A stretch of DNA of 64,000 nt from Hyphomicrobiales bacterium. GTDB taxonomy: Bacteria > Pseudomonadota > Alphaproteobacteria > Rhizobiales > Rhizobiaceae. The stretch covers positions 62,001-126,000 of the forward strand of contig NVSG01000001.1 in the NCBI GenBank assembly GCA_002401155.1, in the 5' to 3' direction. The notes beneath the pieces are model-generated. The model had not been told where the DNA came from, ran no database searches, and saw only the letters and a list, made by a program, of their open reading frames with translations. Every line of letters begins with the position of its first letter. Position 1 is the stretch's first letter. The position numbers were made by a program, and so were the translations under genes. Positions 1 to 64,000 of this stretch are shown in pieces.

Positions 1-774
1 GATCAGGTCCAAAACCTGGACCCCACGGAGAGAAATCAAAGCTTGACGGATTGCAGATTTCATCTCAACTGAAAGTCCACTTCGGGCAACCCATGGCTTA
101 GTGACATTCGCAAACGATGCAATCGCGCGAATTTTAGCGCCGCGTTTTTTCAAATCTTCATAGACCCATTTACTCACCGCCCCGGCGTCATAGTTGCCAT
201 CGGACACTGCCCAGCCGACGCGGTCATGACGCCGGAGATAAGAGTATCGTGACAAATTACGAACCGTAATGCCGCGACTGGCCAAAAAGTGTTGAGGAAA
301 ATATCGGCCGGTTGTCGAATATATGCTGCCAAATGCAAAACTCTTTCCAGTCAGATCATCCAGTGAAAATATACGGGAATCATTGTGAACGATAATGACG
401 CTTTGAAATGTCTTTTTCTTCTGATCTCCCTCCGCGGCCAGAATATCCAGATCAGGATTTTCATCCTTGGCAAGCACATAAGCTGCCTGCCCATAGCGAC
501 CAAAATCAACACGCCCCTGCGCCAAATCCTGAATTGCCCTGTGATAATTGCGAGCAACTTGCAGTCGTATTTTGACAGGTCTGCCTAATTGTTCCTGCAA
601 TCGGATTTCCAATGCATCCAGTATCGGGCGCATTTTCTGTACCGTCGTTGTCGGCTTTTCAAAGGCATAAGTCCCAAAAACCAGAGTTTCATTTGCCTGG
701 GCTGCCATCATGCCGATAGCTAAAATACAGATCGCCAGAAAGCCCTTCGCTGCTGTTTGAAAAATTTGTCCCAT
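1..774 (-). CDS. PhnD-like phosphate/phosphonate-type periplasmic substrate-binding protein (partial, runs off window start)
   Basis: Open minus-strand frame from ATG at 774 with signal peptide (MGQIFQTAAKGFLAICILAIGMMAAQA) and PhnD-like motifs (LVFGTYAFEKPTTTVQKMRPILDALE..., GRYGQAAYVLAK, DLTGKSFAFGSIYSTTGRYFPQ). Not in the ORF track because no stop lies in the window. Confidence 0.8.
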   Translation of the reverse strand, partial: MGQIFQTAAKGFLAICILAIGMMAAQANETLVFGTYAFEKPTTTVQKMRPILDALEIRLQEQLGRPVKIRLQVARNYHRAIQDLAQGRVDFGRYGQAAYVLAKDENPDLDILAAEGDQKKKTFQSVIIVHNDSRIFSLDDLTGKSFAFGSIYSTTGRYFPQHFLASRGITVRNLSRYSYLRRHDRVGWAVSDGNYDAGAVSKWVYEDLKKRGAKIRAIASFANVTKPWVARSGLSVEMKSAIRQALISLRGVQVLDLI

Positions 775-815
775 CTCTTTTCTCCATCATGGTCATTTGC
801 TTATGAAGAAGACAA

Positions 816-831
816 CGCAAAGAGCGTACCA
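816..831 (-). promoter_or_regulatory. Candidate sigma54 -24/-12 promoter for the PhnD-like gene
   Basis: Minus strand reads TGGTACGCTCTTTGCG (GG-N10-GC); consensus TGGCACG-N4-TTGCW; about 42 nt upstream of the ATG. Confidence 0.6.
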
Positions 832-1094
832 GCAGGGTTTTAATTAGGAATTGGGGCCTGCCGCCATTTTGGGAAAGCTTGAATTTTCAGAATGCAAATT
901 ACCCGTATCAGATTGTCAAACTGACATGCTGACTGACAAAATTGGAAAAGTTTTCGAGTATCCGGCAGCGACCCTATACGAGGTCCAACGCACAAAAGAA
1001 CATTCAAAGTTATCCTCACAAGCCCTGTTCACCTTATGCTTCAGCTAAATTTTACACACGATCGAACCATGAAGATTATCCCAGTTCCATCAAT

Positions 1095-1110
1095 TGGCAC
1101 ACCTGTTGCA
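1095..1110 (+). promoter_or_regulatory. Candidate sigma54 -24/-12 promoter for the small secreted protein
   Basis: TGGCACACCTGTTGCA, near-perfect GG-N10-GC, 38 nt upstream of ATG 1148. Confidence 0.75.
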
Positions 1111-1147
1111 ACGTGGATGGCAATCGCAACCGAACATGGAGGTAACT

Positions 1148-1492
1148 ATGAAACAACCTATCAAAACAACAATTACAGTCAGTGCCATATCTGTGGCCAT
1201 GTCGCTTGCAGTAACCGCCAGCACGTTTGCAGCCCCAACTTGCGGCACTCACGATCTCATCACCTCCACCCTCGCAGCACAATATAACGAAATTCCACTC
1301 CATCGTGGCCTGACACCGAAGGGCACAATGGTTGAAGTGTTCTCGTCAAAAGCAGGGACATTCACTGTGGTTATCACCATACCAACCGGCAGGAGTTGTC
1401 TTGTGACAGCGGGAACCCATTGGCAGGAAATTGATGCAGCGTCCCATGGTGGCGATAAAGACACTAGCGGGGTTTTAAATCGGGAATTTTAA
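1148..1492 (+). CDS. Small secreted hypothetical protein (about 114 aa)
   Basis: RBS GGAGG at 1138-1142; signal peptide MKQPIKTTITVSAISVAMSLAVTASTFAAPTCGTHD. The ORF-track start (1094) overlaps the sigma54 promoter and is less likely. Confidence 0.7.
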   Translation: MKQPIKTTITVSAISVAMSLAVTASTFAAPTCGTHDLITSTLAAQYNEIPLHRGLTPKGTMVEVFSSKAGTFTVVITIPTGRSCLVTAGTHWQEIDAASHGGDKDTSGVLNREF

Positions 1493-1521
1493 GAATACGA
1501 ATACCAGCTCCACTCCCGGCC

Positions 1522-1575
1522 GCCAGCGGTCTCCGAACTCCCTCCCCCTTAGTGTTCGGCTCAAAGACCGCTGGC
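1522..1575. other. Long interrupted hairpin with C-rich loop (terminator or small RNA candidate)
   Basis: GCCAGCGGTCT-CCGAAC ... GTTCGG-ctcaa-AGACCGCTGGC: 17 bp of perfect pairing with a 5-nt bulge and loop TCCCTCCCCCTTAGT. Confidence 0.6.
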
Positions 1576-1656
1576 AAGCTGCGTTTATTTACGTAGAGGA
1601 ACCGTGGATAAAAAGTGAGGGTTTACCGAATCGCCGTTAAATGTGATGTAGTGACC

Positions 1657-3057
1657 ATGTCACAAAAACAAAATGTACTTTTGGTTGAAGATGATCTTCC
1701 CATTGCGCGAGTCTATCAAGAGTATTTGAAGAAAGAACCCTATGCCCTCACCCACGTAGACTGCGGCAAGGATGCTCTCGACTTCATCGATCAAAATACC
1801 CCGGATGTGGTTATTCTTGATCTCAAGCTTCCCGACATGGATGGCATCGAAATTCTCAAACATATCCAGCAGCGCGCCATTGCGACGGCAGTTATTGTGA
1901 TCACCGCCCATGGCTCAGTAAATTCTGCGGTAGAAGCCATGCGCGAGGGCGCGGCAGATTTCATGATGAAGCCATTCAATGCCGACCGGCTGATTTTCAC
2001 CTTGCGCCACGCATTGGAACGCCAGCAACTCACCCAGATTGTTCGCACATTGAGCGTGGATAATACGCGGACGCAATATTGCAAGTTCATCGGCTCTTCT
2101 GCGGCCATGCAATCGATCTACCGCACAATAGATAATGCGGCCCCCAGCTCTGCGACCGTTTTTATCACAGGTGAATCGGGAACTGGCAAAGAACTATGCG
2201 CCGAAGCCATTCACCAGCAAAGCCCGCGAAGCAGCAAGCCATTCGTAACGCTGAATTGCGGTGCCATCCCCGAAAACCTGATGGAAAGCGAAATCTTCGG
2301 CCACGTCAAAGGTGCTTTTACCGGTGCCATCGCCAATCGTGATGGCCTGGCAAAACAGGCCAATGGCGGGACTCTATTTCTCGATGAAATTTGCGAAATG
2401 AGCCTTACGCTTCAGGTAAAATTATTGAGGTTCATTCAGACCAAAACCTTCCAGAAGGTGGGCGGATCCGAGCTTGAAAAGGTCGATGTGCGCTTTGTCT
2501 GTGCCACCAATAAAAACCCGTGGGGCGAAGTCAGCGCCGGAAACTTCCGTGAAGACCTTTATTACCGTCTCCATGTGATCCCTATCCACTTACCTCCACT
2601 GCGCGACCGCGGTGACGACGTGATGAAAATCTGCGAGCAATTTCTGGAAGCATTCAGCAAAGAAGAAGGAAAGAAATTCACCACCTTCAGTGACGATGCG
2701 CGTGAGACCATCACAAATTATGAATGGCCGGGAAATGTCAGGCAACTTCAAAATGCCATAAGAAACGCAGTCGTTCTTCACGATGGCGAAGAACTCACAG
2801 CAGCGATGTTGCCACCGCTTGCTGGCGGGGTAGACATCGCAGCCGCAGCAGTTTCAACCTCACCCGTATCACCAGCAGCGGCAGCAACCTCCAACATCGT
2901 GTTGAGGCCCATGTGGCAAGTCGAACGTGAAATGATTGAAGCGGCAATGGCCGAGTGCGGCGACAATGTACACAGAGCCGCCGCTTTACTGGAAATCAGC
3001 CCTTCGACAATCTACCGCCGTATTCGCGACGAGGAAAACGGCGAAGACCAATTGTAG
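1657..3057 (+). CDS. LuxO-like sigma54-dependent response regulator (REC-AAA+-Fis HTH)
   Basis: REC (VLLVEDD, VILDLKLPDMDG), Walker A GESGTGKE, GAFTGA sigma54-contact loop, LuxO-like VDVRFVCATNKNPWGEV, C-terminal HTH (RAAALLEISPSTIYRRI). Start at MSQKQN is preferred over 1615. Confidence 0.93.
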   Translation: MSQKQNVLLVEDDLPIARVYQEYLKKEPYALTHVDCGKDALDFIDQNTPDVVILDLKLPDMDGIEILKHIQQRAIATAVIVITAHGSVNSAVEAMREGAADFMMKPFNADRLIFTLRHALERQQLTQIVRTLSVDNTRTQYCKFIGSSAAMQSIYRTIDNAAPSSATVFITGESGTGKELCAEAIHQQSPRSSKPFVTLNCGAIPENLMESEIFGHVKGAFTGAIANRDGLAKQANGGTLFLDEICEMSLTLQVKLLRFIQTKTFQKVGGSELEKVDVRFVCATNKNPWGEVSAGNFREDLYYRLHVIPIHLPPLRDRGDDVMKICEQFLEAFSKEEGKKFTTFSDDARETITNYEWPGNVRQLQNAIRNAVVLHDGEELTAAMLPPLAGGVDIAAAAVSTSPVSPAAAATSNIVLRPMWQVEREMIEAAMAECGDNVHRAAALLEISPSTIYRRIRDEENGEDQL

Positions 3058-3167
3058 AAAATTGCTTGATCTCCGTGAACGAAATCACCCCGCCCCATAA
3101 GAATAGAGGGCGGCGATAATAGAGTTTCTGCCGATAGGTTCGATCAAAGTTACAAATGGCCATGAGA

Positions 3168-4646
3168 CTATTCCGCCGCCAATGGCGATGACGGGTTCTC
3201 GACGCGTCCATAAATATCTTCGAGCCGAACGATATCATCTTCACCGAGATAAGACCCAATTTGCACTTCGATCAGATGCACAGGCACCGTGCCGGGATTA
3301 TATATACGGTGCACAGCGCCTAGAGGGATATAGATCGATTGATCAGGCTTGAGCGTGAGCACATCATCGTCCAGCGTCACCTCGGCGACCCCGCGCACAA
3401 TCGTCCAGTGCTCGCTACGGTGATGGTGATATTGCAACGATAGTTTCTCACCGGGCGCCACCACAATATGTTTCACCTGATGTTGCAGGCCCCAATGCAC
3501 ACCTTCATAGCTACCCCATGGGCGATGAACCTTGCGATGTAATTTCGCAACTTCGCGGTCCTCATGCTTGAGCTGTTCCACGATTTTTGTCACATCCTGC
3601 GAACACTCTTTGCGCATCACCAGAAGCGCATCAGCGGTATCAACGATAACAAGATTGTCCAACCCAACCGTCGCGATCAACCTATCTGAGCCATGCACAT
3701 GCAGGCCCGAACAGTTCACCATTATGGAATCACCAACCGCTGAGTTACCCGCATCATCTGTATCCATGCATTCAGCAAGAGATTGCCACGAACCAATATC
3801 GCTCCAGCCAATATCAATAGTAACAACCACTGCATCTTTGGTTTTTTCCAACACGGCATGATCGATTGAGATATTTGGCACACGCGAAAAGGCTTCGGCT
3901 GCGGGCTTAATCATCCCATTTTTGTTGGAACCCGTTTCAAAAGCCTCAATGCAATGCTCCAAGATGTCCGGCGCATATTTTTGCAATTCATCTAAGATTT
4001 TCTTGGCTTCAAACATGAAGATGCCGCTATTCCAAAAATGCCCTCCCGCTTCAAGCATCTCACCAGCCTTATTCAGATCCGGTTTCTCGATGAACGCATC
4101 AACCTCGAAACACGTATAACCATAAGAAAGCTTCTTTCCCTGTCGAATATATCCATATCCAACCTCCGGACGATTGGCCGGCGTACCAAATGTTACCAGC
4201 GAACCATGCGCTGCCGCTCGCGCACCCATTTGGGCCGCAATATGAAGCGCCTTGGAATTTCGGATAAGATGATCGGACGGTAAAACCAACAACAAGCCTT
4301 CTGGATCATCGACGCCAATCGCCAAAGCGGCCAACGCAATGGCCGCAGCGGTATTGCGCCTTTGCGGCTCAAGAATTGCCAGCCCCGGTTTTATACCAAT
4401 ATCTGCAAGCTGCGCACTTCCCATGAACCAGAATTTTTCATCGGTAACAATCACAGGTGCCTGGAAAACATCGTTATCAGAAACCCGCTTTACCGTCTCC
4501 TGCAACATGGAATGCTCAGAAAGCAATGATTGAAACTGCTTGGGCCTACCTTCCCTTGATAAAGGCCAAAGCCTTGATCCTGATCCACCACACAAGATGA
4601 CAGGATAGATATTTCGGTTGGATACTGTTGATGGGGGCATTTTCAT
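3168..4646 (-). CDS. manC: Mannose-1-phosphate guanylyltransferase / mannose-6-phosphate isomerase
   Basis: YPVILCGGSGSRLWPLSREGRPKQF nucleotidyltransferase motif; C-terminal PMI cupin (VHRPWGSYEGVHWG, LSLQYHHHRSEHWTIV). Confidence 0.95.
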   Translation of the reverse strand: MKMPPSTVSNRNIYPVILCGGSGSRLWPLSREGRPKQFQSLLSEHSMLQETVKRVSDNDVFQAPVIVTDEKFWFMGSAQLADIGIKPGLAILEPQRRNTAAAIALAALAIGVDDPEGLLLVLPSDHLIRNSKALHIAAQMGARAAAHGSLVTFGTPANRPEVGYGYIRQGKKLSYGYTCFEVDAFIEKPDLNKAGEMLEAGGHFWNSGIFMFEAKKILDELQKYAPDILEHCIEAFETGSNKNGMIKPAAEAFSRVPNISIDHAVLEKTKDAVVVTIDIGWSDIGSWQSLAECMDTDDAGNSAVGDSIMVNCSGLHVHGSDRLIATVGLDNLVIVDTADALLVMRKECSQDVTKIVEQLKHEDREVAKLHRKVHRPWGSYEGVHWGLQHQVKHIVVAPGEKLSLQYHHHRSEHWTIVRGVAEVTLDDDVLTLKPDQSIYIPLGAVHRIYNPGTVPVHLIEVQIGSYLGEDDIVRLEDIYGRVENPSSPLAAE

Positions 4647-4696
4647 TTTCCTTCATATAACAGCACGGCTCATATGCCTGCTTCCTGCAAATGAAG

Positions 4697-4714
4697 GTTC
4701 AAAAAACGTGCCAA
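4697..4714 (-). promoter_or_regulatory. Candidate sigma54 promoter for manC
   Basis: Minus strand TTGGCACGTTTTTTGAAC; TGGCACG-N4-TTG matches consensus, with the -12 GC changed to GA; about 50 nt upstream of ATG. Confidence 0.5.
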
Positions 4715-4941
4715 CCATGGTTAGCAAATGGTTGACGGACGATTTTCGTGCGTGAGCATTGATAGTCAATGGTTTCAGGCAATTCTCACAATACGCCCAA
4801 GAAGCTGAATGAAGGCGTTTCCACTATAAAATTGTCAATTTGCCACGCAGATCGACATAAATCAGCCTTTCCCTCCCCCAACATAGAAATCACAGGACCC
4901 AAAGCTCCGTCTCACCAACAGTTTCAGGAGAAAAAGGCTTC

Positions 4942-4957
4942 TGGCACAATATCTGCA
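4942..4957 (+). promoter_or_regulatory. Candidate sigma54 promoter for the algD-like gene
   Basis: TGGCACAATATCTGCA, GG-N10-GC, 40 nt upstream of ATG 4998. Confidence 0.7.
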
Positions 4958-4997
4958 ATCTCCTAAGGCACAAACCAAAAAACCGTGGAGATGAATT

Positions 4998-6776
4998 ATG
5001 ACTACCATTATCAACTTGCCATATAGCCCAGATGAAAAAACAAATTTTGGGAAGAAGAAAACCCATGCTCGCATCTCCATATTTGGTCTTGGTTATGTCG
5101 GGCTGGTTTCTACAGCATGTTTTGCCGATTGCAATTATCATGTGATCGGTGTCGATCCAGACGTCAAAAAACGTTACATAATCCGCGAAGGAAAATCACC
5201 AATCGTAGAACCGGGACTGGAAAAGTTACTGGCACGCGGCACATCCAATGGCCACATAAGAGTGATTTCAGACGGTGAAAATGCAGTCCTTAATACAGAC
5301 ATTTCATTCGTATGCGTTGGCACACCAAGCAAGGCCGATGGCAGCTGTGATTTGAAATATTTGCGCACGGTTTCCCGCCAGATCGGCAAGGCGTTGGCTA
5401 AAAAAGATAAATACCATGTGGTGGTATTTAGAAGCACAATCCCTCCGGGCACCACCCGCAATGTATTGCTGCCAATTCTTGAAAAAGCCTCGGGCAAAAA
5501 AGCAGGTGACGATTTCGGCGTAAGTTTTCATCCAGAGTTCCTGCGTGAAAGCACGGCTATATCTGATTTTTTTGATCCGCCAAAAACCGTAGTTGGAGGC
5601 ATTGACGAACGCTCGCGCCAGCTTGTCGCCGCCTTCTATCATGGCATCGATAAAAACGTCATTGAGACAAGTCTCGAAGTTGCAGAAACCGTAAAGTACG
5701 TGGACAATACCTGGCACGCTTTGAAGGTTTCGTTCAGCAACGAAATTGGCAACATCTGTCAGGCACTAAAAGTCGACAGCCACAAAGTGATGGACATCTT
5801 TGTTCAGGATACAAAGCTGAACATCTCGGCCACTTACATGAAACCGGGTTTTGCATTTGGCGGTTCGTGCCTGCCGAAAGATGTGCGTGAAATCAACCAT
5901 CTTGCAAAGAGTTTGAATGTACCAACCCCGGTGTTGGGAAGCATCATTGAATCAAACTCAAATCAGATTACTCATGCCGCTGACATGATCAAAATCTCGA
6001 AACCTGACGTGGTAACGTTTCTCGGCATTACCTTTAAGGCGAATACCGATGATCTTCGCGAGAGCCCTGTCCTGCCGCTGATTTCACAACTGGTAGCTGA
6101 AGGCATCAAGATTAAGTTCTTTGATCCCAATCTCAATTTGGATAGTTCTGTTCGCCACCATCTCCAGCACTCAAAACATGAGAAAGACAGCATCGATCAA
6201 CTGATGGAATTTCTGCCTGCGATGGCCAGTGTATCGATTGAGGCTGCTTGCGAAAACAGTGATGTAATCGTGGTTTGCCACAATGACATGGCTTACCGCT
6301 CAGCAGTCATAGACCGGGAATCTCATCAAAAAGTTGTTGATCTGGTCCGCATCTTTGGTGGTCAGGACAATTGGCAAGAACTTGCTGCGGTCGGCATGGA
6401 CGATTATGTCCAAAAACCTGCAAGCCTTGAAACTCTGCAACTGAAAATCAACCAATGGACCCGTCCCACCGAAAAAGCCCTGAATATTCTTCTGGCGGAG
6501 GACGAAGTTGCCAACGCTGCTGTAATCAAAGCCAAACTAGCAAAACTGGGCCACAATGTGCGCATCGCAACGACTGGGTTTGAGGCATTGCGCGCCGCTC
6601 GTTACGAGCCTTTCGATTTGATTTTCATGGATATCAAAATGCCGGAGATGTGCGGCAAGGAAGCAACTTCGCGCATCAGAGCACTGGATTCGTCCCATGC
6701 CAGTGTACCAATTGTTGCCCTCACGGCACTCGCAGCACCTGAAGAAAGCGTCACCTATACCGGCATTTGCTGGTAG
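4998..6776 (+). CDS. algD: GDP-mannose/UDP-glucose 6-dehydrogenase (AlgD-like) with C-terminal receiver-domain pieces
   Basis: NAD-binding ISIFGLGYVGLVSTACFA, catalytic FGGSCLPKD, FKANTDDLRESP; after about residue 454 the ORF reads GMDDYVQKP (REC beta5) then NILLAEDEVAN...FMDIKMPEM...IVALTAL (REC beta1-beta4). Confidence 0.9.
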   Translation: MTTIINLPYSPDEKTNFGKKKTHARISIFGLGYVGLVSTACFADCNYHVIGVDPDVKKRYIIREGKSPIVEPGLEKLLARGTSNGHIRVISDGENAVLNTDISFVCVGTPSKADGSCDLKYLRTVSRQIGKALAKKDKYHVVVFRSTIPPGTTRNVLLPILEKASGKKAGDDFGVSFHPEFLRESTAISDFFDPPKTVVGGIDERSRQLVAAFYHGIDKNVIETSLEVAETVKYVDNTWHALKVSFSNEIGNICQALKVDSHKVMDIFVQDTKLNISATYMKPGFAFGGSCLPKDVREINHLAKSLNVPTPVLGSIIESNSNQITHAADMIKISKPDVVTFLGITFKANTDDLRESPVLPLISQLVAEGIKIKFFDPNLNLDSSVRHHLQHSKHEKDSIDQLMEFLPAMASVSIEAACENSDVIVVCHNDMAYRSAVIDRESHQKVVDLVRIFGGQDNWQELAAVGMDDYVQKPASLETLQLKINQWTRPTEKALNILLAEDEVANAAVIKAKLAKLGHNVRIATTGFEALRAARYEPFDLIFMDIKMPEMCGKEATSRIRALDSSHASVPIVALTALAAPEESVTYTGICW

Positions 6777-6824
6777 AAGCTGCGCCCCAAAATTAAATTA
6801 TCCAAATCACGAAAGAAGAGTGCC

Positions 6825-8258
6825 ATGCGATATTTCAACAAACCTCTACGCGCAGATAAATGCTGTAAACTGAGTTGCTTTACCGCCTATGATGTACGTG
6901 GAAAACTCGGCCCGGAACTCAATGAAGATATTGCCTATCGGATCGGGCGGGCATTTGCCCAGCATCTAAAAGCACGGTGCGTGGTTATCGGCGGCGATAA
7001 CCGCCTGACCAGTGAGAAGTTAAAAAAAGCAGTATCACACGGAATAATGGACGCTGGCGCAAATGTAATTGACTTGGGCATGACAGGGACAGAAGAGGTC
7101 TATTTCGCCTCATTCCATCTGGATGTAGATGGTGGCATAGAAATCACAGCAAGCCACAACCCCAAAAATTACAATGGCATGAAATTCGTTGGTCGTGGCG
7201 CAAAACCAATCAGTAGCGACAATGAACTGGCTTCAATTAAAGCATTGGCAGAAAGTCAAAATTTCACGTCGGCTCGCAAACGCGGCACCCTTACCCATAG
7301 GTCATTACTCAATGCTTATCGAGACCATTTGCTTGGCTTTATAACACCTAAGAAATTGTCTCCTCTTAGGCTGGTGGTCAACGCAGGTAACGGTGCAGCC
7401 GGCCATGTCATCGATACTATCGAAACACAGTTTTTGAGTAATGATATTCCCATCGAATTCATCAAAATTCACCACCGACCAGATGGCAAGTTTCCTCATG
7501 GTATTCCAAACCCACTATTGCCGGAAAACCGCGAAGTAACCTCCCAAGCCGTGAGAGAACATCACGCAGATATGGGTATTGCCTGGGACGGCGATTTTGA
7601 TCGTTGCTTCTTCTTTGATGGGCATGGTGATTTCATTGAGGGCTATTACATTGTTGGCCTATTGGCTGATGCGTTCTTACATCAACACCCCGGCGAAACC
7701 ATCATTCATGATCCGCGCCTGACATGGAATACCATCGACATCGTAAAAACAGCTGGCGGCGTACCTGTTTCATCCAAAACCGGCCACTCATTTATCAAGC
7801 AATGCATGCGCAAAGAAAACGCCATCTACGGCGGGGAAATGAGCGCCCACCACTATTTTCGCGATTTCGCCTATTGTGATAGCGGTATGATCCCATGGCT
7901 ATTGTTGATTGAACTGATCAGCAATACGGGAAACTCATTAGCAGAATTAGTCGAAGAGCGCATCGCTGCTTTCCCCTGTAGCGGCGAACTCAACTACAAG
8001 GTTGCTAACGTCAAAAAAGCAATCAAACGGGTACGCAACTATTACGCTACGGAGGAGCAATCCTGGTACACAGACGGTCAGGAAGTGCCCGATTTGGATG
8101 ACATCGATGGGCTGAGCATAACGTTCAGCGACTGGCGCTTAAACTTGCGCGCATCGAATACCGAGCCACTCTTGCGTTTGAATGTTGAGGCAAAAAACGA
8201 CCGCCAATTGGTTCGCAAACACGTGGCAGAAATTGAACATATAATCAGAGAACACTAA
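6825..8258 (+). CDS. manB: Phosphomannomutase / phosphoglucomutase
   Basis: [27 protein letters not shown]; catalytic serine loop [37 protein letters not shown]. Confidence 0.95.
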
Positions 8259-8687
8259 ACCGATAGAAAATTACGGTTCAAAAATCGGAGGTAATTCCTG
8301 TTATTTCGCTCGCCAGCGACATCATTAGTCTGCAAACAATCAAACCAAAATCCTTGAATATTATGGATGAAATTTGATCTTCTAGTGCATATACAACATA
8401 CACAACACGTCACAACCATTTGATTTATATAATTTTTTACACCCAATCTATCATTGCGCAATTGAGAATATTCAATATGTATTTTTCAAAAAATTTATGA
8501 CACATTACAGATAGTTAGCTTTAAAGTATTTTCGAACTAAATTGGATCAAATTGCACGGTTTTTACACCACTCGAAAGGACTACACGGCGGATGGCTACC
8601 ATATATAAAACAAAGGCTGGAAATTGGAGGGTACAAATGCGCCGAAAAGGCAAATATGCCTCCCAAAAATTTCTCCCTCAGATTTTA

Positions 8688-9299
8688 CTATGACTCTAGA
8701 ATCCCATCTTTCAATTTTCTAATTCCCTCGATTGCAAGGGTCGCCGCAAGATTTGCGTATTCAAAACGGCTCATGCCACGGTCGGAATTGAACCACATAA
8801 AGGCCCAATTCAACATCCCTAGCAATGACATTGTAATGGGGATCAGAAGCGTTCTTGATTGTTTGAGTTTTGGTTCAAATTCAATGATGACATTCGTAAA
8901 CACATCAACAATTCTTCGTTCGCATTGACGAATTTCTGCAGCCTGATCCTTAGGCAAATTATTGAGTGAATTCATCTGCACACGGTGTAAGTCGTCCGCA
9001 TCCTTATATTGCTCAAGCAGAGCAACGCAAAGACTGCGCAATGTTTGCTCCGATGTACCAGAACGATCAACGCCCGCCAGAGCTTCCTCAATCCCGGTCA
9101 AATGGGTGCTGATAATGTCAAATATCAGGTCATTCTTACCATCATAATAATGATATAACAGTGCTTTTGACACACCACACTCGCGCGCAATATGGTCCAT
9201 GGATGCGCGGTTACCGCCCGCATTGGCAAGCACTAAAGCCGCCTTCATTCTGATGGCATCCCGCTTGTCGTTATAGTCGTCTGCACGAACGCGTGCCAT
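8688..9299 (-). CDS. TetR/AcrR family regulator (probable paa/liv regulator)
   Basis: N-terminal TetR HTH (ARECGVSKALLYHYYDGKNDLI); adjacent to the liv-paa cluster. Confidence 0.88.
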   Translation of the reverse strand: MARVRADDYNDKRDAIRMKAALVLANAGGNRASMDHIARECGVSKALLYHYYDGKNDLIFDIISTHLTGIEEALAGVDRSGTSEQTLRSLCVALLEQYKDADDLHRVQMNSLNNLPKDQAAEIRQCERRIVDVFTNVIIEFEPKLKQSRTLLIPITMSLLGMLNWAFMWFNSDRGMSRFEYANLAATLAIEGIRKLKDGILES

Positions 9300-9470
9300 T
9301 AGCTTTCCATTCGGGGTTTAAAATCAGGAAGTGACAAATGCTTACTCAATTCAGCTAAATTGCGGACTGACAATGCCGGAAACCCATGGCCTGAATTATC
9401 CTTCGAGCTGGCTTGCAGACCTATAGCTACTAATCCGAAACCGGTCAATATTTCACGATATCTTGTCCTC

Positions 9471-10172
9471 CTACGCACCCAGGTATGCCTCCCGGATACG
9501 GGGGTCATTTATCAAACTATCCGCGTCTCCTGAAAATACTATTTTTCCGGTTTCCAGAACATAGCCACGGTCCGCGACCGAAAGGGCAACATAGGCGTTT
9601 TGTTCCACCAAAAGAATCGTCATACCGCGTTCACGCAGCAAAGCGATTGTCTCAAATATTTGATCAACAAGAATAGGAGCAAGCCCCATGGAAGGTTCAT
9701 CAAGAAGCAGGAGTTTTGGCCGAACCATAAGGGCACGACCAATCGCCAGCATTTGTTGTTGGCCGCCAGAGAGCCCACCGGCGTGCAAATGGCGTTTCTC
9801 GTATAATACCGGGAACATTTTATAGACATCATCGATGTCAGCCTGAATTTCGTGATCACTCCTGTGATAAGCACCAAGGGTCAGGTTTTCTTCAACAATC
9901 ATATCACCAAATATATGACGCCCCTCGGGGGCGTGGGCGATGCCCAGCCCTGCCCGCTTGTAATCGGGCATGGTGTGCAACGGGATATCATTGAAACTGA
10001 TTTTACCCGCAGTAATGGGCTGAAGCCCCGAGATACAGTGCATCAGGGAGGTCTTGCCAGCACCATTTGCACCAATAAGGGTAACGATCTCCCCTTCAGC
10101 AATATAAAAATCAATGCCGTGGAGAACTTCAATCGGACCGTAAGCGGTTTTGAGGCCGGAAATATCAAGCAA
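9471..10172 (-). CDS. livF: Branched-chain-type ABC transporter ATP-binding protein (LivF family)
   Basis: GANGAGKTS, LSGGQQQMLAIGRALM, LLLDEPSMGLAP. TTG start at 10172 (LLDISGLKTAYG) inferred, overlapping the livG stop. Confidence 0.9.
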   Translation of the reverse strand: MLDISGLKTAYGPIEVLHGIDFYIAEGEIVTLIGANGAGKTSLMHCISGLQPITAGKISFNDIPLHTMPDYKRAGLGIAHAPEGRHIFGDMIVEENLTLGAYHRSDHEIQADIDDVYKMFPVLYEKRHLHAGGLSGGQQQMLAIGRALMVRPKLLLLDEPSMGLAPILVDQIFETIALLRERGMTILLVEQNAYVALSVADRGYVLETGKIVFSGDADSLINDPRIREAYLGA

Positions 10173-10953
10173 GGGCCGCCCCCGCTTCTTTCGCGCCGTG
10201 AACACCCAGATAAGCTTCAACAACCTGAGGTGATTTGCGTACGGTTTCCGGCGTTCCTTCAGCAATTTTGCGCCCATGATCCAGCACGATGATGTGGGAA
10301 GAAATACGCATTACCATCCGCATATCATGCTCGATCAGGATCACAGCTGCGCCATCTGATGCGATAGAAGAAATCAAATCATCAATTTCCCTCGATTCAA
10401 CCGCATTGCAACCGGCAGCCGGTTCATCAAATAAAATAAGACTGGCTTCTGTTGTTAAAGCGCGGGCAATTTCCAACCGTTTTAACTGACCATAGGAAAG
10501 ATCGCCCGCAGGCCTATTGGCAACGCCACCAAGACCAACCCGCTTGAGGGCTGCTTGCGCTGCAATGGCACTTTCTCTGTTACATTTACGGCTAGACGGC
10601 AGCCCAAACATATCGGCCAACACATTGCGCCTTTCATGCAGGTGCCGACCCGCCATGACATTATCAAGCGCACTCATCTGTTCAAAAATCTGCAAGTTCT
10701 GGAAGGTTCGCGCCATGCCTCTTCGTGCAAGGTCGTGCGGAGCTTCTCCTGTAACATCAGTACCATCAATCAGCACCTTGCCAATATCCGGTTGATAAAT
10801 GCCGGTGATGATATTGAACAAGGTGGTTTTTCCCGCGCCATTAGGCCCGATGATCGACGTGACTTCACCAGAGTTAGCCGTAAAACTAACGCCATCCAAT
10901 GCGCGCAATCCACCAAATGAAATGCCGATATTTTCGAGGGTGAGACTGGTCAT
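10165..10953 (-). CDS. livG: Branched-chain-type ABC transporter ATP-binding protein (LivG family)
   Basis: GPNGAGKTTLFN, LSYGQLKRLEIARAL, LILFDEPAAG. Confidence 0.92.
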   Translation of the reverse strand: MTSLTLENIGISFGGLRALDGVSFTANSGEVTSIIGPNGAGKTTLFNIITGIYQPDIGKVLIDGTDVTGEAPHDLARRGMARTFQNLQIFEQMSALDNVMAGRHLHERRNVLADMFGLPSSRKCNRESAIAAQAALKRVGLGGVANRPAGDLSYGQLKRLEIARALTTEASLILFDEPAAGCNAVESREIDDLISSIASDGAAVILIEHDMRMVMRISSHIIVLDHGRKIAEGTPETVRKSPQVVEAYLGVHGAKEAGAALA

Positions 10954-11897
10954 TTTCGCCCCCGTGAAAACAATTGCGCAATGGCTGGCGCCAAACCTTG
11001 CCGCATCAAGACCATCGTAAGGATCATAATGGCGCCAAACATCATGTTTTCGTATTCTGCAAACACCGTCAGCATTTGTGGCAGACTGGTTAGAATAAGC
11101 GCCCCAATCAGCGCACCATAAACGCTTGAAGCTCCACCAAGCACAGTCATGGTCATGATTTCGATGGAGTGCAGGAAGTCCGCCGTATCGGGTGTGACAT
11201 AGCGATTGAATAACGCCAGAAGCGATCCCGCAACCGATGCATAAACCGCAGAAATAATGAAAGCGGTGAGTTTCGTGCGCGCCACATCAATGCCAAGCGA
11301 AGCTGCGGCAACATCGCTCTCATGAACTGCACGCATGGCGCGTCCAGCCGGACTGTTTGCCAAATTGGTCGCCAGAACAATGCCAATGACTACCGCAACT
11401 GCGCATATCCAATACCAGGCAATGGCGGTTTTAATTTTGATACCCAAGAGTTCGAAGGGAGCCTTCACATCAATGCTCTCAACCACCATGCCGTCAGGGC
11501 CTCCGGTCAGCCATGCCTCTTTGGATAAAACCATCCAGACCAGCATTCCAAAACCCAAGGTGGCGATGGCCAAATAATGCCCTTTGAGGCGCAAAATTGG
11601 TTTACCAATAAAAGCAGCAACCAGCGCGGCACCTATTGCGCCAACCAATATGGTCAATATTGGCGGTATGCCGTAAGCTGGCAAAACGGCAGTGGCATAG
11701 GCACCAATCGCAAAAAATCCGGCATGGCCCAGACTAACCAGACCGACATAGCCGAGCAGAACAACCATCCCCGTGACTGAAAGCGTGTTGATTAATACCA
11801 GCACGCCAATGCGGTAATAATAGACCGAAGGAAACAGCAAAGGTGCTAGCAGGAGCAACGCTGAAATGATCAAAAAGGCACGTAATACAGGGCTCAT
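10950..11897 (-). CDS. livM: Branched-chain-type ABC permease (LivM family)
   Basis: Multi-TM protein with GYVGLVSLGHAGFFAIGAYATAVL and GGASSVYGALIGA; overlaps livG. Confidence 0.92.
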   Translation of the reverse strand: MSPVLRAFLIISALLLLAPLLFPSVYYYRIGVLVLINTLSVTGMVVLLGYVGLVSLGHAGFFAIGAYATAVLPAYGIPPILTILVGAIGAALVAAFIGKPILRLKGHYLAIATLGFGMLVWMVLSKEAWLTGGPDGMVVESIDVKAPFELLGIKIKTAIAWYWICAVAVVIGIVLATNLANSPAGRAMRAVHESDVAAASLGIDVARTKLTAFIISAVYASVAGSLLALFNRYVTPDTADFLHSIEIMTMTVLGGASSVYGALIGALILTSLPQMLTVFAEYENMMFGAIMILTMVLMRQGLAPAIAQLFSRGRK

Positions 11898-12770
11898 TCA
11901 AACACGCTCCACCCGGACCATTCCAAACAGTCCACCGGGCATGAAAAACAGCACCAGAAAAATCACCAAAAACGCTGCGGCGTCCTTATAGTCAGACGAG
12001 ATATATCCAGCGGTAAAGGCTTCAATCAGGCCGATTAAAATACCGCCAATCAGCGCCCCGGCTGGCGATCCGACACCTCCCAGCATCATAGCTGCAAACC
12101 CCTTGAGCGCCATCAACACCCCTGCATCATAGCTGGTGAATGTAACAGGCGTTGCCAAAACACCGGCCAGCGCGCCCGTTGCAGCAGAAAGCGCGAATGC
12201 CAGCATCATGGTCGAATTGGTGTTAATTCCTGCCAGCTTGGCCGCCAGAATATCGGATGACGTGGCACGAATTGCGTTACCCGCTTTGGTTCGGCTCAGG
12301 AACCATACCAGCAAAACAAAAACAACGAGAGAGCCACCCAATATCCAGATGCTCTGGGGCAGCAATGCTGCACCAAATATGGCGATGGATTGCTCACCGG
12401 AAAAGCCTTCATAGCGGTGAATCTGTTTGTCGAAAACGGTTTGCATCAGGCCGCGAAGGAATATACTTGCTCCGATGGTGATGATAATGAGCGTCACCAG
12501 CGGCGCGCCTCGCGCTGGTTCAATAGCAAGTTTATAAAGTGTCATTCCTGCGATGACAGCGGCAATTATGGCAATGGGGGCCGCCAACCAAATAGGCACG
12601 CCGGAAGCAATTAGAACCGCAGTCGTCATGCCGCCGATCACCACAAATTCTCCCTGAGAAAAATTTATGACGCCGGAAGCATTGTAGATTAGCGTAAACC
12701 CAAGAGCGACGGAGGCGTATATTGCGCCAACCGTCAGTCCTGAGAAGCAGAATTGAACAAATTCTGACAT
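11898..12770 (-). CDS. livH: Branched-chain-type ABC permease (LivH family)
   Basis: GLTVGAIYASVALGFTLIYNASGVINFSQGEFVVIG; GGVGSPAGALIGGILIG. Confidence 0.93.
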   Translation of the reverse strand: MSEFVQFCFSGLTVGAIYASVALGFTLIYNASGVINFSQGEFVVIGGMTTAVLIASGVPIWLAAPIAIIAAVIAGMTLYKLAIEPARGAPLVTLIIITIGASIFLRGLMQTVFDKQIHRYEGFSGEQSIAIFGAALLPQSIWILGGSLVVFVLLVWFLSRTKAGNAIRATSSDILAAKLAGINTNSTMMLAFALSAATGALAGVLATPVTFTSYDAGVLMALKGFAAMMLGGVGSPAGALIGGILIGLIEAFTAGYISSDYKDAAAFLVIFLVLFFMPGGLFGMVRVERV

Positions 12771-12807
12771 CGTTTAGCCTTTACAGATCAAAATATCTAT
12801 TTGATAT

Positions 12808-13938
12808 CTATTTGGCTGGGGTCCAGCCACCATCACGAATTTCAAGCATTCTGAATGCTGAAAGGTCCAGCCCCAAATGGTCCGTCGCACTGAAGTTAAA
12901 AACTCCGGTCACTCCGGCAAAACCCTGAATTTCTTCAAGCCCATCGCGGATATCTTTTGGTTTGCTCGAACCTTTGGCTCTGATTGCTTCCAACACAAGA
13001 CGCAACCCATCATAGGCATAGCCACCAAAGGTTGAAACCGGTTCACCAGTCATCTCTGTGTACGAAGATATATAGTTTAAAACGACTTCTTTTTGAGGAT
13101 CGTCAGCGGCCATTAGATCGGGGATCAATAGAGCAGTTGCAGGTAATCTAACGCCTTCCGATGCTTTGCCTGCCAGCTCAATATAGCTGTTAGAAGCAAC
13201 CCCATGACTTTGATAGAATGGCAACTCAATACCAAGTTGCGCGTAGTTGCGGGTCACCACTGCCGGGCCTTGGCCAAAGCCTGGATTTATGATGGCCTGA
13301 ATACCTTCAGCGTTGCGTATATTGGTTAGCTGCGGTGTCATATCGGCATCTTTTGGGCCATATGTTTCATCGGCAACAACTTCAATCCCTGTTGCTGTTG
13401 CAATTTCGAGACATTGTTTGCGCATGGATGCGCCAAAGCCGCCTGTGCCTGAAATCATGCCTACTTTTTTCATGCCGCGTGCTGCGATGTCTTCAAAAAT
13501 TTTGCTGCATGCCATTCTGTCTGTATGCGGAGTTTTAAAGACATATGATTTCACCGGATCAATGATCGCGATGGCACCGCCCAGAGAAACGAATGGAATT
13601 TCAGCTTCTTCAAATAGAGGTATCAGGGCCATTGTTGTGCCCGATGTGCTGGCACCAACCACGGCAACTACTTCGTCTTCTTCAATTAGACGTATAGCAA
13701 AGGTGCGGGCTTTGTTTGGGTTTGCGCCATCATCATAGATAATGAGCTTGATCATTTCCCCGTTTATACCGCCAGCCTTGTTCACTTGGTCGACTACCAT
13801 TTTCAGGCTTTTTGCCTCAGGATCGCCTAAAAATGAGGCTGGGCCAGTAATGGCCAAAGTGGCACCAATTTTTATTTCAGCGATTGCCGGTGCGCATAAA
13901 GTCGCAAGAATAGTCGTTGCAGCTAGAAAACGTTTCAT
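12808..13938 (-). CDS. ABC transporter substrate-binding protein (LivK/Leu-Ile-Val binding family)
   Basis: Signal peptide MKRFLAATTILATLCAPAIAE; IKIGATLAITGPASFLGDPEAKSLKMVVDQVNKAGGING. Start at 13938 preferred. Confidence 0.9.
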   Translation of the reverse strand: MKRFLAATTILATLCAPAIAEIKIGATLAITGPASFLGDPEAKSLKMVVDQVNKAGGINGEMIKLIIYDDGANPNKARTFAIRLIEEDEVVAVVGASTSGTTMALIPLFEEAEIPFVSLGGAIAIIDPVKSYVFKTPHTDRMACSKIFEDIAARGMKKVGMISGTGGFGASMRKQCLEIATATGIEVVADETYGPKDADMTPQLTNIRNAEGIQAIINPGFGQGPAVVTRNYAQLGIELPFYQSHGVASNSYIELAGKASEGVRLPATALLIPDLMAADDPQKEVVLNYISSYTEMTGEPVSTFGGYAYDGLRLVLEAIRAKGSSKPKDIRDGLEEIQGFAGVTGVFNFSATDHLGLDLSAFRMLEIRDGGWTPAK

Positions 13939-13995
13939 CAGTTGTCCCTCCCAGGAAGTTCTCTGTTTGATAAATAACTCGAATTTCCAATCATT

Positions 13996-14011
13996 GACCA
14001 TTCGGTTGGTC
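13996..14011. promoter_or_regulatory. Candidate TetR-family operator in liv/paaA divergent region
   Basis: GACCATTCGGTTGGTC (GACC-N8-GGTC); same architecture as 20693-20708. Confidence 0.55.
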
Positions 14012-14311
14012 TATGCAAGATATTTTTAATACATGACTGTTTTTGATAGCTTTCCCTACAACATCGAACGTCGATATTTCACTTTGTTTCGCATCAACAC
14101 AAAGACTACACTGATGTCATACAAGTCAGAAATCAATATGTTACCGTTTTTTCAATTATAAAAATTTATGTAACATTTTGTTGCGTTGCCATCAGACTTA
14201 GCGTATCGTTGACCAAATGGTCTGGCATTAATGCGGTCGGCATGGACCAAGCGTGTCGCCCCTTGCAGTGGCATCCCACGGTCATTGGAATAATCTGAGG
14301 AGATAACCCAA

Positions 14312-15304
14312 ATGTATGCACAAGTAGTAGAATCTACTGGTAAGAGCGTTAAATCTCCAGAGGAGATGAGCGAAAAAGAACGTGCGTTTCAGGCTCGGAT
14401 TGATGCAGGCGAAAAGATCGAGCCCAAGGACTGGATGCCCGATGATTATCGTAAAACTCTGATCAGACAAATTGGCCAGCACGCTCACTCAGAGGTCGTC
14501 GGACAATTACCAGAAGGTAATTGGATCACCCGCGCGCCAACTCTGGAGCGCAAGGCCATTCTTCTTGCCAAGGTGCAGGACGAAGCCGGCCATGGTCTTT
14601 ATCTTTATTGTGCCGCAGAAACCCTCGGCGTTAGCCGTGATGATCTGACCGAACAGTTATTGAGCGGCCGGATGAAATATTCCTCGATCTTCAATTACCC
14701 AACCCTGACATGGGCCGATATGGGCGCAGTAGGTTGGCTGGTCGATGGTGCAGCGATCATGAATCAGGTGCCATTGCAGCGCACGTCATTTGGTCCCTAT
14801 AGCCGCGCCATGATCCGCGTTTGCAAGGAAGAGAGTTTCCATCAGCGTCAGGGCTACGACATCATGATGAAGATGGCCAATGGCACACCAGCACAAAAGG
14901 CCATGGCGCAGGACGCGCTCAACCGGCTCTGGTATCCATCGCTGATGATGTTCGGCCCCTCGGACAAGAACAGCGTTCACTCCGCCCAGTCCATGGCGTG
15001 GAAAATTAAGATCGACAGCAATGACGGGCTTCGGCAAAGGTTTGTAGACCAGACCGTGCCGCAGGCTGAATATCTCGGCCTCACCATACCCGACGATAAT
15101 TTGCGACTCGATGAAGAGACTGGACATTACGAATTCAGCCAGCCCGATTGGTCGGAATTCAACGATGTGCTTCGTGGCAATGGCCCCTGTAATACCGAAC
15201 GGCTAAACGCCCGCAACAAAGCATGGAATGATGGCGCATGGGTCCGCGACGGACTAATGGCCCACGCCGCCAAAAAAGCCGCAGCGAAAATTGCTGCCGA
15301 ATAA
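14312..15304 (+). CDS. paaA: 1,2-phenylacetyl-CoA epoxidase subunit A
   Basis: PaaA motifs [60 protein letters not shown]. Confidence 0.96.
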
Positions 15305-15330
15305 TCACACGATTTGAGGAGAACCCGATC

Positions 15331-15615
15331 ATGAAAAATGAATGGCCCCTTTGGGAAGTTTTTATCCGTGGAAAACACGGCACCAGCCATCGTCATTTCG
15401 GCAGCCTGCACGCGCCGGATGCAGAAATGGCCATCAAAAACGCACGCGACGTCTACACTCGCCGCAATGAAGGCGTCTCGATCTGGGTGGTGGAAGCCGA
15501 ACACATTTCGGCCTCCGCACCCAGCGATAAAGGCCCGCTCTACGAGCCTTCAAATGCCAAAGTTTATCGCCACCCAAGTTTCTTCGACATTCCCGACGAT
15601 GTAGGGGCAATGTAA
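15331..15615 (+). CDS. paaB: 1,2-phenylacetyl-CoA epoxidase subunit B
   Basis: MKNEWPLWEVFIRGKHGTSHRHFGSLHAPDAEMAIKNARDVYTRRNEGVSIWVV; start at 15331 downstream of RBS. Confidence 0.95.
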   Translation: MKNEWPLWEVFIRGKHGTSHRHFGSLHAPDAEMAIKNARDVYTRRNEGVSIWVVEAEHISASAPSDKGPLYEPSNAKVYRHPSFFDIPDDVGAM

Positions 15616-16379
15616 TGCCGAAACAGGACGAAGCTCTATTCCAGTTTCTTTTGCGCATGGGCGATAACACGCTTGTGCTCGGTCACCGCGTCTCTGAATG
15701 GTGCGGTCACTCGCCGGTTCTGGAAGAAGATATTGCGCTTGCCAATACCGCGCTTGATCTGATCGGCCAAACTCAATTCTGGTTGGGTCTTGCCGGTGAA
15801 GTTGAAGGCAAGGGACGCAGTGCAGACGATCTTGCCTTCCTGCGCGATGTCTGGGATTTCCGTAGTATTTTGCTGGTCGAATTACCAAATGGCGATTTCG
15901 GACAGACCTTGATGCGGCAGTTTTTATTCGATGCATGGCAATCAATCATGCTGGGACGACTGATGTCCAGTTCCGAAAAACGCGTGGCCGACATTGCAGA
16001 AAAAGCCAGCAAGGAAGTTGCCTATCATGTGGAGCGCTCGGCAGGCACCGTCGTCGGTCTTGGCGATGGCACAGAGGAAAGCCACGAGCGCATGCAAGCA
16101 GCACTCCAACATCTATGGCCCTATGTGGGCGAGATGTTCATGAGTGATGACATTGATGCTGAAATGGTCAAACGGGGCATTGCACCCGACCCAGCCAGCC
16201 TGCGCGAAGAGTATGACGCATTGGTCGGTCGGGTTCTGAGCGAAGCAACGCTAACCATTCCAGATGATCCATTTGCTCATAAGGGTGGCAGGACCGGCAA
16301 GCAACACAGCGAACATCTCGGCCACATCCTGACCCAGATGCAATGGCTGCAACGCGCCTATCCCGGCGCAAACTGGTAG
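15615..16379 (+). CDS. paaC: 1,2-phenylacetyl-CoA epoxidase subunit C
   Basis: LRMGDNTLVLGHRVSEWCGHSPVLEEDIALANTALDLIGQ; overlaps paaB. Confidence 0.95.
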   Translation: MPKQDEALFQFLLRMGDNTLVLGHRVSEWCGHSPVLEEDIALANTALDLIGQTQFWLGLAGEVEGKGRSADDLAFLRDVWDFRSILLVELPNGDFGQTLMRQFLFDAWQSIMLGRLMSSSEKRVADIAEKASKEVAYHVERSAGTVVGLGDGTEESHERMQAALQHLWPYVGEMFMSDDIDAEMVKRGIAPDPASLREEYDALVGRVLSEATLTIPDDPFAHKGGRTGKQHSEHLGHILTQMQWLQRAYPGANW

Positions 16380-16386
16380 GTCAAAA

Positions 16387-16845
16387 ATGCGCCCTTCCCC
16401 CGATCAAATCCGCGACTGGCTGGACGCCGTACCAGACCCGGAAATTCCGGTGATTTCCGTCGTCGATCTGGGCATTGTGCGCGATATCCACTGGGAGGAT
16501 GACACGCTCAACATCGCTATCACCCCGACCTATTCCGGTTGCCCCGCAACCTCTGTTATCGCTATGGATATAGAAACAGCGCTGCACGAAAAGGGCTTGG
16601 ATAAAATCGTCCTGAAGCAGCAAATTTCACCCGCTTGGAGTACGGACTGGCTATCGGAAAAAGGCCGCGCCAAGCTGGAAGATTACGGCATCGCCCCGCC
16701 GCAGGCCGCAGGTGGCCCTGCCCGATGTCCCAATTGCAGCGGCACCAGCCTTGAAAAGGTCAGCCAGTTCGGCTCGACCCCCTGCAAAGCACTTTGGCGT
16801 TGTACCGAATGCCTTGAACCCTTCGATTATTTCAAATGTATCTGA
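16387..16845 (+). CDS. paaD: Phenylacetate-CoA oxygenase assembly protein PaaD (DUF59/MIP18-like)
   Basis: LDAVPDPEIPVISVVDLGIVRDI and C-terminal CPNCSGTSLEKVSQFGSTPCKALWRCTECLEPFDYFKCI. Confidence 0.95.
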   Translation: MRPSPDQIRDWLDAVPDPEIPVISVVDLGIVRDIHWEDDTLNIAITPTYSGCPATSVIAMDIETALHEKGLDKIVLKQQISPAWSTDWLSEKGRAKLEDYGIAPPQAAGGPARCPNCSGTSLEKVSQFGSTPCKALWRCTECLEPFDYFKCI

Positions 16846-16855
16846 TGAGGACCCT

Positions 16856-17929
16856 ATGCCCAGATTTCATTCGCTGACTGTTACCAACATTTCAAAAACT
16901 ATCCGTGATGCAGTGGTGGTTACCCTTGCTCCTGCACCGGATGATAAAGATGCATTTGATTTTCTTGCCGGACAGTATCTAACTTTCCGTCACGATTTTG
17001 ACGGCGAAGAATTGCGCCGTTCTTATTCCATTTGCGCGGGCAAGGATGAGGGCATGTTGCAAGTGGGCATCAAGCGTGTGGATGGCGGTGCGTTTTCCAC
17101 CTGGGCCAACACAGAAATCAAAGTCGGCGATACGCTGGAAGCCATGCCACCCATGGGAAATTTCCATACTCCAATTGAACCGAACAGCGCCAAAAACCAT
17201 CTCGGATTTGCCGGTGGATCAGGTATCACGCCAGTTCTGTCGATCATCAAAACCACTCTGGCGCAGGAACCCCATTCCTCTTTCACGCTGGTTTATGCAA
17301 ACCGCGCAGTCAACACCATCATGTTCCATGAGGAGTTGGAAGATTTAAAAAATCGCTATATGGGTCGCCTGAGCATCGTTCATATCCTTGAACATAATGC
17401 AGAGGAAAGCGAACTTTTCACCGGGCTTATAGACGCAAAAAAATGCGGCGAACTATTCAAACTCTGGATTGATATCAAAAGCGTCGACACCGCTTTTATC
17501 TGCGGCCCGGAACCAATGATGTTGGCAATCGTTGACGCGTTGAAAGATCAGGGTTTGAGCAAAGAGCAAATCAAGTTCGAACTATTCGGCAGCAATCAAC
17601 CCGGACGCGCGGCACAAAAAGCCGATACTATTGGCGACACCAAAGCCGGTGAACAAGTGGAAGCGACAATCACGCTGGATGGCACCACAAGAAATTTCAC
17701 CATGTCTATGAGCAGTACCGTACTTGAAGCTGCACGGGCCAATCAGATGGACGTACCCTTCGCCTGTCAGGCGGGCGTGTGCTCCACATGCCGCGCAAAA
17801 ATCATCGAAGGCGAAGTGGAAATGATGAACAACCATGCGCTGGAGGATTACGAGGTAGAGCAAGGCTACGTGCTCACCTGTCAATCTCTCCCAAGGAGTA
17901 AAGTGGTGGTGGTCGACTACGACCAGTGA
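16856..17929 (+). CDS. paaE: 1,2-phenylacetyl-CoA epoxidase reductase subunit E
   Basis: FNR-type domain (RSYSICAG, GGSGITPVLSI) plus 2Fe-2S ferredoxin CQAGVCSTCRAK. Start at 16856 (MPRFHSLTV). Confidence 0.95.
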   Translation: MPRFHSLTVTNISKTIRDAVVVTLAPAPDDKDAFDFLAGQYLTFRHDFDGEELRRSYSICAGKDEGMLQVGIKRVDGGAFSTWANTEIKVGDTLEAMPPMGNFHTPIEPNSAKNHLGFAGGSGITPVLSIIKTTLAQEPHSSFTLVYANRAVNTIMFHEELEDLKNRYMGRLSIVHILEHNAEESELFTGLIDAKKCGELFKLWIDIKSVDTAFICGPEPMMLAIVDALKDQGLSKEQIKFELFGSNQPGRAAQKADTIGDTKAGEQVEATITLDGTTRNFTMSMSSTVLEAARANQMDVPFACQAGVCSTCRAKIIEGEVEMMNNHALEDYEVEQGYVLTCQSLPRSKVVVVDYDQ

Positions 17930-17970
17930 TCAGAATCTGTCTTGGTTAGCTTGAAGCATTTGATAGTTTA

Positions 17971-18077
17971 GGTGGCGAAGAGCCACCCGGCGCTAGCTGC
18001 GCCGCGCCTCGCAGGCCCGAGTGAAACGAGGATCGTCGTGAGAGCAAATAAACCTATATTGAGTCCGTCAAAGACGG
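17971..18077. other. Clustered stem-loops between convergent paaE and paaK
   Basis: GGTGGC-gaaga-GCCACC (17971-17987), CGGCGC-tagct-GCGCCG (17988-18004), CCGTC-aaa-GACGG (18065-18077). Confidence 0.5.
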
Positions 18078-18084
18078 AAACGAT

Positions 18085-19398
18085 CTAGCGTTCGGCGGGT
18101 CGGTTATCCACAACGCGGATCGCCTTGCCTTGTGATCGCGCTATTGTATCAGGGCTACCAACCACCACATCTGCGGAAACGCCTACCAGATCTTTGATGC
18201 TTTTGGCTAATGTTTTTGCCGCAACTTCGCGGCTTGCATCATCTGCTGCATCCCGGGTTGCTTCCACATGAACCCGCATCGCATCCATCCTGCCTGATCG
18301 ATAAAGTTCGATTTGGAAGTGTGCGGAGAGTTCCTTGATTGCCAGTATTTGCTCTTCGATTTGTGTGGGGAACACATTGACGCCGCGCAATATGATCATG
18401 TCGTCCGTGCGCCCTGTTATTTTCTCCATCCGCCGCATGCTACGCGCAGTACCTGGAAGCAATCGACTAAGATCGCGGGTACGATAGCGGATCATCGGCA
18501 TGCCTTCTTTGGTGAGCGTGGTAAAGACCAATTCGCCCATTTCTCCGTCTTCAACAGGTTCCCCGGTTTCAGGGTTGATGATCTCGGGATAAAAATGGTC
18601 TTCCCAAATATGCAAACCATCCTTGGTCTCAACGCATTCACTGGCAACGCCCGGGCCCATAATTTCTGACAGGCCATAAATATCAACCGCATGCATATCG
18701 AACGCCTGTTCAATTTCCTGACGCATGGCGTTAGTCCATGGCTCAGCCCCAAAAATTCCGACCTGAAGCGATGATGCGCGCGGGTCCAAACCTTCTTTAT
18801 GAAATTGCTCTAGAATATTGAGCATATAGGAAGGCGTCACCATGATCGCCTCAGGTTTAAAATCATTGATCAAAGTCACCTGCCTTGCGGTCATACCACC
18901 CGATACCGGCACAACCGTTGCCCCCAGTCGTTCAATCCCGTAATGCGCGCCCAAGCCACCGGTAAATAATCCATAACCATAAGCGTTGTGCACCATTTCG
19001 CCGGGCCGAACGCCAGCCGCCCGCAGGGAACGCGCTACCATATCGGCAAAGATATCGATATCCTTTTTTGTGTACCCCACCACCGTCGCTTTACCCGTGG
19101 TGCCGGAAGAAGCGTGCAATCGCATGATTTGTTCACGCGGCACAGCAAACAGACCAAAGGGATAATTATCCCGAAGATCAGTTTTCACCGTGAAGGGAAA
19201 CTTTGCCAGATCCTTCAAGCTTTTCAGATCGTCAGGATGGACACCATGTTCATCAAACCGCTTGCGATACATCGGTACGTTGTCATAGGCATGACGCACT
19301 GACCATTTCATACGCTCAAGCTGCAGCGCGGAAATTTCGTCGCGTGATGCTATCTCGATAGGGGCAAGCTCAGATTTTTTTGGTGTCAGGTCTTTCAT
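18085..19398 (-). CDS. paaK: Phenylacetate-CoA ligase
   Basis: RLHASSGTTGKATVVGYTKKD; YGLSEIMGPGVASEC; GRTDDMIILRGVNVFPTQIE. Confidence 0.95.
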   Translation of the reverse strand: MKDLTPKKSELAPIEIASRDEISALQLERMKWSVRHAYDNVPMYRKRFDEHGVHPDDLKSLKDLAKFPFTVKTDLRDNYPFGLFAVPREQIMRLHASSGTTGKATVVGYTKKDIDIFADMVARSLRAAGVRPGEMVHNAYGYGLFTGGLGAHYGIERLGATVVPVSGGMTARQVTLINDFKPEAIMVTPSYMLNILEQFHKEGLDPRASSLQVGIFGAEPWTNAMRQEIEQAFDMHAVDIYGLSEIMGPGVASECVETKDGLHIWEDHFYPEIINPETGEPVEDGEMGELVFTTLTKEGMPMIRYRTRDLSRLLPGTARSMRRMEKITGRTDDMIILRGVNVFPTQIEEQILAIKELSAHFQIELYRSGRMDAMRVHVEATRDAADDASREVAAKTLAKSIKDLVGVSADVVVGSPDTIARSQGKAIRVVDNRPAER

Positions 19399-19418
19399 TG
19401 TACCATTCCTCTAAGGAT

Positions 19419-19862
19419 TTATTCTGTCGGGGCTTCATCAAAGAGCGTTCCGCCGATGGAACGCGACAGTCCGCGAAATTCCGCAATAACGATGCCATCC
19501 TGATTTCGCACAACAACGTCATAAATGCCACTGCGCCCGGTCAGATTCCGCTCTGATGCTTCTGCGGTTAGATGATCCCCAACACGTCCCGGCGCCAGAT
19601 AAGTGATTGAATTATGCTGTGCCACGGTAACCTGATTACGGCTGTTACAGGCAAAAGCAAAGGCGCTGTCAGCAAGGGCAAAAGTAACTCCGCCATGGCA
19701 CGTGCCGTGGCCGTTGGCATGGTGAGCTTGCACGGTCAAAGACATGCTTGCTCGCCCCTCGCTAACGTCGCCAAGTTCAAATCCCATCCATGCAGAAGCA
19801 TTATCGCCCTTCCACATGGCTTCCGCGGCCGTGCGTGCGCGCTCATCAGCTGACATTATCAT
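19419..19862 (-). CDS. paaI: Hydroxyphenylacetyl-CoA thioesterase PaaI
   Basis: Hotdog fold: HHANGHGTCHGGVTFALADSAFAFACNSRN. Confidence 0.93.
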   Translation of the reverse strand: MIMSADERARTAAEAMWKGDNASAWMGFELGDVSEGRASMSLTVQAHHANGHGTCHGGVTFALADSAFAFACNSRNQVTVAQHNSITYLAPGRVGDHLTAEASERNLTGRSGIYDVVVRNQDGIVIAEFRGLSRSIGGTLFDEAPTE

Positions 19863-20647
19863 GATTTAACCCCTGTAAAATTGGCCTTACGCTTACCCAA
19901 AAACGCAGCAACGCCTTCAGCATAGTCTGGTGTCTCACCGCAAATTTTCTGTAATTTAGCTTCCATATCCAATTGCTCATCAAGTGAATTGGTGGCGGCG
20001 GCCTGAATTGCCTGCTTAGTCAGGCCCAGCCCGACCGTAGGCCCATTGGCCAGATTTTTGGTTAGTTCACGCGCTTCTTCCATAAGCGTCTCGCCCGGAA
20101 CTGCTTTCCATATCATTCCCCATTGCTGGGCTTGTGCAGCTAAAACCGGTTCTGCAGTGAGCGCAATTGCCTTGGCACGCGCCTCACCAATCAAATGAGG
20201 TAGCGACCAACTACCTCCAGCATCAGGCACCAATCCCACTTTGGCAAATGACTGAATGAATTTGGCACCTTCTGCTGCCAACACAATATCGCAGGCAAGG
20301 GCAATGTTCACCCCCGCGCCAGCCGCAACTCCGTTGACGGCGCAAATCACAGGAAATTCCAATGACCGGATCAAGCGTATTAGCGGGTTATAGAATGTTT
20401 CAATGGTTTGGCTTAAATCCGGTTTTGCATCCATTTTTTCTGGATCGCGATCGCCAAGATCCTGCCCGGCACAAAAACCGCGCCCAGCCCCCGTTAAAAG
20501 GATAGCGCGCATACCTTCATCACGCGCATTCTCGAAAATTTTGCGTAAAGACAAATGCATTTCATCGTTGAAACTGTTCAATCTCTCCGGGCGGTTTAGT
20601 GTAATTTCACACCAATTTTCGTGGGTAACCACAACTATGGAACTCAT
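19859..20647 (-). CDS. paaG: Enoyl-CoA hydratase/isomerase PaaG
   Basis: Crotonase motifs LTGAGRGFCAGQDLGDRD and VAAGAGVNIALACDIVLAAEGAKFIQSF; start MSSIVVV preferred. Confidence 0.92.
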   Translation of the reverse strand: MSSIVVVTHENWCEITLNRPERLNSFNDEMHLSLRKIFENARDEGMRAILLTGAGRGFCAGQDLGDRDPEKMDAKPDLSQTIETFYNPLIRLIRSLEFPVICAVNGVAAGAGVNIALACDIVLAAEGAKFIQSFAKVGLVPDAGGSWSLPHLIGEARAKAIALTAEPVLAAQAQQWGMIWKAVPGETLMEEARELTKNLANGPTVGLGLTKQAIQAAATNSLDEQLDMEAKLQKICGETPDYAEGVAAFLGKRKANFTGVKS

Positions 20648-20692
20648 CAAATTGTCCTCCCTGAACAAAATTTCAGTTAGAGTATTTACATA

Positions 20693-20708
20693 GACCGACT
20701 AGTTGGTC
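20693..20708. promoter_or_regulatory. Candidate TetR-family operator in paaG/paaZ divergent region
   Basis: GACCGACTAGTTGGTC (GACC-N8-GGTC). Confidence 0.55.
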
Positions 20709-20870
20709 AATTATAAAACCATTGAAAATTATGTTACAAAAAATCCGTCACACCTGCTTTTGAATAGAACTCTTTCTGGTTAAAAATCAATACTCTGCTT
20801 CGTGACATCAGCTAGTCGATTAGCGTAATCGATCAAACATTTATTAGTCTCATTCAAGTTAGGACATTGC

Positions 20871-22901
20871 ATGACAATTCAGGACATTAGCAGTTTTGCG
20901 GCAGGGTCGTGGGTGCCTCCGGGCAACGATGCCAGAACAATTTTTAGCGCCGTTACCGGCGAAGCGATCGCGCGGGCAGGCAATAATTCTCTGGATGTGC
21001 AGGCCATGCTCGATCATGCAAAAACACTTGGTGGGCAGGCATTGCGAGACATGACCTTTCATGATCGTGCGCGCATGTTAAAGGCGTTAGCGCTACATCT
21101 GGAACAGCATAAACAGATGCTTTACGAGTTGTCCTTTAATACCGGCACCACCCAAAATGACAATCTAATTGATATTGATGGCGGTATCGGAACGTTGCTT
21201 GTTTACGCCTCAAAGGGTCGGCGGGAACTACCGGATTCAAAAATCTATCTGGACGGCGATATCGAGAAATTATCGCGTAAAGGCAGTTTTCTTGGCCAGC
21301 ATATTGCAACACCGCTGCAAGGGGTGGCGGTGCACATTAATGCCTTCAATTTCCCGGTCTGGGGAATGCTGGAAAAGCTGGCCCCTACCCTGTTGGCCGG
21401 TGTTCCAGCCATTGTAAAACCTGCTACGACCACTTGCTATGTGACAGAACTGTGCGTGCGCTTAATGATTGAAAGCGATATTCTGCCAAACGGTGCATTG
21501 CAATTGGTTGCTGGAGGTCTGGGCGACATGCTGGACCGGATGACGGGGCAAGATGTGGTTGCCTTTACCGGCTCTGCCGATACAGCTCTAAAGCTGCGCT
21601 CCAATCCAAATATCTTGAAAAATTCCGTCAGATTTACGGCAGAACAGGACAGCCTGAATGCTTCAATCCTTGGGCCTGATGTAAACCCAGGAACAGAAGA
21701 GTTCGATCTTTTCGTCAAAGAAGTCGCCCGTGAAATGACCACGAAAGCGGGTCAAAAATGCACAGCAATTCGCCGGATCATTGCACCAGAACATCATGTC
21801 GAAGCGGTAATTGAGGCCGTCTCCGGCCGATTGAGCAAAACAACGATTGGCGATCCAAAACTAAAAGACACCCGTATGGGCGCGCTTGTTTCTGCCGAAC
21901 AAAAACGCGACGTACTTGAAAAAGTTGCAGCCATTGCCGAGGAAGCTTCCCGGGTATTTGGTGATCCGGATAGTTTCGAAATTAACGGAGCAGATGCTGA
22001 AAAAGGTGCGTTTGTGCCGCCAATGTTGTTCCATTGCTCCAACCCGGACAAAGCAATAAACATCCACACAATAGAGGCTTTTGGCCCCGTTTCCACAATT
22101 ATGGGATATCGCGATCTTGATCACGCAATTACGCTCGCAAACAAGGGCGGAGGCAGCCTTGTAGCCTCGGTTATCACCAATGACGTTGATGTTGCAAAAC
22201 AAGTGGTGTTGGGAGCAGCCTCCTTCCATGGCCGGCTATATTTTAACAATGCCACATCCATGAAAGAAAGCACCGGGCACGGTTCTCCCTTGCCGCATAT
22301 GGTTCATGGCGGTCCGGGCCGTGCTGGAGGCGGTGAAGAACTAGGCGGCATTCGAGGTGTTATGCACTACATGCAGCGCACGGCAATTCAGGGTAGCCCG
22401 GACATATTGACAGCAATTAGCGATCAATGGGTGCCGGGGGCTACAGAAATTCAGACAAGCGATCACCCCTTTACCAAACGATTTGACGAATTGCGGATCG
22501 GCGAAACCATTCACACCAACCCTCGCGAAATTCTGGATTCCGATATCAAGCATTTTGCCGAATTTACCGGCGATAACTTCTACGCGCATATGGATGACGA
22601 GGCCGCCGCTGCAAATCCATTCTTCCCGGGCCGTGTGGCCCATGGGTATTTGTTGTTATCCTTTGCTGCCGGATTGTTTGTCGAACCAAATCCCGGGCCG
22701 ATTTTGGCAAATACCGGGCTTAACAATCTTCGTTTCATGAAACCGGTCGTGCCCGGAGACAGTATTCAGGTACGCCTTACCGTGAAGAAGAAAACCAGAC
22801 GAAATGATGAATATGGCGAAGTACTCTGGCATGTCACGCTAACTAATCAGAACAGCGAGATGGTTGCGGAATACGAATTATTGACAATGGTCGCCTATTA
22901 G
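20871..22901 (+). CDS. paaZ: Bifunctional oxepin-CoA hydrolase / aldehyde dehydrogenase PaaZ
   Basis: N-terminal ALDH ([29 protein letters not shown]) plus C-terminal MaoC-like hydratase ([34 protein letters not shown]). Confidence 0.95.
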
Positions 22902-22949
22902 AATGGGTACTCATTTCATCGATGTTCATATTTAGTAGCGATACGGCCA

Positions 22950-23807
22950 ATGGCTCTTTATAACACTCATATGACAGGTGATGAATTGCGTTTGGTTGAC
23001 TATACAATATCGGCTTTGGCACATCGCGAGCAGACAAAAGTCTGGTCGGTGATCGTCACCATTTTTGGTGACCTCACGAAGAATCAGGGCGATGAGATCA
23101 GCGGCCCTCTCCTTTCAATGATTATGGAAAAGATCGGTATTCGCCCCGAAGCGATGCGGGTAGCCATCCACCGTTTGCGCAAAGATAACTGGATTGAAAG
23201 TCGCAAGGAAGGCCGTGTCAGCCAGTACCGCCTCTCTGCAAAGGGCTATGCTGAATCCGAAGCTGCACGCCCAAGAATATATGCAAGCGTTCAAGCGCTG
23301 GACCAAAACAGTGGCAAAGACTGGCATCTTTTGTTGCAGGAACCGGGGAAGGATTTTGGGCAAAGAGATCCCAATCAAATTGAAATTGTTCCAAACACCT
23401 TCTTGGGAACGGGACTGGCAAAGCAAACCCCTTCTGGAGCGTTTGTAATTCAATTTACGGACCTCAATGCCCCTGAGTGGGTAAAGCAGAAAATTTTACC
23501 CAATGCGCTGCTATCAGCTTATGAACAGTTTCAGCTTTCATTGACCAAAATATCTGAAAAGCTCCTTAGTCAGTCGCAACCAAATCGATTGGAAGCGGCA
23601 ATTATACGGATATTGATTATTCATAACTGGCGCCGGCTTTTGTTGCGTCACCCTGAGGCCGCTGATGCTTTCTTCCCAGATAGCTGGGCTGGTAGGGAAT
23701 GCCGCAAACTGGTCACATCCATTTTGGCAAAATTGCCTGAAAATAATTTGGATGCTCTATCTCGGGAATTGGAAACGAGTCAAAAACCTACAGTTAGAAA
23801 GTTATGA
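22950..23807 (+). CDS. paaX: PaaX-family transcriptional regulator
   Basis: KVWSVIVTIFGDLTKNQGDEISGPLLSMIMEKIGIRPEAMRVAIHRLRKDNWIESRKEGRVSQYRLS; paa context. Confidence 0.85.
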   Translation: MALYNTHMTGDELRLVDYTISALAHREQTKVWSVIVTIFGDLTKNQGDEISGPLLSMIMEKIGIRPEAMRVAIHRLRKDNWIESRKEGRVSQYRLSAKGYAESEAARPRIYASVQALDQNSGKDWHLLLQEPGKDFGQRDPNQIEIVPNTFLGTGLAKQTPSGAFVIQFTDLNAPEWVKQKILPNALLSAYEQFQLSLTKISEKLLSQSQPNRLEAAIIRILIIHNWRRLLLRHPEAADAFFPDSWAGRECRKLVTSILAKLPENNLDALSRELETSQKPTVRKL

Positions 23808-23817
23808 GAACGGGAAA

Positions 23818-25065
23818 ATGTTAAACAAATATACTAATATTGAAACCGCCCCAGAGACAATTCTGAAGTCCTTTGATCTTCGCGACTTGCCCACTTCTTT
23901 CTATGACAATCCGTTTCCGACCTATCATATGGCACGACGCGAACAGCCAGTGTTCCATTTGCCTGATGAGGGTGGAATATTTTTGACGCGTTTTAAGGAT
24001 TTAGACCGTGTCTACAAAGATACCGCCATTTTTTCTTCAGACAAGAATATTGACTTCAAACCGAAGTTTGGCGACAGCCCTCTCTTTGATCACCACACCA
24101 GCACTCTGGTTTTCAATGATGCTCCCCTTCATACGAGGGTTAGAAAAACCATCGTTGGTGCCCTTGCTCCGCGAGCACTAAAACCTCTAGGACCGCAAAT
24201 TGAAAACTACGTAGATGAAATCTTGACCGGGATTAATGAGGGCGATGTTTTTGATGCAGTAGACGATTATGCATCATTGCTGCCAATTCGTGTGATTGGC
24301 GATATGTTGTCAGTACCAGAAGATGAACGTGATCCTTTGCGCAATTGGTCGTTGTTGATTTTGGGGGCACTAGAACCAAAAATTTCTGACGAACAATTTA
24401 TAAAGGGCAACGAAGCCGTTTCTGAATTCTTACAATATCTGGAGGAAATTGTTGCGCGGCGAAAAATTGAAATGAACGATGATGATGACGATTTGCTTGC
24501 CCGACTTATCCGCGTTGTCGAAGGTAATGACGGTCTGTTGCACCACGAATTGCTGCAAAACTGCATTTTTCTTCTGAACGCCGGGCACGAAACCACGACC
24601 AATTTAATTTCTAGTGGTCTGCTTACTCTGTCCCGATTGCCAGAAGTCATCCGCGAATTGAACGACGATCCCTCTCTATGGGGAAAGGCGGTAGAGGAGA
24701 TATTGCGTCTGGAAAGTCCAAACCAGCTCGGCAATCGCCGTGCGGTGGTGGAATTTGAAATTGATGGCCAGACCTTTCCAAAAGGGACGCCCGTCACCTT
24801 GTGTATCGGAGCTGCAAACAGAGACCCAGACGTCTTTGATCAGCCTGACAATTTCATTCTTGATCGAGGACGTTTCACTCATTTTGCGTTTGCCGGTGGC
24901 CCTCACCTCTGTGCAGGCCTAACCGTTGCCCGAATTGAGGGGCGCATTGCTCTTTCCAAGATTTTTGAAAAATTTCCAAATTTGCATGTGGACGGTACCA
25001 TCAAACGCGCCAGGCGGGCCCGCTTTCGTGGCTTTGACTACCTTCCCATGAAAGCAGCAAGATAA
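23818..25065 (+). CDS. Cytochrome P450
   Basis: I-helix AGHETTTN, K-helix EILRLESP, heme-binding FAFAGGPHLCAGLTVARIEGRI. Start at 23818, 10 nt after the paaX stop. Confidence 0.95.
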   Translation: MLNKYTNIETAPETILKSFDLRDLPTSFYDNPFPTYHMARREQPVFHLPDEGGIFLTRFKDLDRVYKDTAIFSSDKNIDFKPKFGDSPLFDHHTSTLVFNDAPLHTRVRKTIVGALAPRALKPLGPQIENYVDEILTGINEGDVFDAVDDYASLLPIRVIGDMLSVPEDERDPLRNWSLLILGALEPKISDEQFIKGNEAVSEFLQYLEEIVARRKIEMNDDDDDLLARLIRVVEGNDGLLHHELLQNCIFLLNAGHETTTNLISSGLLTLSRLPEVIRELNDDPSLWGKAVEEILRLESPNQLGNRRAVVEFEIDGQTFPKGTPVTLCIGAANRDPDVFDQPDNFILDRGRFTHFAFAGGPHLCAGLTVARIEGRIALSKIFEKFPNLHVDGTIKRARRARFRGFDYLPMKAAR

Positions 25066-25384
25066 CTTAGAAAATGGTATCAAACAGACAAAATAGCCAG
25101 CATTTTGAATTTCGCAACCTTGTCTAAATTCCGAATTATGACGAAATTTGCAACCCTAAACAGCCCCTAGTTTTCTAGACACCTTGTCGGTTCAGTTTCT
25201 GTTGTTTTTCAAATTCGATTGGCGACAACATGCCATTTCTAACATGCTTGCGTTTTGGATTGTAAAACATTTCGATGTATTCGAACATATCCTGACGCGT
25301 TTCATCTCTGGTTTTGTACAATCTCCGACGGATGCGTTCACGCTTCAGTAGATTGAAGAAACTCTCCGCAACTGCGTTATCCTC

Positions 25385-25421
25385 TGCCCGGCAGGCAATG
25401 CTTGCATTGCTGAGAGGGATG
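25385..25421 (-). repeat. REP-like hairpin insertion 2 (about 37 nt)
   Basis: Minus strand CCCTCTCAGCAATGCAAGCATTGCCTGCCGGGCAGAG inserted between codons of MSRRGNCH and DNAVAESFF; stem GCAATGC-AA-GCATTGC. Coordinates approximate to a few nt. Confidence 0.7.
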
Positions 25422-25445
25422 GCAGTTTCCGCGCCTGCTCATGTA

Positions 25446-25483
25446 TCACCCGGAAAGCGATGCATGGCATCGCTGAGAGGGCT
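25446..25483 (-). repeat. REP-like hairpin insertion 1 (about 38 nt)
   Basis: Minus strand CCTCTCAGCGATGCCATGCATCGCTTTCCGGGTGATAC inserted between NLEYS and MSRRGNCH; stem GCGATGC-CAT-GCATCGC. Coordinates approximate to a few nt. Confidence 0.7.
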
Positions 25484-26289
25484 GTATTCCAAGTTTTGAT
25501 GTTTTAGAAACAAAAACCATTCAATGCTGGTGAATTGTGATCCTTGGTCCGAGTGTATCAAGACCTTACTTTTCGGTTTTCTACACCATACCGCCATCAA
25601 TAATGCTTGTATGACAAGTTCCGTGGTTTGGCGACTTTGCATGGCCCATCCCACAACACGTCGAGAGTACAAATCGATAACAACCGCTAGATACGCGAAT
25701 CCTTCATAGGTTTTTATGTACGCGATATCAATAACCCAGAAGCGATCGGGGGCGCCGGCATTAAACTGCCGATCCAGCGCATTCTTGATCACGGCAGAAA
25801 GTTTGCCATCATTCAGACATCGTCCGAAACATACGAAGACGTTTGCCAATTTAGTCGGCCTTCATGTCAGCGATATGCATGAAGGCAAAAGCCACTCCGA
25901 CGTTCCAAAGAATATGCTTTGTAAAAACTGAAGGTTGAACATTGAACGACAAATTTCGACGGGCTTAGCCTGTAACTCATTACCCATACCGTGACGGTCT
26001 CCGTAAGGTGATGCTCCATTGAGAGCCCCTTCTTTAGCGCTTCAAACTATCTGCGGCTTACTTGAGTCTGAGCAATCGGAATTTCAACTTCCATATCACG
26101 AAGCCCATTTTTCAACTATACTTCCAGTAGAAACGTCGTATTCAGACATGTACATGGCGGTTGTGTTTTATGCCTTAAGCGCTGCGGTGCTACGCTTTAC
26201 ATGCCGTAGGGAGACCCATAGGGACGGCCAAGAAATGGGAGATGCCGAGGAAATTGGCGCGGACAAAATGTTATTGAGAGGACAATGAC

Positions 26290-27918
26290 ATGACTGACAA
26301 TTCTAGCATTCCGGCGGAGAAAGCGCCGACACCAATCAAGACAGACTATAAACTTGGGCAAGACAATATCACCCCGTTCGGGCTTGATATTCACAACCCC
26401 GTATTCTTAATTTCAGCTTTATCCATCGTTGCCTTCGTGCTCGTCACTTTGATGTTCCAAGAAGGCGCGACAGAATTCTTTGGCTGGTTACGACCCTTTT
26501 TAACATCCACCTTTGACTGGTTTTTCCTGAGTGCTGCAAATATCTTCGTGATATTCTGCATCTTTCTCATGGTCACCCCCATGGGCAAAATCCGTCTCGG
26601 CGGCAAAGACGCAAAACCCGATTATGGTTATATGGGCTGGTTCGCCATGCTGTTTGCGGCGGGCATGGGCATCGGCCTGATGTTCTTCGGCGTATCAGAA
26701 CCCATGTCGCATTTCGCATCATCCATGGGCGGCACGGCGCTCGATGGCGCCATGCGAACCGATTGGGCACCCTTGGGCGCCGCAGCAGGTGACGCAATCG
26801 CCTCACGCGATCTCGCCATGGCAGCAACCATTTTCCACTGGGCACTACACCCATGGGCAATCTACGCAGTCGTTGCACTGGCGTTGGCATTTTTCAGCTT
26901 CAATCGCGGCCTGCCGCTCACCCTACGCTCCGCATTCTACCCGTTACTGGGCGAACGCATATGGGGTTGGTGGGGACACGTCATCGACATTCTGGCGGTA
27001 TTTGCCACCCTGTTCGGACTGGCAACATCGCTCGGTTTCGGAACAGAACAGGCGCTTGCCGGTATGAACTTTTTGTTCGGCTGGAGCACAGGCGGCGGCG
27101 CGAAAGTCATATTGATCGCAGTTATTACTGCACTCGCACTCATGTCCGTTTTGCGCGGCCTTGATGGCGGCGTGAAAGTGCTTTCAGAAATCAACATCGC
27201 CCTCGCGGCCCTGCTGCTGGTATTCGTGATAGCGGTCGGCCCAACCGCCATAATTTTTGATACCATCTTCTCGGGAGGCGTAGCTTACGTCAAACAGATC
27301 GTTCCGCTCTCCATGCCATTTGGCCGTGAAGACTCGAACTTCTCCCAAGGCTGGACGTCGTTTTATTGGGCGTGGTGGATTTCATGGTCGCCATTTGTCG
27401 GCATGTTCATCGCAAGGGTATCGCGAGGCCGCACCATACGCGAATTCATATTCTGCGTCATCGTCATCCCGACTTTGGTCAGCGTATTGTGGATGGGCAC
27501 CTTCGGCGGCATAGCCATCTCGCAGGTAATGGCAGATGCGGCAGCCCCGGTAAAAGACGCAGCACTCGAACTAAAACTGTTCGAAATGCTGAAACCTTTA
27601 CCGTTTGCCTCGATAACATCCTTCATCGGCATCGTGCTGGTTTTGGTGTTCTTCGTCACCTCGTCGGATTCAGGTTCCTTGGTAATCGACACCATAACCG
27701 CAGGCGGCAAAACCGACGCCCCGGCCTCACAACGCGTATTTTGGTGCACGTTCGAAGGCTTGGTAGCAGCCACCTTGCTGCTGGTAGGAGGATCAGGAGC
27801 ACTCACGGCACTACAAGCCATGGCAGTCTCCACAGGCTTCCCCTTCACCATAGTGCTACTGGCCATGTGCGTAAGCCTATACATGGGCCTGCGACAAACC
27901 ATGAAAGAAGGCGGCTAG
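26290..27918 (+). CDS. BCCT family betaine/carnitine/choline transporter
   Basis: YMGWFAMLFAAGMGIGLMFFGVSEPMSHF; FYWAWWISWSPFVGMFIARVSRGRTIREF. Confidence 0.95.
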   Translation: MTDNSSIPAEKAPTPIKTDYKLGQDNITPFGLDIHNPVFLISALSIVAFVLVTLMFQEGATEFFGWLRPFLTSTFDWFFLSAANIFVIFCIFLMVTPMGKIRLGGKDAKPDYGYMGWFAMLFAAGMGIGLMFFGVSEPMSHFASSMGGTALDGAMRTDWAPLGAAAGDAIASRDLAMAATIFHWALHPWAIYAVVALALAFFSFNRGLPLTLRSAFYPLLGERIWGWWGHVIDILAVFATLFGLATSLGFGTEQALAGMNFLFGWSTGGGAKVILIAVITALALMSVLRGLDGGVKVLSEINIALAALLLVFVIAVGPTAIIFDTIFSGGVAYVKQIVPLSMPFGREDSNFSQGWTSFYWAWWISWSPFVGMFIARVSRGRTIREFIFCVIVIPTLVSVLWMGTFGGIAISQVMADAAAPVKDAALELKLFEMLKPLPFASITSFIGIVLVLVFFVTSSDSGSLVIDTITAGGKTDAPASQRVFWCTFEGLVAATLLLVGGSGALTALQAMAVSTGFPFTIVLLAMCVSLYMGLRQTMKEGG

Positions 27919-27947
27919 TTCTAAGGTTTTAAAAGAAGATAATTACG

Positions 27948-27990
27948 CCAGGCCCTGCTCAGGAAACGGAGTGGGGCTTGGTGTTTTTTT
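27948..27990 (+). terminator. Rho-independent terminator after BCCT gene
   Basis: ccaggccctgctc-aggaaacg-gagtggggcttgg (GU-containing stem) followed by TGTTTTTTT. Confidence 0.65.
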
Positions 27991-28160
27991 AGAGAGATAT
28001 TCTACCAAAACCCTCAAACAAGAGAAGTTCAACAATAGAAAAGCTGCTGCTTTTGACCCAAAGCCGGAATTTTACCCGTATGGCAGAAATCGACATACCT
28101 TTTGCCATATGACCGACTCAGTCCCATGAAATAGGGTACATAATCATCCCTGAACCGCGC

Positions 28161-29210
28161 CTATTTCCGAGTATCCTGTTTGACGCGCTTGATCATTTTT
28201 CCGAATGTTTTGTCCTTCGCGCGGCGCTCAATCAAGCTTTCCGTATTGTAGGCGTCTTCTGCGACTAGCTTTTTCCATCGTTGCAGACGGTTTTCATCAA
28301 GTTCACCAGCCTCAACAGCTGCGCGTATCGCACACTCAGGTTCCGTTTCATGCGCACAGTCCCGAAAGCGGCAGGATTGAGCCAATTTTGTAATATCGGC
28401 AAAAACCTCGCCCAATCCCGCTTGCACATCTGTCAATTGGAGTTCGCGTATTCCCGGAGTATCCAATAACCAGCCTCCGGTGTGCAGGAGATGCAATTCA
28501 CGGCTCGTTGTGGTGTGGCGCCCTTTGGCATCATCTTCGCGAACATCCTGTGTTGCAATCTGCTCCATACCTGTAAGGGTATTGATAATGGTGGATTTCC
28601 CAACCCCTGAAGATCCAACGAAGGCAACAGTTTGCCCCTTCCCACACCAAGGGAGGAGCCGTTTTACATCATCAGAATTTCGAGCATCCAGTACGACCAC
28701 AGACAGATTTTGGATCAATTTGGCCGCATCTCTTTCATAGTCCTCCGGCACATCAGTTAGGTCCGCCTTCGTCAGGACAATGACTGCAAGGATGTCGGCA
28801 TCAAGCGCTAATGCCAGATATCGCTCCAGTCGGGCTATATTAAAGTCCTGATTACATGAGGACACAATAAAAAGCGTATCAATATTGGCTGCAATCAGTT
28901 GAATTTTTCTACCAGTTCCCGGTGCGAACCGCTTGAACAAGCTTTTTCGATCCAGCAGGCGTTGCGGTTGAAGGGTTTCCCTATCAAGCAATAACCAGTC
29001 ACCAACGGTAGCTTGTGCTTCATCGTCACCATCCGGATCGTAGAAAGGTGGAACAAGGCAATCCAGAGAAGTGCCTACCACACGTAAATTGTTGCGATGA
29101 ACCTCTGCCACTTTTACGGGGAAATGCGTCTCCAGATCAGTTGTATCGAGTTGTGAAGAATAGAAGGCAGTCCAGCCAAGATCAGCCAATTCAGAAATTT
29201 TATATGTCAT
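28161..29210 (-). CDS. rsgA: Ribosome small subunit-dependent GTPase A
   Basis: Circularly permuted GTPase order: TKADL (G4), GSSGVGKST (G1), LLDTPGIRE (G3), then zinc-finger CRFRDCAHETEPECAI. Start MTYKISE preferred. Confidence 0.93.
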   Translation of the reverse strand: MTYKISELADLGWTAFYSSQLDTTDLETHFPVKVAEVHRNNLRVVGTSLDCLVPPFYDPDGDDEAQATVGDWLLLDRETLQPQRLLDRKSLFKRFAPGTGRKIQLIAANIDTLFIVSSCNQDFNIARLERYLALALDADILAVIVLTKADLTDVPEDYERDAAKLIQNLSVVVLDARNSDDVKRLLPWCGKGQTVAFVGSSGVGKSTIINTLTGMEQIATQDVREDDAKGRHTTTSRELHLLHTGGWLLDTPGIRELQLTDVQAGLGEVFADITKLAQSCRFRDCAHETEPECAIRAAVEAGELDENRLQRWKKLVAEDAYNTESLIERRAKDKTFGKMIKRVKQDTRK

Positions 29211-29765
29211 TGATTTATCGCCAGTTTCTGCGTGCATTTCAAAATATTTCCGCAGAGAAATTCCAAGTGTTCGCGAAGATTTTGCCAGATGCAGATGTTT
29301 TCGATATCAGCGAGGTCAAGAGAATTCAACGACAATCATAAAATATCCTTTTCAGATTCCTGTTTGTAATAACATATGACGCCCATGTGACACTATTCAA
29401 TAGAACTTCTGTGCACACCGACATTGTGCTTCACAGGTTGCCAAACTCCGTTTTGGAGTCAATAGCGAAGACGACCAAAATCACAAAATATTCAACTTGC
29501 ATCCCATCAAGACCCGGCAGCAATGGGCACAAAACGATGATTTAACTTATCACAATCGCAAGTGAATAATCAGCATCCAGCCATAGCGGTCTTTCGGCGG
29601 TTCAACCAAATTCGACAGCGCTGAAGCCAAAGCTGTCGTTCAGCAAAGATGTGCGTTGCGAAGTTTGAATGGAGGCTATGTGGACAGAACGATAGCCCTT
29701 GCATTTATGTGGCCTGCCTTGCAGCTTTGAATCCGTCGAGTATCATTTAAATATTGTATCCAATA

Positions 29766-30367
29766 ATGAAATTTAATTCAAAGATAAGTGTCGACTCGGC
29801 AACAAATGGTTTGCGAGAACTCATTCTTTCGCAGGAACTCTCTGCAGGCGCGCCTATCAGGCAAGATGCGTTGTCAGCAAAGCTTAGGGTAAGCAGAACG
29901 CCTTTAAGACAGGCATTGCAAACCCTTTCCGAGGAAGGGCTGGTCACACAGTCAGATTATCGTGGTGCCAGAGTGCCATGATTAATCCAGAGTTTTGACA
30001 TGCGCTTGGCACTAGAACCCATCGCTCTTGGTTATGCCGTTCCGTTGATGACCAAAGTTCACTTCGCACAAGCGGAGATGATGCTTTCAAAATTGAATTG
30101 GCGTTTTCATCAAACTCTCTACGCACCCTGCGGACGCCATATGCTGATGGAGATGATTGAAAAGCTCAATCGCTGCGCATCACGTGCAGAAATCATAGCT
30201 CTATCTATCAAAGAACGCATTAAGCATTCCGTAATTAAGTACGAAAAATTACTGCAGGCTTGTCGTGATGGAGACGCAAGCAAAGCAAAAAAATCCTTAT
30301 CAATCACCTGGAAGCGGCGCGCATCGATGCCATAGCCGCTGTTGAAAACTCTTTGGTGAAGAATTAG
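29766..30367 (+). pseudogene. GntR-family (FCD) regulator, degraded
   Basis: HTH MKFNSKISVDSATNGLRELILSQELSAGAPIRQDALSAKLRVSRTPLRQALQTLSEEGLV, in-frame TGA at 29979-29981, then in-frame FCD remnant (MRLALEPIALGYA...LNWRFHQTLYAPCGRHML), later frameshift before NHLEAARIDAIAAVENSLVKN. Confidence 0.85.
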
Positions 30368-31531
30368 TGCCCGTAAACAATAGAATTGCCTCATTCCACG
30401 ATGACATGGTGAAATGAGGCAGCACCTGCATGAGCATCCCGAATTGTCTTACCAGGAATTTGAGACCGCAAATTTTGTTGCTGAGAAGCTCTCGTTCTTT
30501 TGGAATCGAGGTCACGCAAGACATAGGAGGAACCCATATTGTCGGTGTTCTTGAAGGCAACAATGGAAAAGATCGTTCCATTGACTTGCGCGCTGATATG
30601 GATGCGCTTGCGATCACTGAAATGAATGACTTTGATCACAAACCAACGAACACCGGTGCCATGCATGCATGTGGCCATGATGGCCATACCACCATGTTGC
30701 TAGGTGCGGCTCGGTATCTGGTAGAAACGCACATTTTCTCCGGCCGCATCATCTTTATATTTCAACCGGCAGAAAAATGGGCGGTGAAGACGGCGGCGCA
30801 GCGCGCATGATCCGCGAAGGACTCTTCGAGCGTTTCCATTGCGATGAAATCTATGGGGTTCACAATTGGCCTGGAATGGATGTTGGTACATTTGCTGTTA
30901 AAGACGGCCCGATGATGGCATCGGAAGACGGTTTTGATATTGCTGTTCGATCAAAAGGGATGCATGCAGCGCAACCTCACAAAGGCTGCGATGTGATTTA
31001 ACTGCGTCACACATTATCATTGCCTTACAGCAACTTGTAGCACGCAACACCGATCCGCTTGATGCCTTGGTTGTAAGTGCTACGCAAATTCATGGCGGCG
31101 ACGCCTATAATATGCTTCCCAATGAGGTGACTATTCGCGGCACTGTACAAGCGTTCAACCCTGAGGCTCGTGCCAATGCCGAGCCAAGTTTATGCAGGAT
31201 TGTTGAGGGCATTTGTGCCTCTACAGGTGCGGAATGCGAAATCAGCTACACCCGCCAATACCCAACGCTTGTGAATGAGAAAACATCAACGCAGATTGCT
31301 GAACAAGTGGGCAAAACAGTGTTCAAGGAGGTGAATACATCGCCGCAGCAAACAATGATTATTGAAGGTTCTGCCTTCATGCTGGAGAGTCAACCCGGTT
31401 GTTATGCCTGGATTGGCAACGGTTCGGATGACGGTGGACGCATTCTCCATAATGCTTGGTTTGATTTCAACGATGAGGTTTTACCTTTTGACGCATCATA
31501 TTTTGCAGGATTGGTTGAGTGTTCGATCTGA
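30367..31531 (+). pseudogene. M20-family amidohydrolase (hippurate hydrolase-like), degraded
   Basis: Pieces in changing frames: HLHEHPELSYQEFETANFVAEKLSF / GIEVTQDIGGTHIVGVL...MHACGHDGHTTMLLGAARYL / GGEDGGAARMIREGLFE...VHNWPGMDVG / VVSATQIHGGDAYNMLPNEVTIRGTVQAF; at least four lesions. Confidence 0.88.
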
Positions 31532-31717
31532 TTGAGATCAAGCAATCTCCAAATGAAGAAATAACGGTATTTTCTTCCGTATTACTTAGAACTCAAGCGA
31601 ACCTTGGCGATTTGTAAATACTGTTCTATTTGCAACCCGCAATCATATCAGCAGAATAACCAGTGCATATGATGTACATTGGATATTCCAAATTGACCGC
31701 TTTAATTTTGTTGTATG

Positions 31718-32551
31718 TCAGGCGGATTTATCAGAAACCCATCCGAAGAGTTCCGAGGCCATAACGAGATTGCGGTCTATGAAATTTTCCATGTGCACTA
31801 CCGTTGAGTTTTCATCTGCAAGAATAACCGCGATTTGGCCCGGACCTTCGCGGCGAGCAACAAGTGCCGGGATTGGTCCCGAAGAGGTCTCAAGAGTTGG
31901 CTCAATACTATAATGGCACCCGGCAAAGGTGCAGAACGGGATGCTTTTATATGTACCCGAGGTGGTCATATGGACGTGGCCTGATATCACTTGGCGAATA
32001 TCCGGGTGGGATGAAACAATTTCAGCAAAGGCAAGATTATCTTGAAGAATTATAAAATCGGTCTGGACATGAAACTTCGTGATGTTGTGATGAAGGATAA
32101 TGATCACCGGGATATCTTTTGCTTCATCAAGTTTTGATTGTAGCCATTCAAGCTGGCTCGGTTCCAGATGTCCGGCACCACCAGCTTCCGAATCAGAGCT
32201 ATCAAGCACAATTATACGATGCCCGTTTGCGTCAATAACGTGGTTCACATTGCCCGTATCATCGGCTTGTTCAGCACCAAAGACTTCCAGAAAAGTCGGG
32301 CGGTGATCATGATTACCCAAAGTCAGAAATGATTTGATTTTCAACTTTTCCAAAGTGCTTTTGAAACGCTCATAAGCAGCCCGTTCCCCATGATCGGCAA
32401 GGTCTCCGGCAATCACCACGAAATCTGCATCACCATGATTGGAATTTACAAATTCAATAGCCTGTTCAAACCGATCATTGGTATCCAGTGAATGGGATAA
32501 TTTACCTTCGGCAACAATATGCAAATCGGCCATTACAATAAATTTTAACAT
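31718..32551 (-). CDS. Metallophosphoesterase (GpdQ / class III cyclic nucleotide phosphodiesterase-like)
   Basis: MADLHIVAEG, VVIAGDLADHG, LTLGNHDHRP, VISGHVHMTTSG. Confidence 0.9.
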   Translation of the reverse strand: MLKFIVMADLHIVAEGKLSHSLDTNDRFEQAIEFVNSNHGDADFVVIAGDLADHGERAAYERFKSTLEKLKIKSFLTLGNHDHRPTFLEVFGAEQADDTGNVNHVIDANGHRIIVLDSSDSEAGGAGHLEPSQLEWLQSKLDEAKDIPVIIILHHNITKFHVQTDFIILQDNLAFAEIVSSHPDIRQVISGHVHMTTSGTYKSIPFCTFAGCHYSIEPTLETSSGPIPALVARREGPGQIAVILADENSTVVHMENFIDRNLVMASELFGWVSDKSA

Positions 32552-32572
32552 CAGTATTTCTTTCGGATGAGA

Positions 32573-33244
32573 TTATGAATGCGCCATTTCCATCAGCCCC
32601 AAATGCCGGGCACCGGAGATGAGATCAGTGGCAATGTGATGTTTCAGGGCAACAACTTCCGGGCTGGGCGATATCAGATCTGGCACTTGAACAGTGCGCG
32701 TGCCTGCAGCCACGGCCGCACGCGTGCCCGTATCAGAATCTTCAAATGCTGCGCAAAGATGAGGCTCTATGTTCAATGCCGCTGCTGCTTTTAAATAAAT
32801 ATCCGGGGCCGGTTTTCCGTTTTCAACCTGATCCCCGCCAATTACGATTGGGAATAAATCTATCAGGCCTGTCAACGTTAGATGGTGCTGTGCTTTTTCT
32901 GTCTTGGTGGCAGTCGCAATGGCATAGGGCATCTTCAGGGATTGCAGACGATCTAAAAGATCGTGCACACCCGGCTTGATCGGTATTGGCTGCATAAACA
33001 GCACCTCAGTTCTTTGGCGCCATTCTTTATTGAAAGCGTCAAAGTCCACATGTTCCTCTAGCCCGGCGGCAAGTTTTATTTCTGTTTTCTCCCGATCCAG
33101 ACCGATCAGGCTGAAGAAAAGTTCATCATTCAAATCAAGGTCAAATGCAGCCCGTGTTTGGCGCAGACCCTCCAGATAAACCCGTTCGGTATCAAGTAGC
33201 AGGCCATCCATATCAAAGATTACTGCGTGTATTTTAGAACTCAT
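32573..33244 (-). CDS. HAD family hydrolase (beta-phosphoglucomutase-like)
   Basis: VIFDMDGLLLDTE, AIATATKTEKAQ, KPAPDIYLKAAAALN, AFEDSDTGTRAAVAAG. Confidence 0.9.
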   Translation of the reverse strand: MSSKIHAVIFDMDGLLLDTERVYLEGLRQTRAAFDLDLNDELFFSLIGLDREKTEIKLAAGLEEHVDFDAFNKEWRQRTEVLFMQPIPIKPGVHDLLDRLQSLKMPYAIATATKTEKAQHHLTLTGLIDLFPIVIGGDQVENGKPAPDIYLKAAAALNIEPHLCAAFEDSDTGTRAAVAAGTRTVQVPDLISPSPEVVALKHHIATDLISGARHLGLMEMAHS

Positions 33245-34134
33245 CCTTTAACTCCGGTCATGGTAATGCCGCGAATAAACAGACGGCGGGCGAATAAAAA
33301 AGCAATGACCATGGGCATCGTCACCACCGTGGCCGAGGCAAATATCCGACCGTGATCAGTGCCAAAATCTGACTGGTATTGCATAATGGAAAGGGTGGCC
33401 GTCATTTTGTCCTGCGACTGCACAACGATCAGCGGCCAATAAAGATCATTCCAGTGAGCGACGAATGAAAACACCGAAAACGCAGCGATTGCCGGCACGG
33501 CGCTCGGTAATATGAGCCGTAGGATAATTTCGATTTCGCTGAAACCATCCACCCGTGCCGCCTGAATGATGCTATCTGGGAAGCCTTTGAAAAACTGCCG
33601 GAATAAAAAGATAGCAAAGACCGAGATGAAGAACGGAAACATCATCGAGATATAAGTATCGAGCAGACCGACCTTAACCAGCCCCACATAGATCGGAATT
33701 GAGGTGACGTTAATGGGAATAGTAAGGCACGCAATCACCGTTCCAAACAAAATGGTGCTACCTCGAAACTTTAGTTTCGCCAGCGCATAAGCTGCGGGAA
33801 TAGCGGTCAGCAATTGCACCGCCAAAATGCCCGTGCAAACGATCATGCTGTTCAAGATAAACATCAGATATGGCTGCTCAAACATGACATTATAATAATT
33901 CTCAAAACCTTTGAAGGTTTTGGGAATGATCGTAAAATCGCTGTCATAGACCTCATCGGTCGGTTTCACGCTGGAGGAAATCATCCAGATAAAAGGAAAA
34001 ACCATCACCCATGCACCCAGAAACAAGATGCAGGTCGTGATGGCACCGCCTACCGACTTTGGTTTCAACCGGGATAACCATCGGGGAATTGTGGGGCTGG
34101 AGCTTATTGCGATGTCACTCATTGGGTGGCTCAA
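33241..34134 (-). CDS. Carbohydrate/glycerophosphodiester-type ABC permease (MalG/UgpE-like)
   Basis: Binding-protein-dependent permease with EAA-like loop (IIQAARVDGFSEIEIILRLILPSAVPAIAAF). Confidence 0.9.
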   Translation of the reverse strand: MSHPMSDIAISSSPTIPRWLSRLKPKSVGGAITTCILFLGAWVMVFPFIWMISSSVKPTDEVYDSDFTIIPKTFKGFENYYNVMFEQPYLMFILNSMIVCTGILAVQLLTAIPAAYALAKLKFRGSTILFGTVIACLTIPINVTSIPIYVGLVKVGLLDTYISMMFPFFISVFAIFLFRQFFKGFPDSIIQAARVDGFSEIEIILRLILPSAVPAIAAFSVFSFVAHWNDLYWPLIVVQSQDKMTATLSIMQYQSDFGTDHGRIFASATVVTMPMVIAFLFARRLFIRGITMTGVKG

Positions 34135-35024
34135 TATTGTACGTTACGGTCGGCAAAAAACGCTTGAACAAGCGCGAAAGTGAAGATGATGCAGAGGAAG
34201 AAAAGAGACAGGGCGGAGGAATATCCCATGTTGAAATATTCAAACCCTTCCAGAAACGCCAGATAGAGGAACACCTCGCTGGCATGGTCCGGTCCGCCTT
34301 GGGTAACAATGGCGACCGTGTCGAAAAGTTTAAAAGCGGTGATGGATGTGGTCACCGCAACAAACATGGTCGTTGGCCCGAGCATTGGCCATGTTACGCG
34401 GAAAAATTTATCAATTGGGTGACTGGCTCCGTCAATGGCGGCGGCCTCATACAGGTTTTGTGGAATGGAAGTCAGCCCAGCAAGAAACAGCACCATGTTA
34501 AATCCGATAATGCTCCATAGAGAAATGATGGCCAGCGAAAACAGGACTAAATCTTCACTGCCAAGAAAGTTGATTTTTTCCAGACCTATTGAAACGATCA
34601 CATGGTTGATCACCCCCTGCCCGCTATCCATCAGTGCAGCCCAAACAATCGCCATAGCGGCAAGCGTGGAGGTGACTGGCAGGAAAAAAAGCACTTCCAG
34701 CACGGAGCGGAATTGTTTTTGTTCCTGAATGGCGATTGCGAGAACCAGACTGACAATGAATGCTGCAGGCAAAAATATCGCCGCATAAATCAGTGTGTTG
34801 ACCAGAGCATTTCCAAACGCCTCGTCGGAAAACATTTTCTCGTAATTTTCCATACCAACGAATTCGTAATAATCGCTGACCAGCGAGTAATCCGTGAGGC
34901 TCACGAAAAAAACAATAATGATCGGCAGAATATAGATGACCAAAATAAGAACCGCTGCAGGCATAACGAGCATATAAGCCAAGCGCGTCTGCTTGCTCTG
35001 CATCAGGGAAGCCATGGCAGACAT
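34131..35024 (-). CDS. ABC permease (MalF/UgpA-like)
   Basis: YEAAAIDGASHPIDKFFRVTWPMLGPT EAA loop; overlaps next permease by ATGA. Confidence 0.9.
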   Translation of the reverse strand: MSAMASLMQSKQTRLAYMLVMPAAVLILVIYILPIIIVFFVSLTDYSLVSDYYEFVGMENYEKMFSDEAFGNALVNTLIYAAIFLPAAFIVSLVLAIAIQEQKQFRSVLEVLFFLPVTSTLAAMAIVWAALMDSGQGVINHVIVSIGLEKINFLGSEDLVLFSLAIISLWSIIGFNMVLFLAGLTSIPQNLYEAAAIDGASHPIDKFFRVTWPMLGPTTMFVAVTTSITAFKLFDTVAIVTQGGPDHASEVFLYLAFLEGFEYFNMGYSSALSLFFLCIIFTFALVQAFFADRNVQY

Positions 35025-36241
35025 TAAGCAGCTCCCACCAGTTCAACCGGATTGTTGTGGGTTGGTATTTTTAATTTGCTCGAAATTCGCTTGCCGGAAG
35101 GGTCGAAGAACAAGAGTGAAGAAGGATCAATCTGAACATCAAGTTGCGAGGTTGAAGCAAACAATTCTCTTTCGCCATAATTTTGGCTTTTCTGGGCACG
35201 AATGCGAATGCTGCGGTTGGGTTCAACTGCAAGGGCTCCATGGATCAGCACCTCCGGCCCAAGGTCTTCCACCAACCGTTTATTGAATGACATTTGAATT
35301 GTGCGTTCCGATTGGTTGGCAAATGCCAGTCCCGGCACACCGTTGATGGTAATTGCTTCCGGTCGAATACCGATCTGTACGGCTCCATTGAAGGGGGCAT
35401 CAAGCGCTATGGGTAAAGCAACATTTCCAATTGAAACCTGATCGGATGTAACGGCTCCCTTGATCATATTTATTTCGGGGCTGCCGATAAATTTTGCCAC
35501 GTCGATATTGGCAGGATTGGCGTAGAGATCATTGGGCGCACCCACCTGCAAAAACGCTCCGTCCTGCATCAGTGCAACCCGATCAGACATGGTCATTGCT
35601 TCGGTCTGGTCGTGGGTCACATAGATGAATGTCAGACCGGAGCTTGCGTGCAGTTCCGTAATTTCAGAGCGCACCTCAACCCGCAATTTCGCATCAAGAT
35701 TGGACAAGGGCTCATCCATTAAAAATACCTTGGGATTGCGAACGAGTGCACGACCAAGCGCCACCCTTTGGCGTTGACCGCCGGAAAGCTGGGCGGGCTT
35801 GCGTTGCAACAAATGTTCAATGCGCAATTGTTTGGCCACCTTTTCGACATCGGCATCAATGCCCGGTTTTTCTCTGCGGTGCGCGGGTGTAAAATGGCGT
35901 ATGCCCGGCAAGCGTGCGTGCATGGGAAGCCTCGCCATGATGAGGGGCATCGACATATTTTCGCCAACGCTCATATGGGGATAAAGCGCATAATCCTGAA
36001 ATACCATCGCGATATTTCGATCCTTCGGCTCTCTCCCGTTCATCGGCGCGCCATCGATCAGAATGTCACCGGCATCCTGCGCTTCAAGTCCGGCAATAAT
36101 GCGCAATAAAGTTGACTTGCCACAGCCCGATTGGCCGACCAGCGAAATGAATTCACCATCTTCCACATCAAGCGATATATTCTTCAATACCTCGGTAGAA
36201 CCAAATGATTTCTTGATGTTTTTAAGACTGAGTTTAGCCAT
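35024..36241 (-). CDS. ABC transporter ATP-binding protein (MalK/UgpC-like)
   Basis: GQSGCGKSTLLRIIAGLE, LSGGQRQRVALGRALV, FLMDEPLSNLDAKLR, TOBE C-terminus; start MAKLSLKNIKKSFG preferred. Confidence 0.93.
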   Translation of the reverse strand: MAKLSLKNIKKSFGSTEVLKNISLDVEDGEFISLVGQSGCGKSTLLRIIAGLEAQDAGDILIDGAPMNGREPKDRNIAMVFQDYALYPHMSVGENMSMPLIMARLPMHARLPGIRHFTPAHRREKPGIDADVEKVAKQLRIEHLLQRKPAQLSGGQRQRVALGRALVRNPKVFLMDEPLSNLDAKLRVEVRSEITELHASSGLTFIYVTHDQTEAMTMSDRVALMQDGAFLQVGAPNDLYANPANIDVAKFIGSPEINMIKGAVTSDQVSIGNVALPIALDAPFNGAVQIGIRPEAITINGVPGLAFANQSERTIQMSFNKRLVEDLGPEVLIHGALAVEPNRSIRIRAQKSQNYGERELFASTSQLDVQIDPSSLLFFDPSGKRISSKLKIPTHNNPVELVGAA

Positions 36242-36319
36242 TTTGCACCCCAAATTTCCTGTTAGAAACACAATGAGCGGCACCCCCGAAGGCATGCCGC
36301 TCAACTCTGCTACTAAACG

Positions 36320-37594
36320 CTATCGCTTCATTAGTTTTTCGGCGATTTTTACCAGATCTGCTGCGCCTTCTTCTGGTGTTTTCTTTCCCAGCATTACTGC
36401 GCGGATGGTTGATTTTTGATCACGCCAGATTTTTTCCGATTGTGTACCCGGATAGCCAGCCCATGCACCAGCACGTTGATACTGTTTGGACGGGGTAGCG
36501 TAATATGGGTTTTTTGCGTAAAAATTTCCCAAATATTCCGGTGCCAGCGAGCCTTTATTGGTAGGCAGGTAACCAGTGATTTTTGCGGTGATTTCCTGAC
36601 CTTTGGGTCCGGTTACAAATTTGAGGTATTCCCATGCGGCGGCAATTTTGGCCGGGTCTTTTGCTGTGATGATTGCAGCGTTTCCGCCTGTTGGCAGACG
36701 GCCCATTTTGTCATTCCAGACCGGGAAAATTGCGGAACGCAAATCAAAGGCTTCGCCAACACGTTCTTCAGCATTGCGCGCACCAGCTGGTGACAATGCC
36801 CACATACCCATGCGACCTTCAGTGAAAGCAGCGAACTGGGTTTTGCGGCTCTGATTAACAACGGCACCACCTTCGGTTACCAAACGGCGAGCCATTTTCA
36901 TGGCATTCACATGGTAATTATTTTCGTTGAAGGCGATGGACTGGCCATCATCGGACATCATCCGCCCGCCTTGTTGAAGGATCAAGGTCTGAAAGCCCCA
37001 ATCGTCTCCGCCCAGTAAATACTGGAACATTGGCATAATATCATCGCCAAGAGCGTTGATCTTTTTAGCGGCAGCGAATAACTCATCATAGCTGGTTGGA
37101 AATTTATCAGGGTCGAGACCTGCTTTTCTAAAGAGATCGGCGTTGTAATAATACTGGATCACAGATGCGTTGAACGGCATGCCATATTGCACGCCATCGA
37201 CGCGGCCCAGATCAAGCATTTGGCTGGTAAAGTTTTTGTCTTTCCAGTCTGCGCTTTCTTTAGCCATCAACTCATCAAGATTGACAACCTGCCCGCGTTT
37301 AACAAGTGCGCGAGCCAATGAAGGCAACTGATTGTAAGCTTCAAATGCGCAATCAGGCAAAGTGTTGGTTGCAGAACCACGGAACAGTTTCAAATGCGTA
37401 TCTGAATAGTTCTTCGCAGGTGCTGCATATATAACTTCGATCTCGTCCTGCATTGCATTGAACTCTTTTGCGAGGGGTTCGTGCTGGCGAGTGAGATGCC
37501 CTGCATTTGTCAGGCAGGTAATTGTAACTTTTGCTTCAGCAACACCGGCAAAGGCGACGGTCATTGCAAGGGTGGTAAGTATCTTCTTGAGCAT
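36320..37594 (-). CDS. Family 1 extracellular solute-binding protein (Ugp/Mal type)
   Basis: Signal peptide MLKKILTTLAMTVAFAGVAEA; QYYYNADLFRKAGLDPDKFPTSYDELFAAAKKI. Confidence 0.9.
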   Translation of the reverse strand: MLKKILTTLAMTVAFAGVAEAKVTITCLTNAGHLTRQHEPLAKEFNAMQDEIEVIYAAPAKNYSDTHLKLFRGSATNTLPDCAFEAYNQLPSLARALVKRGQVVNLDELMAKESADWKDKNFTSQMLDLGRVDGVQYGMPFNASVIQYYYNADLFRKAGLDPDKFPTSYDELFAAAKKINALGDDIMPMFQYLLGGDDWGFQTLILQQGGRMMSDDGQSIAFNENNYHVNAMKMARRLVTEGGAVVNQSRKTQFAAFTEGRMGMWALSPAGARNAEERVGEAFDLRSAIFPVWNDKMGRLPTGGNAAIITAKDPAKIAAAWEYLKFVTGPKGQEITAKITGYLPTNKGSLAPEYLGNFYAKNPYYATPSKQYQRAGAWAGYPGTQSEKIWRDQKSTIRAVMLGKKTPEEGAADLVKIAEKLMKR

Positions 37595-37708
37595 GGGGTA
37601 ACTTCCATTTCAGCAGTTGGACAATTGGATTTTTCCGGCTCGTAAAATCATTGAATAAATTTAGGAATAAATTTCACGGGCCTACGCAGGCACTACCAAC
37701 CTGAATGC

Positions 37709-37726
37709 GTGACACAGAGATGACAC
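37709..37726 (-). promoter_or_regulatory. Candidate PHO box (PhoB site)
   Basis: Minus strand GTGTCAT-CTCT-GTGTCAC: two 7-mers (consensus CTGTCAT/C) spaced by 4 nt, about 115 nt upstream of the solute-binding protein gene. Confidence 0.6.
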
Positions 37727-37805
37727 TTGCATCCCGCCCGATGATTAACTTGAAAATTTCGCGCCAAGTGACAAATTTGGCGAAGTCGGCTTGGTCAATG
37801 AGGCT

Positions 37806-38513
37806 TTATATTTTCAACTGTATATAATCGCCACGTCCAATGATCTCGGTCACTTCCACCACGTTATCGTCCGCATCAACATTGCGTCCACGCAATTGCA
37901 GAATGGGTTGTGAGGGAGCGATGTTAAGCTGCTCAGCCTCAAAGGAGGTCGGTAGCCTGCTCTCCACACGTGTCTCTGCGCGTCGATAATCTATTACCCC
38001 AAAATTACTCAACGCTTGCGGGGCCGACTTGGATTTAAGCAAATGCGTCAATATATTCGGGAATTTTTGCGGGCTAAAATAATGTCGGCCAATAAGAGTG
38101 GGGCTTCCATCCACATGATGGATCATCTCCCCAACATCGATCAGATCAAGATGTGAAGCACCCAGCATTTGCGTAATTTCAGTTGGTGCGCGTTGTGCAG
38201 GTCGAAGAGACAGAATTTCAATCTGAACATGCCTGCCGACTTGTCGCAGGTCTGTACCAAATTTCGTTCTTTCGTTTATTTCATAAATTAATGGCTGGCT
38301 GCGCACATAAGCACCACGTCCCTGCCAGCTATCAATTAGTTTTTCTTCCCGCAATCGATCAAATGCACGACGAACAGCATAACGCGGCACACCATATTGC
38401 TCAGATAATTGAGATTGGGAGGGGAGCTGCCGACCTGATCCCAGCTGTTTTTGTTGAATGCGTCCGCGTATGTCGCGGTAGATGGTCATCCAATGGGGAC
38501 TGATCTGTTCCAT
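37806..38513 (-). CDS. GntR family (HutC/UTRA type) regulator
   Basis: N-terminal wHTH LGSGRQLPSQSQLSEQYGVPRYAVRRAFDRLREEKLIDSWQGRGAYV; UTRA-like C-terminus. Confidence 0.9.
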   Translation of the reverse strand: MEQISPHWMTIYRDIRGRIQQKQLGSGRQLPSQSQLSEQYGVPRYAVRRAFDRLREEKLIDSWQGRGAYVRSQPLIYEINERTKFGTDLRQVGRHVQIEILSLRPAQRAPTEITQMLGASHLDLIDVGEMIHHVDGSPTLIGRHYFSPQKFPNILTHLLKSKSAPQALSNFGVIDYRRAETRVESRLPTSFEAEQLNIAPSQPILQLRGRNVDADDNVVEVTEIIGRGDYIQLKI

Positions 38514-38529
38514 TTTTTTGTCCGATCAT

Positions 38530-39078
38530 TTATGAGAGACTTTCAGCCACATAATTCATAAAATGCGCGATGTTCGGGGTAGTGAGGTCCGGGTCTTTGG
38601 CTAAATCATCCCACACCCGCAGACGAACCGCTTCCTTATAATAGGTGTTGGCCTCAAACGTCTCGACTTCATCATCAGACATTGGCCCACCCTGCAGTTT
38701 AAGCGAGTGAACAGAGGCCTGAGATAATTTATCGAAATAGCGATCATTGGTTGCGCACAAATATCGCTTTGCATCCACATGCAATTTCACGGGCTGGCAC
38801 ACTTCTTCGCCAAACCATTTAATCAGAAATGCCTCTCCAAGATCTTCGTGGCACATATCTTCATTCCCTGCATGCGCCAACTCAAAATCATCTTCCAGAA
38901 GATGTCCGACATCATGTAGCAAACACGCGGTAATAAGCTTGGGCTTTGCACCGGCATTTTCTGCCAATGCGGCACATTGAAGGGCATGCTCGGTCTGGGT
39001 TACAGCCTCTCCGCCATAAAGGCCGTGCCCTTTATTCGTCAGCATGTGTGAAATTCGCTCAATGATTATTTCAGTCAT
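38530..39078 (-). CDS. PhnZ-like HD-domain protein (phosphonate catabolism-associated HD oxygenase family)
   Basis: EHALQCAALAENAGAKPKLITACLLHDVGHLLED ... HEDLGEAFLIKWFG ... KLHVDAKRYLCA ... LSQASVHSLKLQGGPMSDDEVETFE ... AVRLRVWDDLAKDPD. Confidence 0.85.
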   Translation of the reverse strand: MTEIIIERISHMLTNKGHGLYGGEAVTQTEHALQCAALAENAGAKPKLITACLLHDVGHLLEDDFELAHAGNEDMCHEDLGEAFLIKWFGEEVCQPVKLHVDAKRYLCATNDRYFDKLSQASVHSLKLQGGPMSDDEVETFEANTYYKEAVRLRVWDDLAKDPDLTTPNIAHFMNYVAESLS

Positions 39079-39255
39079 TGCCTGCTCCAGATTGGCTATC
39101 TATCCAAGACCTAACGATAGCGATTGCATATGACCTCAATGTAACAAAGATACTTGTACTTCCCCAACCAACAATCAAAGCTGCAAATTGTCACAAAAAT
39201 GATATCTGGCAAAGCTAGGCAAGTGTATCAAATTTTCACAACAGGAATCTGCGGT

Positions 39256-41430
39256 ATGAAACTCAAATCACTTGGCATCTTTTCCTTTCTCGCACTTGGG
39301 CTGACATCATCACCCGTATTGAGCGAACCAATTTTCAACCGAATAGCTTCGTTTCCTGTGAACACAAATTTATCTGCAACAATTGATCAAAACACCGAAA
39401 CATCTGCTGAAATCATCGCTGCCAGCAAAGATGGCATGACACTGGTTTATTCAGACAGCCCATTGGGTGCGGTTGGATTTGTGGACATTACCGATCCTGC
39501 CAATCCCAAGCCTGCGGGCACAGTATCGCTTGGCGGGGAACCCACTGCTGTTTCTGTTGCCGGCAACAAAGTTCTGGCCGGGGTCAATACATCTAAAAGT
39601 TATGCTGCCCCGTCGGGCCATCTGGCGGTGATTGACATGGCTTCAAGAACCATCGAGATGACCTGCGACCTTGGAGGCCAACCGGATTCTACCGCTGTTT
39701 CACCGGATGGGTCCATCATCGCGATTGCCATTGAGAATGAGCGTGACGAAGATTTAAACGACGGAGCCTTGCCTCAACTTCCCGGTGGTTCGGTTGCAAT
39801 CTTCAAACTCAACGATGGGGTGCCCGATTGCGCCAGCATGATCATGGCAAATGTCACAGGCCTCGCCGAGATTGGGCCGACAGACCCGGAACCAGAATTT
39901 GTCGATATCAACTCAAAAAACCAGATTGTTGTAACGCTGCAGGAGAACAACCACATTGTTATTCTTGATGGCAGCAACGGCAAAGTCATAAGCCATTTCT
40001 CCGCTGGCAGCGTTGATCTAAAAAATGTTGATCTGGCAGAAGAACGTGCTTTGACTTTTGACGGCGAACAATTAGGACGCCGCCGCGAGCCGGATGCCGT
40101 TCAGTGGCTGGATGACGAACGTTTGGTCACAGCCAATGAAGGCGATTATAAAGGCGGTTCCCGTGGGTTCACGATTTTCGATACATCCGGCAAAGTTCTT
40201 TATGACTCTGGATTGGATTTCGAATACAGGGTCGCGATGGCCGGTCATTATCCCGAAAAACGTTCCGGCAATAAGGGCGTTGAAGCTGAAGGCATGGAAA
40301 TCAAGAAATTCGGTGAGAACACCTATATCTTTGTTCTCTCCGAACGGGGCTCGGTAGTGGGCGTTTATAAAGACACCGGCGGTGATCCCGAATTCGTCCA
40401 GCTTCTGCCAACCGGTCTTGGTCCGGAGGGAGCAATTGCCATTCCGTCTCGCAATTTGCTGGCTGTGGCAAATGAAGTTGATCTGATTAAAGAGCGCGGC
40501 GTGCGTTCTCATGTCACCCTTTATCAATATGCAGAGGGCACTTCGAGATACCCAATGATCGAATCCGTTATGGATTCAAACGGCCGTCCGATTGGTTTTG
40601 GTGCTTTGTCCGGTCTTGCAGCTGACCCAGACAAACCCGGAATTCTATACGCGGTCAATGATAGTTTTTACGCCATGCAGCCAACCATATTCACCATCGA
40701 CGCAAATCAGACACCGGCAAAAATAACCAAGGCCACACGCGTAACTCGTAATGGTGCCAATGCACAATTGCTCGATCTTGAAGGCATTACTTCCGATGGC
40801 AAAGATGGTTTCTGGCTTGCGTCCGAAGGCCGTCTTGGCCGGATGATCATGCATGGTCTCTACCACGTCAACGCCAAAGGCGAGATCAAACAGCAAATAG
40901 CCTTTCCCGCAGAATTACTGGCGGTGGAAAAACGTTGGGCATCTGAAGGGGTGACAAAGATCGGAGACACTTTATGGATCGCCATTCAGCGTCAATGGCA
41001 GGACGATCCGAAAAACACCGTAAAATTAGTATCCTACAACCTCAAAACCAAAGAATGGGGTGCGGTGCAATATCCCACAGAACCTGCGGTACAAGGCTGG
41101 GTTGGACTATCCGAAATAACCTATCACGGCAACTATGTGTATATCATCGAACGCGACAATCAGATTGGGGATAACGCGAAAATCAAAAAACTCTTCCGTG
41201 TCCCTGTAACTGATTTAAAACCCGTCAAAATCGGCGAACCATTGCCGATGGTGCACAAAGAAGAAGTGCGTGATTTCATCCCTGACCTCAAATCAACCGG
41301 TGGTTATGTGGTCGATAAAATTGAAGGCTTTGCCATTGATGCTGCGGGTAACGGGTTTGCAGTGACTGACAATGACGGCGTAGACGGCTCAAATGGTGAG
41401 ACATTGTTTTTTGCCATAGGTCAGATGTAA
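39256..41430 (+). CDS. Secreted esterase-like-activity-of-phytase family protein with N-terminal beta-propeller-like region
   Basis: Signal peptide MKLKSLGIFSFLALGLTSSPVLSEP; REPDAVQWLDDERLVTANEGDYKGGSRGFTIFD; LDLEGITSDGKDGFWLASEGR; VVDKIEGFAIDAAGNGFAVTDNDG. Confidence 0.85.
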   Translation: MKLKSLGIFSFLALGLTSSPVLSEPIFNRIASFPVNTNLSATIDQNTETSAEIIAASKDGMTLVYSDSPLGAVGFVDITDPANPKPAGTVSLGGEPTAVSVAGNKVLAGVNTSKSYAAPSGHLAVIDMASRTIEMTCDLGGQPDSTAVSPDGSIIAIAIENERDEDLNDGALPQLPGGSVAIFKLNDGVPDCASMIMANVTGLAEIGPTDPEPEFVDINSKNQIVVTLQENNHIVILDGSNGKVISHFSAGSVDLKNVDLAEERALTFDGEQLGRRREPDAVQWLDDERLVTANEGDYKGGSRGFTIFDTSGKVLYDSGLDFEYRVAMAGHYPEKRSGNKGVEAEGMEIKKFGENTYIFVLSERGSVVGVYKDTGGDPEFVQLLPTGLGPEGAIAIPSRNLLAVANEVDLIKERGVRSHVTLYQYAEGTSRYPMIESVMDSNGRPIGFGALSGLAADPDKPGILYAVNDSFYAMQPTIFTIDANQTPAKITKATRVTRNGANAQLLDLEGITSDGKDGFWLASEGRLGRMIMHGLYHVNAKGEIKQQIAFPAELLAVEKRWASEGVTKIGDTLWIAIQRQWQDDPKNTVKLVSYNLKTKEWGAVQYPTEPAVQGWVGLSEITYHGNYVYIIERDNQIGDNAKIKKLFRVPVTDLKPVKIGEPLPMVHKEEVRDFIPDLKSTGGYVVDKIEGFAIDAAGNGFAVTDNDGVDGSNGETLFFAIGQM

Positions 41431-41521
41431 CTCGCAATAAACACCCGCAGAGAAGGTGCGCCGTCGTCCCATTAACGGCAACGCTATTCGGCAGCTCGGC
41501 AGCTAAGTGCACCCTTATTTT

Positions 41522-42178
41522 CTAGAATATTTTCCAACCATAGATAATTGTTATTCCGATTGTATAGGCTGCAAGAATGCAGACATTAACCGGATTGCCG
41601 GAAAGCTTGGGAGTTTTGATTTGCGACACATTCAGGGCTGCAAGTCCCAAACCACAAACACAGAGAATGATCGAAAAAATTCCCTCGTTGAACAATCCAT
41701 CAAACAAAAATACAAAAACCAAAAATATGCTATTATTGTCGATGGCTAATCCGGTATATTTAGAACCATCGGCAAGGCCAAACGTACTGAAATAGCTCAA
41801 CCGGATGACACCAGCTACGAGCATTATGAATGCCACGGGGAGAAAAATAGGATCAAATTTCCCATAGCTCAAAATCAAAATAGCCGGCGTGATACCATAG
41901 CTCACAATGTCTATCAGCAGGTCAAGCTGTCCTCCAAAAGCACTATCTGAACCTGTTCGCCCTTTCATTCTGCGCGCAATCAGCCCATCAGCCCAATCAA
42001 ATGCAACGGCCCAAATCATCCCAATCATCGCTGCGGGATAAATCCCTATAATAATAAAATATATAGCGAGAAGAGTACAACCAAGCCCTGCAAGTGAGCA
42101 GAGATTGGGAATATCCATGATATAAGAGAGAATTGGTTTGGGTTGCAGATTTTGAGACGCTGAGTTTTCAGTTGCCAT
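41522..42178 (-). CDS. CDP-alcohol phosphatidyltransferase (PssA-like)
   Basis: CDP-OH-P motif DWADGLIARRMKGRTGSDSAFGGQLDLLIDIVSYG; multiple TM segments. Confidence 0.9.
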   Translation of the reverse strand: MATENSASQNLQPKPILSYIMDIPNLCSLAGLGCTLLAIYFIIIGIYPAAMIGMIWAVAFDWADGLIARRMKGRTGSDSAFGGQLDLLIDIVSYGITPAILILSYGKFDPIFLPVAFIMLVAGVIRLSYFSTFGLADGSKYTGLAIDNNSIFLVFVFLFDGLFNEGIFSIILCVCGLGLAALNVSQIKTPKLSGNPVNVCILAAYTIGITIIYGWKIF

Positions 42179-42419
42179 GACAAGCCTTATAAATTACATA
42201 ATGATGAATACCCCTGCTAGATGACGGGTATGATCTGCGCTTTGCCCAAATATTTGCAAGCTCTCGGCTTTAGAAAAATTTTTCTGTTACAGACTTTTTT
42301 TGCAAACCTGTAACCTCCTCAATTTAACAATTGGGGAAGTGGGACTGTTTGTTTGTAGGCAAAAGCAGATGTCGCTTAGTAGCATCGCGAACGACCATGA
42401 TAAAGGATAAAATTAAAGA

Positions 42420-42839
42420 ATGATTGTCTATACAGTTGGTACATTTGACTTATTGCACGTTGGCCATCTTGCCTTGCTCAACCACTGCAAATCACTGGGT
42501 AATGTTGTTGCCGTTGGCGTTGCCTCGGACGAAGTTGTAAACAGCTATAAGCCAAACACCCCTATTGTCCCTCTAAACCAGCGCATAGAGATGTTGGAAG
42601 CATTAAGCTGTGTCGATGTTGTACGCCCATATCATGAACTTGAATATGTTTCTGGGTGTAAAGAATTGAATGTTGATATTTTTGTAATAGGCGAGGATTG
42701 GGGGCGTAAGCCGCACAATCTGGATGTAGAATCCTACTTGAAAAAATCAGGGAAACAGATTGTTCAGGTTCGTTATAATCCCCGAACTTCATCTACAAAA
42801 ATAAAACAGACAGCCATTGCCCAGTACAAAAAGAACTAA
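42420..42839 (+). CDS. Glycerol-3-phosphate cytidylyltransferase-like (TagD family) nucleotidyltransferase
   Basis: VYTVGTFDLLHVGHLALLNHCKSLG (HxGH), ISSxK-like RTSSTKIKQ. Confidence 0.9.
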   Translation: MIVYTVGTFDLLHVGHLALLNHCKSLGNVVAVGVASDEVVNSYKPNTPIVPLNQRIEMLEALSCVDVVRPYHELEYVSGCKELNVDIFVIGEDWGRKPHNLDVESYLKKSGKQIVQVRYNPRTSSTKIKQTAIAQYKKN

Positions 42840-43285
42840 CTATTTTGGACGTCACGGACTAAACAACAAAATGATGAAGTAACTCACAGGATCGACATGT
42901 TCATGTTATATGCACCTCCCCTCAACAAACTGAACAAACAAATTGTTGCCGCGCGAGGATGACATAAAGCTCACTACTTACCTGCTACCTGCACCAGCTC
43001 ATACCAAAGTACCTGTAAATTAGGTGCAGATCATGTTCGATACTGAATTATTTTTAATTTCCCATTACGCGGTAATTGCACAGCACCCCACCCAACATAT
43101 TAATAATATTAACTTGTTAGTCCGCCCTATCATCGGGACAGTAGAGAATGCTTTTAATGACGTATTGCAAATTACCCAATTCAACTGAACACGCACCAAA
43201 TCTACATAACTCGCATGATTTACACGTTATTTGATATATTTACGCATGATTACTGCATATTCAGCACTCGTCGTTAGAGAGTACC

Positions 43286-44794
43286 TTACTTGGTGCTAGC
43301 TGGTTTGCGTTTTTTTGGGCCAAGATAGAACACCGAAACCATCGAGAGTATCACCAAGGCGATGGCAATAGGGTGATGGAGAAAAGCCATTATTTCTCCA
43401 TCGGTAATCAACAATGCATGGGATAGCGAACGCTCCAATTGAGGGGTCAGGACGTAACCAATGACAAAGGCAACAATCGAATACCCAAACGCCCGCATGA
43501 GATAACCAACCACCGCTGCAATGAGCATAACAAACACCCCGAAAAAACCGCCCGAGGTGATATAGGAACCCGTCATACAAAGCAGTAACGCACTCGGGAA
43601 AATAATTGAATTGGGTGCGCCCACCGCAAAAGCCCATAAGCGCATGCCGAATTGACCGACAAACAGATTGGCAAAATTGGCAATAAGCATGGCGCCAAAA
43701 AGTCCGTAGACCAACCGCCCTTGTTGTTCAAACAATAGCGGACCGGGTTGAATACCGTGAATGATGAAGGCACTTACCAACAGCGCTGCAGAAATATTGC
43801 CGGGAATTCCCAATGTAAGCAGAGGAATAAGGTTAGCCCCTACCACAGCACTATTCGCGGTCTCCGCAGCAGCAATGCCCCGCGGGTCACCCGTGCCAAA
43901 AGCTTCAGGATCTTTGGCAGCCTGTTTGGTAACCGAGTAACTCAGAAAGCCAGCCGTCGCAGAACCAAGTCCGGGGATAGCACCAATCACAGTACCAAGA
44001 ACAAAGGCGCGTATCGCAACCCCCTTATTGGCAAGAAACTCTTTAAGAGTAACCGTGTTATCTTCCGGATTATCCGAATTGATCTGGATCGGGGTCCCGG
44101 TGCTCGCATCCTTCGTGGCGCCAGCAATTTGAGCAAAAATCTCACCAACAGCAAGCAGGCCAATTGTAAGAGCTGAGAGAGGCAGGCCATCATAAAGATC
44201 AAGCATGCCAAAGGTAAATCGCGGCGTTCCCTGCGTAGGATCAATGCCGACAGATGCAACAAGGAACCCGAGAGCTGCCGCAATCAATCCCTTGACCATA
44301 GAGTCTCCCACGAGACCTGAAATCACTGTGAAAGCAAGGATCATCAGTGCCAGAATTTCAACCGGTCCCAGCTGGAGCGCAATCAGGGCGAGCGGTGCTG
44401 CCACCGTAATCAGAACGATATCGCTGGAGAGATCACCAAACACCGAATAATAAAGCGCATATTTCATCGCCTTCATCGGCTTGCCCTTTTTGGCCATCGG
44501 ATAGCCGTCAAGCGCCGTTGCCGCAGATTCCGGCGTGCCCGGCGTATTGAGCAAAATGGATGGGATGGCACCCCCGACAGTGCCCCCCTTATTAACGCTG
44601 ATCAGGAAAGCCACCGCCGTCAATGTATCGAGTGAATAGGTAAGTGGAATGGCAATTGCCAAAGCCATCAAGATAGTCAGGCCGGGAATTGCTCCCACAA
44701 TTTGACCAACGGCAACACCGGCAAAAATGTAGAGCAAATTGGTCAGGGTTACCGCATCAAGCAGTCCTGCAATTATGATATTTAGATCAGGCAT
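43286..44794 (-). CDS. Tripartite tricarboxylate transporter permease TctA family (system 1)
   Basis: GAIPGLTILMALAIAIPLTYSLD, NTPGTPESAATALDGYPMAKKGK, GAIPGLGSATAGFLSY; start MPDLNII preferred. Confidence 0.95.
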   Translation of the reverse strand: MPDLNIIIAGLLDAVTLTNLLYIFAGVAVGQIVGAIPGLTILMALAIAIPLTYSLDTLTAVAFLISVNKGGTVGGAIPSILLNTPGTPESAATALDGYPMAKKGKPMKAMKYALYYSVFGDLSSDIVLITVAAPLALIALQLGPVEILALMILAFTVISGLVGDSMVKGLIAAALGFLVASVGIDPTQGTPRFTFGMLDLYDGLPLSALTIGLLAVGEIFAQIAGATKDASTGTPIQINSDNPEDNTVTLKEFLANKGVAIRAFVLGTVIGAIPGLGSATAGFLSYSVTKQAAKDPEAFGTGDPRGIAAAETANSAVVGANLIPLLTLGIPGNISAALLVSAFIIHGIQPGPLLFEQQGRLVYGLFGAMLIANFANLFVGQFGMRLWAFAVGAPNSIIFPSALLLCMTGSYITSGGFFGVFVMLIAAVVGYLMRAFGYSIVAFVIGYVLTPQLERSLSHALLITDGEIMAFLHHPIAIALVILSMVSVFYLGPKKRKPASTK

Positions 44795-44810
44795 AATTTG
44801 GTTTCTTCGC

Positions 44811-45242
44811 TCAAAACAGCATTGGTGGTAAAGGACGGCGCAACAATAATTCAAAAACAAGCCACACACAGATCGGCATCACAATAATCGTTGCCACCAG
44901 CCAAATAGGGCGGCGCTCATACATAAACATGGTAAGTATCGCCATGAATGCTGTCGCTACGATCAAGAACCCGAGCCATTCCATAGCTAAGATTGCAGCC
45001 AGTACAATCAGCGCAATCATGCCGGAACGAATGAACTCTCGTGCACTCGGCAATTTGAGCGGCTCACTTGACGTAATCGCCTGAATCGAACCAAAAAGAA
45101 TAAACATCCATGCAGCGATTGAGGGAAACAAAGTGGGGCTCATCATCCCATCTGAATCGGTCACAAAATTTGGAATAAGGTAGAGAAGGAGAAAGGCGCC
45201 AAATATTGCAGCGCCTCCCCCCAAAATGCGTTCGATATTCAT
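44811..45242 (-). CDS. Tripartite tricarboxylate transporter TctB family (system 1)
   Basis: Small 4-TM protein (SPTLFPSIAAWMFILFGSIQA) between TctA and TctC genes. Confidence 0.85.
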   Translation of the reverse strand: MNIERILGGGAAIFGAFLLLYLIPNFVTDSDGMMSPTLFPSIAAWMFILFGSIQAITSSEPLKLPSAREFIRSGMIALIVLAAILAMEWLGFLIVATAFMAILTMFMYERRPIWLVATIIVMPICVWLVFELLLRRPLPPMLF

Positions 45243-45284
45243 TGAACGATCAACTTCTTCTTGTCAGGTTTCTTTGCAATCGAC

Positions 45285-46241
45285 CTATTTGGCGAGTGCC
45301 TTTTTGTAGACCGCAGCATTCTTGGCAATGGTCTCTGTAATACCCTTTGGCCCAAGATTGAGTGCGGTATTTTCCAGTCGGGTCATAAGTTCACCAAACC
45401 CGTCGGACTTTACCGCTTCATCAAGAGCTCCAGCAAGGCAAGTCTGAATGTCGGCAGGCACACCTTTAGGCAACATGAAAACCGTATGACTTACAATGGT
45501 CGCATCCAGCCCGCTCTCAATCAAAGTTTTTGAATCAGGCGCATAGTCCACCCGGTGATCAATCAAAGAAGCAAGCTGTTTCATTTTGCCGGCTTTGATC
45601 TGCTGAACATGCTTTGCACCCTGAATGGTCGCATCCACATGGTCGCCCAAAGCCTGCTGCAACGCATCGGCAGAACCTTTACCCCGAAGGATAACCAGTT
45701 TTGTACCGTATTTTTCATTGATCTGATCAACCAGAAACTGTTGCGCAAAACCTGCAACAGAAACCGTTGCACGCCCTTTTTTCTTGGCAAAGTCAATAAA
45801 TTCTTCGAAAGTATTGTAGGGTTTATCGGCTAGTGCGACGAGACCATAATATGTTTCCATACCCGATCCCAAATAATCGAAATCCTCATAAGTATATGGG
45901 GTATCAACGCTGTTATATGGGTTGAGCGCCACTGTGCCCAAACTGCTTGTGCCAACTGTATAACCATCCGGCTTGGCTTGCATCAGGCCAGCTGCCATAA
46001 CGCCGCCACCGGCACCAGGCTTGTTGTTTGACACAATGACCCAGCCTTGCTGTTTTTCCAATGCCGCAGCAACCGCACGAGCAATGGCATCTGTGCCACC
46101 CCCTGCACCATAACCAATAACAAAATTAATTGGTTTGTTTGGATAGCCCTCCGGGCATTCAGCCGAAAAAGCACTACTCGGAATCACAACCAAAGTTGCA
46201 ACCAAAGCAGCCGTGCGAAGTAATTTTTGTGAAATTTTCAT
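45285..46241 (-). CDS. Tripartite tricarboxylate transporter substrate-binding protein TctC/Bug family (system 1)
   Basis: Signal peptide; YPNKPINFVIGYGAGGGTDAIARAVAAALEKQQGWVIVSNNKPGAGGGVMAAGLMQAKPDGYTVG. Confidence 0.93.
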   Translation of the reverse strand: MKISQKLLRTAALVATLVVIPSSAFSAECPEGYPNKPINFVIGYGAGGGTDAIARAVAAALEKQQGWVIVSNNKPGAGGGVMAAGLMQAKPDGYTVGTSSLGTVALNPYNSVDTPYTYEDFDYLGSGMETYYGLVALADKPYNTFEEFIDFAKKKGRATVSVAGFAQQFLVDQINEKYGTKLVILRGKGSADALQQALGDHVDATIQGAKHVQQIKAGKMKQLASLIDHRVDYAPDSKTLIESGLDATIVSHTVFMLPKGVPADIQTCLAGALDEAVKSDGFGELMTRLENTALNLGPKGITETIAKNAAVYKKALAK

Positions 46242-46415
46242 GTATTCCTCCCAGTTGATTGCGAACAATTTCGCTATATATATCTGCGTCCCTGTACCAA
46301 ACTTGGTGTATTGCTATGGTAACAGATCAGTTCTCTTCCTCGTGGCATTCAGCTTTCACATTCCGCAATGCGAAATATCGATTGAACAATCACAAAAGAC
46401 CTCCCCGCCTAACGT

Positions 46416-47408
46416 CTAGTCTAAGAAGTCATCCATCTCGGCCAGCAAGTCATTGCGTCCGCGCTCAGGCCGATCAAGCATGACGTATTGGGTTGTATTG
46501 GATGGCGCGTATAAGCGAACCTCTTCCGCATGCACCAGATCAGCCATCAGAACTTCAATGTCTGGCATGCGCGAAAGCGTGTCATATTCTGGCCTGACAA
46601 TCATCACACGGCTATAAACCTGACTTGCATGCATCAGCTTATGGCCGGTCCCCATCATATAGAGATCTTCAAGCATCCCATTAGGGCTTCGATAAGTTGG
46701 CGGCGTGCGATCCTTCGCAGTCGGGTCGCCGTCAATTAATGCCTGTTGAAATGCCGCCAGCATATCAGGGGCTCGCCACGCATCTTTGTCCTCAATCGGA
46801 ATTTGACGCGCCCAGTCAGCGCCCAGCATATCGACGGCGTTATATGTGTAATTACCAAATTCATCCTGATTAAAACGCCCGGGCTCCTTGGGATCATCCC
46901 ATTGAGAACCTACACGAAACCTGTGATGCCCCCCTACTCCGCCATAAACAGGACAGTAAAGTATGAGATGGCTAACCTTCTCAGGCCACAAAGCCGCATA
47001 CATCATAATACCGGTGGCCCCAACGCCCCAGCCCATCAGGGCCACCTTTTCGAAACCCGTCTCAGCGCGCGCATGATCAACAGCGGCATCTATATCCCGG
47101 GTAATTTCTAACGTCCGAACAATTGGACGATTTTTTGTTCTTGGTTCTGACATTTCCGCAGGGCGATCCGAACGACCAAACCCTCGCGCATCAGGAATGA
47201 AACACCGATGTCCCTTAGCTGCAAGGTCTGCGGACAGCGAGCCATTTTCAACAGGCAAGTCATATTCAGAGATGCCGGGAATGCGCGTACCATGCATCAT
47301 TATCATCGGAGTTCGCGCACTCACATCCGCAGCATGAACATCGCGTATCGCAATCCGCACATTATCGACTGTGCGGACGTGAATATCGTTTCTTGAAATT
47401 TCAACCAT
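46416..47408 (-). CDS. Alpha/beta hydrolase
   Basis: MMHGTRIPGISEYDLP, PDARGFGRSDRP, nucleophile-elbow-like ALMGWGVGATGIMMYA (G-W-G-V-G; nucleophile position atypical). Confidence 0.85.
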   Translation of the reverse strand: MVEISRNDIHVRTVDNVRIAIRDVHAADVSARTPMIMMHGTRIPGISEYDLPVENGSLSADLAAKGHRCFIPDARGFGRSDRPAEMSEPRTKNRPIVRTLEITRDIDAAVDHARAETGFEKVALMGWGVGATGIMMYAALWPEKVSHLILYCPVYGGVGGHHRFRVGSQWDDPKEPGRFNQDEFGNYTYNAVDMLGADWARQIPIEDKDAWRAPDMLAAFQQALIDGDPTAKDRTPPTYRSPNGMLEDLYMMGTGHKLMHASQVYSRVMIVRPEYDTLSRMPDIEVLMADLVHAEEVRLYAPSNTTQYVMLDRPERGRNDLLAEMDDFLD

Positions 47409-47615
47409 GCAAGGGGCATTCTCTGTTTTACTAAATAAGATGCTTCAAACTAAACAGGATTTTCTAATTCTGGCGAATTCGAATGACACAATTACCTTGT
47501 TAAACTATTCATTTCACGCAATTGATAGTTTTAAACCAATATGAAACCAACAAACAACAACCCATAACATATTGAAAATAATACAAAATACAGACAAAAT
47601 GCATGTAATTTATTT

Positions 47616-48896
47616 GTGCAAAACATAGGATTAACACACGGCATGATTGCACCTTCAGAGAACACGCTCCTTGATGCGGACCTTCCCAACATCAAACACC
47701 TCCATGCTTTATCGGTCATCGCACAAACCGGCAGCGTGACTGCCGCTTGTGAAAAAATCAATTTATCTCAGCCAGCATTGACCCAGGGCATTGCCAAATT
47801 GGAGGCCGGTTTGGGTGTAAAACTATTTGATCGTCAGCGCGGCATGGTGCTGACACCAGCAGGAAAAGTATATTTGAAACGCATAAAGCGTGGGGTGAAT
47901 TTGTTGAGAGAGGCTGCAGATTTTCTCGGACGCTTTGCAACCGATATAAATCCCAATCTCTATCGGCTATTCACACTGGGGCAACTCCGGGCACTCATTG
48001 CAGTGGTCGAACAGGAAAGTTTTAAATTGGGTGCAATGAGGCTGAGCGTCCAACCATCTACGGTTCATCGCGCATGCCAAAGTTTGGAACAATTGGTAAA
48101 TTGCAAACTTTTCGAAGTAACCACCAATGGCCGACGTCCCACACGGCAGGCAGAAAAGCTATTTCAGTTATCCAAACTTGCATTGGGAGAATTTCAACAG
48201 GCCGAATTTGATTTGCTTGGTTGGAAAGGACGTTTTATTGGCCGCTTCGCGCTTGGCTGCCTGCCATTAGCTCAGGCCACCTTAGTGCCAAGAGCCCTTA
48301 ATCTTTTGGCAAATGAATACCCCATGATCGACGTAGTGGTGATTGATGGCTCCTACACCGTTTTGAGCCGTGCGATGCGCCGCGGTAACGTAGATATTAT
48401 TATCGGGGCATTACGCACTGATGAAGTATTGCAAGATATGGAACAACAAGAGCTATTCAAGGAACGGCTGATTATTGTTGGTCGCAGCGATCACCCCCTT
48501 GTAGGCGACAAGGAAATAACCCTAAAAAAACTAGCGAAATTTGCATGGGTCGCCCCTCGCGTAGCATCTGCATCACGCCCATATTTTGACAAGTTCTATA
48601 AACGACTGAATCGCACGGAAACAGCCGCCCACCCTATCAAGGCAAGTACGCTGGGAACCATACGCGGCATTTTACTTGAAAGCGATCGACTGGCAATTGT
48701 CTCGGCACTACAGGTGGATTACGAACTTCGCGGCCAACTTTTATCAAAGATACCTTATGAGCTTCATAACAGCGATCGCGCCATCGGCGTTATCAACCGT
48801 GAAAACTGGCTACCAAGTGTTCCCCAACAACGCTTCTTACAACACTTGCGAACAATTTTGAAAGACGGCGACCTCGTCGTGGAGCAAAGCCCATAA
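47616..48896 (+). CDS. LysR-type regulator with two tandem HTH domains
   Basis: HTH1 LHALSVIAQTGSVTAACEKINLSQPALTQGIAKLEAGLGVKLFDR; HTH2 LRALIAVVEQESFKLGAMRLSVQPSTVHRACQSLEQLVNCKLFE; LysR effector domain follows. Start may be 47643. Confidence 0.92.
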   Translation: MQNIGLTHGMIAPSENTLLDADLPNIKHLHALSVIAQTGSVTAACEKINLSQPALTQGIAKLEAGLGVKLFDRQRGMVLTPAGKVYLKRIKRGVNLLREAADFLGRFATDINPNLYRLFTLGQLRALIAVVEQESFKLGAMRLSVQPSTVHRACQSLEQLVNCKLFEVTTNGRRPTRQAEKLFQLSKLALGEFQQAEFDLLGWKGRFIGRFALGCLPLAQATLVPRALNLLANEYPMIDVVVIDGSYTVLSRAMRRGNVDIIIGALRTDEVLQDMEQQELFKERLIIVGRSDHPLVGDKEITLKKLAKFAWVAPRVASASRPYFDKFYKRLNRTETAAHPIKASTLGTIRGILLESDRLAIVSALQVDYELRGQLLSKIPYELHNSDRAIGVINRENWLPSVPQQRFLQHLRTILKDGDLVVEQSP

Positions 48897-50243
48897 TCAG
48901 GTTTCTAATTGTGCCGTTTCTTTCAAGAGTTCGATGAAAACCCGCTGCAAATGAGTTGGCTGCCAATTTCGCCTCGTGGTTATTCCAATCGGGCGCCGGG
49001 TGAAGGGCAGCGCCATCGGAAGGGATAATAACAAACCTTGCTGGTCCTCATAAAGCTCGCGCCGCCGCGACATTAGGGCCAGTCGGTCACTCTTGGAAAG
49101 CAGAGCCCGCAACATAATAAGCGAAGAACTTTCAATCAATCCGTATTTCAAATCAACATCGGCAAACAACGTATGAAAATGCTCACGGGTAGGACTACCA
49201 TGGCGCGGCACAACCCATGGGAAAGCAGCAAGGTCAGCAACATCAATATCCTCCCTTGCAGCCAGCGGATGACCGGCCCGGGCGATAATAGACAGCTCAT
49301 CCTCAAACAACTTTTCCTCCGAGACTTCCGGCGCAGCAGCACCCTCTCTCAACGCGCTGACGATGACATCCAGATTACCGTTCTGCAAAGAATGTAACAG
49401 CGTTTCGTATGAGCCCTCGACGATCTCCACCGAAGTATAAGGTTCCTGAGCGCACAGGCTAGCAATTGCCTGAGGCAGAATATCCGTTCGGGCAAGCGGT
49501 ATCGACCCAACACTGATACGACCTCTATGGGCGCCTTTTGATTCAGCAATTTCTTCAAACGCCGCAGAGATTTCGTACAAAGCCAGATTGGCAAACTTTG
49601 CGATATCCTGACCGGCTTGTGTCATCTCGATGCCGTAACTTACCCTTTGAAAAAGCTTCACCCCAACCAGTTTCTCAAACTCACGGGCTGCCCGATGGAC
49701 GGTGGGTTCTGAAATGCCCATCTGACGAGCGGCGGCGGAAAAGCCACGGGCATTGGCAACAGCAATAGTTACCTGCAATTGCGCACTCGATACCGTGCGT
49801 TCAATGGAGGTTTTTGTGGAGGTTTTTGTTTTACCGCGCCGAAGCAGATCAGCCCTGCTTTGTATTTTTCCGAGAAGATCGATCATACGTTTGGCGCGGT
49901 TATAAATGATCTGTCCTGATGAATTAATCTGCATGCCTGCGCGACTGCGCTGAAACAGCTCGCAACCAAATTGCTCTTCAAGACGGGCAATGCCCTGCGT
50001 CACAGCAGGCTGCGTAAGCCCCGCCTGAATTGCCGCACCACGCGTGGTGCCGATTTCAACAACCAAAGCAAAAAGACGCAGATGCCGAAGGTTGACCTGT
50101 AGGTGCAGCTGATCGGAATTTTGCACCATCATTAAAATAAGGGACCGGAAAACACCAAAATAATACTCACAATTATTATACCTTCTTATCGATACTGTTT
50201 GTAAAAACACAAATACATTCATGCAATTATTACAGGGTATCAA
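48897..50243 (-). CDS. LysR-type regulator with two tandem HTH domains
   Basis: HTH1 LRHLRLFALVVEIGTTRGAAIQAGLTQPAVTQGIARLEEQFGCELFQR; HTH2 LQVTIAVANARGFSAAARQMGISEPTVHRAAREFEKLVGVKLFQR; effector domain. N-terminal start uncertain. Confidence 0.92.
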   Translation of the reverse strand: MIPCNNCMNVFVFLQTVSIRRYNNCEYYFGVFRSLILMMVQNSDQLHLQVNLRHLRLFALVVEIGTTRGAAIQAGLTQPAVTQGIARLEEQFGCELFQRSRAGMQINSSGQIIYNRAKRMIDLLGKIQSRADLLRRGKTKTSTKTSIERTVSSAQLQVTIAVANARGFSAAARQMGISEPTVHRAAREFEKLVGVKLFQRVSYGIEMTQAGQDIAKFANLALYEISAAFEEIAESKGAHRGRISVGSIPLARTDILPQAIASLCAQEPYTSVEIVEGSYETLLHSLQNGNLDVIVSALREGAAAPEVSEEKLFEDELSIIARAGHPLAAREDIDVADLAAFPWVVPRHGSPTREHFHTLFADVDLKYGLIESSSLIMLRALLSKSDRLALMSRRRELYEDQQGLLLSLPMALPFTRRPIGITTRRNWQPTHLQRVFIELLKETAQLET

Positions 50244-50450
50244 ACACTTTGGCCATGCAATAAATCATTGCCATAGCTAAAACTTATCATCCATGTGCAA
50301 GATTCAATTTTCCACGGCCATCCAAGCCATTTAGGTTCGCTCAATGATCGGCTTGGTTGGGGTGTCTATCGTCGACCTTCACAAAGAGGGGCGCAACCGA
50401 TGTCATAAGTCGTCGGACATGCATCAGAAAAATGGGACAATAACGGAAAC

Positions 50451-50897
50451 ATGCAAAGCATCAGGCAAAATATAACAGCCCTAGCTGTAGGCTCAATCAT
50501 CGTGATCATTGGCCTTGCAGCCATTTGGATTGCGCAGGACTACCAGCTTGGAACGCTCACCCGTATGGGCCCCGGATTTTTCCCGATTGTTATCGGAATT
50601 CTTGTTGTGGTGTTTGGTGGTGCGGCAGTCTTGGGCGACATCAATGCAGAAAAACCAACAGCCGATTTCAAGTTCAGGCCCGTAATCGCGATCTGCGCTG
50701 GAATGCTGGCATGGACATTGCTCATCGATTCCTACGGTATCCTGCCATCGACATTCGCCCTGATCGGCATCAGTTCGCTGGCCCGATCTCCATTTCGCCC
50801 ATGGTCAACCTTGGCCTTATGTGTTGGCCTTTGCGTCGCTGGCTATCTTGTTTTCGTAGTAGGCCTCGGCATGCCTCTTACATTGTTGGGGCGCTAA
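50451..50897 (+). CDS. Tripartite tricarboxylate transporter TctB family (system 2)
   Basis: QDYQLGTLTRMGPGFFPIVIGILVVVFGGAAVLG. Confidence 0.9.
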   Translation: MQSIRQNITALAVGSIIVIIGLAAIWIAQDYQLGTLTRMGPGFFPIVIGILVVVFGGAAVLGDINAEKPTADFKFRPVIAICAGMLAWTLLIDSYGILPSTFALIGISSLARSPFRPWSTLALCVGLCVAGYLVFVVGLGMPLTLLGR

Positions 50898-50900
50898 ATC

Positions 50901-52430
50901 ATGGATACATTCTCTAATCTTGCGCTCGGATTTCAGGCGGCCATGTCCCCTGAATCCTTGATGTTTTGTTTAATCGGGGTGACTCTTGGCACCTTCGTGG
51001 GCGTCCTACCGGGGATCGGAGCGCTCGCCACCATTTCCATGTGCCTGCCGCTTACCTTCTATCTGGAACCAATGCCCGCGCTAGTGATGCTGGCAGGTAT
51101 TTTTTACGGCGCCCAATACGGTAGTTCCACCGCGTCCATTCTGCTTAATCTGCCCGGCAGTGCACCAGCAGCAATTACCTGCCTCGACGGCTATCCGATG
51201 GCCAAACAGGGACGCGCAGGCGTGGCATTGTTTATAACCACAATCGCTTCTTTTCTAGGCGGCTCTTTTTCAATTCTGTTGATGATTGGCTTTGCCCCCG
51301 CTTTGGCAAGATTCGCCATTAGTTTTTCTTCAGCCGACTATTTTGCAATCATGGTGTTGGCTTTAACCGCAGCCTCAACCCTCTCTATAGGTTCAGTGAC
51401 AAAAGGCATGGCCATGGTAGCGCTTGGCCTGTTGCTCGGATTGGTCGGCACCGATATCAGTTCAGGTGCTGCACGCTATACCTTTGGCATGATCGAAGTT
51501 TCTGACGGGGTCAGCCTTGTAGCTCTTGCCATGGGGCTTTTCGGTGTCTCTGAAATTCTGACAAACATCATGCGCGGCGACGTGGTTGTGGTAGATGCTA
51601 AATCGATAACCATGCGCTCGCTAATGCCCACGCGCAAAGACATGAAGCGTTTTTGGCCAGCTGCCGGACGCGGCTCGATCATCGGCGCAATCGTCGGCAT
51701 GCTCCCGGGAACAGGGCCAACCATCGCAACTTTCATGTCCTATTCAGCGGAAAAACGGCTGGCGAAAGATCCTTCGATTTTCGGCAAAGGAGCGATTGAA
51801 GGTATTGCCTCGCCCGAAGCTGCCAACAATTCATCTGTGCAAGCAGCGTTCATTCCAACCCTCACGCTTGGCATTCCGGGAGACGCAATCATGGCGGTGA
51901 TGCTGGGCGGAATGCTTATCCATGGCATCACACCCGGCCCCCAGCTTATTTTGGAAAATCCGGTATTGTTTTGGGGCGTCATTGCCAGCTTCTGGATTGG
52001 CAATGTCTTTTTGCTGATCCTCAATATCCCGCTTATCGGCATCTGGGTTCGCCTGCTGACAATTCCCTATCATATGCTCTATCCAGCCATGCTGTTTTTC
52101 ATCTGCATTGGCGTCTACAGCGTCCATAACAGCACTTTCGATGTGCTACTAACCCTGATTTTCGGAGTGCTTGGCTTTGCCTTGAGCAGATATGGCTATT
52201 CCCCTGCCCCACTATTGCTTGGGTTCGTGCTGGGGCCATTGCTCGAAGAACATTTCCGCCGGGCACTGGTGCTTTCGCGCGGCGACCTTTCGGTATTCAT
52301 CGAGCGCCCGATCAGCCTGATCTTTCTCATTCTTACCAGCGTCGTTCTTTTAATGTCCGTCGGCTGGTTCCGCACGCTAGTCGGTCGCTTGTCGCCAAAA
52401 CGCCTGTTTCGCAGACCAACCAACGAATAA
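50901..52430 (+). CDS. Tripartite tricarboxylate transporter permease TctA family (system 2)
   Basis: GTFVGVLPGIGALATISMCLPLTFYLEPMPALVMLAGIFYGAQYGSSTASILLNLPGSAPAAITCLDGYPMAKQGRAG. Confidence 0.95.
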   Translation: MDTFSNLALGFQAAMSPESLMFCLIGVTLGTFVGVLPGIGALATISMCLPLTFYLEPMPALVMLAGIFYGAQYGSSTASILLNLPGSAPAAITCLDGYPMAKQGRAGVALFITTIASFLGGSFSILLMIGFAPALARFAISFSSADYFAIMVLALTAASTLSIGSVTKGMAMVALGLLLGLVGTDISSGAARYTFGMIEVSDGVSLVALAMGLFGVSEILTNIMRGDVVVVDAKSITMRSLMPTRKDMKRFWPAAGRGSIIGAIVGMLPGTGPTIATFMSYSAEKRLAKDPSIFGKGAIEGIASPEAANNSSVQAAFIPTLTLGIPGDAIMAVMLGGMLIHGITPGPQLILENPVLFWGVIASFWIGNVFLLILNIPLIGIWVRLLTIPYHMLYPAMLFFICIGVYSVHNSTFDVLLTLIFGVLGFALSRYGYSPAPLLLGFVLGPLLEEHFRRALVLSRGDLSVFIERPISLIFLILTSVVLLMSVGWFRTLVGRLSPKRLFRRPTNE

Positions 52431-52478
52431 CCCATTGCTTCAATCAAATGGGACACCAATCAAAAAAGGGAGAAGATA

Positions 52479-53489
52479 ATGACTAACAACAACATTACTA
52501 AAAACACTTTGAAACGCACGGGAGGGCTCTTGCTTGCTGCGGCCATGTCAATTTCCATGGTCTTTGGCGCAGGGCAAGCGCTTGCTGATACCGACTACCC
52601 AACCAAACCGGTTCGCATTCTGGTGCCATTTGGTCCGGGCGGACTTGCAGATATCACCATGCGTCTTGCAGGCGAAAAACTTTCCAAAATTCTGGGACAA
52701 CAGTTCATCGTGGAAAACCATCCCGGTGCAGGCGGCGTTGCTGCAGCAAATGAATTGCTGAAGGCGGACCCCGATGGACATACACTGGTTGTCATGTCCA
52801 ACGGCACAACGATTGCCACTTCACTGTTTAAGAAACTATCCTACGATCCTCAAAAACAGTTTGCACCAATCTCGACCCTTGCATGGTTTGATCTTGGTCT
52901 TTTTGTGAACCCGGATTCATCTTATGATACGTTGCAAAGCCTCGTTGCCAAAGGCAAAGCCAATCCAGATAGCCTCAACATCGCAACAGTAAGCCCCGGC
53001 AGCACCCAAAATCTTGCTGCTGAATTCTTCCTGTCGGTCACCGGAATTAAAGCAAATATCATTCCTTACCGTACATCACCGGATACGCTTGCTGCATTGT
53101 TGCGCGGAGATGTTGATCTCGTCATTGAATCGCCTACCGCTTATTCTGGCGCAATCAAGGGCAAACAAGTACGGGTACTGGCCATAACCGGAGCTAAGCG
53201 CAACCCATCCCTTCCAGACGTTCCAACTGTAAAAGAAGCAGGTGTTGACGGCTACGAAGTTTCCGGATGGAACGCGCTTTATACCCGCGTGGGCGTGCCA
53301 GATGATGTAATAGCCAAATTAAATGCCGCCATCACAGAAGTTGCCAACATGTCTGACATTCAGGAAAAATTTTTCGACCTTGGCATTGTGGTGGGCGCGC
53401 TTACCCCTTCTGAAATGGCTGACCGATTCGAAGCAGATCGCAAAAAATGGTCTGCGGTGATTGAAAGCGCCGGCATCGAAAAACGCTAA
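52479..53489 (+). CDS. Tripartite tricarboxylate transporter substrate-binding protein TctC/Bug family (system 2)
   Basis: YPTKPVRILVPFGPGGLADITMRLAGEKLSKILGQQFIVENHPGAGGVAAANELLKADPDGHTL. Confidence 0.95.
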   Translation: MTNNNITKNTLKRTGGLLLAAAMSISMVFGAGQALADTDYPTKPVRILVPFGPGGLADITMRLAGEKLSKILGQQFIVENHPGAGGVAAANELLKADPDGHTLVVMSNGTTIATSLFKKLSYDPQKQFAPISTLAWFDLGLFVNPDSSYDTLQSLVAKGKANPDSLNIATVSPGSTQNLAAEFFLSVTGIKANIIPYRTSPDTLAALLRGDVDLVIESPTAYSGAIKGKQVRVLAITGAKRNPSLPDVPTVKEAGVDGYEVSGWNALYTRVGVPDDVIAKLNAAITEVANMSDIQEKFFDLGIVVGALTPSEMADRFEADRKKWSAVIESAGIEKR

Positions 53490-53505
53490 ACCCAAGGAAA
53501 CTAAA

Positions 53506-54330
53506 ATGACAAACGAAGTGGCAAATATCAGCCCCAAAGAGCTCGTCGATGCTCATGCTCACGTCTTTCTGGCCGGTATGCCACTTCGTGACAATCCGCG
53601 TCACGCGCCAACATATGACTTCACAGTCGAGGACTATCTAAAGATACTCGACGATCACGGCGTTGGACTTGCTGTTCTTGCAGCGGCAAGTCCGTGGGCG
53701 GATTATAATGACTATCTGATCGACTCTGTTCGGAAAAATCAGGACCGCCTGCGCGGCACAGTGATCCTTGAACCAACGGTAGAGCGTTATGTTCTGGAGC
53801 AAATGAACAAAGACGGCATTGTTGGCGTGCGCATGCATTTGATTGGTTTGGATAAGCTGCCCGACATCACCACCTTTGCATATAGACGCACCTTCCGCCG
53901 CATCGCCGATCAGGGCTGGCACATCCATATTCATACCGAAGGTAAGAACCTGCCAGATTTAATGCCACTGTTTGAAAAGACCGGGGCCAAACTGGTCATT
54001 GATCATCTTGGTCGCCCCGACCCCGCCGAGGGTATCAACAGCGAAGGCTTCAAAACCATGGTGCGCTCGCTCGAAACGGGAAACACTTGGGTAAAAGCAT
54101 CAGGCCATCACCGTCTCGGCGCAAAAGCTTCAGATTATCTAAAGGAATTGATCCGGCTTGGATTTGTTGACCGGCTTTTATGGGCCAGTGATTGCCCTTT
54201 CGTGGGCGATGAAGGCACGCCGTATAAAAGCACCATAGACTGGTTTTTAGAAATCGTTCCGGACCCCGACCATCGGAAAAAAATTATGGGGTTGAATGCT
54301 CTGGAATTATATTTCTCTTCAGTAACGTAA
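53506..54330 (+). CDS. Amidohydrolase (2-pyrone-4,6-dicarboxylate hydrolase/LigI-like)
   Basis: LVDAHAHVFLAGMPLRDNPRHAPTYDFTVEDYLKILDDHGVG; LVIDHLGRPDP; LLWASDCPFVGDE. Confidence 0.9.
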   Translation: MTNEVANISPKELVDAHAHVFLAGMPLRDNPRHAPTYDFTVEDYLKILDDHGVGLAVLAAASPWADYNDYLIDSVRKNQDRLRGTVILEPTVERYVLEQMNKDGIVGVRMHLIGLDKLPDITTFAYRRTFRRIADQGWHIHIHTEGKNLPDLMPLFEKTGAKLVIDHLGRPDPAEGINSEGFKTMVRSLETGNTWVKASGHHRLGAKASDYLKELIRLGFVDRLLWASDCPFVGDEGTPYKSTIDWFLEIVPDPDHRKKIMGLNALELYFSSVT

Positions 54331-54398
54331 TAATTAGTGAAGTCTCAAACATTCAATTTTTTAATATATAATGCGTGACAAGGCACGTTTCAATATAA

Positions 54399-55349
54399 CT
54401 AGGACCGTTGTTGTGCCCGTGCGAGGTCTCGGGGCGCCAGATCATATTTCCTACGGAAAAGCGTACTGAAATGTGCAGAGCTGTTAAAGCCTCGGTCGTA
54501 GGCAATCGTCGTTATCGATCTGCCATCACCCTTCGCGATATCATCGTAGCAAAGTTGTAGACGCCGGTCCCATATCCATTCCGAAGCAGACATCTCGCAC
54601 TGCCGAAAGAGAAGATGCAGATAGCGCAACGAAATTCCATTTGCTCCGGCAATTTTCTCAAGCGATAGACTGGGGTTTCCAATATGGGTTTCGATCCATT
54701 GCTGGATAGATCGCAGACGTGCTCGTTGAACCGAGCCATCTGATCCAGGAACGTCTCCGTCGCTGGAAAGAAGTGTGAATGCGAGCAGATCCAAGAGTTG
54801 GTCGCCAAGATAGGCTCTGTCATCATCATCCAGTCTTGGACCTTCGGTTGCAAGCATAGTACAAAATTCTGTCGCTATGCGGCCCATTCCCTGAGTGCTA
54901 TTGATCGTCGCCGAAACCGGCACCTGCTGCCCCGGGAAGCGTTGAGCAAAGTCTTCTCTTGGAATTTCGAGATAGAAAGAGCGAACCTCACCGACACACT
55001 CAAGCTCATAGGGTTCGGTCGCGTAAAAGATTGCACCTCGTGCCGCATTCGATACATGCGTTTCCCCTCGCTGCAAGACATTAACGCTGCCGTGATGCAA
55101 AAATTGAAGATAGTAACAATCTTTGTCGAGGCGCGAGATATGCTGACTGTTGCGCTTAATACGCTGTTCTGAAATCAAAATATCCGTCAGTACAACGCCG
55201 CCAAAATGCTCTTCACGGATGAAACCTCGGTAATCATCAGGACGTGTCGCATCAACGTCTACGTGAACATATGAGTCACAGATAGCATCACGCCACGCGT
55301 TGTAGCGTTTGGCCCGAACAATTTCCTTGGTCGAGAAAACGACGTCCAT
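54399..55349 (-). CDS. AraC family regulator
   Basis: N-terminal AraC-binding-like domain; C-terminal HTH_18 (LRSIQQWIETHIGNPSLSLEKIAGANGISLRYLHLLFRQ ... IAYDRGFNSSAHFSTLFRRKYDLAPRDLAR). Confidence 0.92.
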   Translation of the reverse strand: MDVVFSTKEIVRAKRYNAWRDAICDSYVHVDVDATRPDDYRGFIREEHFGGVVLTDILISEQRIKRNSQHISRLDKDCYYLQFLHHGSVNVLQRGETHVSNAARGAIFYATEPYELECVGEVRSFYLEIPREDFAQRFPGQQVPVSATINSTQGMGRIATEFCTMLATEGPRLDDDDRAYLGDQLLDLLAFTLLSSDGDVPGSDGSVQRARLRSIQQWIETHIGNPSLSLEKIAGANGISLRYLHLLFRQCEMSASEWIWDRRLQLCYDDIAKGDGRSITTIAYDRGFNSSAHFSTLFRRKYDLAPRDLARAQQRS

Positions 55350-55599
55350 TAGTCCCTCCCCTAGCCATGCACTTTAACCCGTTTGAAACGGACGAAAGCT
55401 GTTCGTCCACCGGTTCCTCCACTCATGACACCGTTATCTTAGCCCTATATTTGGCTTTCTGGCAAGGCATACATCGAATGCACTCTCAAGCAAAAATACT
55501 GCATCCTCGGAGAAGAAACAATGATCGAGAGCCAATAGCCTTTGCCAGTCCGGTCATCATTTTGAGGTTGAGACGATTACACTGGTGAGGAGGGCAAAC

Positions 55600-56574
55600 A
55601 TGAAATTTTTCGGGCGCGTAAGCCAAGAACAGATCGTATTTGGACTGGCTGCACTCCTCTGCATCGGTTTTGCCATTACCCTTCAGGGGTTTCTTACACC
55701 CAACAATATATTGAACCTTATCAGAAGCGTTTCGATCCTCGGCATCCTTGGCGTTGCCATGGGCCTCGTCGTTATTGGACGCGGAATAGACCTCTCGCTC
55801 GTGTCGGTAATGGCAATTTCTATCGCATGGACCCTGCAATTAGCAACAGACGGAATGTCCTTGCCACTGGCGCTTGCTCTGGGGCTTACCTTCGCCCTGA
55901 TTGTCGGAATGACCAATGGCTTCCTCATCGCCTATATCGAAATCCCGCCGATCTTCGCAACCTTGGCCATGGGCACACTGATCTATGGCTTCGGTCGATA
56001 CTTTTTCTTCGGCCTTGATGTAATGTACATGCCGGATGACGCACACATCCTCACCTGGTTTGGTCAAGGTGTCCTCTTCGGTGTCCCCGTGCCCATTTTC
56101 CTTTTTGCTGGCGTTTGTTTCGGCGCTTTCCTCTTCCTTCGCTACACAAAATACGGGCGCTACTTGCGTGCTGTAGGCGACAATCAGCTAGCAGCGCGTA
56201 TTACCGGCGTCCCGACGCGGCCGATCGTCGTCTTGCAATACATGCTTTCTTCGCTGATCGGGTTCATTGCCGGCATCGTCACAGCTGCATCTGTTTCAAG
56301 CATGAACACTCGTGTAGCGAACTCTACCTTCATTTATGACGTAATCCTTGTGGTTGTGCTCGGCGGCATCGGCCTTTCCGGCGGGCGTGGCGGTATCCGC
56401 AATGTGATCGTCGGCACCCTGCTTATTGGTGTCCTTCTCAATGGCATGACGATCATGGACATTCAGTACACCGTTCAAAACGTCATCAAGGGCGTCATCC
56501 TTCTTACCGCAATCGTGATCGACACGATCCTCAACCCCCGTGATGAGCAAACCGCTCAGCAAGGGGACATCTAG
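55600..56574 (+). CDS. Sugar-type ABC permease (RbsC/BPD_transp_2 family)
   Basis: GVAMGLVVIGRGIDLSLVSVMAISIAW; GGIGLSGGRGGIRNVIVGTLLIGVLLNGM. Confidence 0.93.
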   Translation: MKFFGRVSQEQIVFGLAALLCIGFAITLQGFLTPNNILNLIRSVSILGILGVAMGLVVIGRGIDLSLVSVMAISIAWTLQLATDGMSLPLALALGLTFALIVGMTNGFLIAYIEIPPIFATLAMGTLIYGFGRYFFFGLDVMYMPDDAHILTWFGQGVLFGVPVPIFLFAGVCFGAFLFLRYTKYGRYLRAVGDNQLAARITGVPTRPIVVLQYMLSSLIGFIAGIVTAASVSSMNTRVANSTFIYDVILVVVLGGIGLSGGRGGIRNVIVGTLLIGVLLNGMTIMDIQYTVQNVIKGVILLTAIVIDTILNPRDEQTAQQGDI

Positions 56575-56599
56575 TCGTATATTAAATGGGAGAAAAAAC

Positions 56600-57595
56600 A
56601 TGCGATTCATAAAAACAGCATTACTTGCCTCAGCCTTGGCTCTTAGTGCCAGCGCCGCCTCAGCACAAGGCATCGATGATCCAACACGGGCACCTTACTA
56701 TGACTCATTCAAAGGCAAGGTCGTGGCATATGTTCCGGTTGCCATGGGTTTCGACCTTACTGAAGGCTGGGCTGCTGGCCTGAAGGAGGCTCTTGAACCC
56801 CTCGGCATCAAAATTGATATACGCGATCCAAACTGGAGCACAGACGTTGGCGCTCAGGCAATCACGTCCCTCATCACCGAGAAACCAGACGTATTGGTCG
56901 TGCATAATCCAGACGTATCATCCTATGCCCGCCTGCTAAAAAAGGCCGAAAAAGCGGGCATCTATGTGGTGCAGGTCAACATGCGTTCTAGCTATTCTAC
57001 AGACGCTTTCATCGGTGCCGATTATGTCACCATGGGCGGGCAGATTGCTCAAAGATTGATCGATAAATGCTCTCCGAAGAATGGCGGAAGTGGCAAAATT
57101 GCCGTAATTCAGGGCGTGCTAACAGCTGCCGCAAGCGCCTACCAAATGCAGGGCATCAGCGACGTTCTCAAAGAGCACCCAGAGATGAACCTTGTGTCAA
57201 ACCAAGCAGCAGACTGGGACGCAACCAAAGCCAAAAACATCGCAGCAACCGTGCTTCAGCAGCATCCTGACCTATGTGGCATTGCAGGCTTCTGGGACGT
57301 CATGGATATCGGAACTGCGGCAGCCATCAAAGAATCCGGTCAAGACGTTTACCTGATCAGTCAGGGCGGCGGAAACCAGTCAGCATGTGATGGCCTCAAC
57401 AATGGCACATACTCCGAGGTTGTTGTTTACAACGTTCCAGGACAAGCACGCGATATGGCAAATATCATCAAACAGCTGCTTCAACATAAGCAGACACCGG
57501 GCTCGACGAAGACCACACTCTTCACACCGCTCGAATTCCTGACCAAGGCTAATATGAAGCCGGGTTCCTGCTGGAGCCTTCCTAAAAAGGGCTGA
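56600..57595 (+). CDS. Sugar-type ABC substrate-binding protein (periplasmic binding protein, RbsB-like)
   Basis: Signal peptide MRFIKTALLASALALSASAASAQ; GWAAGLKEALEPLGIKIDIRDPNWSTDVGAQAITSLITEKPDVLVVHN. Confidence 0.92.
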   Translation: MRFIKTALLASALALSASAASAQGIDDPTRAPYYDSFKGKVVAYVPVAMGFDLTEGWAAGLKEALEPLGIKIDIRDPNWSTDVGAQAITSLITEKPDVLVVHNPDVSSYARLLKKAEKAGIYVVQVNMRSSYSTDAFIGADYVTMGGQIAQRLIDKCSPKNGGSGKIAVIQGVLTAAASAYQMQGISDVLKEHPEMNLVSNQAADWDATKAKNIAATVLQQHPDLCGIAGFWDVMDIGTAAAIKESGQDVYLISQGGGNQSACDGLNNGTYSEVVVYNVPGQARDMANIIKQLLQHKQTPGSTKTTLFTPLEFLTKANMKPGSCWSLPKKG

Positions 57596-57663
57596 TTGCA
57601 TCAACACCGATGCGGGCCATTCATCTGGCCCGTATCTTCTTTTTGTAGACAAAGGCAATTCTC

Positions 57664-59778
57664 ATGTCCGTATCCGAGACAATCGTGCGTTGGCGCTACC
57701 GCTTCGTGCCCGACCATCTGGTTGGCGAAATCCTTTCTAAAAACTGGATCGATAACGCCATACCCCTAATATTTCTGATGGTCGTGGTGACTGTCTTTGG
57801 ATCGGCTATTCCTGACTTCTTCGGAGCCGCCAATATAGCAAACCTGATGCGGCAATGGGGTGAGTTCAGTCTCCTTGTATTGGCGCTAACCATCGTGATT
57901 GTCGCCGGTGGCATTGATCTTAGTGTCGGCTCCACCTTCGCACTCGGCAATATCGTAGCCCTTGCCCTACTCAATGTTGCCGAATGGTCGATGCCTGCAG
58001 TCGTTGCAGGAACCCTTGCAGCTGGCGCTTTTGTCGGCCTCATCAATGGTGTTTTGGTCGGCTATTTGCGATTACGCGCCTTCCTTACAACGCTCGTAAC
58101 ACTCATCATTGTGCGTGCCGTCGTTGATATGTTGCTGTTGAATTATTCGGTCAAAATCGCTGGCTCATTCATTGACTCCGATGAGTGGTATTTCCTGGGT
58201 GAAGGCTCAATTCTCGGGACACCTTTCAGCGTTGTCGTTACAGTCTCACTCGCTGTCATCTTGCATTTAGTGCTCAGCCGTACACGTATCGGCTGGCATA
58301 TTCTGGCAATCGGCGGCTCACGCAGGTCCGCACACAATGTGGGCATTCCAGTTCGCAAGGTTGTTTGCGCTACCTACATAGTATCTGGAACTCTGGCCGC
58401 CCTTGCAGGGCTTCTTTTTGCATCCCGCCTCGGCGGAGCCGGAGCAGATACCGGCATCGGACTGGAAATCACGGCGCTAACTGCGGCAGTTGTTGGCGGT
58501 AACAGCCTTGGCGGCGGAAGAGGTTCCGCGGCAAAAGCCATCATTGGTTCCATCACTGTGATGTTAATGGTCAACAGTCTGGTGCGTCTGGGTATAACCA
58601 GCGGTGCAAATTCACTTCTGCTCGGGCTTGTTCTTTTGTTAGCCGTGGCCATCGATGTGAGATGGGTCAAGAACCGTCACAAGGTTCTGTCAAACGTCTA
58701 CGTATCTCCAACACTGGCGATATTACCACCAGCACCTGCCACCGAAGCGCCCTCACCTTATGCTCTCAATGACGGGCTAAATCCCGTTGAACAAATCGGA
58801 TTAAATGAGATCGATGGTCCGGAGGACGTAATCCTCGACGACGACGATCATATTTATTCGGGAAACCGAACCGGCGATATCATAAAGTTCTTCGCCCCTG
58901 ACTATAAAAAACATGAAGTCTACGCCCATATTGGCGGACGTCCGCTGGGTATGGCTTTCGCCCATGATGGTTCCTTGCTGGTCTGCGTTGGCGGCATGGG
59001 TCTTTACCGCGTAACCAAGGATCGTGAAGTTGAAAAGGTCACCGATGAGACCAATCGATCGTGGTTTTCAGTCATTGATGACTCACGGTTGAAGCTTGCT
59101 GATGATCTTGATATAGCGCCGGACGGTCGGGTCTTCTTCAGTGAGGCAACGGTCCGTTACGAAATGCACGACTGGCCCGTTGATTGTCTGGAATCCCGTG
59201 GCAATGGTCGCATTGTTTGCTTTGATCCAAACACCGGCGTGACACGGACAGTCATGAAAAACCTCCTCTTCCCCAATGGCATATGCATGACCCATGACAG
59301 TCAATCATTCCTGTTTGCCGAAACATGGGGCTGCCGCATCTCGCGTTACTATTTCGATGGACCGAAGGCTGGAACCGTTGAATCTGTCATCCCCGATTTG
59401 CCCGGCTATCCGGACAATATCAACCGCGCATCGGATGGCACTTACTGGCTCGCATTGATCGGCATCCGCACACCATCGCTCGATCTGGCGCTCAAAATGC
59501 CCGGCTTCCGCAAGCGTATGGCCCGCAGGATTGCTCCAGATGAATGGCTCTATCCGAATATCAACTCCGGTTGCATTGTGCGCTTCAATGAACAGGGCGA
59601 AATTCTGGAAACCTTATGGGATCTAGGTGGCGAGAACCATCCAATGATCACTTCCATGCGCGAACACAAAGGTCACCTTTATATCGGCGGCATCTTCAAT
59701 AACCGCATCGGACGACTGAAACTGGAAGGGGCAGATACTAATTGGACCGGCCCTCAATCCTACAGGAGGCAAACATGA
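57664..59778 (+). CDS. RbsC-type ABC permease fused to strictosidine-synthase/SMP-30-like beta-propeller
   Basis: N-terminal permease (TIVIVAGGIDLSVGSTFALGNIVALALLN; GGNSLGGGRGSAAKAIIGSITVMLMVNSL); C-terminal PNGICMTHDSQSFLFAETWGCRISRYYFDGPKAGTVESVIPDLPGYPDNINRASDGTYWLAL; single uninterrupted 704-aa frame. Confidence 0.93.
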   Translation: MSVSETIVRWRYRFVPDHLVGEILSKNWIDNAIPLIFLMVVVTVFGSAIPDFFGAANIANLMRQWGEFSLLVLALTIVIVAGGIDLSVGSTFALGNIVALALLNVAEWSMPAVVAGTLAAGAFVGLINGVLVGYLRLRAFLTTLVTLIIVRAVVDMLLLNYSVKIAGSFIDSDEWYFLGEGSILGTPFSVVVTVSLAVILHLVLSRTRIGWHILAIGGSRRSAHNVGIPVRKVVCATYIVSGTLAALAGLLFASRLGGAGADTGIGLEITALTAAVVGGNSLGGGRGSAAKAIIGSITVMLMVNSLVRLGITSGANSLLLGLVLLLAVAIDVRWVKNRHKVLSNVYVSPTLAILPPAPATEAPSPYALNDGLNPVEQIGLNEIDGPEDVILDDDDHIYSGNRTGDIIKFFAPDYKKHEVYAHIGGRPLGMAFAHDGSLLVCVGGMGLYRVTKDREVEKVTDETNRSWFSVIDDSRLKLADDLDIAPDGRVFFSEATVRYEMHDWPVDCLESRGNGRIVCFDPNTGVTRTVMKNLLFPNGICMTHDSQSFLFAETWGCRISRYYFDGPKAGTVESVIPDLPGYPDNINRASDGTYWLALIGIRTPSLDLALKMPGFRKRMARRIAPDEWLYPNINSGCIVRFNEQGEILETLWDLGGENHPMITSMREHKGHLYIGGIFNNRIGRLKLEGADTNWTGPQSYRRQT

Positions 59779-60848
59779 TTGACGGACTAACCCGTGCATG
59801 GGACAATTTATTCGGGCTCGGCGAAGCAGCTGTAACCGTCCCGCCACTGGATGGTTCGTTGCTTGCGAACCGTAAACTCGACGAAGCAAGTGCGCGATTC
59901 CCACTTGATGGCGTTGACAGCCTTACGGTCGTTGCAGGCAAGCTCCTCGCATCCTCGGGAAATACGCTCTACGCGCTTAAAGGTGGAAAAAACTGGAACA
60001 AGCACAGTGAGTATGAGGCCGATATCGCATGTATCGCAACAATCGGCAACAAAGTGCTTGCTGTCGCACTTGTGACCGGTGATATTCTGATCAAAAAGCG
60101 CCAGTATAAAATTGCCGAAAACGTCCGCTGCATAACGGCTATCGCGTCTTCCGACACTCATCTCTACATTACCAACGGCTCAGCTACCAATTCGCCCGAT
60201 GACTGGCAACTTGACCTGTTGCAGCGCAATGCGTCAGGGAGCATCTGGCAGATTGATCTAGAAAGCGGTGAAAGCACCCAAATCGCGGATAATCTTGCCT
60301 ATCCGGCTGGCCTCGTGGTCGACGGCACAACGCTCGTTTACTCCGAGTCATGGAAGCACCGACTTGTGAAGATTGATATTTCCAACCCTAAACAGAAGCA
60401 GATCGTCCATGCAGATTTGCCCGGTTATCCCGGCAGGATCAAACATGCTGATGACGGTTATTGGCTGACGGTATTCGCACCGCGCTCCCAGCTCGTCGAA
60501 TACGTACTCAGGGAAACAGCCTACCGCAAACGCATGGTTGTCGAGGTGCCAAGACCTTACTGGATAGCACCGAAATTACGCTCAGGCCGCAGCTTCTATG
60601 AACCGCTTCAGGGCGGAGGCGTGAAGCATTTCGGTCTTCTCAAGCCGTGGGCTCCAACGATGTCCGCTGGCCTATGCGTCAAGCTGGATAGTGCGTTTCA
60701 GCCCAACCTCAGCCTTCACAGCCGCGCCGATGGAACAACACACGGCGTAACAGACATTACTGAGTATAAGGGCAGCGTTTACGCCGCAGCGCGTGGCGAT
60801 AACATAGTCGTCTCCATTCCGCTCAAAGACGTGGGAGACGAAGAATGA
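59775..60848 (+). CDS. Strictosidine-synthase/SMP-30-like beta-propeller protein
   Basis: YPAGLVVDGTTLVYSESWKHRLVKIDISNPKQKQIVHADLPGYPGRIKHADDGYWLTVFAPRS; ATGA overlap with upstream gene. Confidence 0.88.
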   Translation: MIDGLTRAWDNLFGLGEAAVTVPPLDGSLLANRKLDEASARFPLDGVDSLTVVAGKLLASSGNTLYALKGGKNWNKHSEYEADIACIATIGNKVLAVALVTGDILIKKRQYKIAENVRCITAIASSDTHLYITNGSATNSPDDWQLDLLQRNASGSIWQIDLESGESTQIADNLAYPAGLVVDGTTLVYSESWKHRLVKIDISNPKQKQIVHADLPGYPGRIKHADDGYWLTVFAPRSQLVEYVLRETAYRKRMVVEVPRPYWIAPKLRSGRSFYEPLQGGGVKHFGLLKPWAPTMSAGLCVKLDSAFQPNLSLHSRADGTTHGVTDITEYKGSVYAAARGDNIVVSIPLKDVGDEE

Positions 60849-62341
60849 CACCACTACTGGAACTCAGAAACGGCACCAAGGAATATCGTGGCATTCCTGC
60901 GGTAAAGGACGTCACCTTCACGCTTTATCCGGGCGAAGTGCACGCACTTCTCGGAGAGAACGGTGCCGGCAAATCAACCCTCACCAAAATGCTCGCCGGT
61001 GTCGTAGAACCAACAGCTGGCGAAGTCTGGATGGACGGGAAAAAGGTAGAACTGAAAACACCATCCGAAGCCCTCAAGAGCGGCATAGCAATGGTGTATC
61101 AGGAAACGAGCCTTGTGCCCTCGCTTACGGTTGCTCAAAACCTCTACCTTACCGATGACAAGCACTTCCATCGGTTGCGGGGAATATACATTGCCGGTCA
61201 GCAATTCCTGCAATCGCTGAACTTTCACGTCGATCCAACCGCTCTGGTATCCAGCCTTGGCGCAGGACAAAAACAGATGGTCGAGATCGCAAGGGCCGTC
61301 CACCACAATGCCCGCGTGATCATTTTCGACGAACCAACCTCTACGCTCACACCTGAGGAGAAATACCAGTTCTTCTCTCTGATCGACCGGCTTCGCAAGA
61401 ACAACGTCTCGATCATCTTCATTTCGCACGCCCTTGAGGAAGCCCTGCAAATTTCTGACCGCATTACCGTGATGCGAGATGGCGAACATGTCATCACAGA
61501 TGATACCTCGAACTTCGACAGGGATAAAATCATCAGCGCGATGGTCGGGCGCTCACTCTCCGACGAGCTTCACGGCACCCATAAGGAACGCAAAGTCCGG
61601 CGTGCCGGAGAGAAAGTCCTAAGCGTCCAGAACCTTTCGATGCAGAACATCGTTCGCAACACATCCTTCTCGGTGTTCTCCGGACAGATCACCGGAATAT
61701 TTGGCCTGATCGGTTCAGGCCGTACCGAGGCGGCAAAGGTCGTTGCCGGTGTCATGAAACGCAATTTATTCCATGGCGGACAAGTGCGCCTGAACGGCAA
61801 GCCGGTACGCTATCGCGTACCCCGCCCAGCCGTACGTGACGGCATAATTTATGTGACCGAAGACCGGAAGACCGAAGGCTTCTTCGAGACAATGTCTATA
61901 TCCGAAAACATCTATCTCGGCGCCCTAGCTGGCGGTCAGACCAGTGCCCGGGGCGTAAATATGCGTGAGATGAAAACAATCGCCGAGAAGTGGATTAAAG
62001 CCCTGAGCGTTCGGGCCATCAATGGTGATGCAAGCGTTATCGAACTTTCCGGCGGCAACCAGCAAAAGGTCGTTATCGCCAAAGCGCTGGTTCAAAAACC
62101 AAAACTTGTGATCTTCGACGAACCAACCCGTGGCGTTGATGTGGGGGCAATTGTCGAAATTCACCATCTGATTGATCGCCTCGCTGACGAAGGAATTGCG
62201 GTCATGGTTATCTCATCCTACCTGCCGGAAATCCTGCAATTATCAGATCGGATACTGGTATGCAGACAAGGCCGGATCGTCGAGGAATTCGCAGGTCAAA
62301 AGACCGATGAAGAAACCATCATGTACGCGGCGGTGCACTGA
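60845..62341 (+). CDS. Sugar-type ABC ATP-binding protein with two ABC domains (RbsA-like)
   Basis: GENGAGKSTLTKMLAGV, SLGAGQKQMVEIARAVH, second domain GLIGSGRTEAAKVV, ELSGGNQQKVVIAKALVQKPKLVIFDEPTRGVDVGA. Confidence 0.95.
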   Translation: MTPLLELRNGTKEYRGIPAVKDVTFTLYPGEVHALLGENGAGKSTLTKMLAGVVEPTAGEVWMDGKKVELKTPSEALKSGIAMVYQETSLVPSLTVAQNLYLTDDKHFHRLRGIYIAGQQFLQSLNFHVDPTALVSSLGAGQKQMVEIARAVHHNARVIIFDEPTSTLTPEEKYQFFSLIDRLRKNNVSIIFISHALEEALQISDRITVMRDGEHVITDDTSNFDRDKIISAMVGRSLSDELHGTHKERKVRRAGEKVLSVQNLSMQNIVRNTSFSVFSGQITGIFGLIGSGRTEAAKVVAGVMKRNLFHGGQVRLNGKPVRYRVPRPAVRDGIIYVTEDRKTEGFFETMSISENIYLGALAGGQTSARGVNMREMKTIAEKWIKALSVRAINGDASVIELSGGNQQKVVIAKALVQKPKLVIFDEPTRGVDVGAIVEIHHLIDRLADEGIAVMVISSYLPEILQLSDRILVCRQGRIVEEFAGQKTDEETIMYAAVH

Positions 62342-64000
62342 TGACAACACAATTAAAAACAACACGACCGATACTCGAAGTCCGCACAATCGAAGATATA
62401 GTCGCGATCGAAAACCACCCATACGACGAACTTGTAACCGCCAAAAACCTCTATGATTTATTCCTGGCAACGGCAGAACATGTCGGGGGCTCCAAAGCAC
62501 TCACGGTTTTGCGGTCAGAAGACCCTATGGATGTAGGCGCATCCTGGACCCATCAGGAATTTCTATTCGAGATCACTCAAGCAGCCAACATGTTCCGAAC
62601 ATTGGGACTTGCGCCGGGAAAAGGCGTTGCAGCATTTTTGACACCTACACTACCGGCCCTGCCCCCACTGCTTCTTGGGGCTCAGGTCGCAGGCGTTGCG
62701 AGCGCACTCAACTATCTTTTGAGCCCCAATGCCATTTACGATCTCCTCAACGCGCAGAAGGCAACAATCCTTGTTATCCCGTCTAGGGAACTTGATGAAA
62801 TGTGCTGGTCGAAAGCTGATAACGTGTTTGATCACGTGTCCACACTTCGCCACGTCATCGTGATCGGCGATGAAACAGAAGATATTTCCGGATTTATTGG
62901 TCTGGAAGAAATATTCACCAACGCCAACAAAACGACGCTCGATTTCCAGCCGACCACGGACCGCGATACCGTCTGCGCCCTGTTCCATACCGGCGGCACG
63001 ACCGGTAGTCCGAAACTCGTCCAACTAACCCACGGAAATCAGATTCACGCGGCCTTCAGTTTCGCGCAGGTGTTCGGCTACAACGAGAATGATATCGTCA
63101 TAAACGGCTTTCCATTCTTCCATGTGGGCGGAACGATGACGGTCGGCCTGTCGGTGATTGCAGCGGGTGGACACATCGTTGTGCCTTCGCCCTACGGCCT
63201 ACGCCCGCCATCTGTCGTCGAACGATACTGGGACATCGTTCAACATTTCAGGGTGACGGTGGTCGGCGGTGTCCCTACTTCGATTGGTTCTCTTTCAAAC
63301 TCATGGGTTGAGGGAAATGATGTTTCCTCGGTGAGGATAGCTGTCACGGGCGGAGCCATTCTTCCTAAAGCCGTCGGCAGTCGGTTCGAGGAGACAACAG
63401 GAATTCAACTATTCGAAACCTACGGAATGACCGAAACAGCTGCGGCCATCGCCTTTAATCCGGGGCGCGGCGAACCAATTTCCGGAAGCGTCGGCTTCCG
63501 TGCGCCTTACTCGGAGACCCGTATTGTCAGTCTCGACACAACAGAATTGAACCTGTGCAAACCAAACGAAAGCGGCGTTGTTCAAGTGCGCGGGCCGCAG
63601 GTCTTTCCCGGTTACGTAGATGCCGCTCACAATGAGGGAACGCTTGGAGAAGACGGCTGGCTCACCACAGGGGATGTCGGATATTTAACCGAAGACGCCC
63701 GTCTTGTTCTCACTGGCAGAGAAAAGGATTTGATCGTGCGAAGCGGTCATAATATTGACCCGACCGCCATCGAAGACGTGGCCAACCAGTTCGAAGGTGT
63801 CGCCATCAGCGCGGCTGTCGGCATGCCCGATCAATATGCGGGTGAAATTCCCGCGCTGTTCGTGGTTCCTGAGCCGGATACACAAATTGGCCTTGAGGCC
63901 CTGAAGACCTATCTCGGCACGCACCTTCACGAAGCCCCTGCCCGTCCAAAGACCATAAAAATCATCGATGCTCTTCCGGTGACAGCGGTCGGCAAGATTT
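62341..64000 (+). CDS. AMP-dependent acyl-CoA synthetase/ligase (partial, runs off window end)
   Basis: LFHTGGTTGSPKLVQLTHGN, ETYGMTETAAAIAFNP, GWLTTGDVGYLTEDARLVLTGREKDLIVRSGHNIDPTAIED; ATGA overlap with upstream ATPase; no stop in window. Confidence 0.93.
   Translation, partial: MTTQLKTTRPILEVRTIEDIVAIENHPYDELVTAKNLYDLFLATAEHVGGSKALTVLRSEDPMDVGASWTHQEFLFEITQAANMFRTLGLAPGKGVAAFLTPTLPALPPLLLGAQVAGVASALNYLLSPNAIYDLLNAQKATILVIPSRELDEMCWSKADNVFDHVSTLRHVIVIGDETEDISGFIGLEEIFTNANKTTLDFQPTTDRDTVCALFHTGGTTGSPKLVQLTHGNQIHAAFSFAQVFGYNENDIVINGFPFFHVGGTMTVGLSVIAAGGHIVVPSPYGLRPPSVVERYWDIVQHFRVTVVGGVPTSIGSLSNSWVEGNDVSSVRIAVTGGAILPKAVGSRFEETTGIQLFETYGMTETAAAIAFNPGRGEPISGSVGFRAPYSETRIVSLDTTELNLCKPNESGVVQVRGPQVFPGYVDAAHNEGTLGEDGWLTTGDVGYLTEDARLVLTGREKDLIVRSGHNIDPTAIEDVANQFEGVAISAAVGMPDQYAGEIPALFVVPEPDTQIGLEALKTYLGTHLHEAPARPKTIKIIDALPVTAVGKI

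Follow-up and report, generated by a model that had tools for sequence, protein, structure and literature searches.

Gene content and conserved sequence elements suggest a LuxO/SypG-type, sigma54-dependent switch for an alginate-type exopolysaccharide in a Hyphomicrobiales bacterium

Control of a polysaccharide locus through sigma54 by a LuxO relative is known from Vibrio fischeri, where the regulator is SypG (PMC10162802). That pathway, running from RscS/SypF through SypG to sigma54, employs HPt hybrid kinases and serves several sigma54-dependent operons of one locus (PMC10162802), and the same source gives the SypG and LuxO enhancers a common CA-N3-TG core (TTCTCANNNTGMDWN for syp; PMC10162802). 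The alginate cluster of Pseudomonas and Azotobacter encodes AlgD, AlgA (ManC), AlgC, Alg8, Alg44 and the AlgI, AlgJ and AlgK proteins. Arsenite sensing by AioX-AioS-AioR, a sigma54-dependent system, combines a PhnD-family periplasmic protein with a kinase and a regulator.

The locus described here shares features with each of these systems. Judging from the sequence, we consider it highly probable that it forms a two-component, LuxO/SypG-type phosphorelay that acts as a sigma54-dependent switch for an alginate-type exopolysaccharide. The window, as we call the whole stretch of DNA analysed, comprises 64,000 nucleotides, and the following features lie within it.

1..774, minus: 5' part of a gene for a PhnD-family periplasmic binding protein (Pfam Phosphonate-bd, 4.5e-47); the gene extends 89 bp past the window start
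816..832, minus: putative sigma54 promoter of the phnD-kinase operon, CTGGTACGCTCTTTGCG; 13.9 bits, p=0.0015; conserved in G001, G002 and G196
913..931, no strand: candidate enhancer (UAS) common to the phnD and sec promoters, TTGTCAAACTGACATGCTG; distance to the -24 element about 80 bp for phnD and 165 bp for sec
1094..1110, plus: putative sigma54 promoter of the small secreted protein (sec), TTGGCACACCTGTTGCA; 20.3 bits; conserved in three relatives
1148..1492, plus: small secreted protein, 114 aa, with an N-terminus that by eye resembles a signal peptide
1657..3057, plus: LuxO/SypG-like NtrC-family response regulator (Pfam: REC, AAA+ with GAFTGA, Fis-type HTH)
3168..4646, minus: manC/algA, mannose-1-P guanylyltransferase / mannose-6-P isomerase (TIGR01479, 601 bits, above cut-off)
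4698..4714, minus: putative sigma54 promoter of manC, TTGGCACGTTTTTTGAA; GA at -12; 15.3 bits, p=0.0006; conserved
4832..4850, no strand: candidate enhancer (UAS) common to the manC and algD promoters, TTGTCAATTTGCCACGCAG; distance to the -24 element about 117 bp for manC and 94 bp for algD
4941..4957, plus: putative sigma54 promoter of algD, CTGGCACAATATCTGCA; 17.0 bits, p=0.00017; conserved
4998..6776, plus: algD, GDP-mannose 6-dehydrogenase, 592 aa, with a domain inserted ahead of the C-terminal tail TYTGICW
6369..6743, plus: circularly permuted receiver (REC) in AlgD; the K-bearing piece comes first, then beta1-beta4 with D, D and T
6825..8258, plus: manB/algC-like phosphomannomutase (Pfam PGM_PMM I-IV)

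The regulator has the layout of an NtrC-family sigma54 activator, in which a receiver precedes an AAA+ domain with GAFTGA and a Fis-type HTH. LuxO is both its best NCBIfam match (NF041946) and, as 5EP0, its closest solved structure; the profile score of 617.9 bits lies under the curated cut-off of 800, so that 'LuxO-like' is the correct label and plain 'LuxO' would be a misnomer. An earlier, sequence-only reading of this DNA had placed a GAFTGA-bearing LuxO-like regulator among the promoter sites, and rightly so. It also contrasted Vibrio, where LuxO drives Qrr sRNAs, with polysaccharide targets here, a contrast that overlooks SypG (PMC10162802). Vibrio LuxO and the present regulator share their domain order, and some relatives of our genome use the LuxO box TTGCA-N3-TGCAA, but the predicted targets here are polysaccharide enzymes.

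The presumed input is carried by phnD, which heads an operon with a hybrid kinase gene that follows it just outside the window; the two genes overlap by 4 bp (GTGA). The kinase has 921 aa arranged as PAS-HisKA-HATPase-REC-HPt. The likeness to AioX-AioS-AioR ends with the association of a PhnD-family protein, a kinase and a regulator: here the kinase is an HPt hybrid, the regulator is of LuxO type, the targets appear to be polysaccharide genes, and the annotated stretch holds no arsenite oxidase genes. The small secreted protein has orthologues in three relatives (58-76% identity) and matched no Pfam or NCBIfam family.

The polysaccharide genes extend beyond the window. An alginate-type cluster 7-14 kb outside it encodes Alg44 (PilZ-HlyD), an Alg8-like GT2 enzyme, an AlgI-like MBOAT protein, an AlgJ-like protein and a weak AlgK-like match, and carries two further conserved sigma54 sites, at alg44-alg8 (12.1 bits) and at algJ-algK-algI. 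This resembles the Pseudomonas/Azotobacter cluster in gene content and differs from it in being split into separate transcription units, each with sigma54 promoters, and in an AlgD that bears a receiver domain; Pseudomonas algD is driven by AlgU (PMC3750012). AlgG, AlgE and AlgX, which belong to the comparison, were not identified, and because epimerase and outer-membrane porin genes are among those not identified, the polymer may not be alginate. What escaped the sequence-only reading were the genes beyond the window limits (kinase and alg cluster), the enhancer-like blocks and AlgD's receiver domain.

Four -24/-12 motifs had been claimed for the window, and all four were recovered in their places and on their strands. 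The distance from the end of the site to the start codon is 37 nt for sec, 40 nt for algD, 51 nt for manC and 41 nt for phnD, in agreement with the proposed 38-52 nt. As had also been stated, three sites keep GG-N10-GC and the manC site has GA at -12, a deviation conserved in four of four genomes (our own, G001, G002 and G196); both additional alg-cluster sites likewise have GG-N10-GC, as expected for sites of the YTGGCACG-N4-TTGCW type at promoter distance. The manC site is imperfect in its GA, as is the alg44 site with its 12.1 bits. Scores were obtained with an approximate weight matrix (maximum 20.9 bits). Among 40,000 simulated regions (150 bp, correct strand) not one equalled the sec score, giving a chance below 2.5e-5, and the chance of an equal score on the same basis was 1.7e-4 for algD, 6e-4 for manC and 1.5e-3 for phnD. 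A sigma54 site 62 nt upstream of glnB in the same genome served as a positive control. Across the whole window, 4 sites of at least 15 bits were observed against 1.1 in shuffles, and 24 of at least 10 bits against 22. Raw motif counts thus do not decide the matter; the claim is carried by position and conservation, and in their places the four sites exceed chance. None of the 41 other window genes has an upstream site of at least 12 bits; the weight-matrix scan found none upstream of the regulator gene, manB, lrp or the pdh/bkd-like operon. For manB the best upstream score was 2.5 bits, and it is probably part of the algD transcript.

Conservation of these sites is seen at two depths. All four window sites are in place in the orthologous loci of G001, G002 and G196, amid intergenic DNA much of which has diverged. 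Furthermore, six genomes from five other families have sigma54 sites ahead of alg44, algJ, algD and manC, and two of them ahead of phnD too. These lie 8-54 nt before estimated starts, with 21 of 26 scoring at least 13 bits and the remaining five 9.9-11.9; ahead of the regulator and kinase genes, alg8, algK and algI, the six genomes show nothing above 9.0 bits. In a seventh genome, G070, regulator, kinase, alg44, alg8 and algD are linked and no -24/-12 site exceeds 7 bits, and four others (G067, G142, G065, G105) have no alg genes near the regulator. A scan for named relatives returned mostly generic NtrC-family proteins, with a Rhodospirillales MAG and a Vibrio locus alone being informative.

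Each divergent promoter pair of the window encloses one conserved enhancer-like block of the form TTGTCA-N3-TG(A/C)CA, and exact matches to this pattern occur in the genome only at these two places. The block at 913-931 is the best-conserved part of its intergenic region and an 11/12 dyad; that at 4832-4850 is a conserved 10/12 dyad. The dyad of our genome is a TTGTCA-N3-TGACAA variant of the LuxO box, its algJ copy having been chosen by eye from an alignment. LuxO-box dyads proper (9-10/10) stand at all four promoters of G068 and G139, and a 10/10 dyad stands at phnD in G175 and G075; dyads at several promoters of G175, G075, G060 and G048 were not above shuffles. The conserved blocks, which we take as candidate enhancers, resemble published SypG/LuxO sites.

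By gene content and sequence, the locus has what characterizes a SypG-type system: its regulator is LuxO-related, its kinase has an HPt domain, and its polysaccharide genes carry putative sigma54 promoters accompanied by candidate CA-N3-TG enhancers. It differs from SypG/syp in its alginate-type synthase (Alg44, Alg8, AlgD) in place of syp genes, in a PhnD-like presumed input, in enhancers common to divergent promoters and in its bacterial lineage. The system is best read as a variant of the known LuxO/SypG-type polysaccharide switch that is new in form.

Other readings of the promoters deserve consideration. A second NtrC-family protein is encoded in the genome (C7:104789), and no sigma54 site precedes the regulator's own gene, as might be expected if another enhancer-binding protein, such as an NtrC-type activator, used the sigma54 sites and the LuxO-like regulator served other targets. 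We regard this as improbable, given that several families have the regulator alongside this set of polysaccharide genes, that the dyads are LuxO/SypG-type, with LuxO boxes at these very promoters in G068 and G139, and that the incomplete genome yielded no more than two activators of this kind. It is very hard to believe that the -24/-12 motifs are chance occurrences or relics and that transcription depends on sigma70 or ECF factors, in the manner of AlgU at Pseudomonas algD (PMC3750012). The gene-by-gene placement of the sites, their conservation over four close and six distant genomes and the presence of rpoN in nearly all of these genomes speak against it, whereas the GA at one -12 element, the site-free G070 and the failure to find rpoN in our 66%-complete genome with two Pfam models would speak for it. 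We attribute this last absence to incompleteness because both same-genus genomes carry rpoN; G001, G002 and G196 all have the gene, as do five of the six distant genomes, the exception being G175, where it was not found.

A further question concerns AlgD, whose closest solved structure is GDP-mannose 6-dehydrogenase 1MFZ (6.8e-124) and which is retained at full length in G001, G002 and G196. In its natural order the insert matches only positions 1-80 of PF00072 (68.4 bits); reordered, it matches 1-110 (81.9 bits) and shares 43% identity over 122 aa with the receiver of the neighbouring kinase. Such a rearranged receiver might let the signalling chain act directly on the enzyme. It is tempting to speculate that one phosphorelay acts twice, on transcription via the LuxO-like regulator and, via the permuted receiver, directly on AlgD as the committed enzyme of the alginate precursor pathway, making a GDP-mannose dehydrogenase a phosphorylation-controlled response regulator, though we hold this to be doubtful. 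We give a roughly even chance to the insert being a piece of a tandem-receiver protein, tolerated by the enzyme and devoid of any regulatory role. Such a fragment would fit the fact that it was seen only in our genus and one other genome, and also the low AlphaFold confidence (mean pLDDT 63 for full AlgD, the insert mostly below 55); predictions of the insert alone and of full AlgD drew on only 4-8 sequences, which accounts for their low confidence. A tolerated fragment is less easily reconciled with the phosphorylation residues (D, D, T and K) and reading frame, intact and invariant in four genomes, or with the C-terminal stretch carrying the insert being as well conserved (78-95% identity) as the enzyme itself (83-92%). 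Our search of the open literature for natural permuted receivers returned nothing relevant. If functional, the AlgD receiver would couple a biosynthetic enzyme straight to a two-component system, which would be unusual.

Taking the genes, the promoter sites (conserved in position and confined to these transcription units) and the conserved dyads, all demonstrable in the DNA itself, we propose the following LuxO/SypG-type circuit. The PhnD-like periplasmic protein would detect a ligand and relay this to the hybrid kinase (HK-REC-HPt) made from the same transcript, and the kinase would phosphorylate the regulator. Once phosphorylated, the regulator would bind enhancer dyads about 60-180 bp upstream and activate RpoN-RNA polymerase at six conserved promoters, those of alg44-alg8, algJ-algK-algI, manC, algD-manB, the secreted protein and the phnD-kinase operon, the last of which would provide positive feedback. 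Both the ligand and the identity of the polymer are putative in this scheme. The proposal that sigma54 and a LuxO-like regulator co-control a PhnD-type sensor, a secreted protein and GDP-mannose/GDP-mannuronate supply gains support from sites conserved in four genomes and recurring in five further families. Its predicted targets stand, but the regulon appears larger than had been claimed, taking in alg44-alg8 and algJ-algK-algI outside the window.

The open literature that we searched held nothing relevant on sigma54/LuxO control of alginate outside Pseudomonas/Azotobacter, and no description of such a circuit for this bacterial order. Our analysis offers a concrete and testable one for an alginate-type slime. 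Indeed, it suggests that the logic of Vibrio LuxO/SypG, in which a phosphorelay, CA-N3-TG enhancers and sigma54 are brought to bear on a polysaccharide, may operate far outside Vibrio.

Re-reading the sequence bore out the positions and strands that the sequence-only reading had assigned to four -24/-12 (sigma54) promoters, those of phnD, the small secreted protein gene sec, manC and algD. Their scores come from an approximate weight matrix with a maximum of 20.9 bits.

Sigma54 sites of the window: score, distance to start codon, and p, the frequency of an equal score on the right strand in simulated 150-bp upstream regions
sec: 20.3 bits, 37 nt, p <2.5e-5
algD: 17.0 bits, 40 nt, p 1.7e-4
manC: 15.3 bits, 51 nt, p 6e-4
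phnD: 13.9 bits, 41 nt, p 1.5e-3

With the same matrix, 0 of the 41 other window genes reached 12 bits in the upstream region; a position-blind motif count across the window was far weaker evidence than this gene-by-gene placement. The classical sigma54 target glnB has a site 62 nt before the gene in this genome. Further good sigma54-like sites occur elsewhere in it (contig C5 at ~80500 and 84471, contig C9 at 86008; stretches L155, L156 and L160), ahead of small genes of unknown function and a gene resembling malate synthase.

Gene order from kinase to algD is kept in the same-genus genomes G001 and G002 and in G196, extending to manB in G001 and G196. All four sites are in place in these relatives, where the -24/-12 elements stay conserved while the DNA around them drifts, and the -12 element of manC reads GA in all four genomes. 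G196 is classed in another family, yet its locus (L043, contig C1) is as near to the window as the same-genus copies. Contig C1 also shares the upstream flank, and G139, a supposed genus-mate of G196, has a very different version of the locus; C1 may be a misbinned contig or reflect recent transfer.

The phnD gene overlaps by 4 bp that of a 921-aa hybrid kinase (PAS-HisKA-HATPase-REC-HPt). Past the kinase, an Lrp-type regulator and a pdh/bkd-like operon precede an alginate-type cluster.

Alginate-type cluster alg44-alg8-algJ-algK-algI, outside the window (L001 5454-12799, contig C2:47553-54898)
alg44: PilZ-HlyD; preceded by sigma54 site CGGCATACAAATTGCA, conserved in G196 and G001
alg8-like: GT2
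AlgJ-like: DUF1574 protein; algJ preceded by sigma54 site TGGCCCACTTCTTGCG, recognisable in G196 and G002
AlgK-like: Sel1/AlgK-like protein
AlgI-like: MBOAT

Because alg44 and algJ also possess sigma54 sites, the regulon appears to be an alginate-type polysaccharide regulon, which would explain the membership of manC and algD. The regulon originally proposed is correct as far as it goes, being only part of a larger one that takes in this cluster.

We scored the upstream region of each orthologue found in six distant genomes from five other families (G175, G075, G060, G048, G139 and G068). Sites before alg44, algJ, algD and manC, and before phnD in G175 and G075, lie 8-54 nt ahead of estimated starts, and 21 of the 26 reach at least 13 bits; the weaker five are manC in G060 (10.0) and G048 (10.1), algD in G060 (9.9) and G068 (11.7), and phnD in G075 (11.9). 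Upstream of the operon-internal alg8, algK and algI, the regulator and the kinase, the maximum in these six genomes was 9.0 bits. The genes are also linked in a seventh genome, G070, where no site exceeds 7 bits. We found rpoN in five of the six, the exception being G175, and did not find it in the assembly that contains the window, which is 66% complete. RTX/DUF4114 proteins adjoin alg genes in two other families (L044 67-2274; L194 11743-13554). In G175, a sigma54 site of 19.9 bits precedes a secreted RTX protein that adjoins the locus.

The regulator (window 1657..3057, plus strand) belongs to the NtrC family of response regulators and has REC, AAA+ and Fis-type HTH domains, the AAA+ domain containing the GAFTGA motif noticed earlier. 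Among curated families it scores best against LuxO (617.9 bits, under the cut-off of 800), and LuxO 5EP0 is its closest solved structure; a search for relatives found a Vibrio locus in which a polysaccharide cluster and an HPt protein accompany a regulator of 50% identity. The 40 bp preceding the ATG of the window's regulator (window 1615-1657) are nearly invariant in four genomes, in frame from a GTG and without a sigma54 site, and are possibly an N-terminal extension or a conserved leader/promoter. Between sec and the regulator lies a hairpin, GCCAGCGGTCT ... AGACCGCTGGC (window ~1522-1575), with a paired change in G196 (GCGGTC/GACCGC to GCAGTC/GACTGC); it is probably the sec terminator.

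Alignments of close relatives revealed one extra conserved block between the promoters of each divergent pair.

Candidate enhancer blocks
phnD/sec pair: ATTGTCAAACTGACATGCTG, core window 913-931
manC/algD pair: AATTGTCAATTTGCC(ACGCAG), core window 4832-4850

A pattern built from both blocks has only these two exact matches genome-wide and, at up to two mismatches, 19 matches against 2 for a reversed control. Enhancers reported for SypG and LuxO, TTCTCANNNTGMDWN and TTGCAWWWTGCAA (PMC10162802), have a CA-N3-TG core in common with the window blocks. Conserved CA-N3-TG blocks also lie ~80-100 bp upstream of the alg44 and algJ sites, that of algJ picked by eye in the alignment. LuxO-box dyads match at 9-10 of 10 positions at all four promoters (alg44, algJ, algD and manC) in G068 and G139 and perfectly at phnD in G175 and G075. 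Dyads did not exceed shuffles at many of the remaining promoters in G175, G075, G060 and G048.

AlgD itself, a GDP-mannose 6-dehydrogenase (match to 1MFZ, 6.8e-124), carries a 125-aa insert (window 6369-6743) before its C-terminal TYTGICW. In natural order the insert matches only positions 1-80 of the receiver profile (68.4 bits). Moving the first 36 residues to the end extends the match to positions 1-110 of 111 (81.9 bits), and the reordered insert is 43% identical across 122 residues to the neighbouring kinase's receiver. This reordered match and alignment indicate that the insert is circularly permuted, or is a piece taken from two receivers in tandem. AlphaFold models of the insert had low confidence. 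All four genomes with the insert keep its phosphorylation residues (D, D, T and K) unchanged. The insert was seen only in the window's genus and G196. Searches of 398 genomes from the order and 385 from the class brought up other AlgD-type proteins; none of these showed it, and their matches end by residue 476.

Taken together, the sequence evidence presents the locus as a phosphorelay-sigma54 switch of the LuxO/SypG type, kept across several families, that would control the making of an alginate-type polysaccharide; we infer that it would operate through sensing, phosphotransfer and enhancer binding. Through its permuted receiver, AlgD might also be a phosphorelay target; AlgD as a direct target of signalling would, if true, be the most novel outcome of this analysis.
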